Shown here piece by piece: positions 1 to 64,000 of a stretch of 64,000 bases of DNA (the first letter of the stretch is position 1; every line of letters starts with the position of its first letter). Under the pieces are notes generated by a model. The model did no database searches. It was not told where the DNA came from and was given only the letters and a program-made list of their open reading frames with translations. The position numbers and the translations under genes were made by a program. Source of the DNA: an uncultured beta proteobacterium (GTDB taxonomy: Bacteria > Pseudomonadota > Gammaproteobacteria > Burkholderiales > Burkholderiaceae_E); the NCBI GenBank assembly GCA_903934295.1, contig CAIZNI010000036.1, positions 1 through 64,000 of the forward strand. Reading direction: 5' to 3'.

Positions 1-834
1 CCGGCGCTGCTCGCCGCGCTCCGGGCGGCGCTGGCGCCCACTGCCGCGTCACCGGGTGCGCGGTCAGCCTCCGCCAGCCCGCCGGCCGGCGCCGCCCTGA
101 TCCTGGGCGAGATCCACGACAACGCGGTTCACCACCGTCTGCGCCTGGAATGGCTCGACGCACTGCGTGCCGGCGGCCTGCGTTTTGGCGTGGCAATGGA
201 GCAACTCGACGCCGACCGGCAGCCGGCGCTCGATGAAGCCTTTTCGCAAGCCACGCCTGCGCAGGCGCGCCAGGTCGCGCACGCGGGCGGGTTTCGCTTC
301 GACGGCTGGGAATGGGATTTTTATGAGCCGGTGATCGCCTGGGCCCTGCGTCACCGCCTGCCGCTGATCGCCGCCAACCTGTCGGGCGCCGACGCCTCGC
401 GCATCGCCCGCGGCCAGCCCCATCCGATGGCCGATGCGCAGCCCCCCGGCTGGCGCGACGCCGATGAGACCGCGCAGCGTCGCGAGATCGCCGATGGGCA
501 CTGCGGTCTGCTGCCACCGGTCGCATTGCCGCCGATGGCGCGCGCGCAGCGGGCCCGCGATGCGACGATGGCCGACGCGGTGCGCCAGGCGATCCTGCGC
601 CGCGGGCTGCCGGTGGTGCTGCTGACCGGCAACGGTCATGCGCGACGCGACCTCGGCGTGCCCCGCTTCCTGACGGACGGACCGTCGCCGGTCCGCGTGA
701 TGGCGGTCGGACTGCTCGAGCAGGAGGCGGTCGCCGTGGCCGAGTCCGATCCGACCGGGCTTTATGACTGGCGGGTCTTCACCGGACCGATGGCGCGGCC
801 CGATCCCTGCGAGGGACTTCGCCGGATGATGGGC

Positions 835-2316
<1,482 letters not shown>

Positions 2317-2401
2317 CGGTGTCTCAATCCAGTGGGGGTCGGGTCGGTGCCCGGCGGGCGGCGGCGCAGCGTGCTGCGCCTCCCCGGCCCAGCCATGGCG
2401 G

Positions 2402-3223
2402 TCAAGCGCTGTCCGGGTCGCGCAGACCCAGCACATCCTGCATGTCGTAGAGGCCCGGCGGGGCGGTCATCAGGTATCGGCAGGCGCGCAGGCTGCCGCT
2501 GGCGTAACCCTGGCGGCTGGACGAGCGATGGGTGATCTCGATGCGCTCACCGATGCCGGCGAACAGCACGGTGTGCTCGCCGACGATGTCGCCGCCGCGG
2601 ATCGCCGAAAAACCGATCGTCGACGGATCGCGTTCGCCGGTGACGCCTTCCCGGCTGTAGACCCCGACCTGCGACAGGTCTCGGCCGATCGCCTTCGCCA
2701 CCACCTCGCCCATCTTCAGCGCGGTGCCGGAGGGCGCATCGACCTTGTGCCGGTGATGCGCCTCGATGATCTCGATGTCGTAGCCGTGCGAAAGGATGCG
2801 GGCCGCCATTTCCAGCAGCTTGAAAGTCGCGTTGACGCCGACGCTCATGTTCGGGGCGGCCACGATCGGGATCTGCTGCGCCGCCTGCGCGATCTGCGCC
2901 CGCCCGTCCTCATCGAAGCCGGTGGTGCCGATCACCATCCGCACGCCGGTGCGGCTGGCAACCGGCAGGTAGCGCAGCGTGCCCTCGGGACGGGTGAAGT
3001 CGATCAGGACGTCGGCGCCGGCCAGCGCCGCCTCGATGTCGTCGGTGACCGCGATGCCGGTGTGGCGGCCCAGCGCTTCGCCGGCGTCATGCCCCAGGGC
3101 GGGCGAGCCGCTGATCTCCAGGGCGCCGGTCAGACGCGCGTCGGTGGCCTCCAGGACACTCTCGATCAGCATCCGTCCCATCCGGCCACCCGCGCCGGCA
3201 ATCACGATCCGCAGCGCATTCAT
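2402..3223 (-). CDS. dapB: 4-hydroxy-tetrahydrodipicolinate reductase
   Basis: It reduces the dihydrodipicolinate intermediate with NAD(P)H in the diaminopimelate/lysine pathway. The N-terminal Rossmann loop is GAGGRMGR at residues 10-17. The catalytic segment [15 protein letters not shown] lies near residues 154-168 and contains the family's general-acid His and Lys. Length of 273 residues is normal for DapB. The start [10 protein letters not shown] is preferred over an in-frame ATG five codons upstream because the Rossmann strand follows directly. It lies just downstream of bamE on the same strand with about 11 bases between them, so co-transcription is likely. Confidence 0.95.
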
Positions 3224-3234
3224 GTCAGCTTCCT

Positions 3235-3642
3235 TCATCGGCCAGTCTCGCCCGGCGCGCGATAGCCCGGCAGCGCCGGATCACTGGTGTCGTCACGCAC
3301 CGGCAACGGATCGGCGGTGATGGTATCGACCTTCTCGTCCTTGAACAGGATGGTCACACGGCGCAGTTCGGCCTTGCCGTTCGGATGCTGGTAGCGGAAC
3401 ACATAGTCCCAGCGGTCCGGGCGGAAGATCGGGTTGAGCAGCGGCAGGCCCAGGGTAAAGCGGACCTGCTCGCGCGGCATGCCGGTGGTGACCTTGTCGA
3501 GCATCTCGCGGGTCAGGTAGTTGCCCTGGGGCAGGTCGATCCGGTAGGGCTCGAAGAGGCCGCTGGCGTTGTTGCGCGACGTGCCACAGCCACCGGCCAG
3601 CAGCGCCACCGCGACCGCGGCGAGCGCGCAGGCGACGCGCAT
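3235..3642 (-). CDS. bamE: outer membrane assembly lipoprotein BamE (SmpA/OmlA)
   Basis: Small outer-membrane lipoprotein of 135 residues, a subunit of the BAM complex that inserts beta-barrel proteins. The N-terminus is a lipoprotein signal ([19 protein letters not shown]) with lipobox LAGGC, so mature Cys is residue 19. The SmpA/OmlA domain follows, with [36 protein letters not shown] and RWDYVFRYQ segments typical of the family. A longer start at 3699 is possible but would bury the signal peptide behind about 19 extra residues. It is divergent from fur, an arrangement familiar in beta- and gammaproteobacteria (omlA-fur). Confidence 0.93.
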
Positions 3643-3737
3643 GGGAGCGCCGGCGGCGACGGCGCTGCCCCGGGACTGGGTAACTGCGAAGGCTGGCATG
3701 GGCGCTTTCACCTGACGGACTGGCGGGGACTGCAAAC

Positions 3738-3756
3738 CCGTTATGATAACGATTCT
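3738..3756. promoter_or_regulatory. putative Fur box between bamE and fur
   Basis: The AT-rich stretch TTATGATAACGATTCTTT (3741-3758) lies in an otherwise GC-rich divergent intergenic region 20-35 bases before the fur start. Aligned to the classic 19-bp Fur box it keeps the ATGATAA core and most of the second half. Autoregulation of fur, possibly with bamE, is inferred from position and resemblance only. Confidence 0.45.
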
Positions 3757-3774
3757 TTTTTGCACGGCCGACGC

Positions 3775-4209
3775 ATGCCGTCTTCCCACGACCTCAAGAA
3801 CACCGGCCTGAAAGCAACGCTGCCGCGCCTGAAGATCCTCGACATCTTCCAGAGCGGGCGGCATCGCCACATGAGCGCCGAGGACGTCTACCGCGAGCTG
3901 CTCGCCGAGGATCAGGACATCGGCCTGGCCACCGTCTACCGGGTGCTGACCCAGTTCGAACAGGCCGGCCTGCTCAAGCGCAGCAACTTCGAGTCGGGCA
4001 AATCGATCTTCGAGCTCAACGAGGGCTCGCACCATGATCACCTGGTCTGCCTGCAGTGCGGGCGGGTCGAGGAGTTCTTCGATCCCGAGATCGAGAAGCG
4101 CCAGCACAAGATCGCCCGCGAGCACGGATTCGCGCTCCAGGATCACGCGCTCGCCCTTTACGGCAACTGCACCAAGGCCCATTGCGCCTACCGGGAATCT
4201 CCGCGCTGA
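3775..4209 (+). CDS. fur: ferric uptake regulator Fur
   Basis: Iron-responsive repressor of 144 residues. The N-terminal winged helix includes [14 protein letters not shown] and [19 protein letters not shown], the recognition-helix segment. The C-terminal metal-binding/dimerisation domain holds the [11 protein letters not shown] motif (His-rich site plus CxxC) and a second Cys pair in GNCTKAHC. The ATG at 3775 gives the canonical Fur N-terminus; in-frame sequence further upstream overlaps bamE in antisense and is not Fur-like. A candidate Fur box directly upstream suggests autoregulation. Confidence 0.96.
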
Positions 4210-4253
4210 CTTTTTCGATTGAAAGAAGGCACGGCCTTTGCTTCAATGGAACC

Positions 4254-5774
4254 ATGAGCGCATCCAGTCTGAAGTTAATTGCACCAAAAGAGGGCGTTTT
4301 CGATGAAATGCTCGAAGCCGGTGGTGTTTCGGCGCGAACGCACTATCGCGGATACGCCGACTGGCTGGCCTCCACCACCAGCGAAGGAATGGCCGCCAAG
4401 CGCGCCGAAGCCGACCTGATCTTCCGGCGGATCGGCATCACCTTCTCGGTTTACGGCGACGAAAGCGGCACCGAGCGGCTGATTCCCTCCGATGTGGTGC
4501 CGCGGATCATCACCGCCGGCGAATGGACCGAGCTGCAGCGCGGCCTGATCCAGCGGGTCACCGCGATCAATCGATTCCTGGCCGACATCTACCATGGCCA
4601 GGACATCCTGCGCGCCGGCCTGATCCCCGAGGACCAGATCCTCGCCAATGACCAGTACCAGGTCGCGATGATCGGCATGAAAGTGCCGCACGACATCTAC
4701 GCCCATATCGTCGGGGTCGACATCGTGCGCCACAGCGACGGGCGCTACTACGTGCTCGAGGACAACCTGCGCGTGCCCTCGGGCGTGTCCTACATGCTGT
4801 CGAACCGCAAGATGATGATGCGGCTGTTCCCCGACCTGTTCCGGCGCTACCGGGTCCGGCCGGTCGAGCACTATCCGGCGCTTCTGCTGCAGACGCTGCG
4901 CTCATCGGCCGAGGTCGACAACCCGGTGGTGGTGCTGCTCACGCCGGGCCGCTTCAACAGCGCCTATTTCGAGCACACCTTCCTGGCCCAGCAGATGGGC
5001 ATCGAACTGGTCGAGGGCCAGGACCTGTTCGTGAAGAACGGCTTCGTCTACATGCGCACCACCTCGGGTCCGCAGCGTGTCGACGTCATCTATCGGCGCC
5101 TCGACGACAGCTTTCTCGACCCGCTGGCGTTCCGGCCCGACTCGCTGCTGGGGGTGCCCGGCCTGATGGCCGTCTACCGGCTGGGCAATGTGGTGATCGC
5201 CAACGCGGTGGGCACCGGGGTGGCCGACGACAAGTCGATCTACCCCTATGTGCCGGAGATGATCCGCTTCTACCTCGGCGAGGAGCCGATCCTGAACAAC
5301 GTGCCGACCTGGCAGTGCCGCAAGGCCGACGATCTGGCCTATGTGCTGGCGCACCTGCCCGAGCTGGTGGTCAAGGAGGTCCACGGCGCCGGCGGCTACG
5401 GGATGCTGGTGGGCCCCACCGCGAGCCGCGACGAGATCGAGACCTTCCGCGCGGTGCTCAAGGCCAATCCCAGCAACTACATCGCCCAGCCCACCCTGGC
5501 GCTGTCGTCCTGCCCGACCTTCGTCGAGGAGGGTGTCGCGCCCCGGCACATCGACCTGCGCCCGTTCGTGCTGGTCGGGCGCGACGTGAAGATCGTGCCC
5601 GGCGGTCTGACCCGGGTCGCGCTGCGCCGGGGCTCGCTGGTGGTCAACTCGTCGCAGGGCGGCGGCACCAAGGACACTTGGGTGGTCGACGAGGACGAGG
5701 CCGCACCGGGCGCGCCAGGCGAGGCCCGCGCGGCGTCCCAGTCGCAGGGCGGTCTTGCGTCGGGGGGCGTCTGA
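4254..5774 (+). CDS. circularly permuted ATP-grasp protein
   Basis: Protein of 506 residues belonging to the circularly permuted ATP-grasp type 2 family (DUF404/DUF407). Diagnostic segments are YGDESGTERLIPSD, the long FHGGYDIYAHIVGVDIVR-like region around residue 145, VLEDNLRVPSGVSYML, a GAGGYGMLVGPTASR loop and VPGGLTRVALRRGSLVVNSS near the C-terminus. Members are thought to ligate peptides or amino acids, but substrates are generally unknown. It is the first gene of a tightly overlapping three-gene operon with an alpha-E protein and a transglutaminase-like protein. Family assignment is firm; the reaction is not known. Confidence 0.9.
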   Translation: MSASSLKLIAPKEGVFDEMLEAGGVSARTHYRGYADWLASTTSEGMAAKRAEADLIFRRIGITFSVYGDESGTERLIPSDVVPRIITAGEWTELQRGLIQRVTAINRFLADIYHGQDILRAGLIPEDQILANDQYQVAMIGMKVPHDIYAHIVGVDIVRHSDGRYYVLEDNLRVPSGVSYMLSNRKMMMRLFPDLFRRYRVRPVEHYPALLLQTLRSSAEVDNPVVVLLTPGRFNSAYFEHTFLAQQMGIELVEGQDLFVKNGFVYMRTTSGPQRVDVIYRRLDDSFLDPLAFRPDSLLGVPGLMAVYRLGNVVIANAVGTGVADDKSIYPYVPEMIRFYLGEEPILNNVPTWQCRKADDLAYVLAHLPELVVKEVHGAGGYGMLVGPTASRDEIETFRAVLKANPSNYIAQPTLALSSCPTFVEEGVAPRHIDLRPFVLVGRDVKIVPGGLTRVALRRGSLVVNSSQGGGTKDTWVVDEDEAAPGAPGEARAASQSQGGLASGGV

Positions 5775-6712
5775 TGCTCTCGCGAGTCGCCTCCCACCTC
5801 TACTGGCTTTCGCGCCATCTGGAGCGCGCCGAGAACATGGCGCGCATTCTGGACGTCGGTCACTCGCTGGCCCTGCTCTCGGGCTCTTCCGGCGACGACT
5901 CGGCCGCCGTCGAGCCGCTGGTCATCACCGACACGCTGGATGCGTTTCGCGCGACCGGGCGCGCGGCCACGGCCGAGAACGTCGCCCGCTTCCTGGCCTG
6001 GGATCCGGTGCTGCCCTCGTCGATCGCCAACTGCCTGGAGTCGAGCCGCGAGAACACCCGGGCGGTGCGCGGCTCGGTCACCTCCGAGATGTGGGAGACG
6101 ATCAACGACACCTGGCTGCAGTTGCAGGCGCGCCGGCGCAGCGGCCACGAGCCGATCGATTCCGAATTCTTCGACTGGGTCAAGGAGCGCAGCCACCTGT
6201 TCCGCGGCGTGACCTTCGCCACCAGCCGGCGCGACCAGCCCTACCAGTTCATCCGGCTGGGCACCTTTCTGGAGCGGGCCGACAACACCGCCCGCATCCT
6301 CTCGGTCAAGCAGGGCCGCGAAGGCAACGATGCCGCCGACCAGGGCGAGTCCGACTCCGACTACTACAGCCTTTCGGCGGTGCTGCGGTCGGTGTCCTCG
6401 CTCGAGGCCTATCGCGACACCTATCGCGACTCCATCGAGGCGCGGCGGGTGGCCGAACTGCTGATCTTCAATCCGCAGTTGCCGCGCTCGCTGCGCTCCT
6501 GCTTCGACGAGATCGACAGCATCCTGCAGGCCCTGCCGCAGGAGTCGGGTCACCCGGCGCGCCGTCTGGCCGCGGTGATCCGTGCCGGGTTGGCGCACGG
6601 CGATCTGGAGGATGTGCGCAAGGTGGGCCTGCGCGCCTTTCTCGACGAGTTTCTGCGCGACAACAACCGGCTGGGCGCGGCCTTGCACGCGGGCTACATG
6701 GAGCTGCGATAG
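5774..6712 (+). CDS. alpha-E domain protein (DUF403)
   Basis: All-helical protein of 312 residues beginning MLSRVASHLYWLSRHLERAE, the hallmark N-terminus of the alpha-E family. Other family-like segments are LFRGVTFATSRRDQPYQFIRLG and FLERADNTARIL. The start ATG overlaps the stop of the ATP-grasp gene (TGATG), implying translational coupling. Alpha-E proteins nearly always occur beside circularly permuted ATP-grasp and transglutaminase-like proteins and are proposed to form a peptide-synthesis or modification system; the biochemical role is unestablished. Confidence 0.9.
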   Translation: MLSRVASHLYWLSRHLERAENMARILDVGHSLALLSGSSGDDSAAVEPLVITDTLDAFRATGRAATAENVARFLAWDPVLPSSIANCLESSRENTRAVRGSVTSEMWETINDTWLQLQARRRSGHEPIDSEFFDWVKERSHLFRGVTFATSRRDQPYQFIRLGTFLERADNTARILSVKQGREGNDAADQGESDSDYYSLSAVLRSVSSLEAYRDTYRDSIEARRVAELLIFNPQLPRSLRSCFDEIDSILQALPQESGHPARRLAAVIRAGLAHGDLEDVRKVGLRAFLDEFLRDNNRLGAALHAGYMELR

Positions 6713-7504
6713 ATGAAGCTGTCCGTTGTCCATTCGACCCGGTATCGCTATGCGGCTCAGGTGTCGCGCAGCACGCAGTACATCCGGCTGACACCCTGCG
6801 CGGCGCTGCGCCAGCGGGCGCTCGAGTGGACGCTCGAACTGCCCGGCCCGGCCGTGACGCTGCGCGACGCGTTCGACAACCTCACCCATGTGCTCACGCT
6901 CGACCAGCCGCACGAGGAAATCCGGATCGTGGCGCGCGGCACCGTCGATGTCGATGATGCCGACGACGGCGAGCCGGCCGGTCGCATCAATCCGAAGGTG
7001 TTCCTGCGTTCCACGCCACTGACCCAGCCCGATGAGGCGATCCGTGCATTCGTCGAACCGATGCGCGCGGTGGTTCGCACGCGGCCCCTGATCGGGGTCA
7101 GCGACCTGATGAACGCAGTCCTCGATCGCATGCCGTACCGCAAGGGGGTCACCGCGGCCGACACCACCGCGGCGAAAGCGTTTGCGGCCGCTGCCGGCGT
7201 CTGTCAGGACCATGCGCAGGTGTTCATTGCCGGCTGCCGCGCGCTCGGTGTGCCGGCGCGCTATGTCAGCGGATATGCCCGCATGCCCGATCGCGAGACC
7301 GTCGCCAGCCATGCCTGGGCCGAGGCCTGGCTGGGCACCCGCTGGGTCAGCTTCGACATCAGCCACGCCCGCACGCTGGCCAGCGGCCACATCAAGCTCG
7401 CGATCGGGCTCGATTATCTGGATGCCTGTCCGGTGCGCGGTGTGCGACTGGGCGGGGGTGATGAGGATCTGTCGACCGCTGCCGAGGTCAGTTCCCAGGG
7501 GTGA
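6713..7504 (+). CDS. transglutaminase-like protease-fold protein
   Basis: Protein of 263 residues with the bacterial transglutaminase-like N-terminal beta domain (about 1-80, starting KLSVVHSTRYRYAAQVSRS) followed by a papain-like core. The catalytic triad is visible: Cys in AAGVCQDHAQVF, His in ASHAWAEAWLG and Asp in WVSFDISHARTL. The ATG directly abuts the stop of the alpha-E gene, completing a three-gene operon. In this family the enzyme is expected to act as a peptidase or amide-bond transferase on the operon's unknown product. Its last 17 bases overlap the convergent EAL gene. Confidence 0.9.
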   Translation: MKLSVVHSTRYRYAAQVSRSTQYIRLTPCAALRQRALEWTLELPGPAVTLRDAFDNLTHVLTLDQPHEEIRIVARGTVDVDDADDGEPAGRINPKVFLRSTPLTQPDEAIRAFVEPMRAVVRTRPLIGVSDLMNAVLDRMPYRKGVTAADTTAAKAFAAAAGVCQDHAQVFIAGCRALGVPARYVSGYARMPDRETVASHAWAEAWLGTRWVSFDISHARTLASGHIKLAIGLDYLDACPVRGVRLGGGDEDLSTAAEVSSQG

Positions 7505-9200
7505 GCGGCGCAGCGGGCGCCAGTGCCGGCGCCGCCTTTCGGCGCGCCGGACGCGGGGCCGAGGGGTCATCGTCGTCATCGTCGTCGTCGGCGATGTCGT
7601 CGTCGTTCGGCGCGTGTTCGGCGCCGAGCCAACTGGCGATGAACTGCGCCGCCGGTAACGGCCCGGAGAACGCGCGACCCTGACCGTAGCTCACCCCTTC
7701 GCGGCGCAGGTGGGCCGCCTGCTGGGTGTTGATCACACCCTCGGCGATCAGCCGCACGCCGGTCTGGCGGCCCAGTTCGATGATCGCGTCGAGCACCGGC
7801 CGGGTGACGGAATCGGTGCCGATGGTGGCCACGATCGCGGGGTCGATCTTCACCAGGTCGACCGACATCCGGTCCAGCCAGCGGGTGCCGCTGTGCGCGG
7901 TGCCGAAGCGGTCGAGCGCGATCAGGAAGCCCGCATCCTGGAGGGTGGCCAGCCGGCCCGCCATCGCCGGCTCCCGGGCCTGCCCTTCGGGCAACTCGAT
8001 CACCGTGTACCAGCGGCGCCCCCCGGGGCGGGCCAGCGCCATGAAGCGCTCGCTGTCGCGCTCGCGGGCCAGCTCGGCCGAGCTCAGGTTCACGCACAGC
8101 ATGAAGCCGTCGGGTACCCATTCGCACTGGTCCAGACGGGCCGCGACCTCGATGAAGCAGTTCTCCGTCATCAGCCATGACAGCTCCGCCTGCCTGGCCT
8201 GATCGATGAAGTGTCCGGCCGCGAGCAGGCCCTCACCGGGATGGCGCCAGTGCAGCAGCAGCTCCGCCCCCACGCAGCGACCGCTGGCCAGGTCGAGGAT
8301 CGGTTGCAGGTGTCCTTCGAATTCGCCGCGCGCCAGGGCTTGTCGCAACTGCTCGGCGGGCGTGCTCTCCTGCGTCCGACGGCGTTCCCGGGCCATCCGG
8401 ACGCCCAGTGCGATCAGCAGTGCGCCGCCGGCAAGGGCGGCCAGCCATTCGCCGGCCATCCGCCACAGGGCGGTCCCATCCAGGCTGGCGTGGGCCGAGT
8501 AGGGGTGGCGGCTGGAGCGTTGTTGCGCGCTGATCAGGGGCGCCGACCCGTTGATGCGGGCGTCCGGATCGGGCAGCCGCCAGTGGCCGCCGTCCTGCCA
8601 TTGCAGTTCGCCCGCAGCGGTCACGCCGGCGGGCTGCAAGAGTGAGGCGAGCGCGCCCGCGTCGATCCGGGCACCCAGTGTGCGACCGTCGGGGAAAACG
8701 ATTTCCGCCAGCAGCGCCGAGGGATCGCCAGCCCAGTTGCCCAGTGCCAGACCAGCGGCTCGGCCCGGTCTGAAACCGGGGGTGGCGTCGGGAACGGTTG
8801 CGGCCGCAGGCGCCGAGGTGGTCACCGATGAGTCGAGCCCCTCAGGCGGACACCAGGCACGGCCGGCCGGACCGGCGGCGACGGGTTCGCGCAGCAGTTC
8901 GAAGCCCGCCGGCAGCGGCGTGCCCGAGCGCAGCCAGCCGCAGGTGAGGACCGGGTTGTCGACCGCCCGGGTCAGCTCCGCGGCAACGCGGTCGAAGAAG
9001 GCGTCGGCCGCCTGGACGAGCGCCTGCGATTGCCGGTCGATCTCGCGCTGCGCGAGGACGAGCAAGACCAGCGCGCCCGCCACCAGAAACGCCAGCGCGG
9101 GCAGCGCGCTGCGCAGACGTCGAGGGCGGACCGAGGCAGGGGCGGGGGGCGGAAAGGGGGCGGGGGGTTCAGTCACGATGCGGCGAGTCAGCGTTCGCAT
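7488..9200 (-). CDS. membrane-anchored EAL-domain protein, degenerate active site
   Basis: Protein of 570 residues: a transmembrane segment near residues 31-50 (ALPALAFLVAGALVLLVL), a periplasmic sensor-like region to about 235, a second transmembrane segment (LAALAGGALLIALGV), then an EAL domain. The EAL core is altered: EAL reads ELL (GAELLLHW), the DDFGTG motif reads DRFGTA, and the EITE-type segment reads IELPE. Retained features include CVNLSS, a KIDP lysine and AEGV. Loss of one metal-binding Asp suggests weak or no c-di-GMP hydrolysis. The C-terminus has an Asp-rich tract (NDDDIADDDDDDDD) followed by a Pro/Ala/Lys tail. Layout resembles CSS-type sensors, though the CSS motif itself is not seen. 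Confidence 0.78.
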   Translation of the reverse strand: MRTLTRRIVTEPPAPFPPPAPASVRPRRLRSALPALAFLVAGALVLLVLAQREIDRQSQALVQAADAFFDRVAAELTRAVDNPVLTCGWLRSGTPLPAGFELLREPVAAGPAGRAWCPPEGLDSSVTTSAPAAATVPDATPGFRPGRAAGLALGNWAGDPSALLAEIVFPDGRTLGARIDAGALASLLQPAGVTAAGELQWQDGGHWRLPDPDARINGSAPLISAQQRSSRHPYSAHASLDGTALWRMAGEWLAALAGGALLIALGVRMARERRRTQESTPAEQLRQALARGEFEGHLQPILDLASGRCVGAELLLHWRHPGEGLLAAGHFIDQARQAELSWLMTENCFIEVAARLDQCEWVPDGFMLCVNLSSAELARERDSERFMALARPGGRRWYTVIELPEGQAREPAMAGRLATLQDAGFLIALDRFGTAHSGTRWLDRMSVDLVKIDPAIVATIGTDSVTRPVLDAIIELGRQTGVRLIAEGVINTQQAAHLRREGVSYGQGRAFSGPLPAAQFIASWLGAEHAPNDDDIADDDDDDDDPSAPRPARRKAAPALAPAAPLTPGN

Positions 9201-9341
9201 CAGACCTGTTTCTGCCCCTTTTCGCAGGCATTCTCCGACAGGTGGCTGGCTGTGCGCAGCAGCCGGTCCGTGGCCCGGCCCGGGCGCTCGCCCGCGCTGC
9301 CTTCCGGGCTGGCGCCGGGGCGGCCTCTGCCGGCCCGGCGC

Positions 9342-10991
9342 CTAGGACGCCGCGAGCAGTTCGCGGGCGTGCTTGCGGGTGGTGGCGGTGATTTCGCTGC
9401 CGGCCAGCATCCGGGCCACCTCGTCGATCCGGGTGCTGCGATCCAGCGCCACGATTCGGCTGGTGGTGTGGCCGTCGCGGGTTTCCTTGGTCACCGACAG
9501 GTGCTGGTGGGCGCGGGCCGCCACCTGGGGCAGGTGGGTCACGCAGAGCACCTGTCGGGCGGCCCCGAGCGTGCGCATCAGCAGACCGATCGCGTCACCC
9601 ACCGCGCCGCCGACGCCGGCATCGGCTTCATCGAAGATGAGGGTGGGTACCGGATTGGCCTGGGCGGCCAGAACCGCGACTGCCAGCCCGATCCGCGACA
9701 ACTCGCCGCCCGAGGCGACCTTGGCCATCGGCCGGGCCTGCGCGCCGGCGTGGCCGGCGATCTGGAATTCGATCCGGTCGACGCCGGTGGCGGCGGCTTC
9801 GGCGGGGTTCACCTCGACCACGAACCGAGCCCCCGCCATGCCCAGGGGCTGCAGGTGGGTGCTGACGCCGCGCGCCAGTTGTGCGGCCGCGGCGCGTCTG
9901 GCGGTGGAGAGCGCCGCCGCCCGTTCGTCGAAGACCTGACGCGCCTGCTGTTCGGCGGCCAGCAGCGCCTCGAGATCGCGCGCCGCGTCGAGCTCGGTCA
10001 GGCGATCGCGCCATTCGCACAGGGTCGCGCCCAGGCTTTCGGGTGCCAGCCGCAGCTTGCGGGCCAGCGAGAAGATCTGGCCGATGCGCTGCTCGACCTG
10101 GGCCAGGCGTTGCGGATCGAGATCGATCCGGTCGGCATAGGCCTGCAGCGATGAGGCAGCTTCGTCGGCCTGGATGCAGGCGCTGTCGAGCAGCGCGACC
10201 GCCTCGGCCAGTCGCGGGTCGATGGTCGCCAGCGGACGGATCCGGTGCAGCACCCCCTGCAGGGCGCTGGTGAGCGAGTCGTCCTGCTCGGAGAGCCGCT
10301 CGGCGGCGGCGCGCGCGCCATCGAGCAGTCCGGCGGCGTTGGCCAGGCGGCGCTGCTCTTCGTTGAGCATTTCCCATTCGCCGGGTTCGACCGCGAGCTG
10401 CGTCAGCTCGGCGGCCTGCCATTGCAGGCGCTCGCGTTCCTGGTCGAGATCGCGCGCCGCGCCGCGCGCCTGTTCGCAGCGGTCACGCGCCGCGCGCCAG
10501 CGCGAGAAGTCGCGGGCAACCTCGACGGCCAGTGGCGGGAGCTGGCCGAAGGCGTCGAGCAGTTCGCGCTGGCCGCCCGAGCGCAGCATCGACTGCGCCG
10601 CGTGCTGGCCGTGGATGTCGACCAGCATTTCGCCGATTTCCCGCAGCTGGGCGACGGTGGCCGGGTGGCCGTTGACCAGCGCCCGCGAACGGCCGTCGGC
10701 TTCGACGATCCGGCGCAGCATGACGGTGCCTGGATCGCCCGCCAGCTCGCGGACCTCGAGCCAGGCCTGGAGCGCGTCGTCGGCCATGAATTCAGCGACC
10801 AGATCGGCGCGCGACGCGCCTTCGCGAACCACGCCGGCATCGCCGCGCGCGCCCAGCGTGAGCTGCAGCGCATCGATCAGGATGGATTTTCCGGCACCGG
10901 TCTCACCGGTTAGGACGGTGAAGCCGGGACCGAATTCGATTTCCAGCGAATCGACGATGACGAAGTCACGCAGGCGCAGGGCGAGCAGCAT
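9342..10991 (-). CDS. recN: DNA repair protein RecN
   Basis: SMC-like ATPase of 549 residues, the usual RecN length. Walker A GETGAGKS lies at residues 29-36, a central coiled coil spans roughly 150-370, and the C-terminal half carries GGELSRIGLAVAVLA (signature) and LIFDEADAGVGG (Walker B). RecN acts early in double-strand break repair with RecA. The start MLLALRLRDFVIVDSLEIEF is canonical. It sits about 15 bases downstream of nadK on the same strand, a common nadK-recN linkage, so the pair is probably one transcript. Confidence 0.96.
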   Translation of the reverse strand: MLLALRLRDFVIVDSLEIEFGPGFTVLTGETGAGKSILIDALQLTLGARGDAGVVREGASRADLVAEFMADDALQAWLEVRELAGDPGTVMLRRIVEADGRSRALVNGHPATVAQLREIGEMLVDIHGQHAAQSMLRSGGQRELLDAFGQLPPLAVEVARDFSRWRAARDRCEQARGAARDLDQERERLQWQAAELTQLAVEPGEWEMLNEEQRRLANAAGLLDGARAAAERLSEQDDSLTSALQGVLHRIRPLATIDPRLAEAVALLDSACIQADEAASSLQAYADRIDLDPQRLAQVEQRIGQIFSLARKLRLAPESLGATLCEWRDRLTELDAARDLEALLAAEQQARQVFDERAAALSTARRAAAAQLARGVSTHLQPLGMAGARFVVEVNPAEAAATGVDRIEFQIAGHAGAQARPMAKVASGGELSRIGLAVAVLAAQANPVPTLIFDEADAGVGGAVGDAIGLLMRTLGAARQVLCVTHLPQVAARAHQHLSVTKETRDGHTTSRIVALDRSTRIDEVARMLAGSEITATTRKHARELLAAS

Positions 10992-11005
10992 GGGTGCAGC
11001 GCTAT

Positions 11006-11899
11006 TCAGGCAGGCGGACGCGACAGGATCGGCATCTCATGCCAGTTGAGCTTGCCGCGCAAGGTGGCGAAATGGCTGTAGCCGGCCGGGTGCAACAGGT
11101 GGGCCATGAAGGGCGCGCGTTCGACGATGATGTCGTCGCCCAGTTGCAGGTCACTGAACACCTGCATGTCGGCGGCCGCCCGCGGCTCGCGCCCGTCGAC
11201 GACCCGGATGTTGATGCGGACGTCGTCGGGCAGGGTGATCGGCCGGTTCGACAGGGCCTGCGGGGCCACCGGCACCAGCACGATGCCCGCCACCCGGGGG
11301 TGCAGGATGGGACCGTTGGCCGACAGCGCATAGGCGGTCGAACCGGTGGGCGTGGCCACGATCAGGCCGTCGGCGCGCTGGTTGTACATGTAGACGCCGT
11401 CGACATGCACCTGGAGTTCGATCATGCCGGCCCGCGACGAGCGGCTGACCACCACATCGTTCATGGCCAGCGCGCGCCAGACCTCGTGGCCGCTTCGCAC
11501 CACACGGGCGACCAGCATGGTCCGGTCTTCGGAGGCGTAGCTGCCGTCCAGGATCGCGCCCAGGGCCGCCGACCACTGGTCCAGCGCGATGTCGGTGACG
11601 AAGCCCAGGCGCCCGTGGTTGATGCCCACCAGGGGCACCTGCCACTTCGCCAACTGGCGCGCCAGTCCGAGCATGGTACCGTCTCCTCCGACGGCAATCG
11701 CCAGGTCGGCTTCGCGACCGATGGTCTCGATGTCGGCGGGATCGAGGGCGGGGCGGCCGATGGCCTCGAAGGTGTCCGCCTCGACCAGTACCCGGACATC
11801 GCGCTCACGCAGAAAGCGGGCGATGTCGAGCAAGGCCATTGCCACGCCTTCCGATTGATAACGGCCCACCAGCGCAACGGTTCGGAATGCTCGGCTCAT
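11006..11899 (-). CDS. nadK: NAD kinase
   Basis: It phosphorylates NAD to NADP. The protein of 297 residues has the catalytic/nucleotide motif GGDGTML at 71-77 and the NHGRLGF segment at 94-100, followed by the NE/D-type and STAYALSANGPIL region. The ATG at 11899 is chosen because the Rossmann strand FRTVALVGRY starts right after it; upstream in-frame sequence lies in the hrcA intergenic region. It is divergent from hrcA and directly upstream of recN on the same strand, matching the frequent hrcA/nadK/recN cluster of proteobacteria. Confidence 0.95.
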   Translation of the reverse strand: MSRAFRTVALVGRYQSEGVAMALLDIARFLRERDVRVLVEADTFEAIGRPALDPADIETIGREADLAIAVGGDGTMLGLARQLAKWQVPLVGINHGRLGFVTDIALDQWSAALGAILDGSYASEDRTMLVARVVRSGHEVWRALAMNDVVVSRSSRAGMIELQVHVDGVYMYNQRADGLIVATPTGSTAYALSANGPILHPRVAGIVLVPVAPQALSNRPITLPDDVRINIRVVDGREPRAAADMQVFSDLQLGDDIIVERAPFMAHLLHPAGYSHFATLRGKLNWHEMPILSRPPA

Positions 11900-12089
11900 C
11901 TGGCTGATTACACCATAAATCGGGGGGTGCCCGGTTCGGCCATCCGGCCGATCCGAACGGTTCGGTCGAGGCGGCGGGGCGCGCCGGTCGCGGCAGCCGA
12001 GGCGGCCCATCACCCGGCTCGGATCTCGCGATCATCCCGGCAGCGGCCCCGGTTGCATGCGGCCGCGTCTTCAATAGAATAGGTGCGCA

Positions 12090-13118
12090 ATGCATGAACT
12101 TGATCGCCGCGCCAAAACCCTGCTCAAGACCCTGGTCGAGCGCTACATCGCCGACGGTCAGCCGGTGGGGTCACGAACGCTCTCGCGCCACAGCGGTCTG
12201 GACCTGTCGCCGGCCACCATCCGCAATGTGATGGCCGACCTGGAGGATCTGGGTCTCATATCCAGCCCGCACACCTCGGCCGGACGCATCCCGACGCCAC
12301 TGGGCTATCGCCTGTTCGTCGACACCCTGCTCACCGTGCAGCCGCTGGAAATCGGCCAGACCGAGCGCATCCATGACCGCCTGCAGGCCGAAGAACCGCA
12401 ACGGCTGCTGTCGGCCGCGGCCGGCCTGCTGTCGACGCTGTCGCATTTCGCCGGCATCGTGACCACGCCGCGGCGCTCGTCGCTGTTTCGCCAGCTCGAG
12501 TTCATGCGCCTGTCCGAGCGGCGCGTGCTGCTGATCATCGTCACCCCCGATGGCGACGTCCAGAACCGCATCCTCGCGGTCGATCGCGACTACACCCACT
12601 CCGAGCTGTCCGAGGCCGCCAACTACCTGAACCAGAATTTCGCCGGGCTCGACCTCGAGTCGATCCGGCTGCGCCTGCAGACCGAGCTCACCAGCCTGCG
12701 CGACGGCATCAATCAGCTGATGACGCGCGCGGTCGAGGCGGGCGGGCGCGCGCTCACCGAAGAGACCGAGCCGATGGTCATCTCCGGCGAACGCAACCTG
12801 CTGGGCGTGGCGGAACTGTCGGACAACATGGAGCGCATGCGCCGGCTGTTCGATCTGTTCGAGAAGAAGACCGGCCTGCTGCGGCTGATGGACGCCTCGA
12901 GCCGGGCCGACGGGGTCCAGATCTTCATCGGCGGCGAGTCGGCGCTGGTGCCCATGGATCAGGTCAGCGTGGTGGTGGCGCCCTACGAGGTGGAAGGCCG
13001 CATCGTCGGCACGCTCGGCGTGATCGGTCCCACCCGCATGGCCTACGAAAGGGTGATCCCGATCGTCGACATCACCGCCCGGCTGGTGTCCAGCGCGCTC
13101 AGCCACAACGCGGCCTGA
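12090..13118 (+). CDS. hrcA: heat-inducible transcription repressor HrcA
   Basis: Repressor of 342 residues that binds CIRCE operators of groE/dnaK genes. The N-terminal winged helix shows [34 protein letters not shown]-type sequence (about residues 23-60) and the [17 protein letters not shown] loop that follows it in the family. The central GAF-like domain and the FIGGES and [17 protein letters not shown] segments near the C-terminus are also typical. No CIRCE inverted repeat is visible near its own start. A -10-like AATAGAATA lies about 15 bases upstream of the ATG. Confidence 0.95.
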
Positions 13119-13142
13119 TCGACATCGCGCCGGGGGTTCTCC

Positions 13143-13559
13143 TCAGCGCTCCCAGGGCTCGCTCAGCAGGCGCTTGAGTTCCTTCACCCGGGCCGGCCCC
13201 AGCCGGGTACCGATGTCGTCCTCGATGCGCTGGATGATCTGCGCGCCGGCGCGGTTGAGCAGCCGACCCTTCTCGGTGTAGCGCACCAGTTTCGAATTCC
13301 CGCGCTGCGGATCGTCGGTCACTTCCAGGATGCCGCGCCGCGCCAGTTCGCCCACCGTCTTGTGGACGGCCTGACGCGAGATCGCCAGGCGGCGCGCGAT
13401 CTCGGCCATGTTCATCGGCTTGCCACCCATGTGGGCGAGCAGTCGGCTCTGGGCGGGCGTGATGTAGGCATGCTCGCTGCGCTTGACGCCCTTCATGATC
13501 TCGCGGGCGAACCAGTCGGCGCGTTCGAGCAGCAATTGTTTGAGATTCGGGTCGGCCAT
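13143..13559 (-). CDS. MarR-family transcriptional regulator
   Basis: Winged-helix regulator of about 138 residues. The DNA-binding part reads MNMAEIARRLAISRQAVHKT as the HTH and GILEVTDDPQRGNSKLVRYTEKG as the wing. The ATG at 13559 (MADPNLKQ) is preferred, with GAGAAAG upstream; a TTG start at 13586 would place the first codons inside a palindromic operator. Two matching palindromes (13566-13587 and 13613-13634) lie between this gene and etfB, so autorepression and control of etfBA are likely. The ligand is unknown. Confidence 0.88.
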   Translation of the reverse strand: MADPNLKQLLLERADWFAREIMKGVKRSEHAYITPAQSRLLAHMGGKPMNMAEIARRLAISRQAVHKTVGELARRGILEVTDDPQRGNSKLVRYTEKGRLLNRAGAQIIQRIEDDIGTRLGPARVKELKRLLSEPWER

Positions 13560-13565
13560 GGCTTT

Positions 13566-13587
13566 CTCGTCAACACGGGTTGACAAG
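13566..13587. promoter_or_regulatory. palindromic operator 1 of the MarR regulator
   Basis: CTCGTCAA - 6 bp - TTGACAAG, an inverted repeat with one mismatch in 8-bp arms, seven bases upstream of the regulator's ATG. It shares its arms and spacer length with the second palindrome 47 bp away, as expected for two sites of one dimeric MarR-type repressor. Binding is inferred. Confidence 0.6.
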
Positions 13588-13612
13588 GAGAGTGTGCTGC
13601 ACTATCGTCTGT

Positions 13613-13634
13613 CTTGTCAATCGAGGTTGACAAG
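13613..13634. promoter_or_regulatory. palindromic operator 2, facing etfBA
   Basis: CTTGTCAA - 6 bp - TTGACAAG, a perfect 8-bp inverted repeat. A TATAAT hexamer at 13662-13667, about 60 bases before etfB, could be the etf -10 element; a good -35 at standard spacing is not evident. The palindrome would sit just upstream of or at that promoter, so the regulator could control etfBA. Confidence 0.6.
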
Positions 13635-13727
13635 GGCGGTCCCGCGCCGTCGGCCTCGACCTATAATCGCAATCCCCTGCCTTACGATCCCACCAACCCC
13701 GGATCCCTCCTACCCCGAGACAAGCCC

Positions 13728-14477
13728 ATGAAGATCCTCGTCCCCGTCAAGCGCGTTGTCGATTACAACGTGAAGGTCCGCGTCAAGAGCGACCACTCCG
13801 GCGTCGACATCGCCAACGTGAAGATGTCGATGAATCCGTTCGACGAGATCGCCGTCGAGGAAGCGGTCCGCCTGAAGGAAAAGGGCGTCGCCACCGAGGT
13901 GATCGCGGTGAGCTGCGGCGTCACCGCCTGCCAGGAAACCCTGCGCACCGCGCTGGCCATCGGCGCCGATCGCGCGATCCTGGTCGAGACGGATGTCGAG
14001 CTGCAGCCCCTGGCGGTGGCCAAGCTGCTCAAGGCGCTGCTCGAGCGCGAGGGCGCGGGCCTGGCGATCCTGGGCAAGCAGGCGATCGATGACGATGCCA
14101 ACCAGACCGGCCAGATGCTGGCGGCGCTGGCCGGCCTGCCCCAGGCGACCTTCGCCTCGAGCATCGAGATCGCCGATGGCCGTGCCAAGGTCACCCGCGA
14201 GGTCGACGGCGGCATGGAGATCGTCACCCTGACCCTGCCGGCGGTGGCCACCACCGACCTGCGCCTGAATGAGCCGCGTTACGTGACGCTGCCCAACATC
14301 ATGAAGGCCAAGAAGAAACCGATGGAAACGCTCAAGCCGGCCGACCTGGGTGTCGATGTGACGCCCCGGCTCAAGACCCTGAGCGTCTCCGAACCGGCCG
14401 GTCGCAAGGCCGGTGTCAAGGTGGCCGATGTGGCCGCGCTGATCGACAAACTCAAGAATGAAGCGAAGGTGATCTGA
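13728..14477 (+). CDS. etfB: electron transfer flavoprotein beta subunit
   Basis: Small ETF subunit of 249 residues that binds AMP and with EtfA carries electrons from acyl-CoA dehydrogenases to ETF:quinone oxidoreductase. The N-terminus [20 protein letters not shown] and the [45 protein letters not shown] and [16 protein letters not shown] segments are family hallmarks. The ATG at 13728 is the canonical start. etfA follows after one base, and an acyl-CoA dehydrogenase comes next, giving a coherent fatty-acid oxidation operon. Confidence 0.96.
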
Positions 14478-14478
14478 C

Positions 14479-15408
14479 ATGTCCGCTCTCGTACTCGCCG
14501 AACACGACAACGCATCCCTGAAGCCCTCCACCCTGAACGCCGTCACCGCTGCCCTGCAGACGGGCGGTGAAGTCTCGGTGCTGGTGGCCGGTCACCAGTG
14601 CGGCGCTGCGGTTGCCGCCGCCGCCCAGATCGCCGGCGTTGCCCGCGTGCTGGTGGCCGACGCGCCCCAGCTGGCCGACCAGCTGGTCGAGAACGTCGCC
14701 GCGCAGGTGCTCGCGCTGGCCGCGGGCTTCTCGCACATCCTGGCGCCCTCGACCGCGCACGGCAAGAACGTGATGCCGCGCGTGGCCGCCTGCCTGGATG
14801 TCGCCCAGCTCTCCGACATCACCAGCGTCGAGTCGCCCGACACCTTCACCCGCCCGATCTACGCCGGCAATGCGATCGCCACCGTGCAGTCGGCCGACGC
14901 GGTCAAGGTGATCACGGTTCGCACCACCGGTTTCGACGCGGCCGCCGCCACCGGTGGATCGGCGGTGGTCCAGGCGGTGGAAGCGGTCGCCGATAGTGGC
15001 CTGTCGCGCTTCCTGGGACGCGAGATCGCCAAGAGCGATCGTCCGGAGCTCACCGCCGCCAAGATCGTGGTGTCGGGCGGGCGCGGCATGGGCAGCGCCG
15101 AGAACTTCAAGCTGCTCGAGCCGCTGGCCGACAAGCTGGGCGCCGCCATGGGTGCCTCGCGCGCCGCGGTCGACGCCGGCTACGCCCCCAACGACTGGCA
15201 GGTCGGCCAGACCGGCAAGATCGTCGCGCCGCAGTTGTATGTGGCGATCGGCATCTCGGGCGCCATCCAGCACCTGGCCGGCATGAAGGACTCCAAGGTG
15301 ATCGTCGCGATCAACAAGGACGCCGAAGCGCCGATCTTCGGCGTGGCCGACTATGGACTGGTGGCCGACCTGTTCCAGGCGGTGCCGGAAGTCGCTGCCG
15401 CGATCTGA
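14479..15408 (+). CDS. etfA: electron transfer flavoprotein alpha subunit
   Basis: Large ETF subunit of 309 residues carrying the FAD. The C-terminal FAD domain shows [55 protein letters not shown] and [20 protein letters not shown] segments. The N-terminal domain starts [20 protein letters not shown]. It begins one base after the etfB stop and is read in the same direction, so the two are co-translated. Confidence 0.96.
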
Positions 15409-15444
15409 CCCTCCCTCCCGACTGCCTGCTGCCAAGGACTCGCC

Positions 15445-17274
15445 ATGAGTTACATCGCCCCGCTCAAAGACATGATGTTCGTGCTCGACGAACTGGCCGG
15501 GCTGGCGCAGGTCGGTCGGTTGCCGGGTTGCGAGGATGCCACCGCCGAAACCGTCGAGGCGGTGCTCCAGGAGAACGCGAACTTCGTTCAGGGGGTCGTC
15601 GATCCGCTGAACTGGTCGGGTGACTGCCAGCCGGCCACCCTGCACAACGGGGTGGTGACCACCAGCCCCGGCTTTCGCGAGGCTTTCCATCAGTTCGGTC
15701 AGGGCGGCTGGCAGGGCGTGCAGCACCCGGTGGCCTTCGGCGGGCAGGGGCTGCCCAAGCTGGTGTCGACCGCCTGCATCGAGATGCTCAATGCGGCCAA
15801 CCTGTCGTTCGCGCTGTGCCCGCTGCTCACCGACGGCGCCATCGAGGCGCTGATGACCGCCGGCAGCGATGCCCAGCGGGCGTGCTACCTGCCGCGGCTG
15901 ATCAGCGGCGAGTGGACCGGCACGATGAACCTCACCGAGCCGCAGGCCGGCTCCGACCTGTCGCTGGTGCGCACCCGCGCGGTTCGCCAGGGCGACGGCA
16001 CCTTCCGGATCTTCGGTCAGAAGATCTACATCACCTACGGTGAGCACGACATGGCCGGCAACATCGTCCATCTCGTGCTGGCCCGCACCCCGGAGGCCCC
16101 GGAGGGCGTCAAGGGGATTTCGCTCTTCATCGTGCCCAAGTTCATGGTGAACGCGGACGGCAGCACCGGCGCGCGCAACGACGTCTGGTGCCAGTCGATC
16201 GAACACAAGCTGGGCATCAAGGCCAGCCCGACCGCGGTCCTGCTCTATGGCGACGGCCAGTTCCAGGTGGCTTCGTCGGCCGGCACCGAGCCGCAGGCCG
16301 GCGCGGTCGGCTATCTGGTGGGCGAGGAAAACCGCGGCCTCGAGTACATGTTCATCATGATGAACTCGGCGCGCTTCGCGGTGGGCATGCAGGGGGTGGC
16401 GATCGCCGACCGGGCCTGCCAGAAGGCGGTGGGTTTCGCGCGTGACCGGGTCCAGAGCCGCGACGTGGCCGGCTCGGCCGGACCGGTGGCCATCATCCAT
16501 CACCCGGACGTTCGCCGCATGCTGATGACGATGCGCGCGCTGACCGAGGGCGCGCGGGCGCTCGCCTATGTGGCGGCCGCCGCCAGCGACGCCGGGCATC
16601 ACCACCCGGATGCGCAGGTGCGCCGCGAGAACCTCGCGTTCTATGAATTCATGGTCCCGATCGTCAAGGGGTGGTCAACCGAGATGTCGCTGGAAGTCGC
16701 CTCACTGGGCGTGCAGGTCCACGGCGGCATGGGTTTCATCGAGGAGACCGGCGCCGCCCAGTACTACCGCGATGCCCGGATCCTGACCATCTATGAGGGC
16801 ACCACCGCGATCCAGGCCAACGACCTGGTCGGGCGCAAGACCTCGCGCGACGGCGGCGCCACCGCGCGCGCCATCATTGCCCAGGTCCGCGCGACCGAGG
16901 CGCTGGTGCGGGCCCGTGCCGGCGACGACTTCGCCGCCATCGCCCAGGCGCTCGGCGAGGGCGCCGCAGCGCTCGAGCAGGCGGTCGGATTCGTGGTGGC
17001 GGGCGCCCGCAGCGATGTGCGCGCGGTGTACGCCGGCAGCGTTCCCTATCTGCGTCTGGCGGGCATCGTCCTGTGCGGATGGCAGATGGCCCGCGCCGCG
17101 CTGGCGGCGTCCGATCGGCTCGCCGGTGGCGACGGCGATCAGGCCTTCCTGACGGCCAAGGTCGGTACCGCCCGCTTCTATGCGGATCACATCCTGGCCC
17201 AGGCACCGGGTCTGTCGCGTTCGATCGTCAGCGGTGCGCCGGGGGCGCTGGCCCTGACGGCCGAGCAGTTCTGA
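15445..17274 (+). CDS. acyl-CoA dehydrogenase (long form, C-terminal extension)
   Basis: Flavoenzyme of 609 residues, longer than the usual 380-400 because of an extra C-terminal helical domain. The core shows [19 protein letters not shown] (FAD/substrate loop), [33 protein letters not shown] and [12 protein letters not shown], whose Glu in YEGTT is the likely catalytic base. This architecture matches the subfamily including 3-methylthiopropanoyl-CoA dehydrogenase-like and FadE-like proteins; the acyl substrate cannot be told. It lies 36 bases after etfA, its probable electron acceptor subunit, and is likely in the same operon. Confidence 0.9.
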
Positions 17275-17324
17275 GGCAAGCGCGCCGGGCGGCGTTCGCG
17301 CCGCCGCCGCCCGTTTCTTCGCCT

Positions 17325-17975
17325 TCAGTCCAGGTACGCCGCCAGATACTTCTGCAGGGCCAAGACGCATTCGTCGACGATCCGGTCGGCGTCGAACGGG
17401 GTGCGCACAGTGGCATCGAGCAGCCCGGCAGTGATCGTCACCGACACCATGCCGACGATGTCGGCCGTTTCCGGTGCCATGTCAGGCTTGCGCCGGGTGA
17501 ACGCGCCCGAGAACCGCTGGGCAATTTCCCGGTTCTGCTGCTGGTCGAGCGCCCGCAGTTCCGGGTTGCCCTGGAGCGCGGCGCGGATCCCCTGGCCACC
17601 CGATCGGTTGACTCGGAGCCCGTAGGCGAGCCGGATCAGTTGATCGATCACGCGGCGCCAGTCGGTTTCGCTGTCAATGCGGGCGTAGAACGGCCCGAGG
17701 TTTCGGGCGCGATCACCCCTCAGGTCGTGGAAAAGTGCCCGCAGCACCGCGTGCTTGTCACTGAAATGGCGGTACAGGGTGGCGGTGCTGATGCCCGCCC
17801 GTTGCGCGATCGCGGTGGTGGTGAACCCCTCGAACCCTTCTTCATCGATCAGCGTGCCGGCGGCCCGCAGGATCTGCAATTCCCGCTCGTCCGCGCTCGA
17901 CGCCAGCGCCTCGTTGGAGGCGTTGTCGGGTCGGGGGCGGTCGTCGCTGAGGTCGGGCATCGGGGTCTGTTGCAT
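17325..17975 (-). CDS. TetR-family transcriptional regulator
   Basis: Protein of about 216 residues with an N-terminal TetR HTH: LRAAGTLIDEEGFEGFTTTA, IAQRAGISTATLYRHFSDKH. The C-terminal ligand domain is divergent. The start at 17975 (MQQTPMPDL) is the most upstream plausible ATG; 17960 is also possible. It is convergent with the acyl-CoA dehydrogenase operon and divergent from a DUF4124 gene, so it may govern the fatty-acid genes, but no operator is recognised. Confidence 0.85.
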   Translation of the reverse strand: MQQTPMPDLSDDRPRPDNASNEALASSADERELQILRAAGTLIDEEGFEGFTTTAIAQRAGISTATLYRHFSDKHAVLRALFHDLRGDRARNLGPFYARIDSETDWRRVIDQLIRLAYGLRVNRSGGQGIRAALQGNPELRALDQQQNREIAQRFSGAFTRRKPDMAPETADIVGMVSVTITAGLLDATVRTPFDADRIVDECVLALQKYLAAYLD

Positions 17976-18135
17976 CGCAGGGCAAATTATGCCGCAAGGT
18001 CCGGTCGGGGCGGGGAGTGCATCCGGCGTGACAAACTCGATTCTGCTCAGCGCCCGGCCGTGGCACCTTCCGCGCAAAGGGGAAGCCGGCTGCGGTCGCT
18101 GTTCCCTTCCCGAATGCCTGCTGGAGCGACTGACG

Positions 18136-18735
18136 ATGCACGTGCCTGACTGGACAGTTCCGACCGCTTGCCGCGGGCCCGCGCGTCGCGGGTCGCCTGG
18201 CAATGCCTTCCTTCGCCTCGGTTGCCTGCGTCTCGGTTGCCTTCGTCTGTTGCTTTTTCTTCTGGTGCTCCTTCCCGGCCGCGCATCGGCGGACGCGCCG
18301 TCCATCGAGGTTCACCGCTGGACCGATCCGGCGGGGCAGCCGGTTTTCTCCGACCGGATCGCGCCAGGGGTGTCCGGCGAGATTGTCACCACCCGGGTGC
18401 CGATCCCGGATGCCGCCCAGCGGGCGCGCGCCGAACAGGAGCGCGCCTACTGGCAGGCCCAGTCGGCCGCGTTTGCCCGGCGCCAGTTGGGCCGGGATCG
18501 TGAGATCGCTCGCGACTACCAGATCAGCGCCGGGCGCGCGCCCGATCGCCGGCCATCCTGGGCGGAGCTGCCGGTGCGCCGGCCGGTCTGGGTGGGCGCG
18601 GCCGCACCGGGAGGCAACCGCCGCCCCGCCACCGAGTTGGCGGGACCCTCGTCGGCCGGCGTACCCGTACCGGGACCCGGCGCCGGCGCGCCGCCCGCCG
18701 GCTTTCTGGGCAGCGGCTTCGCCACCGGGCGTTGA
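18136..18735 (+). CDS. secreted DUF4124-domain protein
   Basis: Protein of about 199 residues. A hydrophobic leader (FLRLGCLRLGCLRLLLFLLV and following, about residues 25-50, ending GRASADA) looks like a signal peptide with an unusually long n-region, so the true start may be further downstream. The DUF4124 signature follows: IEVHRWTDPAGQPVFSDRIA. The rest is Arg/Ala/Pro-rich and low in complexity. DUF4124 proteins are small envelope proteins of unknown function in proteobacteria. The leader contains a short tandem duplication (RLGCLRLGCLRL). Confidence 0.7.
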   Translation: MHVPDWTVPTACRGPARRGSPGNAFLRLGCLRLGCLRLLLFLLVLLPGRASADAPSIEVHRWTDPAGQPVFSDRIAPGVSGEIVTTRVPIPDAAQRARAEQERAYWQAQSAAFARRQLGRDREIARDYQISAGRAPDRRPSWAELPVRRPVWVGAAAPGGNRRPATELAGPSSAGVPVPGPGAGAPPAGFLGSGFATGR

Positions 18736-18755
18736 GCGTTCGCGCGCTCGCGTCG

Positions 18756-18785
18756 TTGATGATCAGGCGCGAATCGGGTTACAAT
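18756..18785 (+). promoter_or_regulatory. putative sigma-70 promoter of the rpsP operon
   Basis: TTGATG (18756-18761) and TACAAT (18780-18785) are separated by 18 bases and lie about 140 bases before rpsP. No other good promoter is visible in the gap. The long leader that results is normal for ribosomal protein operons. Confidence 0.55.
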
Positions 18786-18925
18786 CGACGGTTTCCCTCG
18801 CGCCATACGCGTAAGGGCGGTTGCATCGGATCGCGTCCCGTCGCTTCGGGCAGATCATCGTTCATCATCCGCGACCGGCTAACGCCGGCGCAGTCTATCC
18901 GGGCCTTGGTCCGATTGGGGTCAGC

Positions 18926-19186
18926 ATGGTTGTCATTCGTCTTTCACGTGGTGGCGCGAAAAAGCGTCCGTTCTACAACATCGTCGCCACCGACAAGCAG
19001 AGCCGTCGCGACGGCCGTTTCATCGAGCGCGTGGGTTACTACAACCCGATCGCCTCGGCTGGCGAAGCCGGTCTGAAGGTGTCGCTCGACCGCGTGTCCT
19101 ACTGGCAGGGCCACGGCGCGCAGGTGTCGCCGGCGGTTGCCCGTCTGGTTCGCGAGTTCACCGCCAAGACCCAGGCTGTCGCCTGA
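18926..19186 (+). CDS. rpsP: 30S ribosomal protein S16
   Basis: Ribosomal protein of 86 residues with the invariant start [20 protein letters not shown] and the [13 protein letters not shown] segment. The ATG at 18926 is fixed by this N-terminus; in-frame sequence upstream is not S16-like. It heads the conserved rpsP-rimM-trmD-rplS order for ribosome and tRNA maturation. Confidence 0.97.
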
Positions 19187-19291
19187 GGTCGATGAGGATC
19201 GGGTCGCCCCGGGGTCCGCAGCCGATGCGGCCCGTCGGTGGCGTCGGCATCTGCCCCCGGTCCCCCTGACTCTCCTGGCCTGAAAACCGCG

Positions 19292-20086
19292 ATGCGTCCT
19301 GTGCGTCGGCCGGTCGGCCAGGGAGTGCGCCTGCGCGGTCCGCTGTCGCCGGCGGGCAGTCCGTCGGGCGATTCTTCTGGCAGTTCGTCCGGCAGTCCGT
19401 CGGCCGACGCGGTCCGGGACACCGGTACCGGCGCGGCGCCGCCATCGTCTGGCGATCCGGTCACGCCTCCCGCCCTCGAGTGGGGCGCAGGGTCCGTCCC
19501 CGAGCGGACTCCCGAGCCTTCCCCCCAACGCCCCCTCGTGCCACCCACCGATCTCGTCTCGGTTGGCCATGTCGTTGATGCCTATGGCGTGCGGGGCTGG
19601 ATCAAGATCGAGTCGTACAACCGCTCCGAAGAGTCCGTTCTGCATCGCGTGCGGCACTGGTGGATTCGCCCGGGAACCGCGGGGCGGGCAGCCACGGGGG
19701 TGCGTGGCCAGGCGGCGCCGGTCGGCTGCGAGATCGAGCGCGTCAGGACCCAGGGAGCGATGCTGGTCGCCAAGCCGCGCGGTGCCGAAGACCGCGATGC
19801 CGCGCTGGCCTTCAAGGGCTTCGAGGTACTCGCCAGCCGCGCCGACTTTCCACCCGGTCGCGAGGGCGAGTTCTACTGGGCCGATCTGGTGGGCTGCGCG
19901 GTGGCCAACCCGGCGGGCGACGCGCTGGGCGAGGTTTTCGCGGTCGAGGATTACGGTGCCCACCCGATCCTGCGCCTGCGCTCGGCTGACGGCACCGAGC
20001 GCATGATCCCCTTCATCGAGTCCTACATTGTCGCGGTCGAGTTGCCCGCGCGGCGCATCATCGCCGACTGGGCGCTCGATTACTGA
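19292..20086 (+). CDS. rimM: 16S rRNA processing protein RimM, with N-terminal extension
   Basis: RimM binds S19 and assists 30S head maturation. The family domain starts at VSVGHVVDAYGVRGWIKIES (about residue 90) and continues with the PRC-barrel part GEFYWADLVGCAV, MIPFIESYIVAVELPARRI. Ahead of it lie about 85 residues rich in Ser, Gly and Pro (PSGDSSGSSSGSPSADAV). No alternative ATG exists near the domain; a GTG at 19538 would give a standard-length protein but lacks a clear ribosome-binding site, and a GTG at 19238 would lengthen the extension. Identity is firm, start uncertain. Confidence 0.9.
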   Translation: MRPVRRPVGQGVRLRGPLSPAGSPSGDSSGSSSGSPSADAVRDTGTGAAPPSSGDPVTPPALEWGAGSVPERTPEPSPQRPLVPPTDLVSVGHVVDAYGVRGWIKIESYNRSEESVLHRVRHWWIRPGTAGRAATGVRGQAAPVGCEIERVRTQGAMLVAKPRGAEDRDAALAFKGFEVLASRADFPPGREGEFYWADLVGCAVANPAGDALGEVFAVEDYGAHPILRLRSADGTERMIPFIESYIVAVELPARRIIADWALDY

Positions 20087-20126
20087 CCCTGCCGGGGCCT
20101 CGAGCCCCTCGCGGCAAAGGCCCTCC

Positions 20127-20894
20127 ATGCGCGTCGATGTGGTTTCGATCTTTCCCGCGATGTTCGATGCGCTCACCGAGTGGGGCATCACCTCGCGCGC
20201 GCTCAAGCGCGGGTTGTGGGAATTGCATCGATGGAATCCACGTGATTTCGCCCGCGATGCCTATCGCAGCATCGATGACCGGCCTTTCGGTGGCGGGCAG
20301 GGCATGGTGATGCTGGCCGAGCCGCTCGCCGATACCCTGGCGGCCATCGCCGCGGCGGGCGCGTCGCCGCGTGCGCCGGTCATCCACCTGTCACCGCGCG
20401 GACGGCCCCTCGACCAGGCGCGGGTCAAGGCGCTTTCCGAGCTGCCGGCGCTCACCCTGCTGGCGAGCCGCTATGAAGCGGTCGACCAGCGCCTGCTGGA
20501 TCGGCACGTCGACGAGGAAATCTCGATCGGCGATTTCGTGGTCTCGGGTGGGGAACTCCCGGCCATGATGCTGATCGACTCGCTGGTCCGGCTGCTGCCC
20601 GGTGCGCTCAACGACGCCCGTTCCGCCGTCGAGGAATCGTTCAGCACCGGCCTGCTGGAAGGACCTCATTACACCCGCCCCGAGGTTTTCGAGGGCGTGA
20701 CTGCCCCCGAGGTGCTGCTGTCGGGTCACCACGCCCGGATCGCGAAATGGCGCCATGAGCAGTCGCTGCGGGTGACGGCCGAACGACGGATGGATCTGAT
20801 TGCCAGGGCCCGTGCCGAGGGCCGGCTCACGCCGGCCGATGAACGCTGGCTCGCATCGATTCCCTCGGTGACAGAACAGCCCGAAAACAGTTAG
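20127..20894 (+). CDS. trmD: tRNA (guanine-N1)-methyltransferase
   Basis: SPOUT methyltransferase of 255 residues that makes m1G37 in tRNAs. The N-terminus MRVDVVSIFPAMFDALTEWG, the DDRPFGGGQGMVM segment and the knot region LLASRYEAVDQRLLD then EISIGDFVVSGGELPAMMLI are characteristic. The usual RYEG(V/I)D is RYEAVD here. The ATG at 20127 follows an AAAGG-like site, 40 bases after rimM. Confidence 0.96.
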   Translation: MRVDVVSIFPAMFDALTEWGITSRALKRGLWELHRWNPRDFARDAYRSIDDRPFGGGQGMVMLAEPLADTLAAIAAAGASPRAPVIHLSPRGRPLDQARVKALSELPALTLLASRYEAVDQRLLDRHVDEEISIGDFVVSGGELPAMMLIDSLVRLLPGALNDARSAVEESFSTGLLEGPHYTRPEVFEGVTAPEVLLSGHHARIAKWRHEQSLRVTAERRMDLIARARAEGRLTPADERWLASIPSVTEQPENS

Positions 20895-21071
20895 AATCTC
20901 GGGTTGCCCGACAAAGTGGCTTATGTGCGCCATGGCGGTCGGGCAAAACCATCCTCTGAACGGTAAGGACCGCATGGTGCGGTTTCGGCGAATGGCCACG
21001 GCCCGGTTGATCCGGGTCGGCAGCAAGCAGGCCAGCAAGACGCCCGGATCACGATGGCAACAGGAGCCCTC
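20895..21071 (+). promoter_or_regulatory. structured leader upstream of rplS
   Basis: The 177-base gap before rplS holds a perfect 9-bp inverted repeat (TTGCCCGAC at 20904, GTCGGGCAA at 20938), with an inner TGGC/GCCA pair. It is followed by ACCGCA-TGG-TGCGGT (20969-20983) and a CCCGG/CCGGG pair near 21002. It could be an RNA leader that regulates L19 synthesis or separates it from trmD; no known family is recognised. Confidence 0.45.
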
Positions 21072-21449
21072 ATGGACATCATCAAGCAACTCGAACAGGA
21101 AGAGATTGCCCGCCTGGGCAAGACGATTCCCGATTTCGCACCCGGCGACACCGTCATCGTCAGCGTCAACGTGGTTGAAGGCACGCGCAAGCGGGTCCAG
21201 GCCTACGAGGGCGTGGTCATCGCCAAGCGCAACCGCAGCCTGAATTCCTCGTTCATCGTCCGCAAGATGTCGTCGGGCGAAGGCGTCGAGCGAACCTTTC
21301 AGCTGTACTCGCCGCTGATCGCTTCGATCGAAGTCAAGCGCCGCGGCGACGTCCGTCGCGCCAAGCTGTACTACCTTCGCAGCCGTTCCGGCAAGTCCGC
21401 ACGGATCAAGGAAAAGCTGCCCGGCAAGTCGGCCCAGAAGGCAGGCTGA
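21072..21449 (+). CDS. rplS: 50S ribosomal protein L19
   Basis: Ribosomal protein of 125 residues located at the subunit interface. The start [12 protein letters not shown], and the [32 protein letters not shown] and [20 protein letters not shown] segments are diagnostic. The ATG at 21072 follows CAGGAG about 7 bases upstream. An in-frame ATG six codons earlier is less likely because the ribosome-binding site would be inside the gene. Confidence 0.97.
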
Positions 21450-21491
21450 TCCGCAGCGCGAGCCGGCCGGACGCCAGGACGTCAGCGCACG

Positions 21492-22331
21492 ATGGCTGAC
21501 CGGCCAGCCCGACCGGCTCCGCCCAGCGCGGCTCCGGCCAGCGCGCAGTCGTCCAGCGCGGCTCCGGCCAGCGCGGCTCCGGCCAGCGCGGCTCCGGCCA
21601 GCGCGGCTCCTTCCAGCGCGCAGTCTTCGGGCGCGCCCTCCTCGGGCGCCGCCTCTCCCTGGCGATCGATCGATCCGCGCCAGGTCCCCGTCATCCAACG
21701 CTACGCCGATCTCCCCGCGGTTCCGCCCGAGCGGCTGCTGCCGGACTGGTTGCGTCTGCGTGTCTCGTCGCCGCCCGTCTGGGAGCCCGAACACGCCGGC
21801 GACCGTGCGCGCGTCGAAAACCCGAACCAGCGCGCTGCGGCGGTGCTGGTGCCGCTGGTCATGCACGGCAGCGGCTTGACGGTGCTCCTCACCCAGCGAC
21901 CCCATCACATGCGCGAGCATGCCGGGCAGATCGCCTTTCCCGGCGGCCGCAGCGACGACACCGATCGCACGGCGGTCGACACCGCGCTGCGCGAGGCCTG
22001 GGAGGAAGTCGGTCTGCACCGCGACCGCATCGATGTCATCGGTCAGATGCCGGCCTATTTCACCGGCACCGGCTACCGGGTCACGCCGGTGGTTGCGCTC
22101 GTCGAGCCCGGCTTCGAACTCCGGATCGATGCCGGCGAGGTGGCCGAGGCCTTCGAGGTGCCGCTGCACTTCCTGATGAATCCGCGCCATCACGAGCGTC
22201 GCCACCTCTCGCAGGCCGGACTCGAGCGCGAATTCCTCGCGATGCCGTACAGTGCGGGAGAGCGGGAGTTCTTCATCTGGGGGGCTACCGCGGCAATGCT
22301 GCGCAACCTCTATCGCCTGCTGATGGCCTAG
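21492..22331 (+). CDS. Nudix hydrolase, CoA pyrophosphatase-like (NudL)
   Basis: Protein of 279 residues. The Nudix box lies about residues 152-174 with G-GRSDDTDRTA-REAWEEVGL, preceded by LTQRPHHMREHAGQIAFPG, the UPF0035/CoA-pyrophosphatase signature. Such enzymes cleave CoA or acyl-CoA to phosphopantetheine forms. The first 55 residues are a Ser/Ala/Pro low-complexity tract encoded by 15-bp tandem repeats, so the functional start could be downstream. It follows the rplS operon on the same strand. Confidence 0.85.
   Translation: MADRPARPAPPSAAPASAQSSSAAPASAAPASAAPASAAPSSAQSSGAPSSGAASPWRSIDPRQVPVIQRYADLPAVPPERLLPDWLRLRVSSPPVWEPEHAGDRARVENPNQRAAAVLVPLVMHGSGLTVLLTQRPHHMREHAGQIAFPGGRSDDTDRTAVDTALREAWEEVGLHRDRIDVIGQMPAYFTGTGYRVTPVVALVEPGFELRIDAGEVAEAFEVPLHFLMNPRHHERRHLSQAGLEREFLAMPYSAGEREFFIWGATAAMLRNLYRLLMA
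21526..21626 (+). repeat. 15-bp tandem repeats in the Nudix gene N-terminus
   Basis: Units close to AGCGCGGCTCCGGCC recur about five times, interspersed with two AGCGCGCAGTC(G/T)TCC variants, encoding Ala-Pro-Ala-Ser-Ala runs. The array is in frame, so copy-number changes would only lengthen or shorten the linker. Confidence 0.8.
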
Positions 22332-22432
22332 TGCGCGGCCCGGTCAACCCATGCCAGTGCCCAACGCCGTGCAGACGCCGATCTCCCGTCACCTGACCCT
22401 CACGCCGGCATCCGGCGCGTGGTGCTGATCCG

Positions 22433-23368
22433 ATGGCCTTCATCGCCCTGGTCTTTGCACTGCTGATCGAGCAGGGCCGGCCCCTGCCCGAGCGCAACTT
22501 CATTCATCACGCCATCGCCCGGGCGTCCGAGGCGGTGCACCGGGCGACCAACGCCGGCGAGCGCCAGAACGGCGTACTCGGATGGTCGCTGATCATCGGC
22601 TCGCTGTGCGCGCTGGTGGTGGCGCTGCAGTGGCTCGCGCAGTGGCTGCACCCGGTCGCGGTGTTCTGCCTGCATGTGGCGGTGCTGTACCTGACCATCG
22701 GTTTTCGGCAGTTCAGCCACGCGTTCACCGAGGTCCAGCTGGCGCTGGCGGCCGGCGATCTGGCTGGCGCGCGCCGGGTGCTGGCAACCTGGATCCACCG
22801 CGATGCTGCGCAGGCGCAATTCGCCGATGCGTCGGTCTCCGATGTCTGTCGAACCACCATCGCCCATGCGCTGCTGGCGTCGCATCGCCATGTGTTCGGC
22901 CCGCTGATCTGGTATGTCCTGCTGCCCGGCGCGGTCGGCCCGGTGCTTTACCGGGTGGCCGACATGCTGGCCCGACGCTGGGCGCAGGCCGACGAGCCCT
23001 ACGCCTGGTGGCCGCGCACTGCCTTCCGGTGGATCGACTGGCTGCCGCTGCGCATGACCGCGGTCGGGTTTGCGATCGTGGGCAACTTCGAGGACGCGGT
23101 CTATGCGTGGCGCGGAGCGGTGGCCGCCGGCACGGGTGACGATGGTCGGGCGCTGCTGCTGGCCAGCGGCGGTGGCGCGCTCGGCCTGCGGATTGCCGAC
23201 CCGGCGCTGGAAGCGCGCTGGGCCGCGCATGAACAGGGTTACGAGCCGGCGGGCATCGAGCCCGGCCCCGAGAGTCTGCGCAGCGCGGTCGGCCTCGTCT
23301 GGCGCTCGGTCGTGCTCTGGATTTCCCTGTTCGCGATGCTCAACGCCGCCAACTGGCTGGGGCGTTGA
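22433..23368 (+). CDS. CobD/CbiB-family membrane protein
   Basis: Membrane protein of 311 residues related to cobalamin biosynthesis protein CobD/CbiB. It begins MAFIALVFALLIEQGRPLPE and has hydrophobic segments near residues 50-90, 145-165 and 295-311. Segments FRQFSHAFTEVQLALAAGDL and DVCRTTIAHALLASHRHVFGPLIWY resemble the family. No other cobalamin genes are nearby; many betaproteobacteria carry this stand-alone paralogue, whose role is not established. The 3' end overlaps rsgA by 29 bases tail to tail. Confidence 0.78.
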   Translation: MAFIALVFALLIEQGRPLPERNFIHHAIARASEAVHRATNAGERQNGVLGWSLIIGSLCALVVALQWLAQWLHPVAVFCLHVAVLYLTIGFRQFSHAFTEVQLALAAGDLAGARRVLATWIHRDAAQAQFADASVSDVCRTTIAHALLASHRHVFGPLIWYVLLPGAVGPVLYRVADMLARRWAQADEPYAWWPRTAFRWIDWLPLRMTAVGFAIVGNFEDAVYAWRGAVAAGTGDDGRALLLASGGGALGLRIADPALEARWAAHEQGYEPAGIEPGPESLRSAVGLVWRSVVLWISLFAMLNAANWLGR

Positions 23369-24248
23369 CCCGCGTCTCCTCGTGCAGTTTGAGCAGCAGC
23401 GAATAGCGACGGGCATCGAAGCGGCCGTCCTGCACCGCCGCCTTGATCGCGCAGCCGGGCTCCTCGCGGTGGGTGCAGCTGTGGAATCGGCATTGGCCCA
23501 GCAGCGCCTGGCATTCCGGCATCGCGTGCAATCGCTGCGATTCGGACAGGTGCTCCAGGCCGAAGGTCTGGAAGCCGGGTGAGTCGATGATGCGGCCGGT
23601 CATCGGCGCGGGCAGCTGAAACAGCCGGGTGAAGGTGGTGGTGTGGCGACCGGAGGCCAGCGCGATCGAGATTTCCTGGGTGCGCAGGTTGGCATCCGGG
23701 ATCAGGCAGTTGACCAGCGTCGACTTGCCCATGCCCGACTGGCCCAGCAGCAGGGTCGTCTTGCCCGCCAGCCAGGGCGTCATCAGCGCGACAGTTCCTT
23801 CCGGATCGGCGCCCGCGCTGCACTCGAGCACCTCATAGCCCAGCGACCGGTAGAGCGCGATCCGTGGCTCGATCGCAGCGCGCTGGGGGCCGAGGTCGCT
23901 CTTGTTCACCAGCAAGGCCACCGGCAGGTCCTGCGTGCGGGCTTCGATCAGCACCCGCGACAACAGGTCGTCCGAGAACGGGGGGGAAGGCGCGATCACC
24001 ACCGCCGCCTGATCCAGGTTGGCGGCCAGCGACTTGGCGCGCCAGGCGTCGCTGCGCTGGATGCGGTTGCGCCGTGGCAGTACCTCCTCGATCACCGCCT
24101 GCCCGGCGCCGAGTTCCTCGATGCGGACCCGGTCGCCCACCGTGATGTCGCTCTTGCGGCCGCGGGTGACGGCTGCCAGCGAGCGCAGATCGTCGGTCAG
24201 CACCAGCAGGCGATGCCCGTGCCGGGCCTCGACCGTGGCTTCGATCAT
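23340..24248 (-). CDS. rsgA: ribosome small subunit-dependent GTPase A
   Basis: Circularly permuted GTPase of 302 residues that checks late 30S maturation. Motifs appear in permuted order: NKSD (G4) near 115, GQSGMGKS (G1) near 169 and DSPGF (G3) near 222, after an N-terminal OB fold. A C-terminal zinc motif (Cys246, Cys253, Cys258/His260, Cys266) is intact. The ATG at 24248 (MIEATVEARHGH) matches the family start; a GTG three codons upstream is possible. Confidence 0.95.
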   Translation of the reverse strand: MIEATVEARHGHRLLVLTDDLRSLAAVTRGRKSDITVGDRVRIEELGAGQAVIEEVLPRRNRIQRSDAWRAKSLAANLDQAAVVIAPSPPFSDDLLSRVLIEARTQDLPVALLVNKSDLGPQRAAIEPRIALYRSLGYEVLECSAGADPEGTVALMTPWLAGKTTLLLGQSGMGKSTLVNCLIPDANLRTQEISIALASGRHTTTFTRLFQLPAPMTGRIIDSPGFQTFGLEHLSESQRLHAMPECQALLGQCRFHSCTHREEPGCAIKAAVQDGRFDARRYSLLLKLHEETRVNAPASWRR

Positions 24249-24278
24249 CGGTGGCACCCGGGGTGGCGCATCGGGTGG

Positions 24279-24629
24279 CTAGCTCGCACGCGCGAACACC
24301 GCGTCGGCGCGCGCGGCGCAGATGAAATCATTCTCGGAAATGCCGCCCACCGAGTGGGTGTTCCAGCGCACCAGGCAGCGGTTGTAGCCGACGACCAGCT
24401 CGGGGTGGTGGTCCTGCGCATGAACGATCCAGGCCAGCGCGTTCACGAAGGCGATCGTCTGGTAGTAGTCGCGAAACGCATAGCTGCGCTCGATCGCCCC
24501 GTCGCGCAGGCTCCACCCGGGCAGCACGGCGAGCTGCGCCGCGATCTCGGTGTCGGCACAGGCGCGCCCGTCTTCCAGCGCGCGGCAACTTCGTTCCAGC
24601 AACTGCTGGCGGGTGAACACGGGTTTCAT
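24279..24629 (-). CDS. 4a-hydroxytetrahydrobiopterin dehydratase
   Basis: Pterin-4a-carbinolamine dehydratase of 116 residues that recycles the pterin cofactor of aromatic hydroxylases. The active-site segment AQDHHPELVVGYNRCLVRW then NTHSVGGIS is typical, with the HH pair and the later His expected in catalysis. No phenylalanine hydroxylase gene is adjacent. It lies between rsgA and an M48 peptidase, all on the minus strand with short gaps, so they may be co-transcribed. Confidence 0.92.
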   Translation of the reverse strand: MKPVFTRQQLLERSCRALEDGRACADTEIAAQLAVLPGWSLRDGAIERSYAFRDYYQTIAFVNALAWIVHAQDHHPELVVGYNRCLVRWNTHSVGGISENDFICAARADAVFARAS

Positions 24630-24648
24630 GGGTGTGGCGGTCCTGGTC

Positions 24649-25953
24649 TCAGGTGGGCTGGGGGGCGGAACCGCTCAGGGGGGCCGATCCGTTGGCGGCC
24701 CAGGCGGCCAGCCGTCCGACCCGTATCGCGGCGGGCGGATGCGAGTCATAGAACGCCGAGTGCAGCGGGTCGGGCGTCAGGGTCGATGCGTTGTCCTCGT
24801 ACAGTTTGACGAGCGCCGAGACCAGATCGGCGGCGCTGCTGTGCTGCGCCGCGAACTGGTCGGCCTCGAACTCATGGCGCCGGGAAGCCAGGCTGGCCAG
24901 CGGCTGCATCGCAAAGGAGAACACCGGGATGGCCAGGAAGAACAGCACCAGCGCGACCGCCTGGGTGTCGGCCATCGGAGTGATGCCCAGGCCCTGGTAG
25001 AACCAGCCGCGGCCGGCCAGCCAGGCCAGCAGCCACAGCCCGGCCGCGCTGATCAGAAAGCTCACCAGCATCCGTTTGGTGATGTGCCGGCGCCGGAAAT
25101 GTCCGAGTTCGTGTGCCAGCACCGCCTCGACTTCCTCGCCGTTCAGCCGGTTGAGCAGGGTATCGAAGAACACGATCCGCTTGGCCCGGCCCAGACCGGT
25201 GAAATAGGCGTTGCCGTGGGCGGACCGGCGGCTGCCGTCCATCACGAACAGCCCGCGCGAGGTGAATCCGCAGCGCTGCAGGAGTGCTTCGACCCGCTCG
25301 CGAATCGGCCCCTGGGGCATGGGTTCGAACTTGTTGAACAGGGGGGCGATCACCGTCGGATAGAGCACCAGCACCGCTAGGTTGAATCCCACCCACAGCA
25401 GCCAGGCCCACAGCCACCACGCCGGACCGGCCGAGCGCATCAGCGCGAGAATCGCGGCCAGCAGCGGCACGCCCAGGATCAGGCTGACCGCGAATCCCTT
25501 GGCCAGGTCGGAGAGCCACAGACGCGGCGTCATCCGGTTGAAACCGAATTTCTCCTCGAGGCGGAACTGGCGATACCAGGACAGCGGCAGGTCGATGATC
25601 GAACCGATGAGCGCCACCAGCAGCACGAAGCCCAGCGGGCGCAGCCATTCGCTGTCGGGCAGCAGCGTGAGCATCGCCGAGTGCAGCCACTGCAGGCCGC
25701 CCAGCAGGGTGAACCCGAGCAGGACCGCGGTGCTCAGCGCCAGCTCCATCAGCCCCAGCCGGGTCCGCGCGATGGTGTAGTCGGCGGCGCGCTGATGCGC
25801 GGTGAGCGACACCCGTTCGCTGAACGCCGTCGGTACCGCGTCGCGGTGCCGCGCGACATGGCGAATCTGACGGCTGGCGAGCCAGAAGCGCAATGCGATC
25901 GACGCCACGATGGCGGCGGCGAAGACCAGGCTGAAAACGAGGGATGCGGTCAC
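24649..25953 (-). CDS. M48-family (Ste24-like) membrane metalloprotease
   Basis: Integral-membrane zinc protease of about 434 residues. The zinc motif HELGHF lies near residue 283 and the third ligand is the Glu of FEADQFAA further on. Several transmembrane segments occur before and after it, as in CAAX-protease Ste24 homologues. A GTG at 25953 (reading MTASLVFSLVFAAAIVASIA) is chosen because it places a transmembrane helix at the N-terminus and has GAAAGA upstream; a GTG at 26019 would add 22 unlikely residues. The physiological substrate is unknown, possibly misfolded membrane proteins. Confidence 0.88.
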   Translation of the reverse strand: MTASLVFSLVFAAAIVASIALRFWLASRQIRHVARHRDAVPTAFSERVSLTAHQRAADYTIARTRLGLMELALSTAVLLGFTLLGGLQWLHSAMLTLLPDSEWLRPLGFVLLVALIGSIIDLPLSWYRQFRLEEKFGFNRMTPRLWLSDLAKGFAVSLILGVPLLAAILALMRSAGPAWWLWAWLLWVGFNLAVLVLYPTVIAPLFNKFEPMPQGPIRERVEALLQRCGFTSRGLFVMDGSRRSAHGNAYFTGLGRAKRIVFFDTLLNRLNGEEVEAVLAHELGHFRRRHITKRMLVSFLISAAGLWLLAWLAGRGWFYQGLGITPMADTQAVALVLFFLAIPVFSFAMQPLASLASRRHEFEADQFAAQHSSAADLVSALVKLYEDNASTLTPDPLHSAFYDSHPPAAIRVGRLAAWAANGSAPLSGSAPQPT

Positions 25954-26195
25954 GGGCGCGGTCTTTCGGGGGCAACGCAGGGAGGGGTCTCTGGGGACGC
26001 CGGCCGTCGGCGTTCGCACCAGCGGACCCGGGGGCGCAACCGCCGGCGGGCGGGGAGAGCCGACCCAGACGCGGCGGATTCGGGCCCGAAGTCGCTCGCA
26101 TCGGGCATCGGGAGTCTCGCTGGCGCGATCCGGAACGGGATTGCTGACGGCGACGAAAATCGGGCGCTGGCGGGAATGTGCCAGAATTCCAGATT

Positions 26196-26798
26196 ATGAC
26201 ACAGACCCCTGAACCCGCCGCCGCCCCGCCCACTCCCCAGCCCGGTCGTCCGGACGAGACCCGACTCGTCTGGGTCGACATGGAAATGACCGGCCTGCGG
26301 CCCGACATCGACCGGATCATCGAGGTCGCGGCAGTCGTCACCGACGGCGACCTGAACATCCTGGCCGAGAGCCCCGCGTTCGCGGTCCATCAGCCCGACG
26401 ATGTTCTTGACGCGATGGACCAGTGGAACAAGTCGACCCATGGGCGCTCCGGACTGATCGACCGGGTGCGGGCCTCCCGCGACAACGAGGCCGATGTCGA
26501 GCGCGCGCTGCTGGCGTTCCTGGCGCCCTGGGTGCCGGTCGCCAAGACCCCCATGTGCGGCAATTCGATCGGCCAGGACCGCCGCTTCATGGCCCGCTAC
26601 ATGCCGCAGCTCGAGGCCTGGTTCCACTACCGCAATCTCGATGTCAGCACCCTGAAGGAGCTGTGCCGGCGCTGGGCACCGGCGGTGGCGCGCGGTTTCG
26701 TCAAGCGCAGCGCCCACACCGCGCTGGCCGACATTCACGAGTCGATCGACGAGCTGCGCTACTACCGCACCCATTTCATCGGCGCCACTCGCGTCTGA
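26196..26798 (+). CDS. orn: oligoribonuclease
   Basis: DEDDh 3'-5' exoribonuclease of 200 residues that degrades short oligoribonucleotides, including pGpG from c-di-GMP turnover. Exo motifs: WVDMEMTGL (Exo I Asp/Glu), [16 protein letters not shown] (Exo II) and [15 protein letters not shown] (Exo III with His and Asp). The ATG at 26196 is preferred; an in-frame start six codons earlier is possible. An extra 20-residue Pro-rich N-terminus precedes the family domain. The 3' end overlaps the convergent MATE gene by 23 bases. Confidence 0.95.
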
Positions 26799-28122
26799 GC
26801 ACCAGCGCCAGGCCGACGCTGGCCAGCGCGAGGCCGACCACGCCGGCGACCCAGAAGCCCAGCGCACCGGTCTGGGTGCCGTGCAACCCGCCCCACGCCC
26901 CGGCCGGGTCGGCGCTGATCGTGAGCAGCCACCCGCCGCCCAGGCCGACGCCCCACATCGAGAGCACGCAGACCGCCATCGGCAGGGTGGTGATCTTGTA
27001 GGCGCGCAGGATGAAACCGATCTGGGTCTGCAGGCTGTCGAAGAACAGGAACAGCGCCAGCGCGGCCAGCAGCGGCAGTGTGGCGGCGATCACCGCGCTG
27101 TCGCTCGTGTAGGCGGCGGCGATCGGTCCGCGCAGCGACCACAGTGCCAGGCCGGTCAGGCCGGACAGGACGACGGCGATCCGGATGCCGCTCATCGCGA
27201 TCGCGCGCGCGCGCAGCGGATCACCGGCGCCGATCGATTGCGCCACCAGCGTGCTGGTCGCGTTGGCGATCGCCAACGCCAGCATGTAGGCCACCCCGGT
27301 CAGATTCGCGGTGATCTGGTGGCTGGCCAGCGCGGTGGTGCCGAACCGGGCGACGAAGATCGCCATGAAAGTGAATGACGTGACCTCGATCAGGTAGGTG
27401 GCGCCGATCGGGATGCCCAGGCGCAGCAGTTCGGCCATCGCGCCGGCCCGTGGCGCCACCGGATGGCGCAGCGCGAAGCGGCGATAGCCCGTGTCGCGCA
27501 GCAGCCAGATCAGGGCGATTGCCACGCTGACCCAGGCGATCAGCGCAGTGGCCATGCCGCAGCCCGCCCCGCCCATCGCCGGCAGGCCCAGCGTGGCATT
27601 GCCGTGCATGAACAGCAGGTTGAGCGGGAACTTGGCGGCCACGCCCAGCAGGTTGATCACCATCACCACCTTGGGCCGGGAGATGGCGGTGTTCAGGGCA
27701 TAGAAGCAGCGAAACAGCAGCGCGGCCGGCACGCCCACCGCGGTGGCCAGCAGGTAGGCATCGACCTGTGCGGCCAGTTCGGGCGGGGCGCCCGACAGCG
27801 CCAGCCAGGGAGTCGACCAGGCCAGCGCGATGAAGCCCGGCACCGAGAGCGCGAGGGCCACCCACACCGACTGCCAGAACGAGGCGCCGATCTCGTGAAA
27901 ACGCCCGGCGCCGAAGTGCTGGGCGGCGATCGGGGTGAGCGCGAGCAGCACGCCCATCAGCGACACATAGACGCTGATGTAGATGCTGGCGCCGAGCCCG
28001 ACCGCGGCCAGGTCGCGCGCCGACAGCTGCCCCGCCATCACGGTGTCGATCACGCCGCTGGCCATGACCGCCAGTTGCCCGATGAACACCGGCCACGCGA
28101 GCCGCAGGATGTCGGCGCGCAT
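26776..28122 (-). CDS. MATE-family efflux transporter (NorM-like)
   Basis: Multidrug and toxin extrusion antiporter of 448 residues with about 12 transmembrane segments. The N-terminus [20 protein letters not shown] with [16 protein letters not shown] is the MatE signature, repeated in the second half ([19 protein letters not shown]). The start codon overlaps the stop of the upstream glycosyltransferase gene, so the two are translationally coupled. Substrate unknown. Confidence 0.9.
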
Positions 28123-29825
28123 CAGGGGCGCCGGTACAGACGGAGCACTTCATCGATGTCCCGGGGGCGCGCGCCCTCCCAGACAAGCGACCAGCCGGCT
28201 ATCGGCGCGGGGGCGTGGCGCGCCTGTTCGCCGGTGTGCTGGATCAGCCGCCAGCGGCAATCGTCGGTCTCGCCCGTCATGGCGAATCCGCCGAAATACT
28301 GGAGTGCCGCGCGCTGGGCCGCGCCCACCGCGCGGGTGGCGACGCAACCGGTGCCGGGCGGCAGTTGTGCGGCCAACTGCTGGCCGAGCTCGCGGTAGGT
28401 GTTGCGGTGGTTGAAGGCGGGCAACCAGAGCGTCATCAGCAGCAGCCAGGTCAGCACCAGCCCGCCGCACGACAGCGCCACCGGTCGCCACAGCGTGGGC
28501 GGGTGGCGCGCCAGTCGCCAGCGCACCAGTGCCAGCCAGGCCAGGGTTGCCGCCAGCCCGATCAGCAGATCGGCGGGTGCCCATCGGGGAATGAATCCGG
28601 GCGATGCGGCGGCCGCGCCGCGCGCCATCGGGGCCGGGAAACCGGTCATCAGCGCGAGCCAGTAACCCCAGACCACCGCTCCGATCACGCTGTAGGTCAT
28701 GACCGCGAACCAGTCGATCAGGCTGGTCACCGAGCGGCGCAGGGTGGGCAGACCGATCGCCGCCAGCATGGCCAGCGCGACCGCCATCAGCGGGATCTGA
28801 CTTTCGGGGGTGTGCGAACCCTGCACCGCCGCCAGGCTCAGTGCAGCCAGCGTCGTCAGCGGCAGCGCCACCGCGGGCTCGTCGAGCCGGCCCCGCCAGC
28901 GCACCACCACCCACAGCGCGATCGGCCAGGCGGGCCAGAAATACCAGGGCAGGGTACGTCCGTAGTAGGCCAGTCCTTGCGGGTCGAATCCGGTCAGCTG
29001 CCCGCGATTCCAGGCCAGCCATTGCTGCAGGTGTTCGGTAGCGCCCGGCAGTCCCGAGAAGGCCAGTGCCAGTGGCCAGGCCAGGCCGAGCGCCACCGCC
29101 AGTGGCAGGGCGATCGCCAGCCAGCGGCGCGCGATCAGTCGATAGGACTGCGAAACCAGGGGCAGGACCAGCGCGACCGCCGTCAGCGCAGCGGCCGGCA
29201 GCAGGCCACGCGTCAGGACGGTGGCGGCCAGCGCCAGGCCGGTGGCCAGCCCGCCGGCGACCGGACGTTCCAGCGCGAGTGCCGAGCCGAACAGAAAGAG
29301 CGCCGCCCAGACCACCTGTGCTGCCTCGGCGCTGGTTTCATGGAGCCGCGCGATGATGCCGATCGTTCCCATCAGCACCAGCAGCGCCGAGTCGGCGACC
29401 GCCCGGCCGAAATCGACCGGATTGGCGCGGGCATCGAAAGGGTCGGCCGGCTGAACGCCCGGCCGTGCCGCCAGCCAGTAGGTGGCGTACCAGAGAAAGG
29501 CGAACAGCAGCGTGAGCCCGGCCATCGCGGCCAGTTGCATCGCCACATGGCCCGGCAGCCAGGGCAGCAGACGGATCGCCAGCGCGCCGAACCAGAAGGG
29601 CAGGGGCCCTTCCTCGACACTCGGGATCCCCGCGATGCCGGGCATCAGCCATTGCGCGGCGCCGCCCTGCGCCATCGTCCAGGCGACCCCGAATCCGGCG
29701 GCATCGTCGAAGCGCCAGGGGTCGCGCCCGATCAGCCCCGGCACGGTGTAGAGCAGGCAAAGCAGCCACAGCCCCCATCGGGGCAGCTTCCCGGCCTGCA
29801 GCTCGGTCACCAGGAATGGGCGCAT
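28122..29825 (-). CDS. ArnT/PMT-like membrane glycosyltransferase
   Basis: Polytopic membrane protein of 567 residues. It has the GT-C layout: an N-terminal helix, then GRDPWRFDDAAGFGVAWTMA with the acidic motif in the first periplasmic loop, followed by ten or more helices and a soluble C-terminal part (LAAQLPPGTGCVATRAVG). GT-C enzymes use polyprenyl-phosphate sugars to modify lipid A or proteins. The acceptor cannot be told from sequence. The last base overlaps the start of the MATE gene. Confidence 0.8.
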   Translation of the reverse strand: MRPFLVTELQAGKLPRWGLWLLCLLYTVPGLIGRDPWRFDDAAGFGVAWTMAQGGAAQWLMPGIAGIPSVEEGPLPFWFGALAIRLLPWLPGHVAMQLAAMAGLTLLFAFLWYATYWLAARPGVQPADPFDARANPVDFGRAVADSALLVLMGTIGIIARLHETSAEAAQVVWAALFLFGSALALERPVAGGLATGLALAATVLTRGLLPAAALTAVALVLPLVSQSYRLIARRWLAIALPLAVALGLAWPLALAFSGLPGATEHLQQWLAWNRGQLTGFDPQGLAYYGRTLPWYFWPAWPIALWVVVRWRGRLDEPAVALPLTTLAALSLAAVQGSHTPESQIPLMAVALAMLAAIGLPTLRRSVTSLIDWFAVMTYSVIGAVVWGYWLALMTGFPAPMARGAAAASPGFIPRWAPADLLIGLAATLAWLALVRWRLARHPPTLWRPVALSCGGLVLTWLLLMTLWLPAFNHRNTYRELGQQLAAQLPPGTGCVATRAVGAAQRAALQYFGGFAMTGETDDCRWRLIQHTGEQARHAPAPIAGWSLVWEGARPRDIDEVLRLYRRP

Positions 29826-29869
29826 CAGGACGGATCCGGGAGGGCGTCGCCAGGCGCGGCGAAGACATG

Positions 29870-29894
29870 AAAAAAGGCAGCCCCAGGCTGCCTT
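29870..29894 (-). terminator. Rho-independent terminator of rpmE2
   Basis: Read on the minus strand: AAGGCAGCC-TGG-GGCTGCCTT followed by a T run. This is a 9-bp perfect stem (29874-29882 with 29886-29894) with a 3-base loop, located 60 bases after the rpmE2 stop and before the glycosyltransferase gene. Confidence 0.85.
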
Positions 29895-29953
29895 GATGTG
29901 CTTTCCTGCTCAGGAGCCGGCGCAGGGGGGGTTATCCCCGTGCCGGCTGATCC

Positions 29954-30214
29954 TCAGGCGGCGGTCTTGGGCGTGCGCGAGAATTTCTGGCGGAATTTCT
30001 CGACCCGGCCGGTCTCGCTGATGCGCTGCTGGGCGCCGGTGTAGAACGGATGCGACTCGGAGGTCACGTCGAGCTTCATCAGCGGGTATTCCTTGCCGTC
30101 TTCCATCTTGATCGTCTCGCGCGAATGCAAGGTGGAGCGGGTGATGAACTTGAACCCCGACGACATGTCCTGGAACACGACCTCGCGGTAATTGGGGTGA
30201 GCGCCTTCTTTCAT
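29954..30214 (-). CDS. rpmE2: 50S ribosomal protein L31 type B
   Basis: L31 paralogue of 86 residues. The start [20 protein letters not shown] and the [21 protein letters not shown] and [11 protein letters not shown] segments are those of type B. It has no cysteine, so it is the zinc-free form; this paralogue often replaces zinc-binding L31 under zinc limitation and is often Zur-controlled. The ATG at 30214 has AAGGA six bases upstream; an ATG two codons earlier would abut that site. It is transcribed alone, with a terminator downstream. Confidence 0.96.
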
Positions 30215-30262
30215 GGTCATTCCTTGTTGTTGCGTTGACCGCCCCGCGCCGGCACGACTCAG

Positions 30263-30288
30263 TAAGGGCGAATTTTTAAGGGCGAATT
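30263..30288. repeat. direct repeat upstream of rpmE2
   Basis: TAAGGGCGAATT occurs at 30263-30274 and 30277-30288, a 14-bp period, in an AT-richer island between rpmE2 and rho. On the minus strand the repeats overlie a plausible rpmE2 promoter region (TTGAAG, 18 bases, TTAAAA). A regulator-binding role is possible but unproven. Confidence 0.5.
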
Positions 30289-30366
30289 CAAGTGAGCCTT
30301 CAATTATGGCATCCCGGGCATCGTCCGGGCAAGCGCGCCGGCCGTTTCGTCGGGACGCGGCCAGAC

Positions 30367-31623
30367 TCAGCGCTTCATCATCTCGAAGAAATCATGATTG
30401 GTCTTCGTCGCCCGGATCTTGTCGAGCAGGAATTCCATCGCCGCGATTTCATCCATGTCGTGCAGCAGCTTGCGCAGGATCCAGATCTTCTGGAGGACAT
30501 CGCCCTTGATCAGCAGCTCTTCGCGCCGGGTGCCCGAGCGCGAGATGTTGATCGCCGGGTAGACCCGCTTTTCCATCATCCGGCGGTCCAGGTGCAGCTC
30601 CATGTTGCCGGTGCCCTTGAACTCCTCGTAGATGACCTCGTCCATCCGGCTGCCGGTGTCGATCAGGGCGGTCGCGATGATGGTGAGCGAGCCGCCTTCC
30701 TCGATGTTGCGGGCGGCGCCGAAGAACCGCTTGGGCCGCTGCAGCGCGTTGGCGTCGACGCCGCCGGTCAGCACCTTGCCCGAGGCCGGCACCACCGTGT
30801 TGTAGGCCCGTGCCAGGCGGGTGATCGAGTCGAGCAGGATCACCACATCGCGCTTGTGTTCGACCAGCCGCTTGGCCTTCTCGATCACCATCTCCGCCAC
30901 CTGGACGTGGCGGGTGGCCGGCTCGTCGAAGGTGGAGGCCACCACTTCGCCGCGCACCGACCGGCTCATCTCGGTCACCTCTTCGGGCCGCTCGTCGATC
31001 AGCAGCACGATCAGGGTCACGTCCGGATGGTTGGTGGTGATCGCATGCGCGATGTGCTGCATCAGCACCGTCTTGCCGGCCTTGGGCGGTGCCACGATCA
31101 GGCCGCGCTGGCCTTTGCCGATCGGGGCGATCATGTCGATGATCCGGCTGGTGATGTTCTCCTCGGCGCGGATGTCGCGCTCAAGCGTCATCACCCGGTT
31201 CGGGTGCAGCGGCGTGAGGTTCTCGAACAGGATCTTGTTCTTGCTCGCCTCGGGCGGCTCGCCGTTGATCTTGTCGACCTTGACCAGCGCGAAGTAGCGC
31301 TCCCCGTCCTTGGGGGTGCGCACCTCACCCTCGATCGAGTCGCCGGTGTGCAGGTTGAAGCGGCGGATCTGCGACGGCGAGATGTAGATGTCGTCGGTGC
31401 TCGCCAGGTACGAGGTCTCGGGCGAGCGCAGGAAGCCGAAGCCATCGGGCAGCACCTCGAGCACGCCGTCGCCGAAGATCGATTCACCCGTTCTGGCCTT
31501 GCGCTTGAGGATCGCGAACATCAGTTCCTGCTTGCGCATTCGCTGAGGTGCCTCGATCTCCAGGCCGGTGGCCATCTCGATCAGCTGCGAGACGTGTTGA
31601 GCCTTCAGTTCGGATAGGTGCAT
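30367..31623 (-). CDS. rho: transcription termination factor Rho
   Basis: Hexameric RNA helicase of 418 residues, nearly identical in length to the E. coli protein. It starts [20 protein letters not shown], followed by the cold-shock-like RNA-binding domain with [20 protein letters not shown]. The ATPase core has Walker [23 protein letters not shown] and the R-loop/Q-loop region [12 protein letters not shown]. The ATG at 31623 is fixed by the canonical N-terminus. It lies downstream of trxA, a common trxA-rho arrangement. Confidence 0.97.
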
Positions 31624-31849
31624 GAAGTGGGGTGCCCAAGGGGCAAGGAAGGACGAAACGCGGGAGGGTGTCTGGTCGCTGACCGGCGCACGCGGCACAC
31701 GTCAGGCACTGCGGACCCCCTCGGGGAAGGCCGGATAGCAGCAGATCGAGGGGCGAGGGGCCGAGTTTGGCCCTGGGGTTCGTGACGACCGGTCGGACCG
31801 GCCGGTGTCAGCGGCAGCGCTGTCGAGCGTGCCGTGAGATTACAACGAA

Positions 31850-32170
31850 TCAGAGATGGCTGTCCAGGAAGGCGGCCAGCTGGGACTTCGACAGCGCGCC
31901 GACCTTGGTGGCGACGAGTTCTCCCCCCTTGAAGAGCATCAGGGTCGGGATGCCGCGGATGCTGAACTTCGCGGGCACCTCCTGGTTGTCGTCGACATTG
32001 AGCTTGGCGACCTGCAGGCGGCCGTCGTAGTCGCGGGAAACCTCTTCAAGGATCGGCGCGATCATCTTGCAGGGGCCGCACCATTCGGCCCAGTAGTCGA
32101 CGAGGACCGGGACCTCGGACTTCAGGACCGCCTGATCGAAGGAAGCGTCGGAGATGTTTTGGATGCTCAT
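31850..32170 (-). CDS. trxA: thioredoxin 1
   Basis: Cytoplasmic disulfide reductase of 106 residues. The active site WCGPC lies at 30-34 within [18 protein letters not shown], with the cis-proline segment [14 protein letters not shown] near residue 75. Length and sequence match Trx1. It sits upstream of rho on the same strand with a 226-base gap containing GC-rich inverted repeats (for example CCGGTCGGACCGGCCGG near 31791), which may attenuate rho. Confidence 0.97.
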
Positions 32171-32284
32171 GGCCAGATCCTCAGTGAGAGTCGGGAAAAT
32201 ACCATAGGCCCGAATGGATCGCCGGGCGTGCGGTCAATGCGAAGCCGCGCGGTGAAACGGCCGGCGACTGATAGAATTCAAGCG

Positions 32285-32384
32285 GGCGGGCCCCCCCGCA
32301 TCGTGGAATGGTGAAACTGGTCAGGTCCGGAAGGAAGCAGCCACAGCCAGCCTCCGCGAGTGCCGGGGTTCCGGCTCGCCCCCT
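32285..32384 (+). ncRNA. ffs: signal recognition particle 4.5S RNA
   Basis: The universal SRP domain IV sequence GGTCAGGTCCGGAAGGAAGC occurs at 32320-32339. It is flanked by complementary arms (GGGCGGGC...near 32285 and GCTCGCCCCC near 32376) that close a single hairpin of about 100 nt, the size of bacterial 4.5S RNA. The RNA binds Ffh for co-translational membrane targeting. A TAGAATTC-like -10 lies just upstream. It immediately precedes dnaX. Ends are estimated to within a few bases. Confidence 0.93.
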
Positions 32385-32397
32385 TATTCCCAAACTT

Positions 32398-34038
32398 ATG
32401 GCTCACCAGGTACTCGCCCGCAAGTGGCGTCCGCGCGACTTCTCGACCCTGGTCGGGCAGGACCACGTGGTGCGCGCGCTCTCCCACGCGCTGCGCAGCG
32501 GACGCCTGCATCACGCCTACCTGTTCACCGGCACCCGGGGTGTCGGCAAGACGACCATCGCCCGCATCCTGGCCAAGTCGCTGAACTGCGAGACCGGGGT
32601 CACCGACACGCCCTGCGGGAAATGCCGCAGTTGCACCGAGATCGACGGCGGCCGCTTCCCCGACTACCTCGAGATGGACGCGGCATCGAACCGGGGTGTC
32701 GACGAGATGGCGCAGGTGCTGGAGGCCGCGGTCTATTCGCCGGCCGTCGGGCGCTACAAGGTGTATGTGATCGACGAAGTTCACATGCTCACGACGCACG
32801 CCTTCAACGCGATGCTGAAGACCCTCGAGGAGCCGCCTGCCCACGTCGTCTTCATCCTGGCCACCACCGATCCCCAGAAGGTGCCGGTCACGGTTCTGTC
32901 GCGCTGCCTGCAGTTCGGCCTCAAGAACATGCCGCCGCTGGCGGTGGCCGAGCATCTGGCGCGCATTCTGGCGGCCGAGCAGGTGGCGTTCGAGCCGGGC
33001 GCGCTGTCGCTGATCGGTCGCTCGGCGGCCGGCAGCATGCGCGATGCGCTGTCGCTGCTCGACCAGGCGATCGCCTTTGGTGGCGGCAGCGTCGGCCAGG
33101 CCGATGTGCGCGAGATGCTGGGTGTGGTCGATGCCGGCTGGATCGGCCGGCTGATGGACGCGGTGCTCGCCGGCGACGGTGTGGCGCTGGTGGCGGCAGC
33201 CGACGACATGGCGGCGGCGGGTGCACCGTTCGCGCGCGTGCTCGATGAGCTCGCGGTGTGGCTGCAGCGGGTGGCGTTGCACCAGGCCGGTGTCGTGGCG
33301 GCCGATGACGACGGCGGTCTGGCCGATTACGCAGCCCGGGTGGCCGCCGAGGATCTGCAGGTCTACTACCAGATCGCGATCCATGGGTCGCGGGATCTGG
33401 CGCTGGCGCCCGATGAGCAGGTCGGCTTCACCATGACGCTGCTGCGGCTGCTGGCCTTTCGCCCCGATGGCGCGCCGCTCGCGCAGGCCACCGGTCCGGT
33501 GGCGCGGCCGCAGGTGGTGCGACCTGCCGCGGCGGTCAGCCGACCCGCGGTGTCCGCACCGGCACCCGCACCGGCACCCGCACCCGCACCCGCACCGGCA
33601 CCCGCACCGGCACCGGCACCCGCACCGGCACCCGCACCGGCACCCGCCGGCGAGGCCCTTTTCGACGGCAACTGGCAGGCGCTGGCCGGCCGCGTCCGGC
33701 TCGGCGGAATGGCCCAGCAGTTTCTCGAGCAGAGCGAGCTCATCGGTCACGATGGCCTGTCGCTGCGCCTGCGCGTGCCGATCCGCCCGCTGGCCGACAG
33801 CTCGACGGTGGGCAAGGTGCGCGACGCGCTGACTGCCTTGTTCGACGCGCCGGTCCGCCTGGCGGTCGAGGTCGGGCCGGTCGGTTCGGCCACCGCCGCC
33901 CAGGCCGCCCAGGAGCAGCGCAGCCAGCGCCAGGACGCTGCCCGTCAGTCGCTCGAGCGCGACCCCTTCGTGCGCAGCCTGATCGATGATTTCGACGGGC
34001 GCATCCTCCCCGATTCCATCCGTCCGGTCGATTCCTGA
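32398..34038 (+). CDS. dnaX: DNA polymerase III subunit gamma/tau
   Basis: Clamp-loader ATPase of 546 residues. Walker A GTRGVGKTT lies at 45-53, a zinc Cys cluster around 63-82, VYVIDEVHMLTTHAFNAMLK (Walker B) and the SRCLQF sensor follow. The C-terminal third has a pure Ala-Pro repeat linker and a tau-like domain (ALAGRVRLGGMAQQFLEQSE). The ATG at 32398 is canonical. No A-AAA-AAG-type slippery heptamer is visible, so frameshift production of gamma is not supported. ybaB and recR follow, as in many bacteria. Confidence 0.95.
   Translation: MAHQVLARKWRPRDFSTLVGQDHVVRALSHALRSGRLHHAYLFTGTRGVGKTTIARILAKSLNCETGVTDTPCGKCRSCTEIDGGRFPDYLEMDAASNRGVDEMAQVLEAAVYSPAVGRYKVYVIDEVHMLTTHAFNAMLKTLEEPPAHVVFILATTDPQKVPVTVLSRCLQFGLKNMPPLAVAEHLARILAAEQVAFEPGALSLIGRSAAGSMRDALSLLDQAIAFGGGSVGQADVREMLGVVDAGWIGRLMDAVLAGDGVALVAAADDMAAAGAPFARVLDELAVWLQRVALHQAGVVAADDDGGLADYAARVAAEDLQVYYQIAIHGSRDLALAPDEQVGFTMTLLRLLAFRPDGAPLAQATGPVARPQVVRPAAAVSRPAVSAPAPAPAPAPAPAPAPAPAPAPAPAPAPAPAGEALFDGNWQALAGRVRLGGMAQQFLEQSELIGHDGLSLRLRVPIRPLADSSTVGKVRDALTALFDAPVRLAVEVGPVGSATAAQAAQEQRSQRQDAARQSLERDPFVRSLIDDFDGRILPDSIRPVDS
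33555..33647 (+). repeat. Ala-Pro hexanucleotide repeat in dnaX
   Basis: Tandem GCACC(G/C) units encode about 15 consecutive Ala-Pro pairs in the linker between the clamp-loader core and the C-terminal domain. The units are in frame, so length changes keep the reading frame. Confidence 0.85.
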
Positions 34039-34074
34039 CCGGCAGCCTCCCTCTTTTGCAAGGACACCATCGTC

Positions 34075-34401
34075 ATGATGAAGGGACAACTGGCGGGTCT
34101 GATGAAACAGGCCCAGCAGATGCAGGACAACCTGAAGAAGATGCAGGAGCAGCTCGCGCTGGTCGAGGTCGAGGGCCAGTCGGGCGCCGGCCTCGTCAAG
34201 GTCCTGATCACCTGCCGCAATGAAATCAAGCGGGTGACCATCGATCCCAGCCTGGTCGGCGAGGACCGCGACATGCTCGAGGATCTGGTGGTGGCTGCGG
34301 TCAACGACGCGCTGCGCCGTGCCGAGCAGACCGCCCAGGAACGAATGGGCAGCGTCACCTCCGGACTGCCGCTGCCGCCCGGCTTCAAGCTGCCCTTCTG
34401 A
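34075..34401 (+). CDS. YbaB/EbfC nucleoid-associated protein
   Basis: DNA-binding protein of 108 residues. It has the two-helix-strand fold of the family: [20 protein letters not shown], then a [20 protein letters not shown] strand and the C-terminal [11 protein letters not shown] motif. It lies between dnaX and recR, the usual order. An AAGGA site is spaced for the ATG at 34075 (34078 is the next codon). Confidence 0.95.
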
Positions 34402-34453
34402 GCGGTCTGCCGGCGTGTCGCGTGATGGCCTGGCCGGCGGACGGGAGCGGGCG

Positions 34454-35056
34454 ATGAAGCCCCCGGGTCTGCTGGACGCCCTGACGCTGGCCCTGCGCCG
34501 GCTGCCGGGGGTCGGACCGAAATCGGCCCAGCGCTACGCCTTTCATCTGCTGCAGAACGATCGTGAGGGTGCCCGGCACCTTTCGGAGGCGCTGGCGGCT
34601 GCCCTCACCGGACTGCGCCACTGCCAGCGCTGCAATACCTTTTCCGATCAGGATGTCTGCGAGACCTGCTCGTCGACGCGTCGCGATCCCGCGCTGCTGT
34701 GCGTCGTCGAGACCCCGGCCGATCAGCTGATGGTCGAGCAGACCCTGGCTTTCGAGGGTCTGTATTTCGTGCTGATGGGCCGGCTGTCGCCGCTCGATGG
34801 CGTGGGCCCGGGCGACATCGGGCTCGAGCGCCTGCTCGAGAGGGCCGGCGACGGCGTGGTCACCGAGGTCATCCTGGCGACCAATTTCACCCAGGAGGGC
34901 GAGGCCACCGCCCATTACCTGGGCGAACTGCTGCGCGCCCGGGGTCTGGCGGTCAGCCGGCTGGCGCGCGGCGTGCCGATGGGCGGGGAGCTCGAGTACG
35001 TCGACGCCAGCACGATCGCGCAGGCGATGCGGGATCGTCGCGCGGTGCGAGGCTGA
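34454..35056 (+). CDS. recR: recombination mediator RecR
   Basis: RecFOR-pathway protein of 200 residues. It has an N-terminal helix-hairpin-helix ([20 protein letters not shown]), a zinc motif ([19 protein letters not shown]) and a Toprim domain ([17 protein letters not shown], with the EGEATAHYL segment). The ATG at 34454 follows GGGAGCGGGCG and gives the canonical length. Last gene of the dnaX-ybaB-recR cluster. Confidence 0.95.
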
Positions 35057-35400
35057 GTCCGGCAGGATCACTCGTCCGCCTGAGGGCGCTCACCGCCAGC
35101 AGGGCCGGAAGCCCGAGCCCGCCATGCTATTATCCGAGGGTTTGTCCGCCTTCGTTTTTCTTCGCCTGGCGTCGATTTTGCGCGCGTCGTAACGGCATGC
35201 GCCTTGACCGCCCGCCCCCGGGTCTGATCGCATCGAGGCCCGTTCTGGTCGTCGGCCCGTTCCCCAACGAGCCGCGTCGCCGCGGGAGCCGCGTCGTCGC
35301 GAGCCCCGGTGTCGGGTCCGCGGGCCGCCGCGGTGGTCGAGTCGAGCCTCCCGCTGGCCGGGGCGAGCCCTGATTGGCGGACCCGGATCAGGAGTCACCC
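35057..35400 (+). other. intergenic region upstream of carA
   Basis: This 344-base gap holds no convincing gene. A TGCTATTATCC stretch near 35125 resembles an extended -10 element, without a clear -35. The rest is GC-rich with several short inverted repeats. It may carry the promoter and long leader of carAB; no known pyrimidine or arginine operator was recognised. Confidence 0.4.
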
Positions 35401-36564
35401 GTGTTGCCCCAATTTGCCCCCGCCGTTCTGGCGCTTGCCGACGGCAGCGTTTTTCACGGCCACTCCATCGGCGCGCCCGTTCAGGCGGTCGGCGAGGTGG
35501 TCTTCAACACCTCGATGACCGGTTACCAGGAAATCCTGACCGATCCCAGCTACTGCCGCCAGATCGTTACCCTGACCTATCCGCACATCGGCAATTGCGG
35601 GGTCAATCCCGAGGATCAGGAATCATCGCGGATCCACGCCGCCGGGCTGGTCGTGCGCGACGTCTCGCCGATCGCCTCGAACTGGCGCAGCACCGGCACG
35701 CTCACCGATTACCTGCGCGATGAGGGCATTCCCGGCATCGCCGGGCTCGACACCCGCAAGCTCACCCGACTGCTGCGCGAGAAGGGTGCCCTGGGGGGCT
35801 GCCTGGTGGCCGGTGCGGCGCCCGGCGCGGCGCTCGACGTCGAGGCCGCCCTCGCCGCGGCGCGCGGATTCCCCGGCCTGTCGGGCATGGACCTGGCCAA
35901 GGTGGTCAGCACCCCGCGTGCCTACGACTGGCAGGGCGGCAGCTGGGCGCTGGGCGAAGGCTACCGGCCCGGCGGGGTGCGCGCCGATGGCCGGCGGCTG
36001 AAGGTCGCCGCCCTCGACTTCGGCGTCAAGCGCAACATCCTGCGTCTGCTGGCCGACCGGGGCTGCGACGTCTCGGTGCTGCCGGCCCAGACCGACGCCG
36101 CGCAGATCCTGGCGCTGCAGCCCGACGGTCTGTTCCTGTCCAACGGTCCCGGCGACCCGCAGCCCTGCGATTACGCGATCGCAGCCGCACGCTCGCTGAT
36201 CGAACTCGGCGTGCCGACCTTCGGCATCTGCCTGGGCCACCAGATCATGGGTCTGGCCTCGGGCGCGCGCACCCTGAAGATGAAATTCGGGCATCACGGC
36301 GCCAATCACCCGGTCAAGGACCTCGACACCGGCCAGGTCCTGATCACCAGCCAGAACCACGGTTTCGCCGTCGATCCCGACACCCTGCCGGCTAACCTGC
36401 GCATCACCCACGTGTCCCTGTTCGACCAGTCCATCCAGGGCCTGGCGCGCACCGACCGGCCGGCGTTCTGTTTCCAGGGGCACCCGGAAGCGAGCCCCGG
36501 TCCGCGCGACATCGGCTACCTGTTCGACCGGTTTGTCGATCTGATGCTCAAAGGGCGCGCGTGA
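35401..36564 (+). CDS. carA: carbamoyl-phosphate synthase small subunit
   Basis: Glutamine amidotransferase subunit of 387 residues that supplies ammonia to CarB for arginine and pyrimidine synthesis. Segments [20 protein letters not shown] and [15 protein letters not shown] are typical; the class I amidotransferase site has the nucleophile Cys in [15 protein letters not shown] and His-Glu in [11 protein letters not shown]. The GTG at 35401 ([12 protein letters not shown]) is preferred because AGGAG lies six bases upstream; a TTG at 35374 has no such site. Confidence 0.95.
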
Positions 36565-36587
36565 GCCTGACGGGGCGGTGTCGCGCC

Positions 36588-36731
36588 GCCAGCCCGAACC
36601 GGGGCTGGCGTCAGCCCTTGCGCGGGCCCGCATCAGCCGCCTTCCCTTTCGCTGCCGCCCCTTTCGCCGCCCCTTTCGCTGCCATCCTTTTCGCCGCCGC
36701 CCGTCCTGCTGTCGTCCACCCCTTCTCCTAA
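36588..36731 (+). promoter_or_regulatory. hairpin and C-rich tract between carA and carB
   Basis: A perfect 8-bp hairpin GCCAGCCC-GAACCG-GGGCTGGC (36588-36609) is followed by about 95 bases (36637-36731) made largely of C and T, with repeated CCCTTTCGC(T/C)GCC units and very few purines. C-rich, G-poor, unstructured RNA is typical of rut sites, so a Rho-dependent control point between carA and carB is possible. No gene is supported here. Confidence 0.4.
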
Positions 36732-36741
36732 CGGCCCGATC

Positions 36742-39990
<3,249 letters not shown>

Positions 39991-40057
39991 TGGCGCCCGG
40001 CCGTCGGATCTGCCCGAGGGCGGTCCGCGGCCCTCATCCAGGAACCGGAGTGAACCG

Positions 40058-40534
40058 ATGCCCACCATCCCGCTGACCGTGCGCGGCGCGCAACTGCTCA
40101 AGGAAGAGCTGCATCGTCTGAAGACGATCGAGCGGCCGTCCGTCATCGCCGCGATCGCCGAGGCGCGCGCACAGGGCGACCTGTCCGAGAATGCCGAGTA
40201 CGACGCGGCCCGTGAGCGGCAGGGCTTCATCGAAGGCCGGATCGGCGAGCTCGACGGCAAGCTGGCCAATGCCCAGGTCATTGATCCGAAGCTGCTCGAT
40301 GCCGAAGGCCGAGCGGTGTTCGGTGCGACGCTCGACCTCGAGGACCTGATCACCGGCGACAAGGTCACCTACCAGATCGTGGGTGACGACGAGGCCGACA
40401 TCAAGGTCGGCAAGATTTCGGTGTCGAGCCCGATCGCGCGGGCACTGATCGGCAAATATGCCGGCGATGTTGCCGAGGTCCAGGCCCCGGGTGGCTTGCG
40501 GGAATACGAGATCCTGGACATCCGCTACGAGTAG
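40058..40534 (+). CDS. greA: transcription elongation factor GreA
   Basis: Transcript-cleavage factor of 158 residues that rescues backtracked RNA polymerase. The N-terminal coiled coil carries the acidic tip in [18 protein letters not shown], and the C-terminal FKBP-like domain has [18 protein letters not shown] and [19 protein letters not shown]. The ATG at 40058 has GGAG upstream. The carB-greA neighbourhood is common in proteobacteria. Confidence 0.96.
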
Positions 40535-40586
40535 CGGGCAGGGCCGGCGTCCGGAACGGGCCGGCCCCTGCGCTTGCCGGCTGGCG

Positions 40587-41348
40587 CTAGCGCTTGCGCC
40601 CGCCCGAAACCCGCAGCTTGGCGCCGGGCGAGCCGAGCATCGGCGCGCGTCCCGGGCGCACCGGGCGCTCGGTCGACAGGCTGCCGCGTCCCCCCGCCTT
40701 GCCCTGCGCGCGCGAGCCGGTCTTGCCGCTCGGGCGATCGGCTGCCTGGGCCGCTTTGCGGGCCCCGGTTCCGGGGCCGTCCTCCCGGCCGATCGCCGCA
40801 CCGCGGCCCAGCGTGGTCGGGCGCGCGCCCGCCCGCGATCCCGCCGCATCCGGCCCACCCGCACCGCGTGCGGCATGCGCTCGGGCGGTTGGCGCGCGCG
40901 GTTGCTCGCCCGCCTTCGGGCTGGTGTCCCGCTCGCGCGGCACGCGCCGGGTCGGCGCTTTCTGGCCGGCACCGGCCGCCTTCTTGGGCTGATAGGGCGC
41001 GTTGGGCTTGCGCCGCCGGCGCGTCGTCGTGGCCGGCGCGTCATCGGACGCCGGCCGCCAGACGACCAGCAGCTTGCCGATGTGCTGCACCGGCGCGCAG
41101 CCGCTGTGCAGGCAGATCTCGTCGAGGATGGCGGTGCGGGCCAGCCGGTCATCGCCGAACACCCGGATCTTGATCAGCTGGTGGCTGTTGAGTGCCCGGT
41201 CGATCTCGGCCAGGACCGCGGGCGTGAGGCCCGCTTCGCCGATCATGACCACTGGTTTGAGGGGATGGGCCTGCGCCTTGAGGGCCTTGCGCTGCAGGGT
41301 GTCCAGTGTCAGGGCACCGGTGGGCTGAGGGATTATTTCTTCATTCAT
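40587..41348 (-). CDS. YhbY-like CRM-domain RNA-binding protein with long basic tail
   Basis: Protein of 253 residues. Residues about 14-100 form a CRM domain: [30 protein letters not shown] and [12 protein letters not shown]. YhbY proteins associate with pre-50S particles. A single CRM domain is normally about 97-105 residues; here about 150 extra residues, rich in Arg, Lys, Ala, Gly and Pro, follow ([19 protein letters not shown] and beyond). The tail is probably disordered and RNA-binding. It is divergent from rlmE, the usual arrangement. Confidence 0.9.
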
Positions 41349-41428
41349 CCCCCGATTCTATCGGGGCCGGGCCTGTAGAGGCGGATAATGTTCGATTGGC
41401 TGCCGTCCGGCGGTCGTCCTTTCGCATC

Positions 41429-42064
41429 ATGTCAAAAAACCGTTTCAGCAAGGCCTGGCTCGACCAGCACCGCAACGACCCTTACGTGAAGCAGGCGCAG
41501 GCTCGCGGCTACCGGTCGCGGGCGGCTTTCAAGCTCATCGAGATCGACCAGCAGGACAAGCTCATCCAGCCGGGCCACACCGTGCTCGATCTCGGCTCGA
41601 CGCCCGGCGCCTGGAGTCAGGTGCTGCGCGAGCGCCTGGCCACCGGGACGGGCGGCATCCGCGGGCGAATCATCGCGCTCGATCTGCTCCCGATGGAGCC
41701 GGTGGCCGACGTCGAGTTCATCCAGGGTGATTTCCGCGAGGACGACACGCTCGAGATCCTGAAGACGATGCTGGCCGGTGCCCGGGTCGACCTGATCGTC
41801 TCCGACATGGCGCCCAACCTGTCGGGGGTTGAACTGGCCGATGCCGCCCGCATGTCCGATCTGATCGAACTGGCGGCGGATTTCGCCGTTGATCATCTCA
41901 AGCCTCAGGGCGTGCTGCTGGTCAAATGCTTCCACGGCAGCGGCTACAGCCAGATCGTCGAGCGGTTCAAGCGCACTTTTCTTCAGGTGGCGCCCCGCAA
42001 ACCGAAGGCTTCCCGAGACAAGTCGGCCGAAACCTATCTGCTCGGCCGTGGCCTCAAGCGTTAA
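41429..42064 (+). CDS. rlmE: 23S rRNA (uridine-2'-O-)-methyltransferase
   Basis: RrmJ/FtsJ enzyme of 211 residues that methylates U2552 of 23S rRNA. SAM motif I reads [15 protein letters not shown] (DLGSAPGGWS in many homologues). The K-D-K-E tetrad is visible: Lys in RAAFKL, Asp in SDMAPNLSG, Lys in VLLVKCFHG and Glu in [10 protein letters not shown]. It lies directly upstream of ftsH, the conserved heat-shock pairing. Confidence 0.96.
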
Positions 42065-42104
42065 ATGTCTGTAAGGTCCATATGGATCAACGACTTAGAA
42101 AAGA

Positions 42105-42132
42105 CTTGCAGCTGGCGTGGTCGTCCCAATCT
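42105..42132 (+). promoter_or_regulatory. putative sigma-32 heat-shock promoter of ftsH
   Basis: CTTGCAG (42105-42111), 13 bases, then CCCAATCT (42125-42132) resembles the heat-shock consensus CTTGAAA - 13 to 15 - CCCCATNT. It lies about 40 bases before the ftsH start, a gene under sigma-32 control in other proteobacteria. Assignment is by resemblance. Confidence 0.5.
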
Positions 42133-42169
42133 GAGTAGAATGCGAAAGTTGGAAAAGGAGCATTCCTAA

Positions 42170-44074
42170 GTGAACAACGTGTTTTCGAAGGCGGCAGTCT
42201 GGCTCGTCATCGCGCTGGTCCTGTTTACCGTCTTCAAACAGTTCGACAACCGGCAGTCGCGCGGCAGCGACATGCCCTATTCCCAATTCATGACCGAAGC
42301 GAAGGAGGGACGCATCGAGAGCGTCACCATCGACGGTCGGACGCTGCGCGGCCGGACGAAGGACAACAAGTCCGTCATCGTCTTCTCGCCCAGTGATCCC
42401 TGGATGGTGGGCGACCTCATCAAGTTCGGCGTTCAGGTCAATGCGAAGCCTGAGGAAGAGCAGTCGCTGCTCCTCAATATCTTCGTGTCCTGGTTCCCGA
42501 TGCTGCTGCTGATCGGCGTGTGGGTCTTCTTCATGCGCCAGATGCAGGGCGGCGGCCGCGGAGGCGCGTTCTCCTTCGGCAAGAGCAAGGCCCGCCTGCT
42601 CGACGAGAGCAGCAACAGCATCACCTTTGCCGATGTCGCCGGCTGCGACGAAGCCAAGGAAGACGTGTTCGAGCTTGTCGAGTTCCTGCGTGATCCCTCC
42701 AAGTTCCAGAAGCTCGGCGGCCGGATTCCGCGTGGCGTCCTGATGGTCGGCTCGCCCGGTACCGGCAAGACGCTGCTGGCCAAGGCCATTGCGGGCGAAG
42801 CCAAGGTGCCGTTCTTCTCGATCTCCGGCTCCGATTTCGTCGAGATGTTCGTCGGTGTCGGCGCGGCCCGTGTGCGCGACATGTTCGAGAACGCCAAGAA
42901 GAACGCGCCCTGCATTCTCTTCATCGACGAGATCGACGCGGTCGGCCGCCAGCGCGGCGCCGGTCTGGGCGGTGGCAACGACGAGCGCGAACAGACGCTG
43001 AACCAGCTGCTGGTCGAGATGGACGGTTTCGAGACCGGTCAGGGCGTCATCGTGATCGCGGCGACCAATCGTCCCGACGTTCTTGATCCCGCGCTGCTGC
43101 GCCCGGGTCGCTTCGATCGCCAGGTGGTGGTTCCGCTGCCCGACATCCGCGGGCGCGAGCAGATCCTCAATGTGCACATCCGCAAGGTGCCGATCGGCCC
43201 GGACGTCCGTCCTGACCTGATCGCGCGCGGCACGCCCGGCTTCTCGGGTGCCGACCTCGCCAATCTGGTCAACGAGGCGGCGCTTTTCGCGGCGCGTCGT
43301 TCGGGTCGTCTGGTCGAAATGGTCGACTTCGAGAAGGCCAAGGACAAGATCATCATGGGCGCCGAGCGCCGATCCATGGTCATGCCCGAGGAGGAGCGCC
43401 GCAACACCGCCTATCACGAGTCGGGGCATGCGGTGGTCGCCAAGCTGCTGCCCAAGACCGACCCGGTGCACAAGGTCACCATCATCCCGCGCGGCAGGGC
43501 GCTCGGGGTCACCATGCAGTTGCCCGACCAGGACCGCTACAGCATGGATCGTGACCGCATGCTGAACACCATCTCGGTGCTGTTCGGCGGGCGCATCGCC
43601 GAAGAACTGTTCATGAACCAGATGACCACCGGCGCCTCGAACGATTTCGAGCGGGCCACCTCGCTGGCGCGCGACATGGTCACCCGTTACGGCATGAGTG
43701 ATGTGATGGGTCCGATGGTCTACGCTGAAAATGAAGGCGAAGTCTTCCTGGGCCGCTCGATCACCAAGACCACCAACGTGTCGGAAGACACGATGCGCAA
43801 GGTCGACATCGAGATCCGCAAGATCATCGATGAGCAGTACAGCGTGGCGCGTCGGATCCTCGAGGAAAACCGCGACAAGGTTGAAGCCATGACCAGCGCG
43901 CTCCTCGAATGGGAAACCATCGATGCCGACCAGATCGAGGACATCGTCCGCGGTCGGATACCCAAGCCGCCCAAGGAGAAATCCGGTGGCACGGGTACAG
44001 GCGGTACGCCCCCGAGCGCACCCGCCTCGGTGACGCCTGATCCGGTCGCTCCGGCGGCCCCGGCCGCGCCCTGA
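42170..44074 (+). CDS. ftsH: ATP-dependent membrane zinc protease FtsH
   Basis: Inner-membrane AAA+ protease of 634 residues that degrades RpoH, LpxC and misassembled membrane proteins. Transmembrane helices lie at about 5-23 and 101-122. Walker A GSPGTGKT is at 194-201, [13 protein letters not shown] is Walker B, and RPGRFDRQ holds the arginine fingers. The zinc site HESGH is at 416-420. The start is a GTG with AAGGAG about 10 bases upstream. The C-terminal 30 residues are a Gly/Pro/Ala tail. Confidence 0.97.
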
Positions 44075-44153
44075 GCGGCGTCTGGCGGCGGGTCGGGCGG
44101 CTTTCTGTCGGCTGCCCTGCCTTGGTTGTGTTGCCGTCCTGTCCCGGAAAAAC

Positions 44154-45053
44154 ATGATGCTTTCTTGCGGCCGCTTCGAGCTTTCTCTCGAGCGGCCGTT
44201 GATCATGGGGGTTGTGAACATCACACCCGACTCCTTCCATGATGCTTCCCGCCATGCGCAGGCCGATCAGGCCATCGCGCACGCCCGTCGGCTGCTCGAC
44301 GAGGGTGCCGACCTGATCGATCTCGGCGCCGAGTCGACCCGGCCGGGTGCCACGCCGGTGACCCCGGCGCAGGAGTGGCAGCGGCTGGCGCCGGTGCTCG
44401 AGGCGTTGCGTGGCCTTCCGGTACCGCTGTCGGTCGATACCCGCCGGACCGAGGTGATGCGTTGGGCGCTGGCGCAAGGGGTCGACATGATCAATGATGT
44501 CGGCGGCTTCACCGATCCGGGCAGCGTTCAGGCGGTCGCCGGCTCACGGGCGGCGCTGTGCGTGATGCACATGGCCGGTGATCCGTCCACCATGCAGGAC
44601 GGCCCCGTTTATCGGGATGTGGTGGCAGAGGTTCGTGACTTTCTTCACAGTCGCGTTCAGGCGCTGTGCGCGGCGGGCGTTGACGTGAAGCGCATCCTGC
44701 TCGACCCCGGGATCGGGTTCGGCAAGCGGGATGCCCACAACATTGGCCTGCTGCGCCACCTGCGCCATCTGACACTGCCGCGAACGGCTCCCGATGCGAA
44801 CACCCCGGTCGATGGCCAGGCCGCTTCCAGGCGGCTGCCTTTGCTGGTGGGCCTTTCGCGCAAGTCGCTGATCGGGCACCTGACCGGCCGGGCGACACCC
44901 GATCGATTGGCGGGCAGTCTCGCGGGCGCCCTCGCTGCGCTCGCGCTGGGTGCCGCCATCGTTCGGGTGCATGATGTCGCCGCCACCCGCGATGCGCTGG
45001 CGGTCTGGCAGGCGATCGACCCCCTGGGGCAGTGGGCTGACAACGAGAGCTGA
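44154..45053 (+). CDS. folP: dihydropteroate synthase
   Basis: Folate-pathway enzyme of 299 residues that joins p-aminobenzoate to the pterin pyrophosphate; target of sulfonamides. Family motifs: [55 protein letters not shown] and [15 protein letters not shown]. The loop [10 protein letters not shown] is also typical. It sits between ftsH and glmM, the classic ftsH-folP-glmM order, with 5 bases before glmM. Confidence 0.96.
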
Positions 45054-45058
45054 ACAAC

Positions 45059-46390
45059 ATGGCACGCAAATTCTTCGGTACGGACGGCATTCGGGGTCGG
45101 GTCGGTGAGTCGCCGATCGTCCCCGACTTCGCACTGCGTCTGGGTTATGCCGCCGGCCGGGTGCTGACCCAGGGCGGTGGCACGCGCCCGACGGTGCTGA
45201 TCGGCAAGGACACGCGAATCTCGGGCTACATGCTCGAGGCGGCACTCGAGGCAGGGTTCTCGGCTGCCGGTGTCGATGTCCTGCTGTCGGGCCCGATCCC
45301 GACGCCGGCGGTGGCCTATCTGACCCGGGCGCTGCGCCTGTCGGCCGGCGTGGTCATCAGCGCCTCGCACAACCCGTTCGAGGACAACGGCATCAAATTC
45401 TTTTCCGGCGATGGCAACAAGCTGCCCGATTCGGTCGAAGAGCGCATCGAGGCGGCGCTGGACGAACCGATGGGCTGCGTGGCTCCCGCGCAACTGGGCC
45501 GTGCGCGGCGCATCGAAGACGCAGCCGGCCGCTACATCGAGTTCTGCAAGAGTTCGTTCCCGTTCTCGATGGACCTGCGCGGGCTGAAGATGGTGGTCGA
45601 TTGCGCCCATGGCGCCGCCTATCACACCGCGCCGCACGTCTTTCACGAACTGGGCGCCGATGTGATCAACATCGGCGACAAGCCCAATGGCCTGAACATC
45701 AATGACGAGGTCGGGGCGACTCATCCGGAAACGGTGGCGCGGGCGGTTCGCGAGCACCATGCCGACATCGGTGTGGCACTCGATGGCGATGCCGATCGGA
45801 TCGTGCTGGTCGACGCCGACGGCCGCATCTACAACGGCGATGAACTGCTCTATGTGATCGTGGCCGATCGCCTGCGCGATCGCGAGGTCGCGGGCGCGGT
45901 CGGCACGCTGATGTCCAATCTCGCGCTCGAGCAGGCGCTGGCTGCCTTGGGTGTGGATTTCGCGCGGGCGAAGGTGGGCGACCGGTACGTGCTGGAGGCC
46001 CTCTATGACCGCGGCTGGATGTTCGGCGGTGAAAGCTCCGGCCACCTGCTGTGCCTGGACTGCCACACCACCGGCGACGGCACCATCAGCGCGTTGCAGG
46101 TGCTTTGTGCGATGCGGCGCAGCGGCAAGACGCTGTCCGAGCTGACTGCCCGGCTCAGCCTGTTCCCGCAGAAGCTCATCAATGTGCGGGTTGCCAAGGG
46201 CTTCGACTGGCAGAACCATGTCCCGCTGAATCGCGCCCGCAGCGAGGTCCAGGCCCAACTGGGTTCGCAGGGTCGCATCCTGATCCGCCCGTCGGGTACC
46301 GAGCCGTTGCTGCGGGTGATGGTCGAAGCGCGCGACGGCGATCTGGCCGATCGGGCGGCCCGTTGCCTGGTCGATGCGATCGCCGCCTGA
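45059..46390 (+). CDS. glmM: phosphoglucosamine mutase
   Basis: Enzyme of 443 residues that interconverts glucosamine-6-P and glucosamine-1-P for UDP-GlcNAc synthesis. The start [20 protein letters not shown] is canonical, the phosphoserine loop is [15 protein letters not shown] with catalytic Ser near 103, the metal loop is [11 protein letters not shown] and the sugar-binding loop GGESSGHL. It ends 34 bases before the first tRNA gene. Confidence 0.96.
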
Positions 46391-46424
46391 TCCGCGGCGG
46401 AAGTGCGCTATACTCTGACTCCTC

Positions 46425-46501
<77 letters not shown>

Positions 46502-46553
46502 GTCCCGGCAGTACCGGCCAGACCCTGTGCTTTGTCCCTGTCCGACGGGAAAT

Positions 46554-46630
<77 letters not shown>

Positions 46631-46675
46631 GTTTGATGGTTCGCGGTGGTTTTTGATCTGCCGTGTTCCCCGGTG

Positions 46676-46751
46676 GTGGCTGTAGCTCAGTTGGTAGAGT
46701 CCTGGATTGTGATTCCAGTCGTCGTGGGTTCGAGTCCCATCAGCCACCCCA
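46676..46751 (+). tRNA. tRNA-His (GTG anticodon)
   Basis: The cloverleaf has acceptor GTGGCTG pairing with CAGCCAC. A G at 46675 can act as the -1 residue pairing with the discriminator C. The anticodon stem-loop is CTGGA-TTGTGAT-TCCAG (GTG) and the T arm GTGGG-TTCGAGT-CCCAT. CCA is encoded. The leftmost genes of an integrated element start 372 bases downstream, so its 3' end is the likely attachment site. Confidence 0.95.
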
Positions 46752-47123
46752 CTGTTTTACCTTATAAATCAACAAGTTAGCGCTATAGACTCCTCTCCGT
46801 GGGCCAAATTTGGGCCAGAATCGCGGAACGGGAGCCCCGCAAGGCGCGCGTCCGAGGCAGGCTTTGGGGCCTGTCGGCGTTCACCAAAACGTCCCCATCA
46901 AGCCGTCTGCTGAGCAGAAGGCGACGGGTCAAGCAGGGTCCTTCGCTGGCCCGGGCGGAATCGGGAGTGGCCGCCGTCTCGTTGACGGGTGCATCACGGT
47001 AATCGCTGCCTGCTCTCGCGGAGCGAGCGGTTCCCCGAAAGCGGTCGAGGATCAGACCCTCACGCCAGACCCGCTCTCACCTCTCGGGCCACGGTCAAAC
47101 CCGCAGCGCCCTTGGACCAGGCC
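46752..47123 (+). other. left end of the integrated element, no gene seen
   Basis: The 372 bases between tRNA-His and the integrase stop start with an AT-rich stretch (46752-46800) and a GGGCCAAATTTGGGCCA palindrome-like sequence at 46802-46818. No credible coding sequence is seen. The att core is expected at or near the tRNA 3' end, but the partner repeat lies outside the window. Confidence 0.5.
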
Positions 47124-48290
47124 TCAGTCTTGCAAGTGGGCCAGAGGCTCCGCCTTGCTCGCGCGAGTCCGCGCAATCGACGCCTCCAGTCGCTCCATCT
47201 CCCGGTCGTTCTGCTCGCCGTCGAGCCACTTGGCGTAGGTCCGATGGAACATCTCGACCGAGTGGCCAAGCTGGCGCGCGCAGAAGGCTGGATTCATGCC
47301 TGCCATCAGCATCACCGTGGCGTAGGTGTGCCGCATGTTGTAGGGCCTGCGGTAGCGGATGCCGAGCCGCTTGAGCGTCGGGGTCCAGAAGCTGCGCCGG
47401 AACGCCCGCTCGTCCACCCATGGTTTTCCGAATCTCGGATCGTTGAAGACTGCGCCGCCTGCGAGCTGGGTGTGCGCCCGCTGGCGTTGCAGGGCATCGG
47501 TAGCCCGGCTGTTCAGTTTGATGGTCCGGGCAACGTTCGTCTTCGTCCGATCCTTGTGAACGCCCCTGACCAGTGCCTCAGCGATCAGGGCGGTGCCGCT
47601 GGCCATGTCGACGTTCTCCCATGACAGCGCGAAGAGCTCGGAGGTTCTAAGGCCAGTCCAGAACCAAAACTCGACCATGTTGGCCACCTGGCCCGGGTGA
47701 CGAGCATTGAGGTCTGCCAGGACGGTGTCGAGTTCTTCTCGGGAATAGGGGTCCGGGGGCTCCTTCTGGTGCCTGGCGCGAGGGATCTTTCCCGCTGGGT
47801 TGACCTGCAGGATTCCGTCGGTGACGGCGAGCTCGAGCGCTTCCCTCAGGACGCTGACGTAGTTGTTGACGGTCTTGCCGGAGAGATCGGGGCGGCGGGC
47901 CAGCACCGTGAGGATCTGGCTGTGTCGCAAAGCCCGCAGTGTCTTGTCGCCGATCCCCTGCTTCCAGAAGCGAATCGCGCTCTCGTACGATGCTCGTGTG
48001 CTGGCCTCTATCCGCTGGCTCGCGAGCCAGGCATCAAGCTGTGTGCCGACCGTCAGCGAGCTGTCCGCTCCGGCTGACGGAAAAGTCTCCGCCATGTTGA
48101 AGATGCCAAGCGCGATCTTTCGCTGAATGTCATCTGCCAGCCGTCGCGCGAACTTGAGGTTCGCAGCTGTCGGCAGCAGAGGAACACCGGCCTGCGTGAT
48201 GCGCTTGACGTGGCGTTTGCCGTCGAAGGTAAAACGCACGCGAATGCTTTCACCATGAACCTCGACGTTTCCTAGCCCTTTTCGACCCAT
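47124..48290 (-). CDS. int: tyrosine recombinase integrase
   Basis: Site-specific recombinase of 388 residues. The N-terminal arm-binding domain (GNVEVHGESIRVRFTFDGKR) is of the DUF3596 type found in phage and element integrases. A core-binding SAM-like domain and the catalytic domain follow: Arg in TGLRTSELFALSWENVD, Arg-His in YNMRHTYATVMLMAG, and the Tyr nucleophile in LGHSVEMFHRTYAKWL. It points toward the tRNA-His gene, the usual position for an enzyme using that tRNA as attB. The ATG at 48290 overlaps the upstream excisionase-like gene by 19 bases. Confidence 0.92.
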   Translation of the reverse strand: MGRKGLGNVEVHGESIRVRFTFDGKRHVKRITQAGVPLLPTAANLKFARRLADDIQRKIALGIFNMAETFPSAGADSSLTVGTQLDAWLASQRIEASTRASYESAIRFWKQGIGDKTLRALRHSQILTVLARRPDLSGKTVNNYVSVLREALELAVTDGILQVNPAGKIPRARHQKEPPDPYSREELDTVLADLNARHPGQVANMVEFWFWTGLRTSELFALSWENVDMASGTALIAEALVRGVHKDRTKTNVARTIKLNSRATDALQRQRAHTQLAGGAVFNDPRFGKPWVDERAFRRSFWTPTLKRLGIRYRRPYNMRHTYATVMLMAGMNPAFCARQLGHSVEMFHRTYAKWLDGEQNDREMERLEASIARTRASKAEPLAHLQD

Positions 48291-48604
48291 GCCTGGTACC
48301 CCTTCATCGAGATGAAGATTCCCCCGTCGGGGGAGCGCCGGTACTCTCGGCCGTCCAACCATTTGCCGTCTTCAATCTTGCGGCGAATGGCCTTCTCGGT
48401 GAGCCCGGTGATGTACGAAGCCAGTTGGATGGTGACGTAAGGCGCGGGTGCGAGATGCACCGCGGGTGCACTGGCCCACGCCCGCTGATGCGTCGGCGGA
48501 GGACCGTGGCCTTGTCCGTCTGCGGGAGCGGCTTCCCTGGACACGCGGGCTCCTGAAGGAGCCCGGGACTGCCCGTCATTGTGCTCCAGTTCGTCGCTCT
48601 TCAT
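48272..48604 (-). CDS. excisionase-like (Xis) small DNA-binding protein
   Basis: The C-terminal 55 residues read YVTIQLASYITGLTEKAIRR then KIEDGKWLDGREYRRSPDGG, a winged-helix excisionase pattern; the N-terminal half is low in complexity. The ATG at 48604 (MKSDELEHN) is chosen for AGGA about 5 bases upstream; ATG at 48742 is possible and would still lie downstream of the 28-bp motif. It overlaps int, so the two are coupled and probably act together in element excision. Confidence 0.75.
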   Translation of the reverse strand: MKSDELEHNDGQSRAPSGARVSREAAPADGQGHGPPPTHQRAWASAPAVHLAPAPYVTIQLASYITGLTEKAIRRKIEDGKWLDGREYRRSPDGGIFISMKGYQAWVEKG

Positions 48605-49126
48605 CCCAGTCCTCTCGTCCCCTCCGCGCTTACGCGGTCCTTCACTGCCTCGCCACGCCTTGCCCACACTGGGCATGTCGACGTAGCTGGCCTGTTGACG
48701 CCACGACAGCCATCGGCCGCCAAGGTGCAAGGGCGCGCCCATCACCTGCCGCGCCACGGAACGAGATACGGAATCCGATTGAAAAGTGTCGGGCCGGGGC
48801 GACGTGAATGTGCGGCGAGGCACCGATCGCACTGTCCGCACTGCTGACAAGGCGAGCTCAGCTGCGGTACTTCACGTACTTCGGGCCGACCACGTATCTC
48901 AGGTTCAGGAGGCGAATGTGGATCCGAGGTGACCTCTCCTCGGTTACGCGCTGAGCATGTCTGCCTCGATCCATCTCTCTTGATCTGCGGCTTCAAAGTT
49001 CCTGACGCCGCATGCGGCTCGCTCAGCCGCAGACCAAGGAAATAGACCCATTACCTAGGCCATCAGTCCATCTACCCCTATTGAGTTTCGCCCGATCCCC
49101 TGTCCGTCAAGCCGACGGGAGGGGAC
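48605..49126. other. divergent control region between xis/int and the sigma-like gene
   Basis: This stretch of over 500 bases holds no convincing complete gene, unless xis starts at 48742. It carries one copy of the 28-bp motif (48766-48793). It also has a 12-bp palindrome GCCGCATGCGGC (49006-49017) nested inside an 8-bp inverted repeat (CTGCGGCT at 48984, AGCCGCAG at 49024). The part just before 49127 is the presumed promoter of the sigma-like gene. Confidence 0.5.
48766..48793 (-). promoter_or_regulatory. 28-bp bipartite motif, copy upstream of xis/int
   Basis: Read on the minus strand: CCCGACACTTTTCA, 4 bases (ATCG), GATTCCGTAT. The same two boxes occur upstream of parA at 49718-49745 in the opposite orientation, each pointing toward its gene. 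If it is a promoter, transcription would start just before the excisionase-like gene. Confidence 0.65.
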
Positions 49127-49717
49127 ATGGCTCTCAAAGAAGAGCAGGGGCTGGGCAATTGGGAAATTGCCACTGCGAAAAAGCTGGTCAGTGAATACCG
49201 GCGCAAACACAGGATCCTGGAGCGCGAGGAGTTCGAGGATCTGATGCAGGAGTGTCTGGCGCACTGGATCGTGGCGCGGCGGCGAATACCGCCAGAGCCA
49301 GACCCACGACCACCGGTGTCGTACATGGCACAGGTACTCCGCAACAAACTTACGGACATGGTCCGTGAGATGACCGCAGACAAGCGCGCCGGTAACCCCG
49401 GCGCGCTTTCGCTTGATGCGCCGCTCGATGGCACAGAGGACGGCATCACGCTCGGCGACGTTCTGGCCGATGAGCAGGCGGACCCCGCCGTCTCGGGTGA
49501 TATGGACAGCCGACACGCCCGCATCGATCTGGCTCGTGCGATGGCGCTGCTGGCCCCGGCCCAGCAGCGTCTGTGCCAGTTGCTGGGCGAGGAGGGGCTC
49601 TCGATCAAAGAGGCAGCCGGGCGGCTCCGAATCCCGCGCGGCACGCTCTACGAGGAGATCAAGCGCATCCGCCGGATCTTCGACCAGCATGGCCTGGGCA
49701 ACTATTTGAAGGACTGA
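49127..49717 (+). CDS. sigma-70-like RNA polymerase sigma factor of the element
   Basis: Protein of 196 residues with the layout of a small sigma factor. A region-2-like segment (EREEFEDLMQECLAHWIVAR) lies near residue 35, then a variable linker with SLDAPLDGTEDGITLGDVL, as sigma factors often show between regions 2 and 4. A region-4 helix-turn-helix (LSIKEAAGRLRIPRGTLYEE) lies near residue 160. The ATG has GGGAGGGG about 4 bases upstream. Its stop is directly followed by one copy of the 28-bp motif, and the other copy lies 334 bases before its start. A role in driving both flanking modules is inferred. Confidence 0.75.
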   Translation: MALKEEQGLGNWEIATAKKLVSEYRRKHRILEREEFEDLMQECLAHWIVARRRIPPEPDPRPPVSYMAQVLRNKLTDMVREMTADKRAGNPGALSLDAPLDGTEDGITLGDVLADEQADPAVSGDMDSRHARIDLARAMALLAPAQQRLCQLLGEEGLSIKEAAGRLRIPRGTLYEEIKRIRRIFDQHGLGNYLKD

Positions 49718-49745
49718 CCCGACACTTTTCAGCGCGATTCCGTAT
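49718..49745 (+). promoter_or_regulatory. 28-bp bipartite motif, copy upstream of parA
   Basis: CCCGACACTTTTCA, 4 bases (GCGC), GATTCCGTAT. All 24 bases of the two boxes match the copy upstream of xis/int, while all four spacer bases differ. The parA ATG is 33 bases after the motif, with AAGGAA in between, consistent with a promoter having a short leader. Confidence 0.7.
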
Positions 49746-49778
49746 GCCTGATCACCGTCCTGATTAGGCAAGGAATCG

Positions 49779-50624
49779 ATGATCACCTTCACCATCGCGA
49801 GTACCAAAGGGGGCGTCGGCAAGACGACGCTCACCGCCAACCTGGGCGCACTGCTGGCCGACATGGGCCTGCGCGTGCTCCTGGTCGACGCCGACGTGCA
49901 GCCGTCGCTGTCGAAGTATTTCCCGTTGTCACCCCCACAGCCGGTCGCGGGGCTGACCGACGTGCTCGTCCGCGGCGAGGTGGTTGCGGCGAGCATCACG
50001 CCGACGGTCTTTCCCAACCTGCATCTGGTGGCCTCCGATGATCCCGAGGGTCGGCTGCCGAACTGGCTGCTGGGGCGGATCGACCGGGGTTTCCGGCTGC
50101 GCCACGCGCTGCGCGCCGGGCTCGTTCCTTCGGCCTACGACTGCGTGCTGATCGACACACCGGGCGCCATCGGGCCTCTTCAGGATGCGGCCGTCATGGC
50201 GGCCGATGTGCTGGTGTCACCGATCACGCCCGAGATCCTTTCGGCGCGCGAGTTCCGCGACGGCACGATGGAGTTGCTGGCTCGGCTGGAACCCGGCAGT
50301 GCGCTCGGGGCACCGCCCGCGCCGGTGAAGGCCGTGATCTATCGGCAGGACCGCACCGCCGATGCGCGGCTGATCGTGGCCGGCATTGCCCGCGAGTTCG
50401 ACCGGCCGCACGAGCGGGTGTCGCTGCTCAAGAACGTGGTGCCGCATGCCAAGGCCTACAAGGAGGCCGCGACGCTGCGTGTGCCTGTCCATCAGCACGA
50501 GCGACGCCGAGAGGGCACGATGCCCAGCGCCTGGTCGGTGATGCACTGCCTGGCGTGGGAGCTGATGCCCAGCCTGCGCGGCATGCTTGCCGACGGGCGC
50601 CGGGTGCAGGGGGTGTCGTCATGA
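49779..50624 (+). CDS. parA: ParA-family partition ATPase
   Basis: Deviant Walker ATPase of 281 residues. It begins MITFTIASTKGGVGKTTLTA with the KGGVGKTT box at residues 10-17, then VLLVDADVQPSLSKYF and CVLIDTPGAIGPLQDAAVMA. The first gene of the element's rightward module, it should maintain or segregate the excised form with the ParB-like protein. Its stop overlaps the parB start (ATGA). Confidence 0.93.
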   Translation: MITFTIASTKGGVGKTTLTANLGALLADMGLRVLLVDADVQPSLSKYFPLSPPQPVAGLTDVLVRGEVVAASITPTVFPNLHLVASDDPEGRLPNWLLGRIDRGFRLRHALRAGLVPSAYDCVLIDTPGAIGPLQDAAVMAADVLVSPITPEILSAREFRDGTMELLARLEPGSALGAPPAPVKAVIYRQDRTADARLIVAGIAREFDRPHERVSLLKNVVPHAKAYKEAATLRVPVHQHERRREGTMPSAWSVMHCLAWELMPSLRGMLADGRRVQGVSS

Positions 50625-51892
50625 GCAGCGGCAAGTCCGCGCTCGACGAGCGCAGCCGCCGCGTGGCGGAGTCCCTGTCCGTCGGCAACCCAAGTAACAA
50701 CGCACGCAGCCTGCCGCCGCAGGCCAGCCCGCGCTCCGAATGCCAGATCGAACTCGGCATCGATGAGATCCGCCCCTACGAGCACAACCCGCGCCGCACC
50801 AGGAACGCGAAGTTCGAGGACATCAAGGAATCGATCCGCGCCGGTGGGCTGCGCAGCCCGATCACTGTGACGCAGCGGCCTGGCGAGGCGCACTACATCG
50901 TCGAGTCCGGCGGCAATACCCGGCTGCTGGCCCTGCGGCAGCTCTGGGCCGAGACCAAGGATCCGCGGTTCCGTCGCCTGGTGGTGCTGTTCCGCCCATG
51001 GCGGTCGGAGACCCAGGTGCTCACCGCCCACCTGATCGAGAACGAGCAGCGCGGCGACATGAGGTTCTGGGACCGCGCCACCGGGATCGTGGCGCTGAAG
51101 ACCCGGCTGGAGGCCGAGCAGGGCAGGGCGCTGACGCTGCGCCCGCTGGAAGACGCCCTGCATGGCCTCGGCCTGGCGGTCAACACCGCCACGCTGGCCC
51201 TGTACCTGTATGCGACCGACCGCTTGCGCGCGCTCGGCGAGGTGGTGCCCGACCTGGCGGGGCTGGATGTGAAGACACTGCAGCCGCGCTTGAACGCGCT
51301 GCGGCGCTACGCCCATGCGCGGGCCGGCATCGAGGAGAACCCGCTGTATGACGAGATCTTCGAGCCCGTCTTCCGGACGATGGCAGGTTCGTTCTCGGTC
51401 ATGGCCACGGTAGAGGGTTGCGAAGTGGCGCTGGCGCGGCGGCTCGGCGAGTCGGTCGAAGTCTTGCGGCAGGCCATGTCGTCCGGGACCGCGCGACCGG
51501 ACTGCGACCTCCCGCGCGAGGAGTGCGAGCCGCGATCCGACTGCACCCTCGGCCCGGCCGTCGATGGGCCGGCAGCCGCCATTGCGGACTTCGCCCGTAA
51601 GGCGGGCTTCGATGCCGAGATTGCGCGCGATCCGGCGGCCGTCCTCGGCTGCCGCCTGCTCCCACTGCCGGAGTCGCAGCAAGCCGATGCGGGGAGGCGC
51701 CGCGCTTGGTCGGCGCTGGCCTTTCTCATCGAGCCCGATCGGAAGCCTCCACCTTCGGACCCGCCGCCACCGCCACCGCCTGAGTTCATCCGGTGGCTCG
51801 CCGACCCTGAGGACGAGACCGCTGCCGCCTTCCTGGCGCTGCTCGCCGCTCTTCGGCAGTCGCGATCGGTACCTGCTGGGGAGGCCACCTGA
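50621..51892 (+). CDS. parB: ParB-family protein of the integrative element
   Basis: Protein of 423 residues. The ParB/sulfiredoxin fold shows ELGIDEIRPYEHNPRRTRN, IKESIRAGGLRSPITVTQRP, YIVESGGNTRLLALRQLW and LTAHLIENEQRGDMRFWDRA. The C-terminal part is longer and divergent, with a poly-Pro stretch (PSDPPPPPPPEF) near residue 385. Features match the ParB of PFGI-1-type integrating elements. The start ATG overlaps the parA stop; its own stop overlaps the next gene. Confidence 0.88.
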   Translation: MSSGKSALDERSRRVAESLSVGNPSNNARSLPPQASPRSECQIELGIDEIRPYEHNPRRTRNAKFEDIKESIRAGGLRSPITVTQRPGEAHYIVESGGNTRLLALRQLWAETKDPRFRRLVVLFRPWRSETQVLTAHLIENEQRGDMRFWDRATGIVALKTRLEAEQGRALTLRPLEDALHGLGLAVNTATLALYLYATDRLRALGEVVPDLAGLDVKTLQPRLNALRRYAHARAGIEENPLYDEIFEPVFRTMAGSFSVMATVEGCEVALARRLGESVEVLRQAMSSGTARPDCDLPREECEPRSDCTLGPAVDGPAAAIADFARKAGFDAEIARDPAAVLGCRLLPLPESQQADAGRRRAWSALAFLIEPDRKPPPSDPPPPPPPEFIRWLADPEDETAAAFLALLAALRQSRSVPAGEAT

Positions 51893-52434
51893 TGCTGCCG
51901 CTGCTTGACACGCAGGTACGCCTCGTCCTGCTCAACCACGTCACGGTGCGCCTCGCCGGTGCCGGGCCGGAGGAGCTCAGTGCTGCCGGCCTGGCCGGCG
52001 AAATGCTCGACAGCCTGAGGCGACTCTCCGCGACGGACCTCAACCGCCTGGCCTCGATGCGCAGCGTCAAGATCGGGGTGGCCGTCGACGGCGACGCCTT
52101 GCAGGCCGGTCTGCGCATCGTGTCGCTGGTCAATGAAGCCAACGCGCTTCAGACCTACTTCATCCGACATGGCGCCTCCACGGCGCTGATGGCTCGCCTC
52201 TTCAAGGTCCGGCGCAAGCTCACCCTGCGTCTGCGTCGCGAACTCGGCGTGCACCGGCCATCGGGCCGGGTCGCGCTTCCCGACCATGCCACGCGCGAGC
52301 GCATCTACCTGGCGTGGCGGGCGATCGGTGAGCCTGCCCCGCGAGCGCGGTACTACCAGTTGCACCAGGCCTTCCCGTATCTGCCCATCGCCGTGCTGGA
52401 AGTGGTGATCCGCGACTTCGAGGCGATGGCATGA
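51892..52434 (+). CDS. DUF2857-like element protein
   Basis: Protein of 180 residues beginning MLPLLDTQVRLVLLNHVTVR. A likely helical N-terminus is followed by NALQTYFIRHGASTALMARL and a basic stretch (KVRRKLTLRLRRELGVHRPS). Position between parB and the replication-type gene fits the DUF2857 protein of PFGI-1/SPI-7 type elements. Its function is unknown; the basic helices suggest nucleic-acid contact. It starts in the parB stop (TGATG) and overlaps the next gene by 4 bases. Confidence 0.72.
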   Translation: MLPLLDTQVRLVLLNHVTVRLAGAGPEELSAAGLAGEMLDSLRRLSATDLNRLASMRSVKIGVAVDGDALQAGLRIVSLVNEANALQTYFIRHGASTALMARLFKVRRKLTLRLRRELGVHRPSGRVALPDHATRERIYLAWRAIGEPAPRARYYQLHQAFPYLPIAVLEVVIRDFEAMA

Positions 52435-52805
52435 ACGCCCAGGCCGAAGCCCTGGGGATCACCCCGGACCTGCTGCTCGATGTATTCGACACCCCCGTGA
52501 CCTTTCACCGTTGTCTGGTGCCGGTGGCCGGCGGGGTCCACGCCGCGCTGCTGCTGTCGCACGCGATCTGGACCACGCAGTCGCTCGACGCCGATGCCGA
52601 CGGCTGGTTCCTCAAGTCGCAGGAGCAGTGGGCCGAGGAGACGGGCCTGTCGCGCTGGGAGCAGGAGACCGCACGTCGGGCGCTGCGGGAGGCCGGTCTG
52701 CTGGAGGAGCGCCGGGTCGGCATGCCGGCCCGGCTGTGGTTCCGGGTGCGTGCTTCAGCGGTCTGGGCCGCCTTGAAGGCCCAAGCAGGAAGGCCCCGGC
52801 GATGA
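52431..52805 (+). CDS. single winged-helix-like module protein
   Basis: Protein of 124 residues whose sequence from about residue 23 matches the two modules in the following gene. Shared blocks are FHRCLVPVAGGVHAALLLS, DGWFLKSQEQWAEETGLSRW, EQETARRALREAGLLEE and GMPARLWFRV. The pattern (helix, strand, then a GLSRWEQETAR helix and an ERR wing) suggests a winged-helix DNA-binding domain like those of replication initiators. It overlaps DUF2857 by 4 bases and ends 10 bases before the larger gene. Confidence 0.7.
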   Translation: MNAQAEALGITPDLLLDVFDTPVTFHRCLVPVAGGVHAALLLSHAIWTTQSLDADADGWFLKSQEQWAEETGLSRWEQETARRALREAGLLEERRVGMPARLWFRVRASAVWAALKAQAGRPRR

Positions 52806-52815
52806 GGTTGCCGAC

Positions 52816-54273
52816 ATGACGGCCCCGGGTAGCCCTGAAACCCCGCCAGAGCGCTTCGACGCCGCCGGGGAAGGGCAGACCCCTGCCGACACGGTGAGCG
52901 AGCTTCTGACCACGATCTGGCCGCTCCTGGGCCGTCACATCGCCTTCCACCGCCGGCTGGTCGACCTCACCGGCAACGTGAAGGCAGCCTTGCTGCTGTC
53001 GCAGGCGGTGTACTGGACCCGACACGGCCGCGACATCGCGCAGCGCGACGGCTGGTTCCACAAGACCGCCGAGCAGTGGGAGCTCGAGCTTGGACTGTCT
53101 GCCCGCGAGCAGACGAGTGCCCGCGATTTGCTGCGTACCCGGGTGCTGCTCGAAGAGCAGCGCCTCGGCCTGCCAGCCCGGATGCACTTCCGCCTCAATC
53201 TGGAGGTGCTCGGTCGTCGGCTGGCCGAACGGGTGGACGCCCGGCTTCTGACCGCCCCCGGCACCGACTGGCATAACCGGATGCTGATCGCCGAGCTGCT
53301 GGGCCCGGCGGTGGCCTTCCATCGCGCCCTCGCGGCGGTGGCCGGCGGTATCCATGGCGGGTTGCTGTTGTCCCGTGCGCTGCACCTCACCCGGCTTCAG
53401 GCACGGCGCCAGCCCGACCTCTGGATTGCCGACTCCGCCGCCCACTGGTTCGAGGAACTGGGGCTGTCGCGGCGGGAGCAGGAGGCCGCCCGCCGCGACC
53501 TGCTGCAGATCGGCGTGTGGGAGGAACGGATGGCGGGCATGCCGTCGAGCCTCCTCGCGCGGCTGCGACTCGAGGTGCTGGAGGCGCTGCTCGGTGGCCG
53601 TTCCGACAGCCTGCTGGCAGTTCCGGCGGGTTCCGCTGCAGTCCGCGGCAACGCCACAGCCAGCGTGTCGCCAAACGTCGAAACAAGAGTGCGGCATTCC
53701 CACAGTCTTGTTTCGACGAAACCGCCAAGCTTGATTCGACAAAACAGCCATCAGTGTTCCGACGAAACCGCCATCCCCCATAAAGAACAGAGTACAGGTG
53801 ATTCACTACAACCACAGAACACGGTGTCACCGCCGGCCGGGGAGCCACCGCTCTCGGCGGCCGTAGGTGGTGGTGAAGCACTGATCTTCCCGGATCGGCT
53901 GCTGCCCCAGGAGCGAGACGCAGCCCAGCGGCTGCTGAGCCAGGTGGCCGACCAGCCCCAGGCGCTCCTCGACGAACTCTCCGGCCGCCTGCAGACCGAG
54001 CAGGTGCGCAGCCCGGTCGCCTACCTGCGGGGCCTGATCCAGCGCGCCGCGGCTGGCCAGTTCGTGCCAGAGCTTGCACCCCGCATTGCCGCCGAGCGCG
54101 ATCGCCTCCACCGGGAAGCAGAAGCCCGCCGGGCGCAGGACGCCGAAGAGCGCCGGCTCGCCGCCGAGCGTGCAACTCCCGAGTACCAGTTGCGCGAGCG
54201 CGAGCGCAGGCAGCGCATCAGCGAACTGCTGAGCGACATGCGCCGCCGCATCGGCACGCCGCCCGGGCGGTGA
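52816..54273 (+). CDS. STY4528-like replication protein of the element
   Basis: Protein of 485 residues. Two winged-helix-like modules lie at about 36-140 (FHRRLVDLTGNVKAALLLS, LSAREQTSARDLL, GLPARMHFRL) and 158-262 (FHRALAAVAGGIHGGLLLS, LSRREQEAARRDLL, GMPSSLLARL). A Ser/Thr/His-rich linker near 287-330 is encoded by a set of DNA repeats. The C-terminal domain (LLDELSGRLQTEQVRSPVAY) ends in a charged coiled coil. Position and layout fit the pathogenicity-island replication protein called STY4528. Replication function is inferred. Confidence 0.75.
   Translation: MTAPGSPETPPERFDAAGEGQTPADTVSELLTTIWPLLGRHIAFHRRLVDLTGNVKAALLLSQAVYWTRHGRDIAQRDGWFHKTAEQWELELGLSAREQTSARDLLRTRVLLEEQRLGLPARMHFRLNLEVLGRRLAERVDARLLTAPGTDWHNRMLIAELLGPAVAFHRALAAVAGGIHGGLLLSRALHLTRLQARRQPDLWIADSAAHWFEELGLSRREQEAARRDLLQIGVWEERMAGMPSSLLARLRLEVLEALLGGRSDSLLAVPAGSAAVRGNATASVSPNVETRVRHSHSLVSTKPPSLIRQNSHQCSDETAIPHKEQSTGDSLQPQNTVSPPAGEPPLSAAVGGGEALIFPDRLLPQERDAAQRLLSQVADQPQALLDELSGRLQTEQVRSPVAYLRGLIQRAAAGQFVPELAPRIAAERDRLHREAEARRAQDAEERRLAAERATPEYQLRERERRQRISELLSDMRRRIGTPPGR
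53677..53782 (+). repeat. 23-bp iterons inside the replication gene (candidate origin)
   Basis: Three direct repeats start at 53714 (CGACGAAACCGCCA), 53737 (CGACAAAACAGCCA) and 53760 (CGACGAAACCGCCA), spaced exactly 23 bp. An inverted copy of the upstream half, GTCGAAACAAG (53677-53687), pairs with CTTGTTTCGAC (53707-53717). A 41-base tract after the last repeat (53779-53819) is about 60 percent A+T in a GC-rich gene. The set looks like an initiator-binding array with a melting region. Origin function is inferred. Confidence 0.65.
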
Positions 54274-54353
54274 TGCCTGCCGCGGCACGCCCTTCATCCA
54301 ACAACGCCAATCGCGCCCCTGTCCCCGCAACCCATAGCCCTGAGGACCACACC

Positions 54354-55268
54354 ATGCCCACCGAAGACCTTCGAACCACCGTCGGCGCCGACATCGCAAC
54401 GAGCGAGAAGCCAGCAGGCGAACCCGCCCCGGAATCCCTTGCGAGCGGTAAAGCGCCCACCAGCACGCGCAGCCGCACCCGAAGCACCATCGGCCGGCTG
54501 GACGAGCAGGCGCCCGACGTAATGACGCTGCACACCCGCGAGGCCTGGCAGATGTTCACCGGTCGAAGCGCCGACGCCAGCGGCCAGACGCCGGCCATCC
54601 CGGGTGGTCGGCGCTTTGCCGCCGTGTTGCGGGCGATCTGGGCGCTCTCCGCCCGCGACAACCCCTACGCCGACTGGATCCTGATCCGGGTCACCCAGCG
54701 ACTGAGCGAGATCCGTGCGCAGATGTCCAGGACCATCGAGGCGCGTGAGGCCGAGCTGGAGCGACTGCGCAGCCGGGGTCTGAGCCTGTCGGTGCTGGCC
54801 TCTAGCCGGCCGGTGACGGTAGAGCTGGGCTTCCGCAGCCCCTACGGCTACGCCACCGCCGAGGCGATCGTCGAGTTCGACTACCACGTGCGCCTGGTGC
54901 AGACGCTGATGCTCAAGGACCGGTTGAGCGACGAGGCGGGGCGGGAGGCGATCCGGGAGATCGGCCGGGGGCTGCGCGCCCTGTTCCTGGAGCCCATCCG
55001 TTGGGAGCGGTCGTTGATGCGCGAGGAGATGTTGCCGCTGTCGCGGGCCGACTTTCTGCCTGGCGCCGCAGAGGCGGCACGAATGCGCGTGCAAGCGGCC
55101 GTGAGCCTGTTCGGCGAAGTGCCGCGCGCGGTCTTCACCGGCGAGGAGGCGCCCCGACACACCCAGCGCCGCGTCACCCCCACAGCGGCGGAACTCCGGC
55201 TGCTGCGCGAAGCATCGCTGAGCCCAGTGGCCGAACCGTCGGTGCCGGCCGAAGGGCAACTGCTGTGA
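54354..55268 (+). CDS. PFL_4669-type integrating conjugative element protein
   Basis: Protein of 304 residues. The core LHTREAWQMFTGR, AAVLRAIWALSARDNPYADW, VTVELGFRSPYGYATAEAIV, EFDYHVRLVQTLMLKDRLS and FTGEEAPRHTQR matches the family found after the replication gene in PFGI-1-type elements (TIGR03761). The N-terminal 50 residues are Ser/Thr/Ala-rich. The ATG at 54354 has AGGA upstream. Function unknown. Confidence 0.8.
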   Translation: MPTEDLRTTVGADIATSEKPAGEPAPESLASGKAPTSTRSRTRSTIGRLDEQAPDVMTLHTREAWQMFTGRSADASGQTPAIPGGRRFAAVLRAIWALSARDNPYADWILIRVTQRLSEIRAQMSRTIEAREAELERLRSRGLSLSVLASSRPVTVELGFRSPYGYATAEAIVEFDYHVRLVQTLMLKDRLSDEAGREAIREIGRGLRALFLEPIRWERSLMREEMLPLSRADFLPGAAEAARMRVQAAVSLFGEVPRAVFTGEEAPRHTQRRVTPTAAELRLLREASLSPVAEPSVPAEGQLL

Positions 55269-55606
55269 GGGCCGGCCTGAATCGAGCGTCGAGCGCCCCG
55301 CAGCTCGATGCGGCGCAGTGGCGGATGCTGTGCGCGATCGCCCGCGACGCCATCGCTGCGGCCTGCACCCACGGCTCCGAGAGCTTAGTTTTCCACGGCT
55401 ATCGCGTGGCAGCCCGGCGAGTCGAGATCGGTAACTCGGTTGCCATCGAGGTCACCGTCAGCCTGTCGCTGTTGGGCGCCGCCTGCCTTCCGGCCGCTGT
55501 CCGCACTGAGGTTGCGCTTCCCGTCGAAGTCGGAACAGCATCGGTCATCGCGTGGCGTTGCGCCTGTGGGCGTGCGGTCTGCGCAGAGGTTCCTTCCGCT
55601 GGCTGA
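55265..55606 (+). CDS. small hypothetical protein
   Basis: A GTG start overlapping the previous stop (GTGA) would give 113 residues. Segments WRMLCAIARDAIAAACTHGS and VAIEVTVSLSLLGAACLPAA look protein-like, and the C-terminus has several Cys (AWRCACGRAVCAEV). No family is recognised. The tight overlap with the upstream gene supports it; lack of recognisable domains leaves it uncertain. Confidence 0.45.
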   Translation: MRAGLNRASSAPQLDAAQWRMLCAIARDAIAAACTHGSESLVFHGYRVAARRVEIGNSVAIEVTVSLSLLGAACLPAAVRTEVALPVEVGTASVIAWRCACGRAVCAEVPSAG

Positions 55607-55710
55607 GTCAGCCCGATTGATGCGCGTAACGCATCGCCCGAATCCGGTCAGATCTCCTGAAAACCGGGAGCCGCAAGGCTCGGAGATGTCGTGAGTTGCT
55701 TCAACCCAGC

Positions 55711-55728
55711 CGGGGAGTTCCGTCCCCG
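55711..55728 (+). promoter_or_regulatory. leader hairpin 1, before the DUF3577 gene
   Basis: CGGGGA-GTTCCG-TCCCCG, a perfect 6-bp stem with a 6-base loop. Downstream comes GGGGGTGGTCTTC and TTCTT, also found after leader hairpin 3. The DUF3577 ATG follows 52 bases after the hairpin with a GTAGGAGG site. Confidence 0.6.
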
Positions 55729-55780
55729 AGCAGGGGGTGGTCTTCCCAATTCTTGTGTTCCATGTCCGTAGGAGGCCATC

Positions 55781-56218
55781 ATGTCCGAGTCCACTCAAGC
55801 CAACAGCGCGTCGTTCTTCAACCTGCACGTCGAGGGCGTCGGTTATCTCAACCGCGTCCGCGTCATCAAGCCGAAGAAGGGTCAGGAGTTCCTGGCCTGC
55901 ACCGTCTCCGCCCTGCGCGGCAGCGATGCCGATGTCAGCTACACGAAGTTCGACTGCCGTGTCAGCGGTGCTGACGCCCAGAGCGTCGTCAAGCGCCTGG
56001 AGGCCGACGTCGCCGCCGAGAAGGCGGTGATCATCGGCTTCCGGATCGCCGACATCTACCCCGAGCTGTTCACCTTCGAGAAGGGTGAGCGCAAGGGGCA
56101 GCCTGGTGTCGCCATCAAGGGTCGGCTGCTGCGCATCAAGTTCGCCAAGGTCAATGGCGTGGCGATCGATGTGCCGCAACCCGCTCGCCCGATGGAGCGC
56201 GAAGACGTGCCGTTCTGA
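55781..56218 (+). CDS. DUF3577 (STY4534-like) element protein
   Basis: Protein of 145 residues: FFNLHVEGVGYLNRVRVIKP, KKGQEFLACTVSALRGSDAD and VAIKGRLLRIKFAKVNGVAI. The family is typical of PFGI-1/SPI-7-type elements. Segment order suggests an OB-like fold, and the C-terminus ends EREDVPF, resembling the acidic DDDIPF tip by which single-strand DNA-binding proteins recruit partners. A ssDNA-binding role is inferred. The ATG at 55781 has AGGAGG seven bases upstream. Confidence 0.82.
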   Translation: MSESTQANSASFFNLHVEGVGYLNRVRVIKPKKGQEFLACTVSALRGSDADVSYTKFDCRVSGADAQSVVKRLEADVAAEKAVIIGFRIADIYPELFTFEKGERKGQPGVAIKGRLLRIKFAKVNGVAIDVPQPARPMEREDVPF

Positions 56219-56254
56219 GTCGTGTTGACCGTCTGACTGTCGTTTCTTCATCCA

Positions 56255-56282
56255 CCCCCTGGGGAGTTCGCTCCCTGGGGGG
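56255..56282 (+). promoter_or_regulatory. leader hairpin 2, before radC
   Basis: CCCCC-T-GGGGAG-TTCG-CTCCCT-GGGGG folds into a 12-bp hairpin with two G-T pairs and a stable TTCG tetraloop. It lies 36 bases before the radC ATG. A GGAG/CTCC pair follows at 56281-56293. Confidence 0.6.
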
Positions 56283-56317
56283 AGGAACTCTCCCCACCGT
56301 TTGCGAAGGAGAGTTCC

Positions 56318-56923
56318 ATGAGTTCCGATCTGCACTCGCCCGTCGAGTCCTTGTCTGACGCCCATCTGCTGGGCGTGCTGGTGGGCCAGCGCCATGCCCA
56401 GCATCTGTTGAAAGACGCCAGCGGCAGCCTCGCGAGGTTGCTGCACGAGCCGAGCGCCCAGGCCTACGGGGCACCGCAAGTGACGTCGAAGCTGAAGGCG
56501 GCCACCGAGCTGGTGCGCCGGTCTCTGGCAGAGGCGTTGCAGCGGCAGGACGTGCTCAGCTCGCCGGCCCATGTGCGTACCTACCTGCGGGTGAAGCTCG
56601 CCAGACTTGAGCACGAGGTCTTCTTCGTGCTCTTCCTGGACGCTCACAACCGGGTGATTGCGGCGGAGGAGATGTTCCGGGGCACCCTGACCCAGACCAG
56701 CGTCTACCCGCGCGAAGTCGTCAAGCGTGCCTTGAAGCTCAATGCGCTCGGGGTCATCCTGGCCCACAACCACCCTTCCGGAGTGGCTGAGCCCAGCCGG
56801 GCTGACGAGTTCCTCACGCAGACGTTGCGCTCGTCCTTGCAGTTGATCGATGTGCGGGTCCTGGACCACGTCATCGTCGGCGGCAACGACCTTGTGTCGT
56901 TTGCTGAACGCGGTCTTCTGTAG
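56318..56923 (+). CDS. radC: RadC-family JAB/MPN domain protein
   Basis: Protein of 201 residues; the C-terminal two-thirds form a JAMM-type domain with [40 protein letters not shown], and the metal motif [16 protein letters not shown] (HxH...D). RadC-like proteins are common on mobile elements; their role is uncertain despite the name. The N-terminal helix-hairpin-helix of chromosomal RadC is absent or reduced. The ATG has GAAGGAGAG upstream. Confidence 0.9.
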
Positions 56924-56947
56924 TTCGTTCTCTTCGTTGTTCCCACC

Positions 56948-56994
56948 GCACGGCTTGCCGTGCATTTCTGCGGCCCGGGCTTCAACCCGGGCCG
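56948..56994 (+). terminator. two GC-rich hairpins after radC
   Basis: GCACGGC-TT-GCCGTGC (56948-56963) and CGGCCCGGG-CTTCAA-CCCGGGCCG (56971-56994) stand in series about 25 and 48 bases after the radC stop. The first is followed only by a short ATTTCT, so termination is possible but not certain; they may instead stabilise or process the transcript. Confidence 0.45.
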
Positions 56995-57007
56995 ATTCAC
57001 CACCCAT

Positions 57008-57027
57008 GCGGGGATGTACCTCCCCGC
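57008..57027 (+). promoter_or_regulatory. leader hairpin 3, before the DUF932 gene
   Basis: GCGGGGA-TGTACC-TCCCCGC, a perfect 7-bp stem and 6-base loop, 42 bases before the ATG. It is followed by GGGGGGTCGTCTTC and GTTCTTCC, similar to the tract after leader hairpin 1. Confidence 0.6.
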
Positions 57028-57069
57028 TGGGAGGGGGGTCGTCTTCGCGTTCTTCCAAGGAGCTTTTCC

Positions 57070-58146
57070 ATGAAAACCGGACGCACCCTCGTCGATCTCG
57101 CTGGCGAACTCGAACGCCAGATGTCCTCCAAGCGCGACCTGGTCGTGCCTTCGTCCCTGCTTCAGTGCCGCACCGACGAGGGCGGCGCGCTGAAGATGCT
57201 GGTCGATGTCCGCAGTGCTGACACTGCGGTCGCCCGCGAATACGGTGTGACGGACTTGGCGCGTCGGCAGCTCGCCGACAAGCTCAAGATCCCGTTCGCC
57301 TACTTCGAGCGCATGCGCAGCGAGCAGCCCACGCTGCTCGATCGCAACGTCAACACCTGGCTGCAGTCGGATGGCGACCGTCGGATGATCCGCACGCTGG
57401 ACGGGCAGGTGAGGGCGGTGTTGTCTGACCGCTACCGGCGGCTGGACAACTTCGACCTCGCCGAGAACGTGCTGCCCATCCTGCAGCGGCTGGAAGGTGC
57501 ACGCTTCGAGTCGGTGGAACTCACAGACACGAAGATGTACCTGAAGGTCGTCACGCCGCGAGTGAGCTTCGAGGTCGCCCCTGGCGACATCGTCCAGGCC
57601 GGCATCGTCATCACCAACTCGGAGGTGGGTTGCGGCACCCTGTCGGTGCAGCCGCTCGTCTTCCGTCTGGTGTGCCGCAACGGCCTGATCGCCTCGGACC
57701 ACGCCCTGCGCAAGACCCATGTCGGTCGGGCGCTGGGTGCGGAGACCGAGTCGGTGAATGTCTACCGCGACGACACGCTCGCCGCCGACGACCGCGCCTT
57801 CTTCCTGAAGGTACGGGACGTGGTGGAGGCGGCCGTCTCGGAGACGACGTTTCGGCAGATCGCGCTGAAGATGCAGAAGACGCGCGAGATCCCGCTGACC
57901 GGTGAACCGGTCAAGGCCGTGGAGGTGCTGGCCAACCGCTACACGCTCAACGACACCGAGCGGGCAGGGGTGCTGCGGCACCTCATCGTCGAAGGCGATC
58001 TCACCGCCTACGGCCTGGTCAATGCCGTCACCCACTACTCTCAGGAGGTGACAGACTACGACCGGGCGACCGACTTCGAGGCGCTGGGAGGCAAGCTCAT
58101 CGAGCTGTCGGCCAGTGACTGGAGGGAGGTGGTGACGGCGGGGTGA
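57070..58146 (+). CDS. DUF932-domain protein
   Basis: Protein of 358 residues. It starts MKTGRTLVDLAGELERQ and includes LLDRNVNTWLQSDGDRRMIR, VRAVLSDRYRRLDNFDLAEN, GIVITNSEVGCGTLSVQPLV and RLVCRNGLIASDHALRKTHV, all typical of DUF932 (phage/plasmid-like). Such proteins are widespread on mobile elements; function is not established. Last gene of the element's conserved block before the cargo. Confidence 0.88.
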   Translation: MKTGRTLVDLAGELERQMSSKRDLVVPSSLLQCRTDEGGALKMLVDVRSADTAVAREYGVTDLARRQLADKLKIPFAYFERMRSEQPTLLDRNVNTWLQSDGDRRMIRTLDGQVRAVLSDRYRRLDNFDLAENVLPILQRLEGARFESVELTDTKMYLKVVTPRVSFEVAPGDIVQAGIVITNSEVGCGTLSVQPLVFRLVCRNGLIASDHALRKTHVGRALGAETESVNVYRDDTLAADDRAFFLKVRDVVEAAVSETTFRQIALKMQKTREIPLTGEPVKAVEVLANRYTLNDTERAGVLRHLIVEGDLTAYGLVNAVTHYSQEVTDYDRATDFEALGGKLIELSASDWREVVTAG

Positions 58147-58352
58147 GGAGGACTCCCGGTGGGCTGGCCGATGGGCTGGCTTGCCGGGGGCATCTCGGTC
58201 ATATGTCTGCCTTGTCGCCCGGTCAAGCCTCACGGCTGGCCGGGCGATGGCTTTTCTCGATGGCCACCCCGTGCTCGCCGAGCCGATCGCTCTGCGTGGC
58301 CGTGGCGCCCACAGGTTGCGCATGGCTCCCAAAATGGGAGATACTACGGCCA

Positions 58353-58661
58353 ATGAGGGTCGTTGCGAAAAGCAGCCTGCAGAAGTTCTGGGAGCGTCCG
58401 GGTTGTGCTGACGCCCGGGGGCCGCTACACAGCTGGTACGTCGAGGCCGTCAAGGCGACATGGCGTACGCCTCAGGACATCAAGGACCAGTACGCCAGCG
58501 CCAGCATCTGCGGCAACAACCGGGTGGTGTTCAACGTGGGCGGCAACAAGTACCGGCTGGTGGTCGAGATCCAGTACCAGGCCAGCATCGTCTGGGTGAA
58601 ATTCGTGGGAACCCATGCGCAGTACGACCGAATCGACGTGGAGACCGTCAATGAGTATTAA
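58353..58661 (+). CDS. higB: HigB-family mRNA interferase toxin
   Basis: Protein of 102 residues beginning MRVVAKSSLQKFWERPGCAD. It shows ICGNNRVVFNVGGNKYRLVV and VWVKFVGTHAQYDRID, the RelE-like HigB fold. HigB toxins cleave mRNA in the ribosome. It lies upstream of the antitoxin, the reversed order typical of higBA, and its stop overlaps the higA start by 11 bases. The ATG at 58353 is chosen from the family N-terminus. Confidence 0.92.
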   Translation: MRVVAKSSLQKFWERPGCADARGPLHSWYVEAVKATWRTPQDIKDQYASASICGNNRVVFNVGGNKYRLVVEIQYQASIVWVKFVGTHAQYDRIDVETVNEY

Positions 58662-59010
58662 GCCGATCCGCAATGATGACGACCTCCAGCGCGCCTTCAA
58701 GCGGCTGGAAAAGATCTTCCAGGCCGAGGAGGGCACCTCGCAGGCGGATGAGCGGGACGTGCTCGTGACGCTGATCGAAGCCTACGAGAACAAGCACTAC
58801 GACTTCGGGCCAGCCGACCCGGTGGAAGCGATCAAGTTCCGCATGGAGCAGGAGGGCCTGACCCCGCGCGATCTCGAGCCCTACATCGGCCAGAGCGGCC
58901 GGGTGTCGGAGGTGCTGAATCGCAAGCGCGCCTTGAGCCTGCGCATGGTCAAGCGCCTGCACGATGGGCTGCGGATTCCTTACGAGAGCCTGCTGGCCGG
59001 CGTACGGTAG
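58651..59010 (+). CDS. higA: HigA-family antitoxin
   Basis: Protein of 119 residues. The C-terminal HTH reads EGLTPRDLEPYIGQSGRVSE then VLNRKRALSLRMVKRLHDGL, as in the larger HigA antitoxins. It should neutralise HigB and repress the operon. The ATG at 58651 lies within the end of higB, giving coupled translation. Such pairs commonly stabilise mobile elements. Confidence 0.92.
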   Translation: MSIKPIRNDDDLQRAFKRLEKIFQAEEGTSQADERDVLVTLIEAYENKHYDFGPADPVEAIKFRMEQEGLTPRDLEPYIGQSGRVSEVLNRKRALSLRMVKRLHDGLRIPYESLLAGVR

Positions 59011-59022
59011 GTCGCCTCGACG

Positions 59023-59811
59023 GTGATGACGCCACCGGTCTTCCGCCGCTACCTCGGCATCCACTACGCCGGGGCGGAGACCCCAGACTCAGCGCTCAAA
59101 AGCCTGCGCGTCTGCAGCGCCACACCCGAGACGCCGCCGCAGGAGGTCCTGCCACCGCCCGGGCCGCTCAGGTACTGGTGCCGTCGGGAGCTGGCCCATT
59201 GGCTGGCCGGGGAACTCGCCGGCGACACGCCCACCATCGTGGGCATCGACCACGCGCTGTCGTTTCCACTTCGGTACTTCGAGGTCCACCAGCTTGCGCC
59301 GGACTGGATGGCCTTTCTGGAGGACTTCCATCGCCACTGGCCGACCGATGCACCGCACACCTACGTGGACTTCATCCTCAACGGGGCCAGAGGCCAAAGC
59401 GCCGAGCGCATGGGCAGCCCCAGATGGATGCGGCTGACGGACGATCGCTGCAAGGTGGCTCGGTCGGTTTTCCAGTTCGAGGGGCAGGGGAAGGTCGCCG
59501 CTGCGACGCATGCCGGATTGCCGTGGATCCTTTTCCTGAAGCGCGCGTTGGGCGATCGGCTTCATGTCTGGCCGTTTGACGGCTGGAGCATCCCGGCCGG
59601 CAATTCGGCACTGGTCGAGGTGCGGCCGGCGATGTGGCGAGACCTGGAGCCAATGGCCGCGCTGACCGCTGGGCAGAAGGATGCCTTTGTGACTGCGTCG
59701 TGGTTGAAGGCGGCTGACCGATCAGGTGAACTGGCCGACATGCTGCGGCCGGCGCTGTCGCCGCCAGAGCGGCTGGTTTGCGGGGTCGAGGGCTGGATAC
59801 TGGGGTCGTAG
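59023..59811 (+). CDS. DUF429-like RNase H-fold protein
   Basis: Protein of 262 residues. YLGIHYAGAE near residue 10 and TIVGIDHALSFPLRYF near 70 look like the first two acidic strands of DUF429 proteins. VWPFDGWSIPAGNSALVEVR then PAMW, and QKDAFVTASWLK near 222, match the later conserved strand and the D-A helix. No biochemical role is known. It starts 12 bases after higA and may be co-transcribed with the toxin-antitoxin pair. Assignment is by pattern. Confidence 0.55.
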   Translation: MMTPPVFRRYLGIHYAGAETPDSALKSLRVCSATPETPPQEVLPPPGPLRYWCRRELAHWLAGELAGDTPTIVGIDHALSFPLRYFEVHQLAPDWMAFLEDFHRHWPTDAPHTYVDFILNGARGQSAERMGSPRWMRLTDDRCKVARSVFQFEGQGKVAAATHAGLPWILFLKRALGDRLHVWPFDGWSIPAGNSALVEVRPAMWRDLEPMAALTAGQKDAFVTASWLKAADRSGELADMLRPALSPPERLVCGVEGWILGS

Positions 59812-59967
59812 TGCCAGCCAGGGGAATTGGTAGACCGGAAGCGGTCATCTCCTGGCGGTCGCGACCGCCATGTGGAAGGCTGCATCAGACTGGTAGCGGG
59901 CGCTCGCCGTTGCGGCACGATGGGCGGCTATCGACCCTCAGGAGCCGTTGGTCCTGTGGGAGAGCGG

Positions 59968-60450
59968 TCATTCACTCGTTGAGCCGTTACTGCGACGCCC
60001 GCGGTTGCCATGGGCTCCCGACACATGCGGGCTTACCGACCTGATGCTCGTCGCTGAGGACGTCTGCACCAGCTTGTTCAGGATGCCGCAGTGCTCTGCA
60101 TCGCGGACACCGGCGCATTGCTCGCGCAGCACCTTCAATTGCTTCTCCAGCTGGCGCAACTCGCGGATGCGTGTGGCGACATGGCCGATGTGCTCATCGA
60201 GCAGCGCGTTGACCTCGCCGCACTCCGCTTGCGGTTCGTCCTTGAACCGCAACAGCACGCGGATCTCGTCCAGCGTCATGTCCAGCGACCTGCAGTGGCG
60301 CACGAAGGCCAGCCGCTCGACATGCTCGGGCCCATAGATGCGGTAGTTGCCTTCACTGCGCGGCGCTTGCGGCAGCAAGCCTTCGCGCTCGTAGTAGCGG
60401 ATGGTCTCGACCTGGGTCTGCGCCGACAGCGCCAGTTCACCGATCTTCAT
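59968..60450 (-). CDS. MerR-family Cd(II)/Pb(II)-responsive regulator (CadR/PbrR-like)
   Basis: Protein of 160 residues. The N-terminal MerR HTH is MKIGELALSAQTQVETIRYY then EREGLLPQAP. The metal site cysteines of the CadR/PbrR group are present at Cys77 (AECGEVNALLDEHIGH), Cys112 and Cys121 (EQCAGVRDAEHCGILNKL). MerR regulators distort long-spacer promoters to activate efflux genes. It lies 15 bases downstream of the ynfA-like gene on the same strand; the CDF gene is divergent. Confidence 0.88.
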   Translation of the reverse strand: MKIGELALSAQTQVETIRYYEREGLLPQAPRSEGNYRIYGPEHVERLAFVRHCRSLDMTLDEIRVLLRFKDEPQAECGEVNALLDEHIGHVATRIRELRQLEKQLKVLREQCAGVRDAEHCGILNKLVQTSSATSIRSVSPHVSGAHGNRGRRSNGSTSE

Positions 60451-60465
60451 GCTTGAGTCCCTTCC

Positions 60466-60804
60466 TCAGCTTGCCGCCCTGGGCTGCAGGGCAATGATCG
60501 CCATGCCGACAAGGCAGATGCCTCCACCGACAAGGTCCCATCGCGTCGGTACCACTCCGTCGACGCGCCACAGCCAGATTAGGGCGACGACGACATACAC
60601 ACCTCCGTAGGCCGCGTAGGTGCGGCCAGCGGCACTGGGATGCAGCGTCAACAGCCAAGCGAACACCGCCAGCGATGCGGCCGCCGGCAGCAGCCACCAG
60701 ACCGGCCGCCCCTGCGTGAGCACGAGCCAAGGCAGGTAGCACCCGACGATCTCGGCAACCGCAGTGACGAAGAACAGTCCGGTGACGCGGAGGAAGTCGA
60801 ACAT
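60466..60804 (-). CDS. YnfA/UPF0060 small membrane protein
   Basis: Protein of 112 residues with four hydrophobic segments. [20 protein letters not shown] then [28 protein letters not shown] and [16 protein letters not shown] are hallmarks of the UPF0060 family, part of the drug/metabolite transporter superfamily. The ATG at 60804 is the family start. It appears co-transcribed with the downstream CadR-like regulator. Confidence 0.92.
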
Positions 60805-60859
60805 GGATCGAGGCTCTCGGCGCGCATGAAGGGCGGCCAACGATCTGCAGCATAGCCGC

Positions 60860-60890
60860 TTGACTCTGGAGCCGCTCCAGGGTTTCAAAT
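60860..60890 (+). promoter_or_regulatory. MerR-type promoter/operator of the CDF gene
   Basis: TTGACT (60860-60865) and TCAAAT (60885-60890) are separated by 19 bases, the long spacer typical of MerR-activated promoters. The spacer holds a dyad CTCTGGAGC-C-GCTCCAGGG (60864-60882), 9-bp arms with one mismatch. It is the expected target of the CadR-like regulator encoded 400 bases away. Confidence 0.7.
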
Positions 60891-60917
60891 GCCGGCATCG
60901 ACAGCCGAAAGCCCCTC

Positions 60918-61550
60918 ATGAGCGACTCTTGCTGCAGCCACGGCTGCGCCGCCCCACCCGCCAGCCAGAGCCCGCGCTACCGGCGCGTGCTGTGGGCGGC
61001 GCTGATCATCAATCTGGCCATGTTCGGGGTCGAACTGGCCGGCGGCCTGAGCTCGGGGTCGGTGTCGCTGCTGGCCGATGCCGTGGACTTCTTCGGCGAT
61101 GCGGCCAACTACGGCATCTCTCTGCTCGTGCTGGGCATGGCGCTGACCTGGCGCGCGCGGGCTGCGCTCTTCAAGGGCCTGAGCATGGGCGCCTTCGGCA
61201 TCTTCGTCCTCGGGCGCGTCGCCTGGTCGGCCGCATCTGGCACCGTGCCCGAGCCGGTGACGATGGGCGCCATCGGCGCCCTGGCGCTGCTGGCCAACGT
61301 GTCGGTCGCCGCGATGCTCTACGCCTGGCGCGAGGGCGACGCCAACATGCGCTCGGTGTGGCTGTGCAGCCGCAACGACGCGATCGGCAACGTGGCGGTG
61401 ATGGCCGCCGCGCTGGGCGTCTTCGGTACCGGAAGCGGCTGGCCCGACCTTGCGGTCGCCACAGTCATGGGCGTGCTGGCGCTGACCGCCGCGCGCTCGG
61501 TCATTCAGCAGGCAAGGGCTGAGCTTCGCCCCGTGCCGGCGCACGCCTGA
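60918..61550 (+). CDS. short CDF-family metal cation transporter
   Basis: Protein of 210 residues with about six transmembrane segments. It begins MSDSCCSHGCAAPP, a Cys/His-rich metal-binding start. Zinc-site motifs are LLADAVDFFGDAANYG in helix 2 and CSRNDAIGNVAVM in helix 5. It lacks the long cytoplasmic C-terminal domain of most CDF exporters, as in a known short subgroup. It is preceded by a MerR-type promoter and likely exports Cd, Zn or Co. Confidence 0.88.
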   Translation: MSDSCCSHGCAAPPASQSPRYRRVLWAALIINLAMFGVELAGGLSSGSVSLLADAVDFFGDAANYGISLLVLGMALTWRARAALFKGLSMGAFGIFVLGRVAWSAASGTVPEPVTMGAIGALALLANVSVAAMLYAWREGDANMRSVWLCSRNDAIGNVAVMAAALGVFGTGSGWPDLAVATVMGVLALTAARSVIQQARAELRPVPAHA

Positions 61551-61563
61551 CAGGAGCGACACC

Positions 61564-62277
61564 ATGTCCGACGCAATGCACACCCTGCTGGCCGCGACCC
61601 CGCTGCTGGATGTCCACCACCCCGACATCGAGGCGCTGGTTGATCGCCGTGGATGGCGAGCCCTGCCCCCATACGACCGAATCGGCGCCGTGTACGACTT
61701 CGTCCGCAACGAGATCGCCTTTGGCTACAACGAGGGCGACGAGTTACCGGCATCCAGCGTGCTGGCTGACGGCATCGGCCAGTGCAACACCAAGAGCACG
61801 CTGCTGATGGCTTTGCTGCGCGCGGTGGGCATCCCCTGCCGCTTCCACGGTTTCACCATCAACAAGCCCTTGCAGAAGGGCGCGATCACCGGGCTGGCCT
61901 ACTGGCTGGCGCCGCAGCGCATCATCCACAGCTGGGTCGAGGTCAGCCTCGAAGGCCGCTGGATCGCGCTGGAAGGCTTCATCCTCGATGCGACCTACCT
62001 CGCCAGCCTGCAGCGCCGGTTTCCGCAGGCCCGCCGCTTCTGCGGCTACGGTGCCGCCACGCCCGACCTGTCGGCGCCCGGCGTCGAATGGCGGGGCCAG
62101 GACACCTACATCCAGAAGGAAGGCATCGCCGACGACTTCGGTGTCTTCGACAGCCCGGATGCCTTCTACGCGCGCCACGGCTCCAACCTCTCAGGCATCA
62201 AGCGCTGGCTGTACGAGCGCGCCATCCGCAACGCAATGAACCGCAACGTCGTGCGCATCCGGGAGTCAAAGTGGTGA
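61564..62277 (+). CDS. transglutaminase-like protein in the metal cargo
   Basis: Protein of 237 residues with a papain-like transglutaminase core. The triad is visible: Cys in DGIGQCNTKSTLLMALLRAV, His in RIIHSWVEVSLEGRW and Asp in GFILDATYLASL. No signal peptide or membrane segment is evident. It starts 13 bases after the CDF gene and so shares its transcript. Its role in metal resistance is unknown. Confidence 0.85.
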   Translation: MSDAMHTLLAATPLLDVHHPDIEALVDRRGWRALPPYDRIGAVYDFVRNEIAFGYNEGDELPASSVLADGIGQCNTKSTLLMALLRAVGIPCRFHGFTINKPLQKGAITGLAYWLAPQRIIHSWVEVSLEGRWIALEGFILDATYLASLQRRFPQARRFCGYGAATPDLSAPGVEWRGQDTYIQKEGIADDFGVFDSPDAFYARHGSNLSGIKRWLYERAIRNAMNRNVVRIRESKW

Positions 62278-62341
62278 AACCCCACGGCCGGCTCGCCTTG
62301 CTTGCGCCGAGAAAAACCCTGTAGCCGCTAGACTCTTGTCC

Positions 62342-62755
62342 GTGCGCCGCTTCCTCGCAATCGTCCTGCTCGCCTTGCTTCCGCTCCAGTTCAGCTGGGC
62401 GGCGGTGGCGTCGTATTGCGAGCACGAAACTCAGGGTGCTGGACATTTCGGTCACCATGACCACGACCATGCGCACCAGGCCAACGTCAGCAGCGCTGCC
62501 GGGCCGGCTGCGGATCTGACTGCCGATGCGTTGCCGACCCCGGACGAGAACGGCAGCGCGGACGGCGACAAGGCGCCCGGCGCCATGGACCTGGACTGCG
62601 GTCACTGCCACGGCACCTGCAGCGCGATGCTGACATTGCCTTTGGGTCTGCCGGGCGCGCTTTCGACCGCGCTGCCCAGCGCCACCCTCGACGAAACGGG
62701 TGGTGCACACGCACCGACCCGACCCGAACGCCCTCAGTGGCTGCCCCTCGCCTGA
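62342..62755 (+). CDS. czcI: CzcI-like periplasmic protein
   Basis: Protein of 137 residues with a signal peptide (MRRFLAIVLLALLPLQFSWA) followed by a His-rich stretch HFGHHDHDHAHQ and a CGHCHGTC motif near residue 90. These are the features of CzcI, the small protein encoded before czcCBA in Cupriavidus-type cobalt-zinc-cadmium loci. A GTG at 62342 is chosen because the signal peptide begins there; TTG at 62336 is an alternative. Metal binding is inferred from His and Cys content. Confidence 0.8.
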   Translation: MRRFLAIVLLALLPLQFSWAAVASYCEHETQGAGHFGHHDHDHAHQANVSSAAGPAADLTADALPTPDENGSADGDKAPGAMDLDCGHCHGTCSAMLTLPLGLPGALSTALPSATLDETGGAHAPTRPERPQWLPLA

Positions 62756-62896
62756 TCGGCGAGGCGGGTCTCTCCCTTTCCTGAAGCCCGTTTGCGCCTG
62801 AGTGCGCGCCGCCCTGCGGCGCCTTCGGGCACGACGCGACCTGTTGGTCGCCGCTTGCCGATCTCCCGTGAGTTGTTTTCAACACTGGAGCATCGG

Positions 62897-64000
62897 ATGA
62901 CACCAAGAACTCGAACGAAGGCCAGGCTGCAGCGCGCCAGCGTGGTTGCCGCCATGGCCGCCTGCAGCCTAGCCACGCAGGCCCAGGAAGCCACCGCGAA
63001 CACGGCACCCCCGGGCCCAGTCAGCGCAGCCAGCGCCACCAACCCGCTGAGCCTGCGGCAAGCATTTGACGCAGCCTGGGCCCGCCAGCCGGAAGCGATG
63101 GGGCTGCAGGCGCGGCGCGACGCCGCCCGTGCCCAGCAACGTGCGGCCAAGGCGTGGACGCCGGAATCGGGGGCCCTGGAACTGTCGAACAAGACCGATC
63201 GCCTGGGCAGCAACCAGGGCGCGCGTGAGTTCGAGGTTGGCGTCGCCGTGCCGCTGTGGCTGCCCGGGGAGCGCAGCAGCAGCGCTGCGTTGGCCGACGC
63301 CGAAGGCACTGCCACCGAGAGCCGGGCCACTGCGGCGCAGCTGCGTGTCGCCGCCACTGTCCGTGAAGCCTGGTGGCAGTGGCAGCGTGCGCGCATCGAG
63401 GTCGAGACTGCCCGCGATCAACTCGCGAATACCCGCCTAATCGCCGCCGACGTGGCCCGGCGAACAAAGGCCGGCGATCTGGCGCGCGCCGACCAGCACC
63501 AGGCCGACGGCGTCGTGGCCAGCGCGGAGGCCAGCATGGCCCAGGCCGAGGCCGGCCTTGCGGCAGCCCGACAGCATCTGCGTGCGCTGGCCGGCGTCGC
63601 ACCCGCCTCGTCTGGGGCAAGTGACGCACTGGCGGAGCCGGCGCCCGACGCGGCGGCTGCGGAGCTTGGATCCCATGCGGCGTTGCAGGAACTGAAGGAC
63701 CGTGCCGCCGTAGCGCAGCGTTCCGTCGAACTCACCGCCACCCAGTCGCGCGCCAACCCCGAGCTGACGCTGGCGACCACGCGCGACCGCGGTGCGCGCG
63801 GAGACGCGTCCCAGCAGACCATCACGCTGGGCATCCGCATCCCTTTCGGCGCCGGCCCGCGTTTCGATGCCCGCAGCGCCAACGCACGCGCCGAAGCTGC
63901 CGAGATCCAGGCCCAGCTGGCCCTGGAACGTGAGCGGCTCGCTGCAGAACGGGAAGCGGCGCGCGCGCGGGTCGAGGCCTCGCGCACGCAGCTGATGGCC
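62897..64000 (+). CDS. czcC: CzcC-like outer membrane efflux protein (3' truncated)
   Basis: The frame is open to the end of the window (368 codons), so the C-terminus is missing. A signal-peptide-like N-terminus (ASVVAAMAACSLATQAQEA) is followed by the TolC-family pattern: LSLRQAFDAAWARQPEAMGL, a long helical region, VGVAVPLWLPGERSSSAALA, then a second repeat with LGIRIPFGAGPRFDARSANA. It should be the outer-membrane part of a CzcCBA-type RND metal exporter. The ATG at 62897 has GGAG six bases upstream. Confidence 0.85.
   Translation, partial: MTPRTRTKARLQRASVVAAMAACSLATQAQEATANTAPPGPVSAASATNPLSLRQAFDAAWARQPEAMGLQARRDAARAQQRAAKAWTPESGALELSNKTDRLGSNQGAREFEVGVAVPLWLPGERSSSAALADAEGTATESRATAAQLRVAATVREAWWQWQRARIEVETARDQLANTRLIAADVARRTKAGDLARADQHQADGVVASAEASMAQAEAGLAAARQHLRALAGVAPASSGASDALAEPAPDAAAAELGSHAALQELKDRAAVAQRSVELTATQSRANPELTLATTRDRGARGDASQQTITLGIRIPFGAGPRFDARSANARAEAAEIQAQLALERERLAAEREAARARVEASRTQLMA

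Follow-up and report, generated by a model that had tools for sequence, protein, structure and literature searches.

A 23-bp repeat array inside a phage O-like initiator gene as a probable replication origin of an integrated proteobacterial element

How are integrated elements of the SPI-7, PFGI-1 and ICEclc kinds kept up once they have excised? In the accessible sections of the literature, origins (oriV) have been proposed from repeats, no Rep was recognised in PFGI-1, and the copying of ICEclc is linked to its relaxase. In PFGI-1, which is stated to encode no Rep protein, a putative oriV that includes four palindromes was placed immediately before PFL_4669 (2009 paper, PMC2647930, excerpts), and the ICEHin1056 islands were assigned a putative iteron-like oriV, called consistent with pKLC102, SPI-7 and PAPI (PMC2258188, excerpts). 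Because of these proposals, a candidate oriV at this place is prior art. The excerpts of the two papers contain no statement of repeats inside a likely initiator gene, and our literature search by family and gene names, as far as the retrieved texts extend, found no paper placing these repeats there. Here we describe a related element in which a repeat array lies within a gene resembling a phage replication initiator.

The stretch of DNA analysed, referred to as the window, comprises 64,000 nt of an uncultured beta proteobacterium (assembly GCA_903934295.1, contig CAIZNI010000036.1, positions 1 to 64,000; the contig ends at 70707). The chromosomal gene glmM ends at 46390 and is followed by a tRNA-Pro/Arg/His cluster, which together with the tyrosine recombinase gene (46425-48362) probably marks the integration end of an element. 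From there, the gene order is tyrosine recombinase, ParA, ICE-type ParB, DUF2857, a lone winged helix, the initiator-like gene, PFL_4669/AcaB, STY4534-like DUF3577, RadC and DUF932 (Table 1). The initiator-like gene occupies the position of the STY4528 family, between the DUF2857 and PFL_4669 genes. A Sigma-70/ECF-like gene upstream of parA (49127-49717) possibly regulates the module. The lone winged-helix protein matches the phage family phrog_9773 once (E 2.5e-24) and may regulate the initiator or compete with it; many relatives likewise have homologous modules upstream of the initiator gene. Among ten neighbouring proteins scanned, none matched a DnaC-like loader or DnaB. In a relative whose initiator gene is 95% identical (G444), TraC, TraF-like and TraD proteins over their family cut-offs are encoded on the same contig, 28-55 kb off, along with weaker TraG, TraH and TraN matches (L230-L233). 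This fits a conjugative element, suggesting that F-like transfer genes are joined to an SPI-7-like replication module.

Table 1. Coordinates of the features discussed (window numbering).
Feature	Position	Strand	Remark
Tyrosine recombinase	47124..48362	-	adjoins tRNA-Pro/Arg/His cluster 46425-46751
ParA	49779..50624	+	
ICE-type ParB	50555..51892	+	TIGR03764
DUF2857 protein	51892..52434	+	domain also in ICEclc BisC
Stand-alone O-like winged-helix protein, 124 aa	52431..52805	+	directly upstream of initiator-like gene
Initiator-like gene, 485 aa	52816..54273	+	two phage O-like winged helices, disordered linker, STY4528-like C-terminal domain
First winged-helix module	52906..53235	+	'replication initiation O-like', about residues 31-140
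Second winged-helix module	53278..53592	+	about residues 155-259
Degenerate 23-bp unit	53637..53659	+	offset -69 from unit 1, weakest of three
Degenerate 23-bp unit	53660..53682	+	offset -46, overlaps inverted arm
Inverted copy	53676..53694	-	pairs with 53700-53718; 19 nt, 89% complementary
Degenerate 23-bp unit	53683..53705	+	offset -23; dyad in several relatives, e.g. TGCGGGAATCCCACA in L027
Iteron unit 1	53706..53728	+	core GTTTCGACGAAAC, a dyad whose two 6-bp arms flank a single base
Iteron unit 2	53729..53751	+	
Iteron unit 3	53752..53774	+	
A+T-richer conserved element	53779..53820	+	AGTACA.GTGA.TCA.TACAACCACAG; candidate unwinding region
C-terminal domain and helical tail	53881..54252	+	residues 356-479; residues 348-426 align with STY4528 C-terminus
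PFL_4669 / AcaB-like protein	54270..55268	+	

The 485-aa product matches phrog_9773, annotated as 'replication initiation O-like', in two stretches (E 7.9e-40). These matches do not extend to the C-terminal half of O-like proteins, the best stretch covering only positions 9-109 of 288 of the profile. The N-terminal module matched 57 phage records, and among the 30 listed several carry the same O-like annotation. The C-terminal domain is homologous to the C-terminus of STY4528 (hhalign probability 98.5, 78 columns), and against the full family model (NF040582) the protein reaches 38.1 of the 130 bits of the cut-off, over residues 296-417 only. It is not a complete O protein, and formally it falls outside the STY4528 family. 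The name STY4528-like, given to the gene in the preliminary description, fits the C-terminal domain only, the score of the whole protein being far short of the cut-off. The comparison drawn there with the layout of phage lambda O has gained substance, as the N-terminal half is homologous to O-like proteins and the parallel no longer rests on layout alone.

In an AlphaFold model made from 18 input sequences (mean pLDDT 68.6, pTM 0.36; the domains are usable, their relative arrangement is not), the C-terminal part is helical and linker residues 267-353 have pLDDT below 50. The array is written in the codons of this predicted disordered linker, between the winged helices and the C-terminal domain. 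Foldseek found no match in the PDB at E 0.001 or better, and a sequence search of solved structures none up to E 1. Weak Foldseek matches to the deposited initiators 4pt7, 4pql and 5kbj (E 1.1-3.5), which we take to be RepA_N initiators, agree with an initiator role of the modelled protein and prove nothing.

The direct copies, some 800-950 bp into the gene, begin at 53709, 53732 and 53755; both spacings are 23 bp, and copies 2 and 3 are 84% and 95% identical to the first. TRF reports the same period over 53709-53775 (score 78). The segment 53677-53687 lies within the inverted arm and also pairs with 53730-53740 at 91%. In 50-bp windows spanning the repeats and the following stretch (53700 to 53824), G+C is 0.48-0.50; it falls there from about 0.70, and most of the gene has 0.62-0.82. 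The three direct repeats with an exact 23-bp period, the inverted copy at 53677-53687 and the A+T-richer tract right after the repeats, all noted in the preliminary description, are thus confirmed. The locus combines iterons with an adjacent A+T-richer region, as expected of an oriV, and the iterons lie within the gene, as in phage O-like initiators. An exact DnaA box (TTWTNCACA) has no match in the window, where only 0.5 would be expected by chance; such boxes are absent from some oriV. Taking these features together with the comparisons below, we consider it quite probable that a vegetative (theta-type) origin lies within the gene of its own initiator, as in lambda O and pSK41 rep, and that the array forms its iterons.

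Two features go beyond the earlier observations: the tight conservation of about 53779-53820 and degenerate units between 53637 and 53705. The latter emerged from a search with a weight matrix whose training set was limited to units 1-3 from 12 relatives. Among about 200 offsets, the next best forward positions were -46 and -23, and -69 ranked ninth, after 90, -45 and 14; mean scores at -46, -23 and -69 were -7.4, -9.2 and -15.9, compared with -30.9 (SD 7.8) elsewhere. These peaks indicate that the array seems to reach upstream to 53637. On the reverse strand, the best position was -40 (-6.9), which is the inverted copy. A 15-nt repeat with 46-bp spacing (53645-53659 and 53691-53705) is a partial trace of the upstream units. 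In the relative L024, both AGTACA repeats of the A+T-richer element read ATTACA.

We compared the spacing of the array with that obtained after synonymous-codon shuffling. In the window gene, 1 of 300 shuffles reached the observed autocorrelation (spacing 17-30), and in its linker at 23 bp alone 2 of 300 did so. Homologues were drawn from genome contigs (25 loci) and further genomes, and 33 gene stretches were reduced to 21 non-redundant ones, a set without the loci whose match is confined to one end of the protein (such as L026, L029-L051 and L057-L066). In the linker quarter, 20/21 genes pick 23 bp as the best spacing of 16-40, compared with 0/21 in their first half; synonymous shuffling by itself yields 23 bp in 5.3/21, since the protein partly mirrors the DNA. 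The exception is L095, without 23-bp signal (224/300 shuffles reach the observed value), and signals are weak in L010 (54/300), L013 (79/300), L015 (23/300) and L025 (15/300). A whole-gene test (spacing 17-30) gave weaker results: two or fewer of 300 shuffles reached the observed value in 16/30 ICE genes, compared with 15 to 290 of 300 in the other 14, namely the clades L010-L015/L053/L054 and L017-L020/L055, and L025. L013, L017, L018 and L025 pick another spacing in this test. Among O-like genes beyond the close ICE relatives that were examined individually, a 22-23 bp spacing is present in L028, L031, L092, L093 and five phages, weak in L094 (47/300) and absent from L095 and from L029 and L030, which have an O-like N-terminus. 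L041 (904-1890) has a different N-terminus, a C-terminus like that of the window gene and 23-bp repeats inside the gene (0/300 shuffles), and is a possible third type of cassette.

Since the array is written in codons of a predicted disordered linker, the repeats might be a by-product of coding, arising from codon bias or from a linker of low complexity, and the DNA itself would have no role. The 23-bp signal that survives synonymous shuffling would fit this explanation, but the period is not a multiple of 3. Substitution patterns also speak against it. In clade A (seven close relatives), synonymous divergence (pS) is 0.144 and 0.138 in the winged helices, 0.028 in the array, 0.017 in units 1-3, 0.000 in codons 322-335 of the A+T-richer element, 0.215 in the linker after these codons and 0.072 in the C-terminal domain; the corresponding non-synonymous values (pN) are 0.018 and 0.024 for the winged helices, 0.042 for the array, 0.055 for units 1-3 and 0.009 for codons 322-335. 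In clade B (six), pS is 0.076 in the array, compared with 0.118 and 0.134 in the winged helices, and 0.000 in codons 322-335; the linker after the array, at 0.05, lies below the array itself. In clade D (four), the array has a pS of 0.113 and units 1-3 of 0.027, compared with 0.263 and 0.226 in the winged helices, with 0.058 in codons 322-335. The drop over the array is thus five-fold in clade A, the closest, and about two-fold in the two other clades, while pN rises from the winged helices to the array in each of the three clades. Overall, sequence comparison indicates that the array DNA is held more tightly than its protein needs. The preliminary description had proposed comparing homologues for a retained 23-bp spacing and a linker protein that is not retained, and both are found: the phasing persists in 20/21 genes while the linker protein drifts (clade A pN of 0.042 in the array and 0.018-0.024 in the winged helices). 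As phage genes with other core sequences keep the spacing too (see below), we regard a mere coding by-product as hardly credible.

The units also show signs of turnover. In a comparison of 10 of the 12 matrix relatives (9 in the permutation), within-gene likeness of units was reached by 1/5000 re-pairing permutations. Yet a given unit is on average slightly more alike between genes (0.672) than different units are within a gene (0.640), and concerted change is therefore only partial. In L021 and L024, the cores are altered in the units counted, with within-gene likeness of 0.74 and 0.70 compared with 0.58 to the same unit elsewhere. L023 (5454-6789) holds two units and L025 (3924-5278) one, having lost one and two, respectively; their tblastn pieces are frame-shifted as losses of 23 and 46 bp predict. 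Assembly error may be the source of these losses, and because the frame shifts midway, the shuffle controls of both genes are imperfect. In view of the weaker whole-gene result and the incomplete concerted change, we reduced our confidence in the origin reading slightly, to the level given above.

The same arrangement recurs in phages. From the best 80 of 263 viral relatives we obtained 50 non-redundant O-like genes, to which the counts out of 50 below refer. The best spacing (range 16-40, without shuffles) is 23 bp in 44/50, with other core sequences than in the window; of the other six genes, one picks 22, one 18, two 24 and two 39. Relative to the end of the matched domain, the start of the best 23-bp match lies at -18 to 98 bp in 43/50 genes and at 331-402 bp in 7/50. 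With the range widened to 12-40, 23 bp is best in 33/50 and 12 bp in 15/50, and in 26/50 the 23-bp array is reached by 0/60 synonymous shuffles; shuffles alone give 23 bp in 7.8/50. In the 600 bp after these genes, 23 bp is picked in only 2/48. The 12-bp arrays that are strongest in 15/50 (L117, L118, L150, L171 and others), such as TACAGAGATTAC, exceed all 60 shuffles in 12/15, and in several viral genes a 12-bp array follows the 23-bp units. In the five named phages examined, the spacing is 23 bp in X29, BcepIL02, CF63a and Ssp-JY37 and 22 in TRS1 (0 to 9 of 300 shuffles).

In lambda O, the annotated iterons are spaced 20, 24 and 23, and a low-G+C stretch follows them. Like lambda O and the genes of phrog_9773 and phrog_678, the window gene has an N-terminal DNA-binding domain, iterons within the gene and a separate C-terminal part, and its spacing resembles the 20-24 bp of lambda and the 23 bp of the viral genes (44/50 from the best 80 of 263). 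In contrast to these phage genes, its winged helix is duplicated in one chain, with a third copy alone upstream, its C-terminal domain is STY4528-like, and it lies in the ParA-ParB-DUF2857 module of an integrated element.

In classic STY4528 genes, both the N-terminus and the array are different, the latter consisting of 15-17-bp dyads such as GTTCGGAATCCGAAC in the linker region of the gene. We analysed 27 of 30 such genes (L191, L192 and L198 were dropped as redundant), whose reading frames were partly picked by script; that of L185 looks like the wrong strand. A dyad array is present in 16/27 at two or fewer of 100 shuffles, located at 0.46-0.67 of gene length in 15/16 (that of L187 lies near the gene end), and the gaps between dyads are most often 33 or 44-45 bp (22/47). 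By a stricter dyad count, 0/40 shuffles match in only 8/27 genes. Two to seven near-perfect dyad copies lie inside the classic gene in L067-L072, L074, L186, L194, L195, L197, L200 and L201. An earlier test for a 22-23 bp spacing had found no significant signal in 10/10 classic genes. The array type thus tracks the N-terminal domain, with 23-bp units accompanying O-like modules and spaced dyads the classic STY4528 N-terminus.

This co-variation bears on whether the repeats are instead bound by the element's ParB, as a centromere, or by a BisDC-like activator whose genes lie just upstream. The neighbouring genes do encode a ParB of ICE type and a DUF2857 protein, and the same domains occur in ICEclc, the ParB domain in BisD and DUF2857 in BisC (PMC7423338, excerpts). 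However, ParB and DUF2857 genes also precede the classic gene, whose array is of the other type, and the phage O-like genes carry 23-bp arrays too. No ParB or DUF2857 annotation was found in five phage loci of about 5.3 kb each, in which many genes are labelled 'hypothetical'. Within the element part of the window, TTYSGACGAAACC has no further match at two or fewer mismatches, a pattern that also misses unit 2. We therefore consider such binding sites very unlikely.

The PFGI-1 palindrome CTGAGTTCGGAATCCGAACTCAGT, as given in the accessible part of the source, contains the dyad found inside classic STY4528 genes, from which we infer that the repeats of PFGI-1 itself lie inside its likely initiator gene. 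Like the oriV proposed for PFGI-1 and for the pKLC102, SPI-7 and ICEHin1056 islands, as far as the excerpts describe them, the window array lies just upstream of PFL_4669. It differs from the PFGI-1 type in the N-terminus of the surrounding gene and in having 23-bp direct units in place of dyads mostly 33 or 44-45 bp apart. These relationships would fit a modular organisation of the initiators of SPI-7/PFGI-1-type elements, in which a DNA-binding domain and its own sites are exchanged as one cassette before a shared C-terminal domain. The cassette of the window lineage would then be of phage O type with a duplicated winged helix, and the missing Rep of PFGI-1 would be the product of the gene containing the proposed oriV. 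We hold the chances for and against this proposal to be about even.

Two plasmid systems provide precedents, as described in the accessible parts of the respective papers. In pSK41, the experimentally worked case, the N-terminal domain of Rep binds four Rep boxes inside rep, the ori-encoded linker can be deleted, and the C-terminal domain contacts DnaG; between pPR9 and pSK41, a block of about 500 bp comprising the N-terminal domain and the origin differs, and the pPR9 N-terminal domain resembles a putative phage replication protein (PMC5703833). The window gene likewise combines N-terminal DNA-binding modules with repeats inside the gene, as in pSK41 and the chimeric pPR9. Unlike these RepA_N plasmids, the element is proteobacterial and has ParA/ParB, and the RepA_N domain is absent among Pfam matches of the window protein up to E 0.01. 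The second precedent, which lacks iterons, is RepC: repABC replicons have the order ParA-ParB-initiator and an oriV inside the initiator gene, with no iterons found in p42d repC (PMC3155836, excerpts). The window element shows the same order, with a putative oriV inside the initiator gene, and differs from p42d in possessing iterons. A faint resemblance of the protein to the RepC C-terminus (PF11800, E 0.0015; hhalign probability 62, 41 columns), below the RP-C_C cut-off (19.2 of 32.6 bits), leaves kinship with RepC only suggestive.

Plasmids carrying related genes were also inspected, three records being examined in full of the 27 and 33 with a match. Burkholderia glumae p48s4p carries a window-type gene with 23-bp units; it was rejected as a case in which an STY4528-type gene is the sole Rep, as a second ParA/ParB pair and an HTH protein are present. 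Pantoea pNBBC01-4 was set aside likewise, having another 'replication initiation protein'. For Citrobacter pRHBSTW-00903_3, an incomplete gene table lists no other initiator. Cumulative GC skew of this plasmid, with its minimum at 587 and maximum at 69062, does not point to the gene (64108-65346) and gives no support.

A further explanation takes the repeats as operators. The O-like protein, or else the 124-aa winged helix, would use them to regulate its own gene or incompatibility, and replication of excised copies would start at oriT and depend on the relaxase. In ICEclc, deletions of traI and oriT1 diminished the replicating cells, that is, those with more than three ICEclc foci (PMC6561031, excerpts), and the arrays are weak in two clades of relatives, both as this explanation would allow. 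On the other hand, the array lies far inside the gene, a low-G+C, synonymously frozen element follows it directly, and the same layout recurs in phage O-like genes. We consider this explanation unlikely, and the two modes of replication, from an origin in the gene and from oriT with relaxase, may coexist.

If the array is an origin, the phage O-like winged helices would bind the 23-bp units, the two modules in one chain possibly acting as a built-in dimer on each dyad. Strain in the resulting protein-DNA complex would open the conserved A+T-richer element that adjoins the units on their downstream side, and recruitment of host replication proteins or the helicase would fall to the C-terminal domain. 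Such an origin would be used after excision of the element, and the linker protein would largely be a by-product of the DNA.

Our results tie a proposed origin and its likely initiator to one gene with exact coordinates, and link these elements to phage replication genes. Were the DNA-binding domain and its sites exchanged as a single cassette, an element could switch its replication specificity in one recombination step. If the origin reading is true, the 23-bp spacing, which most of the tested O-like genes share, would also be an aid in finding the origins of uncharacterised phages and islands.
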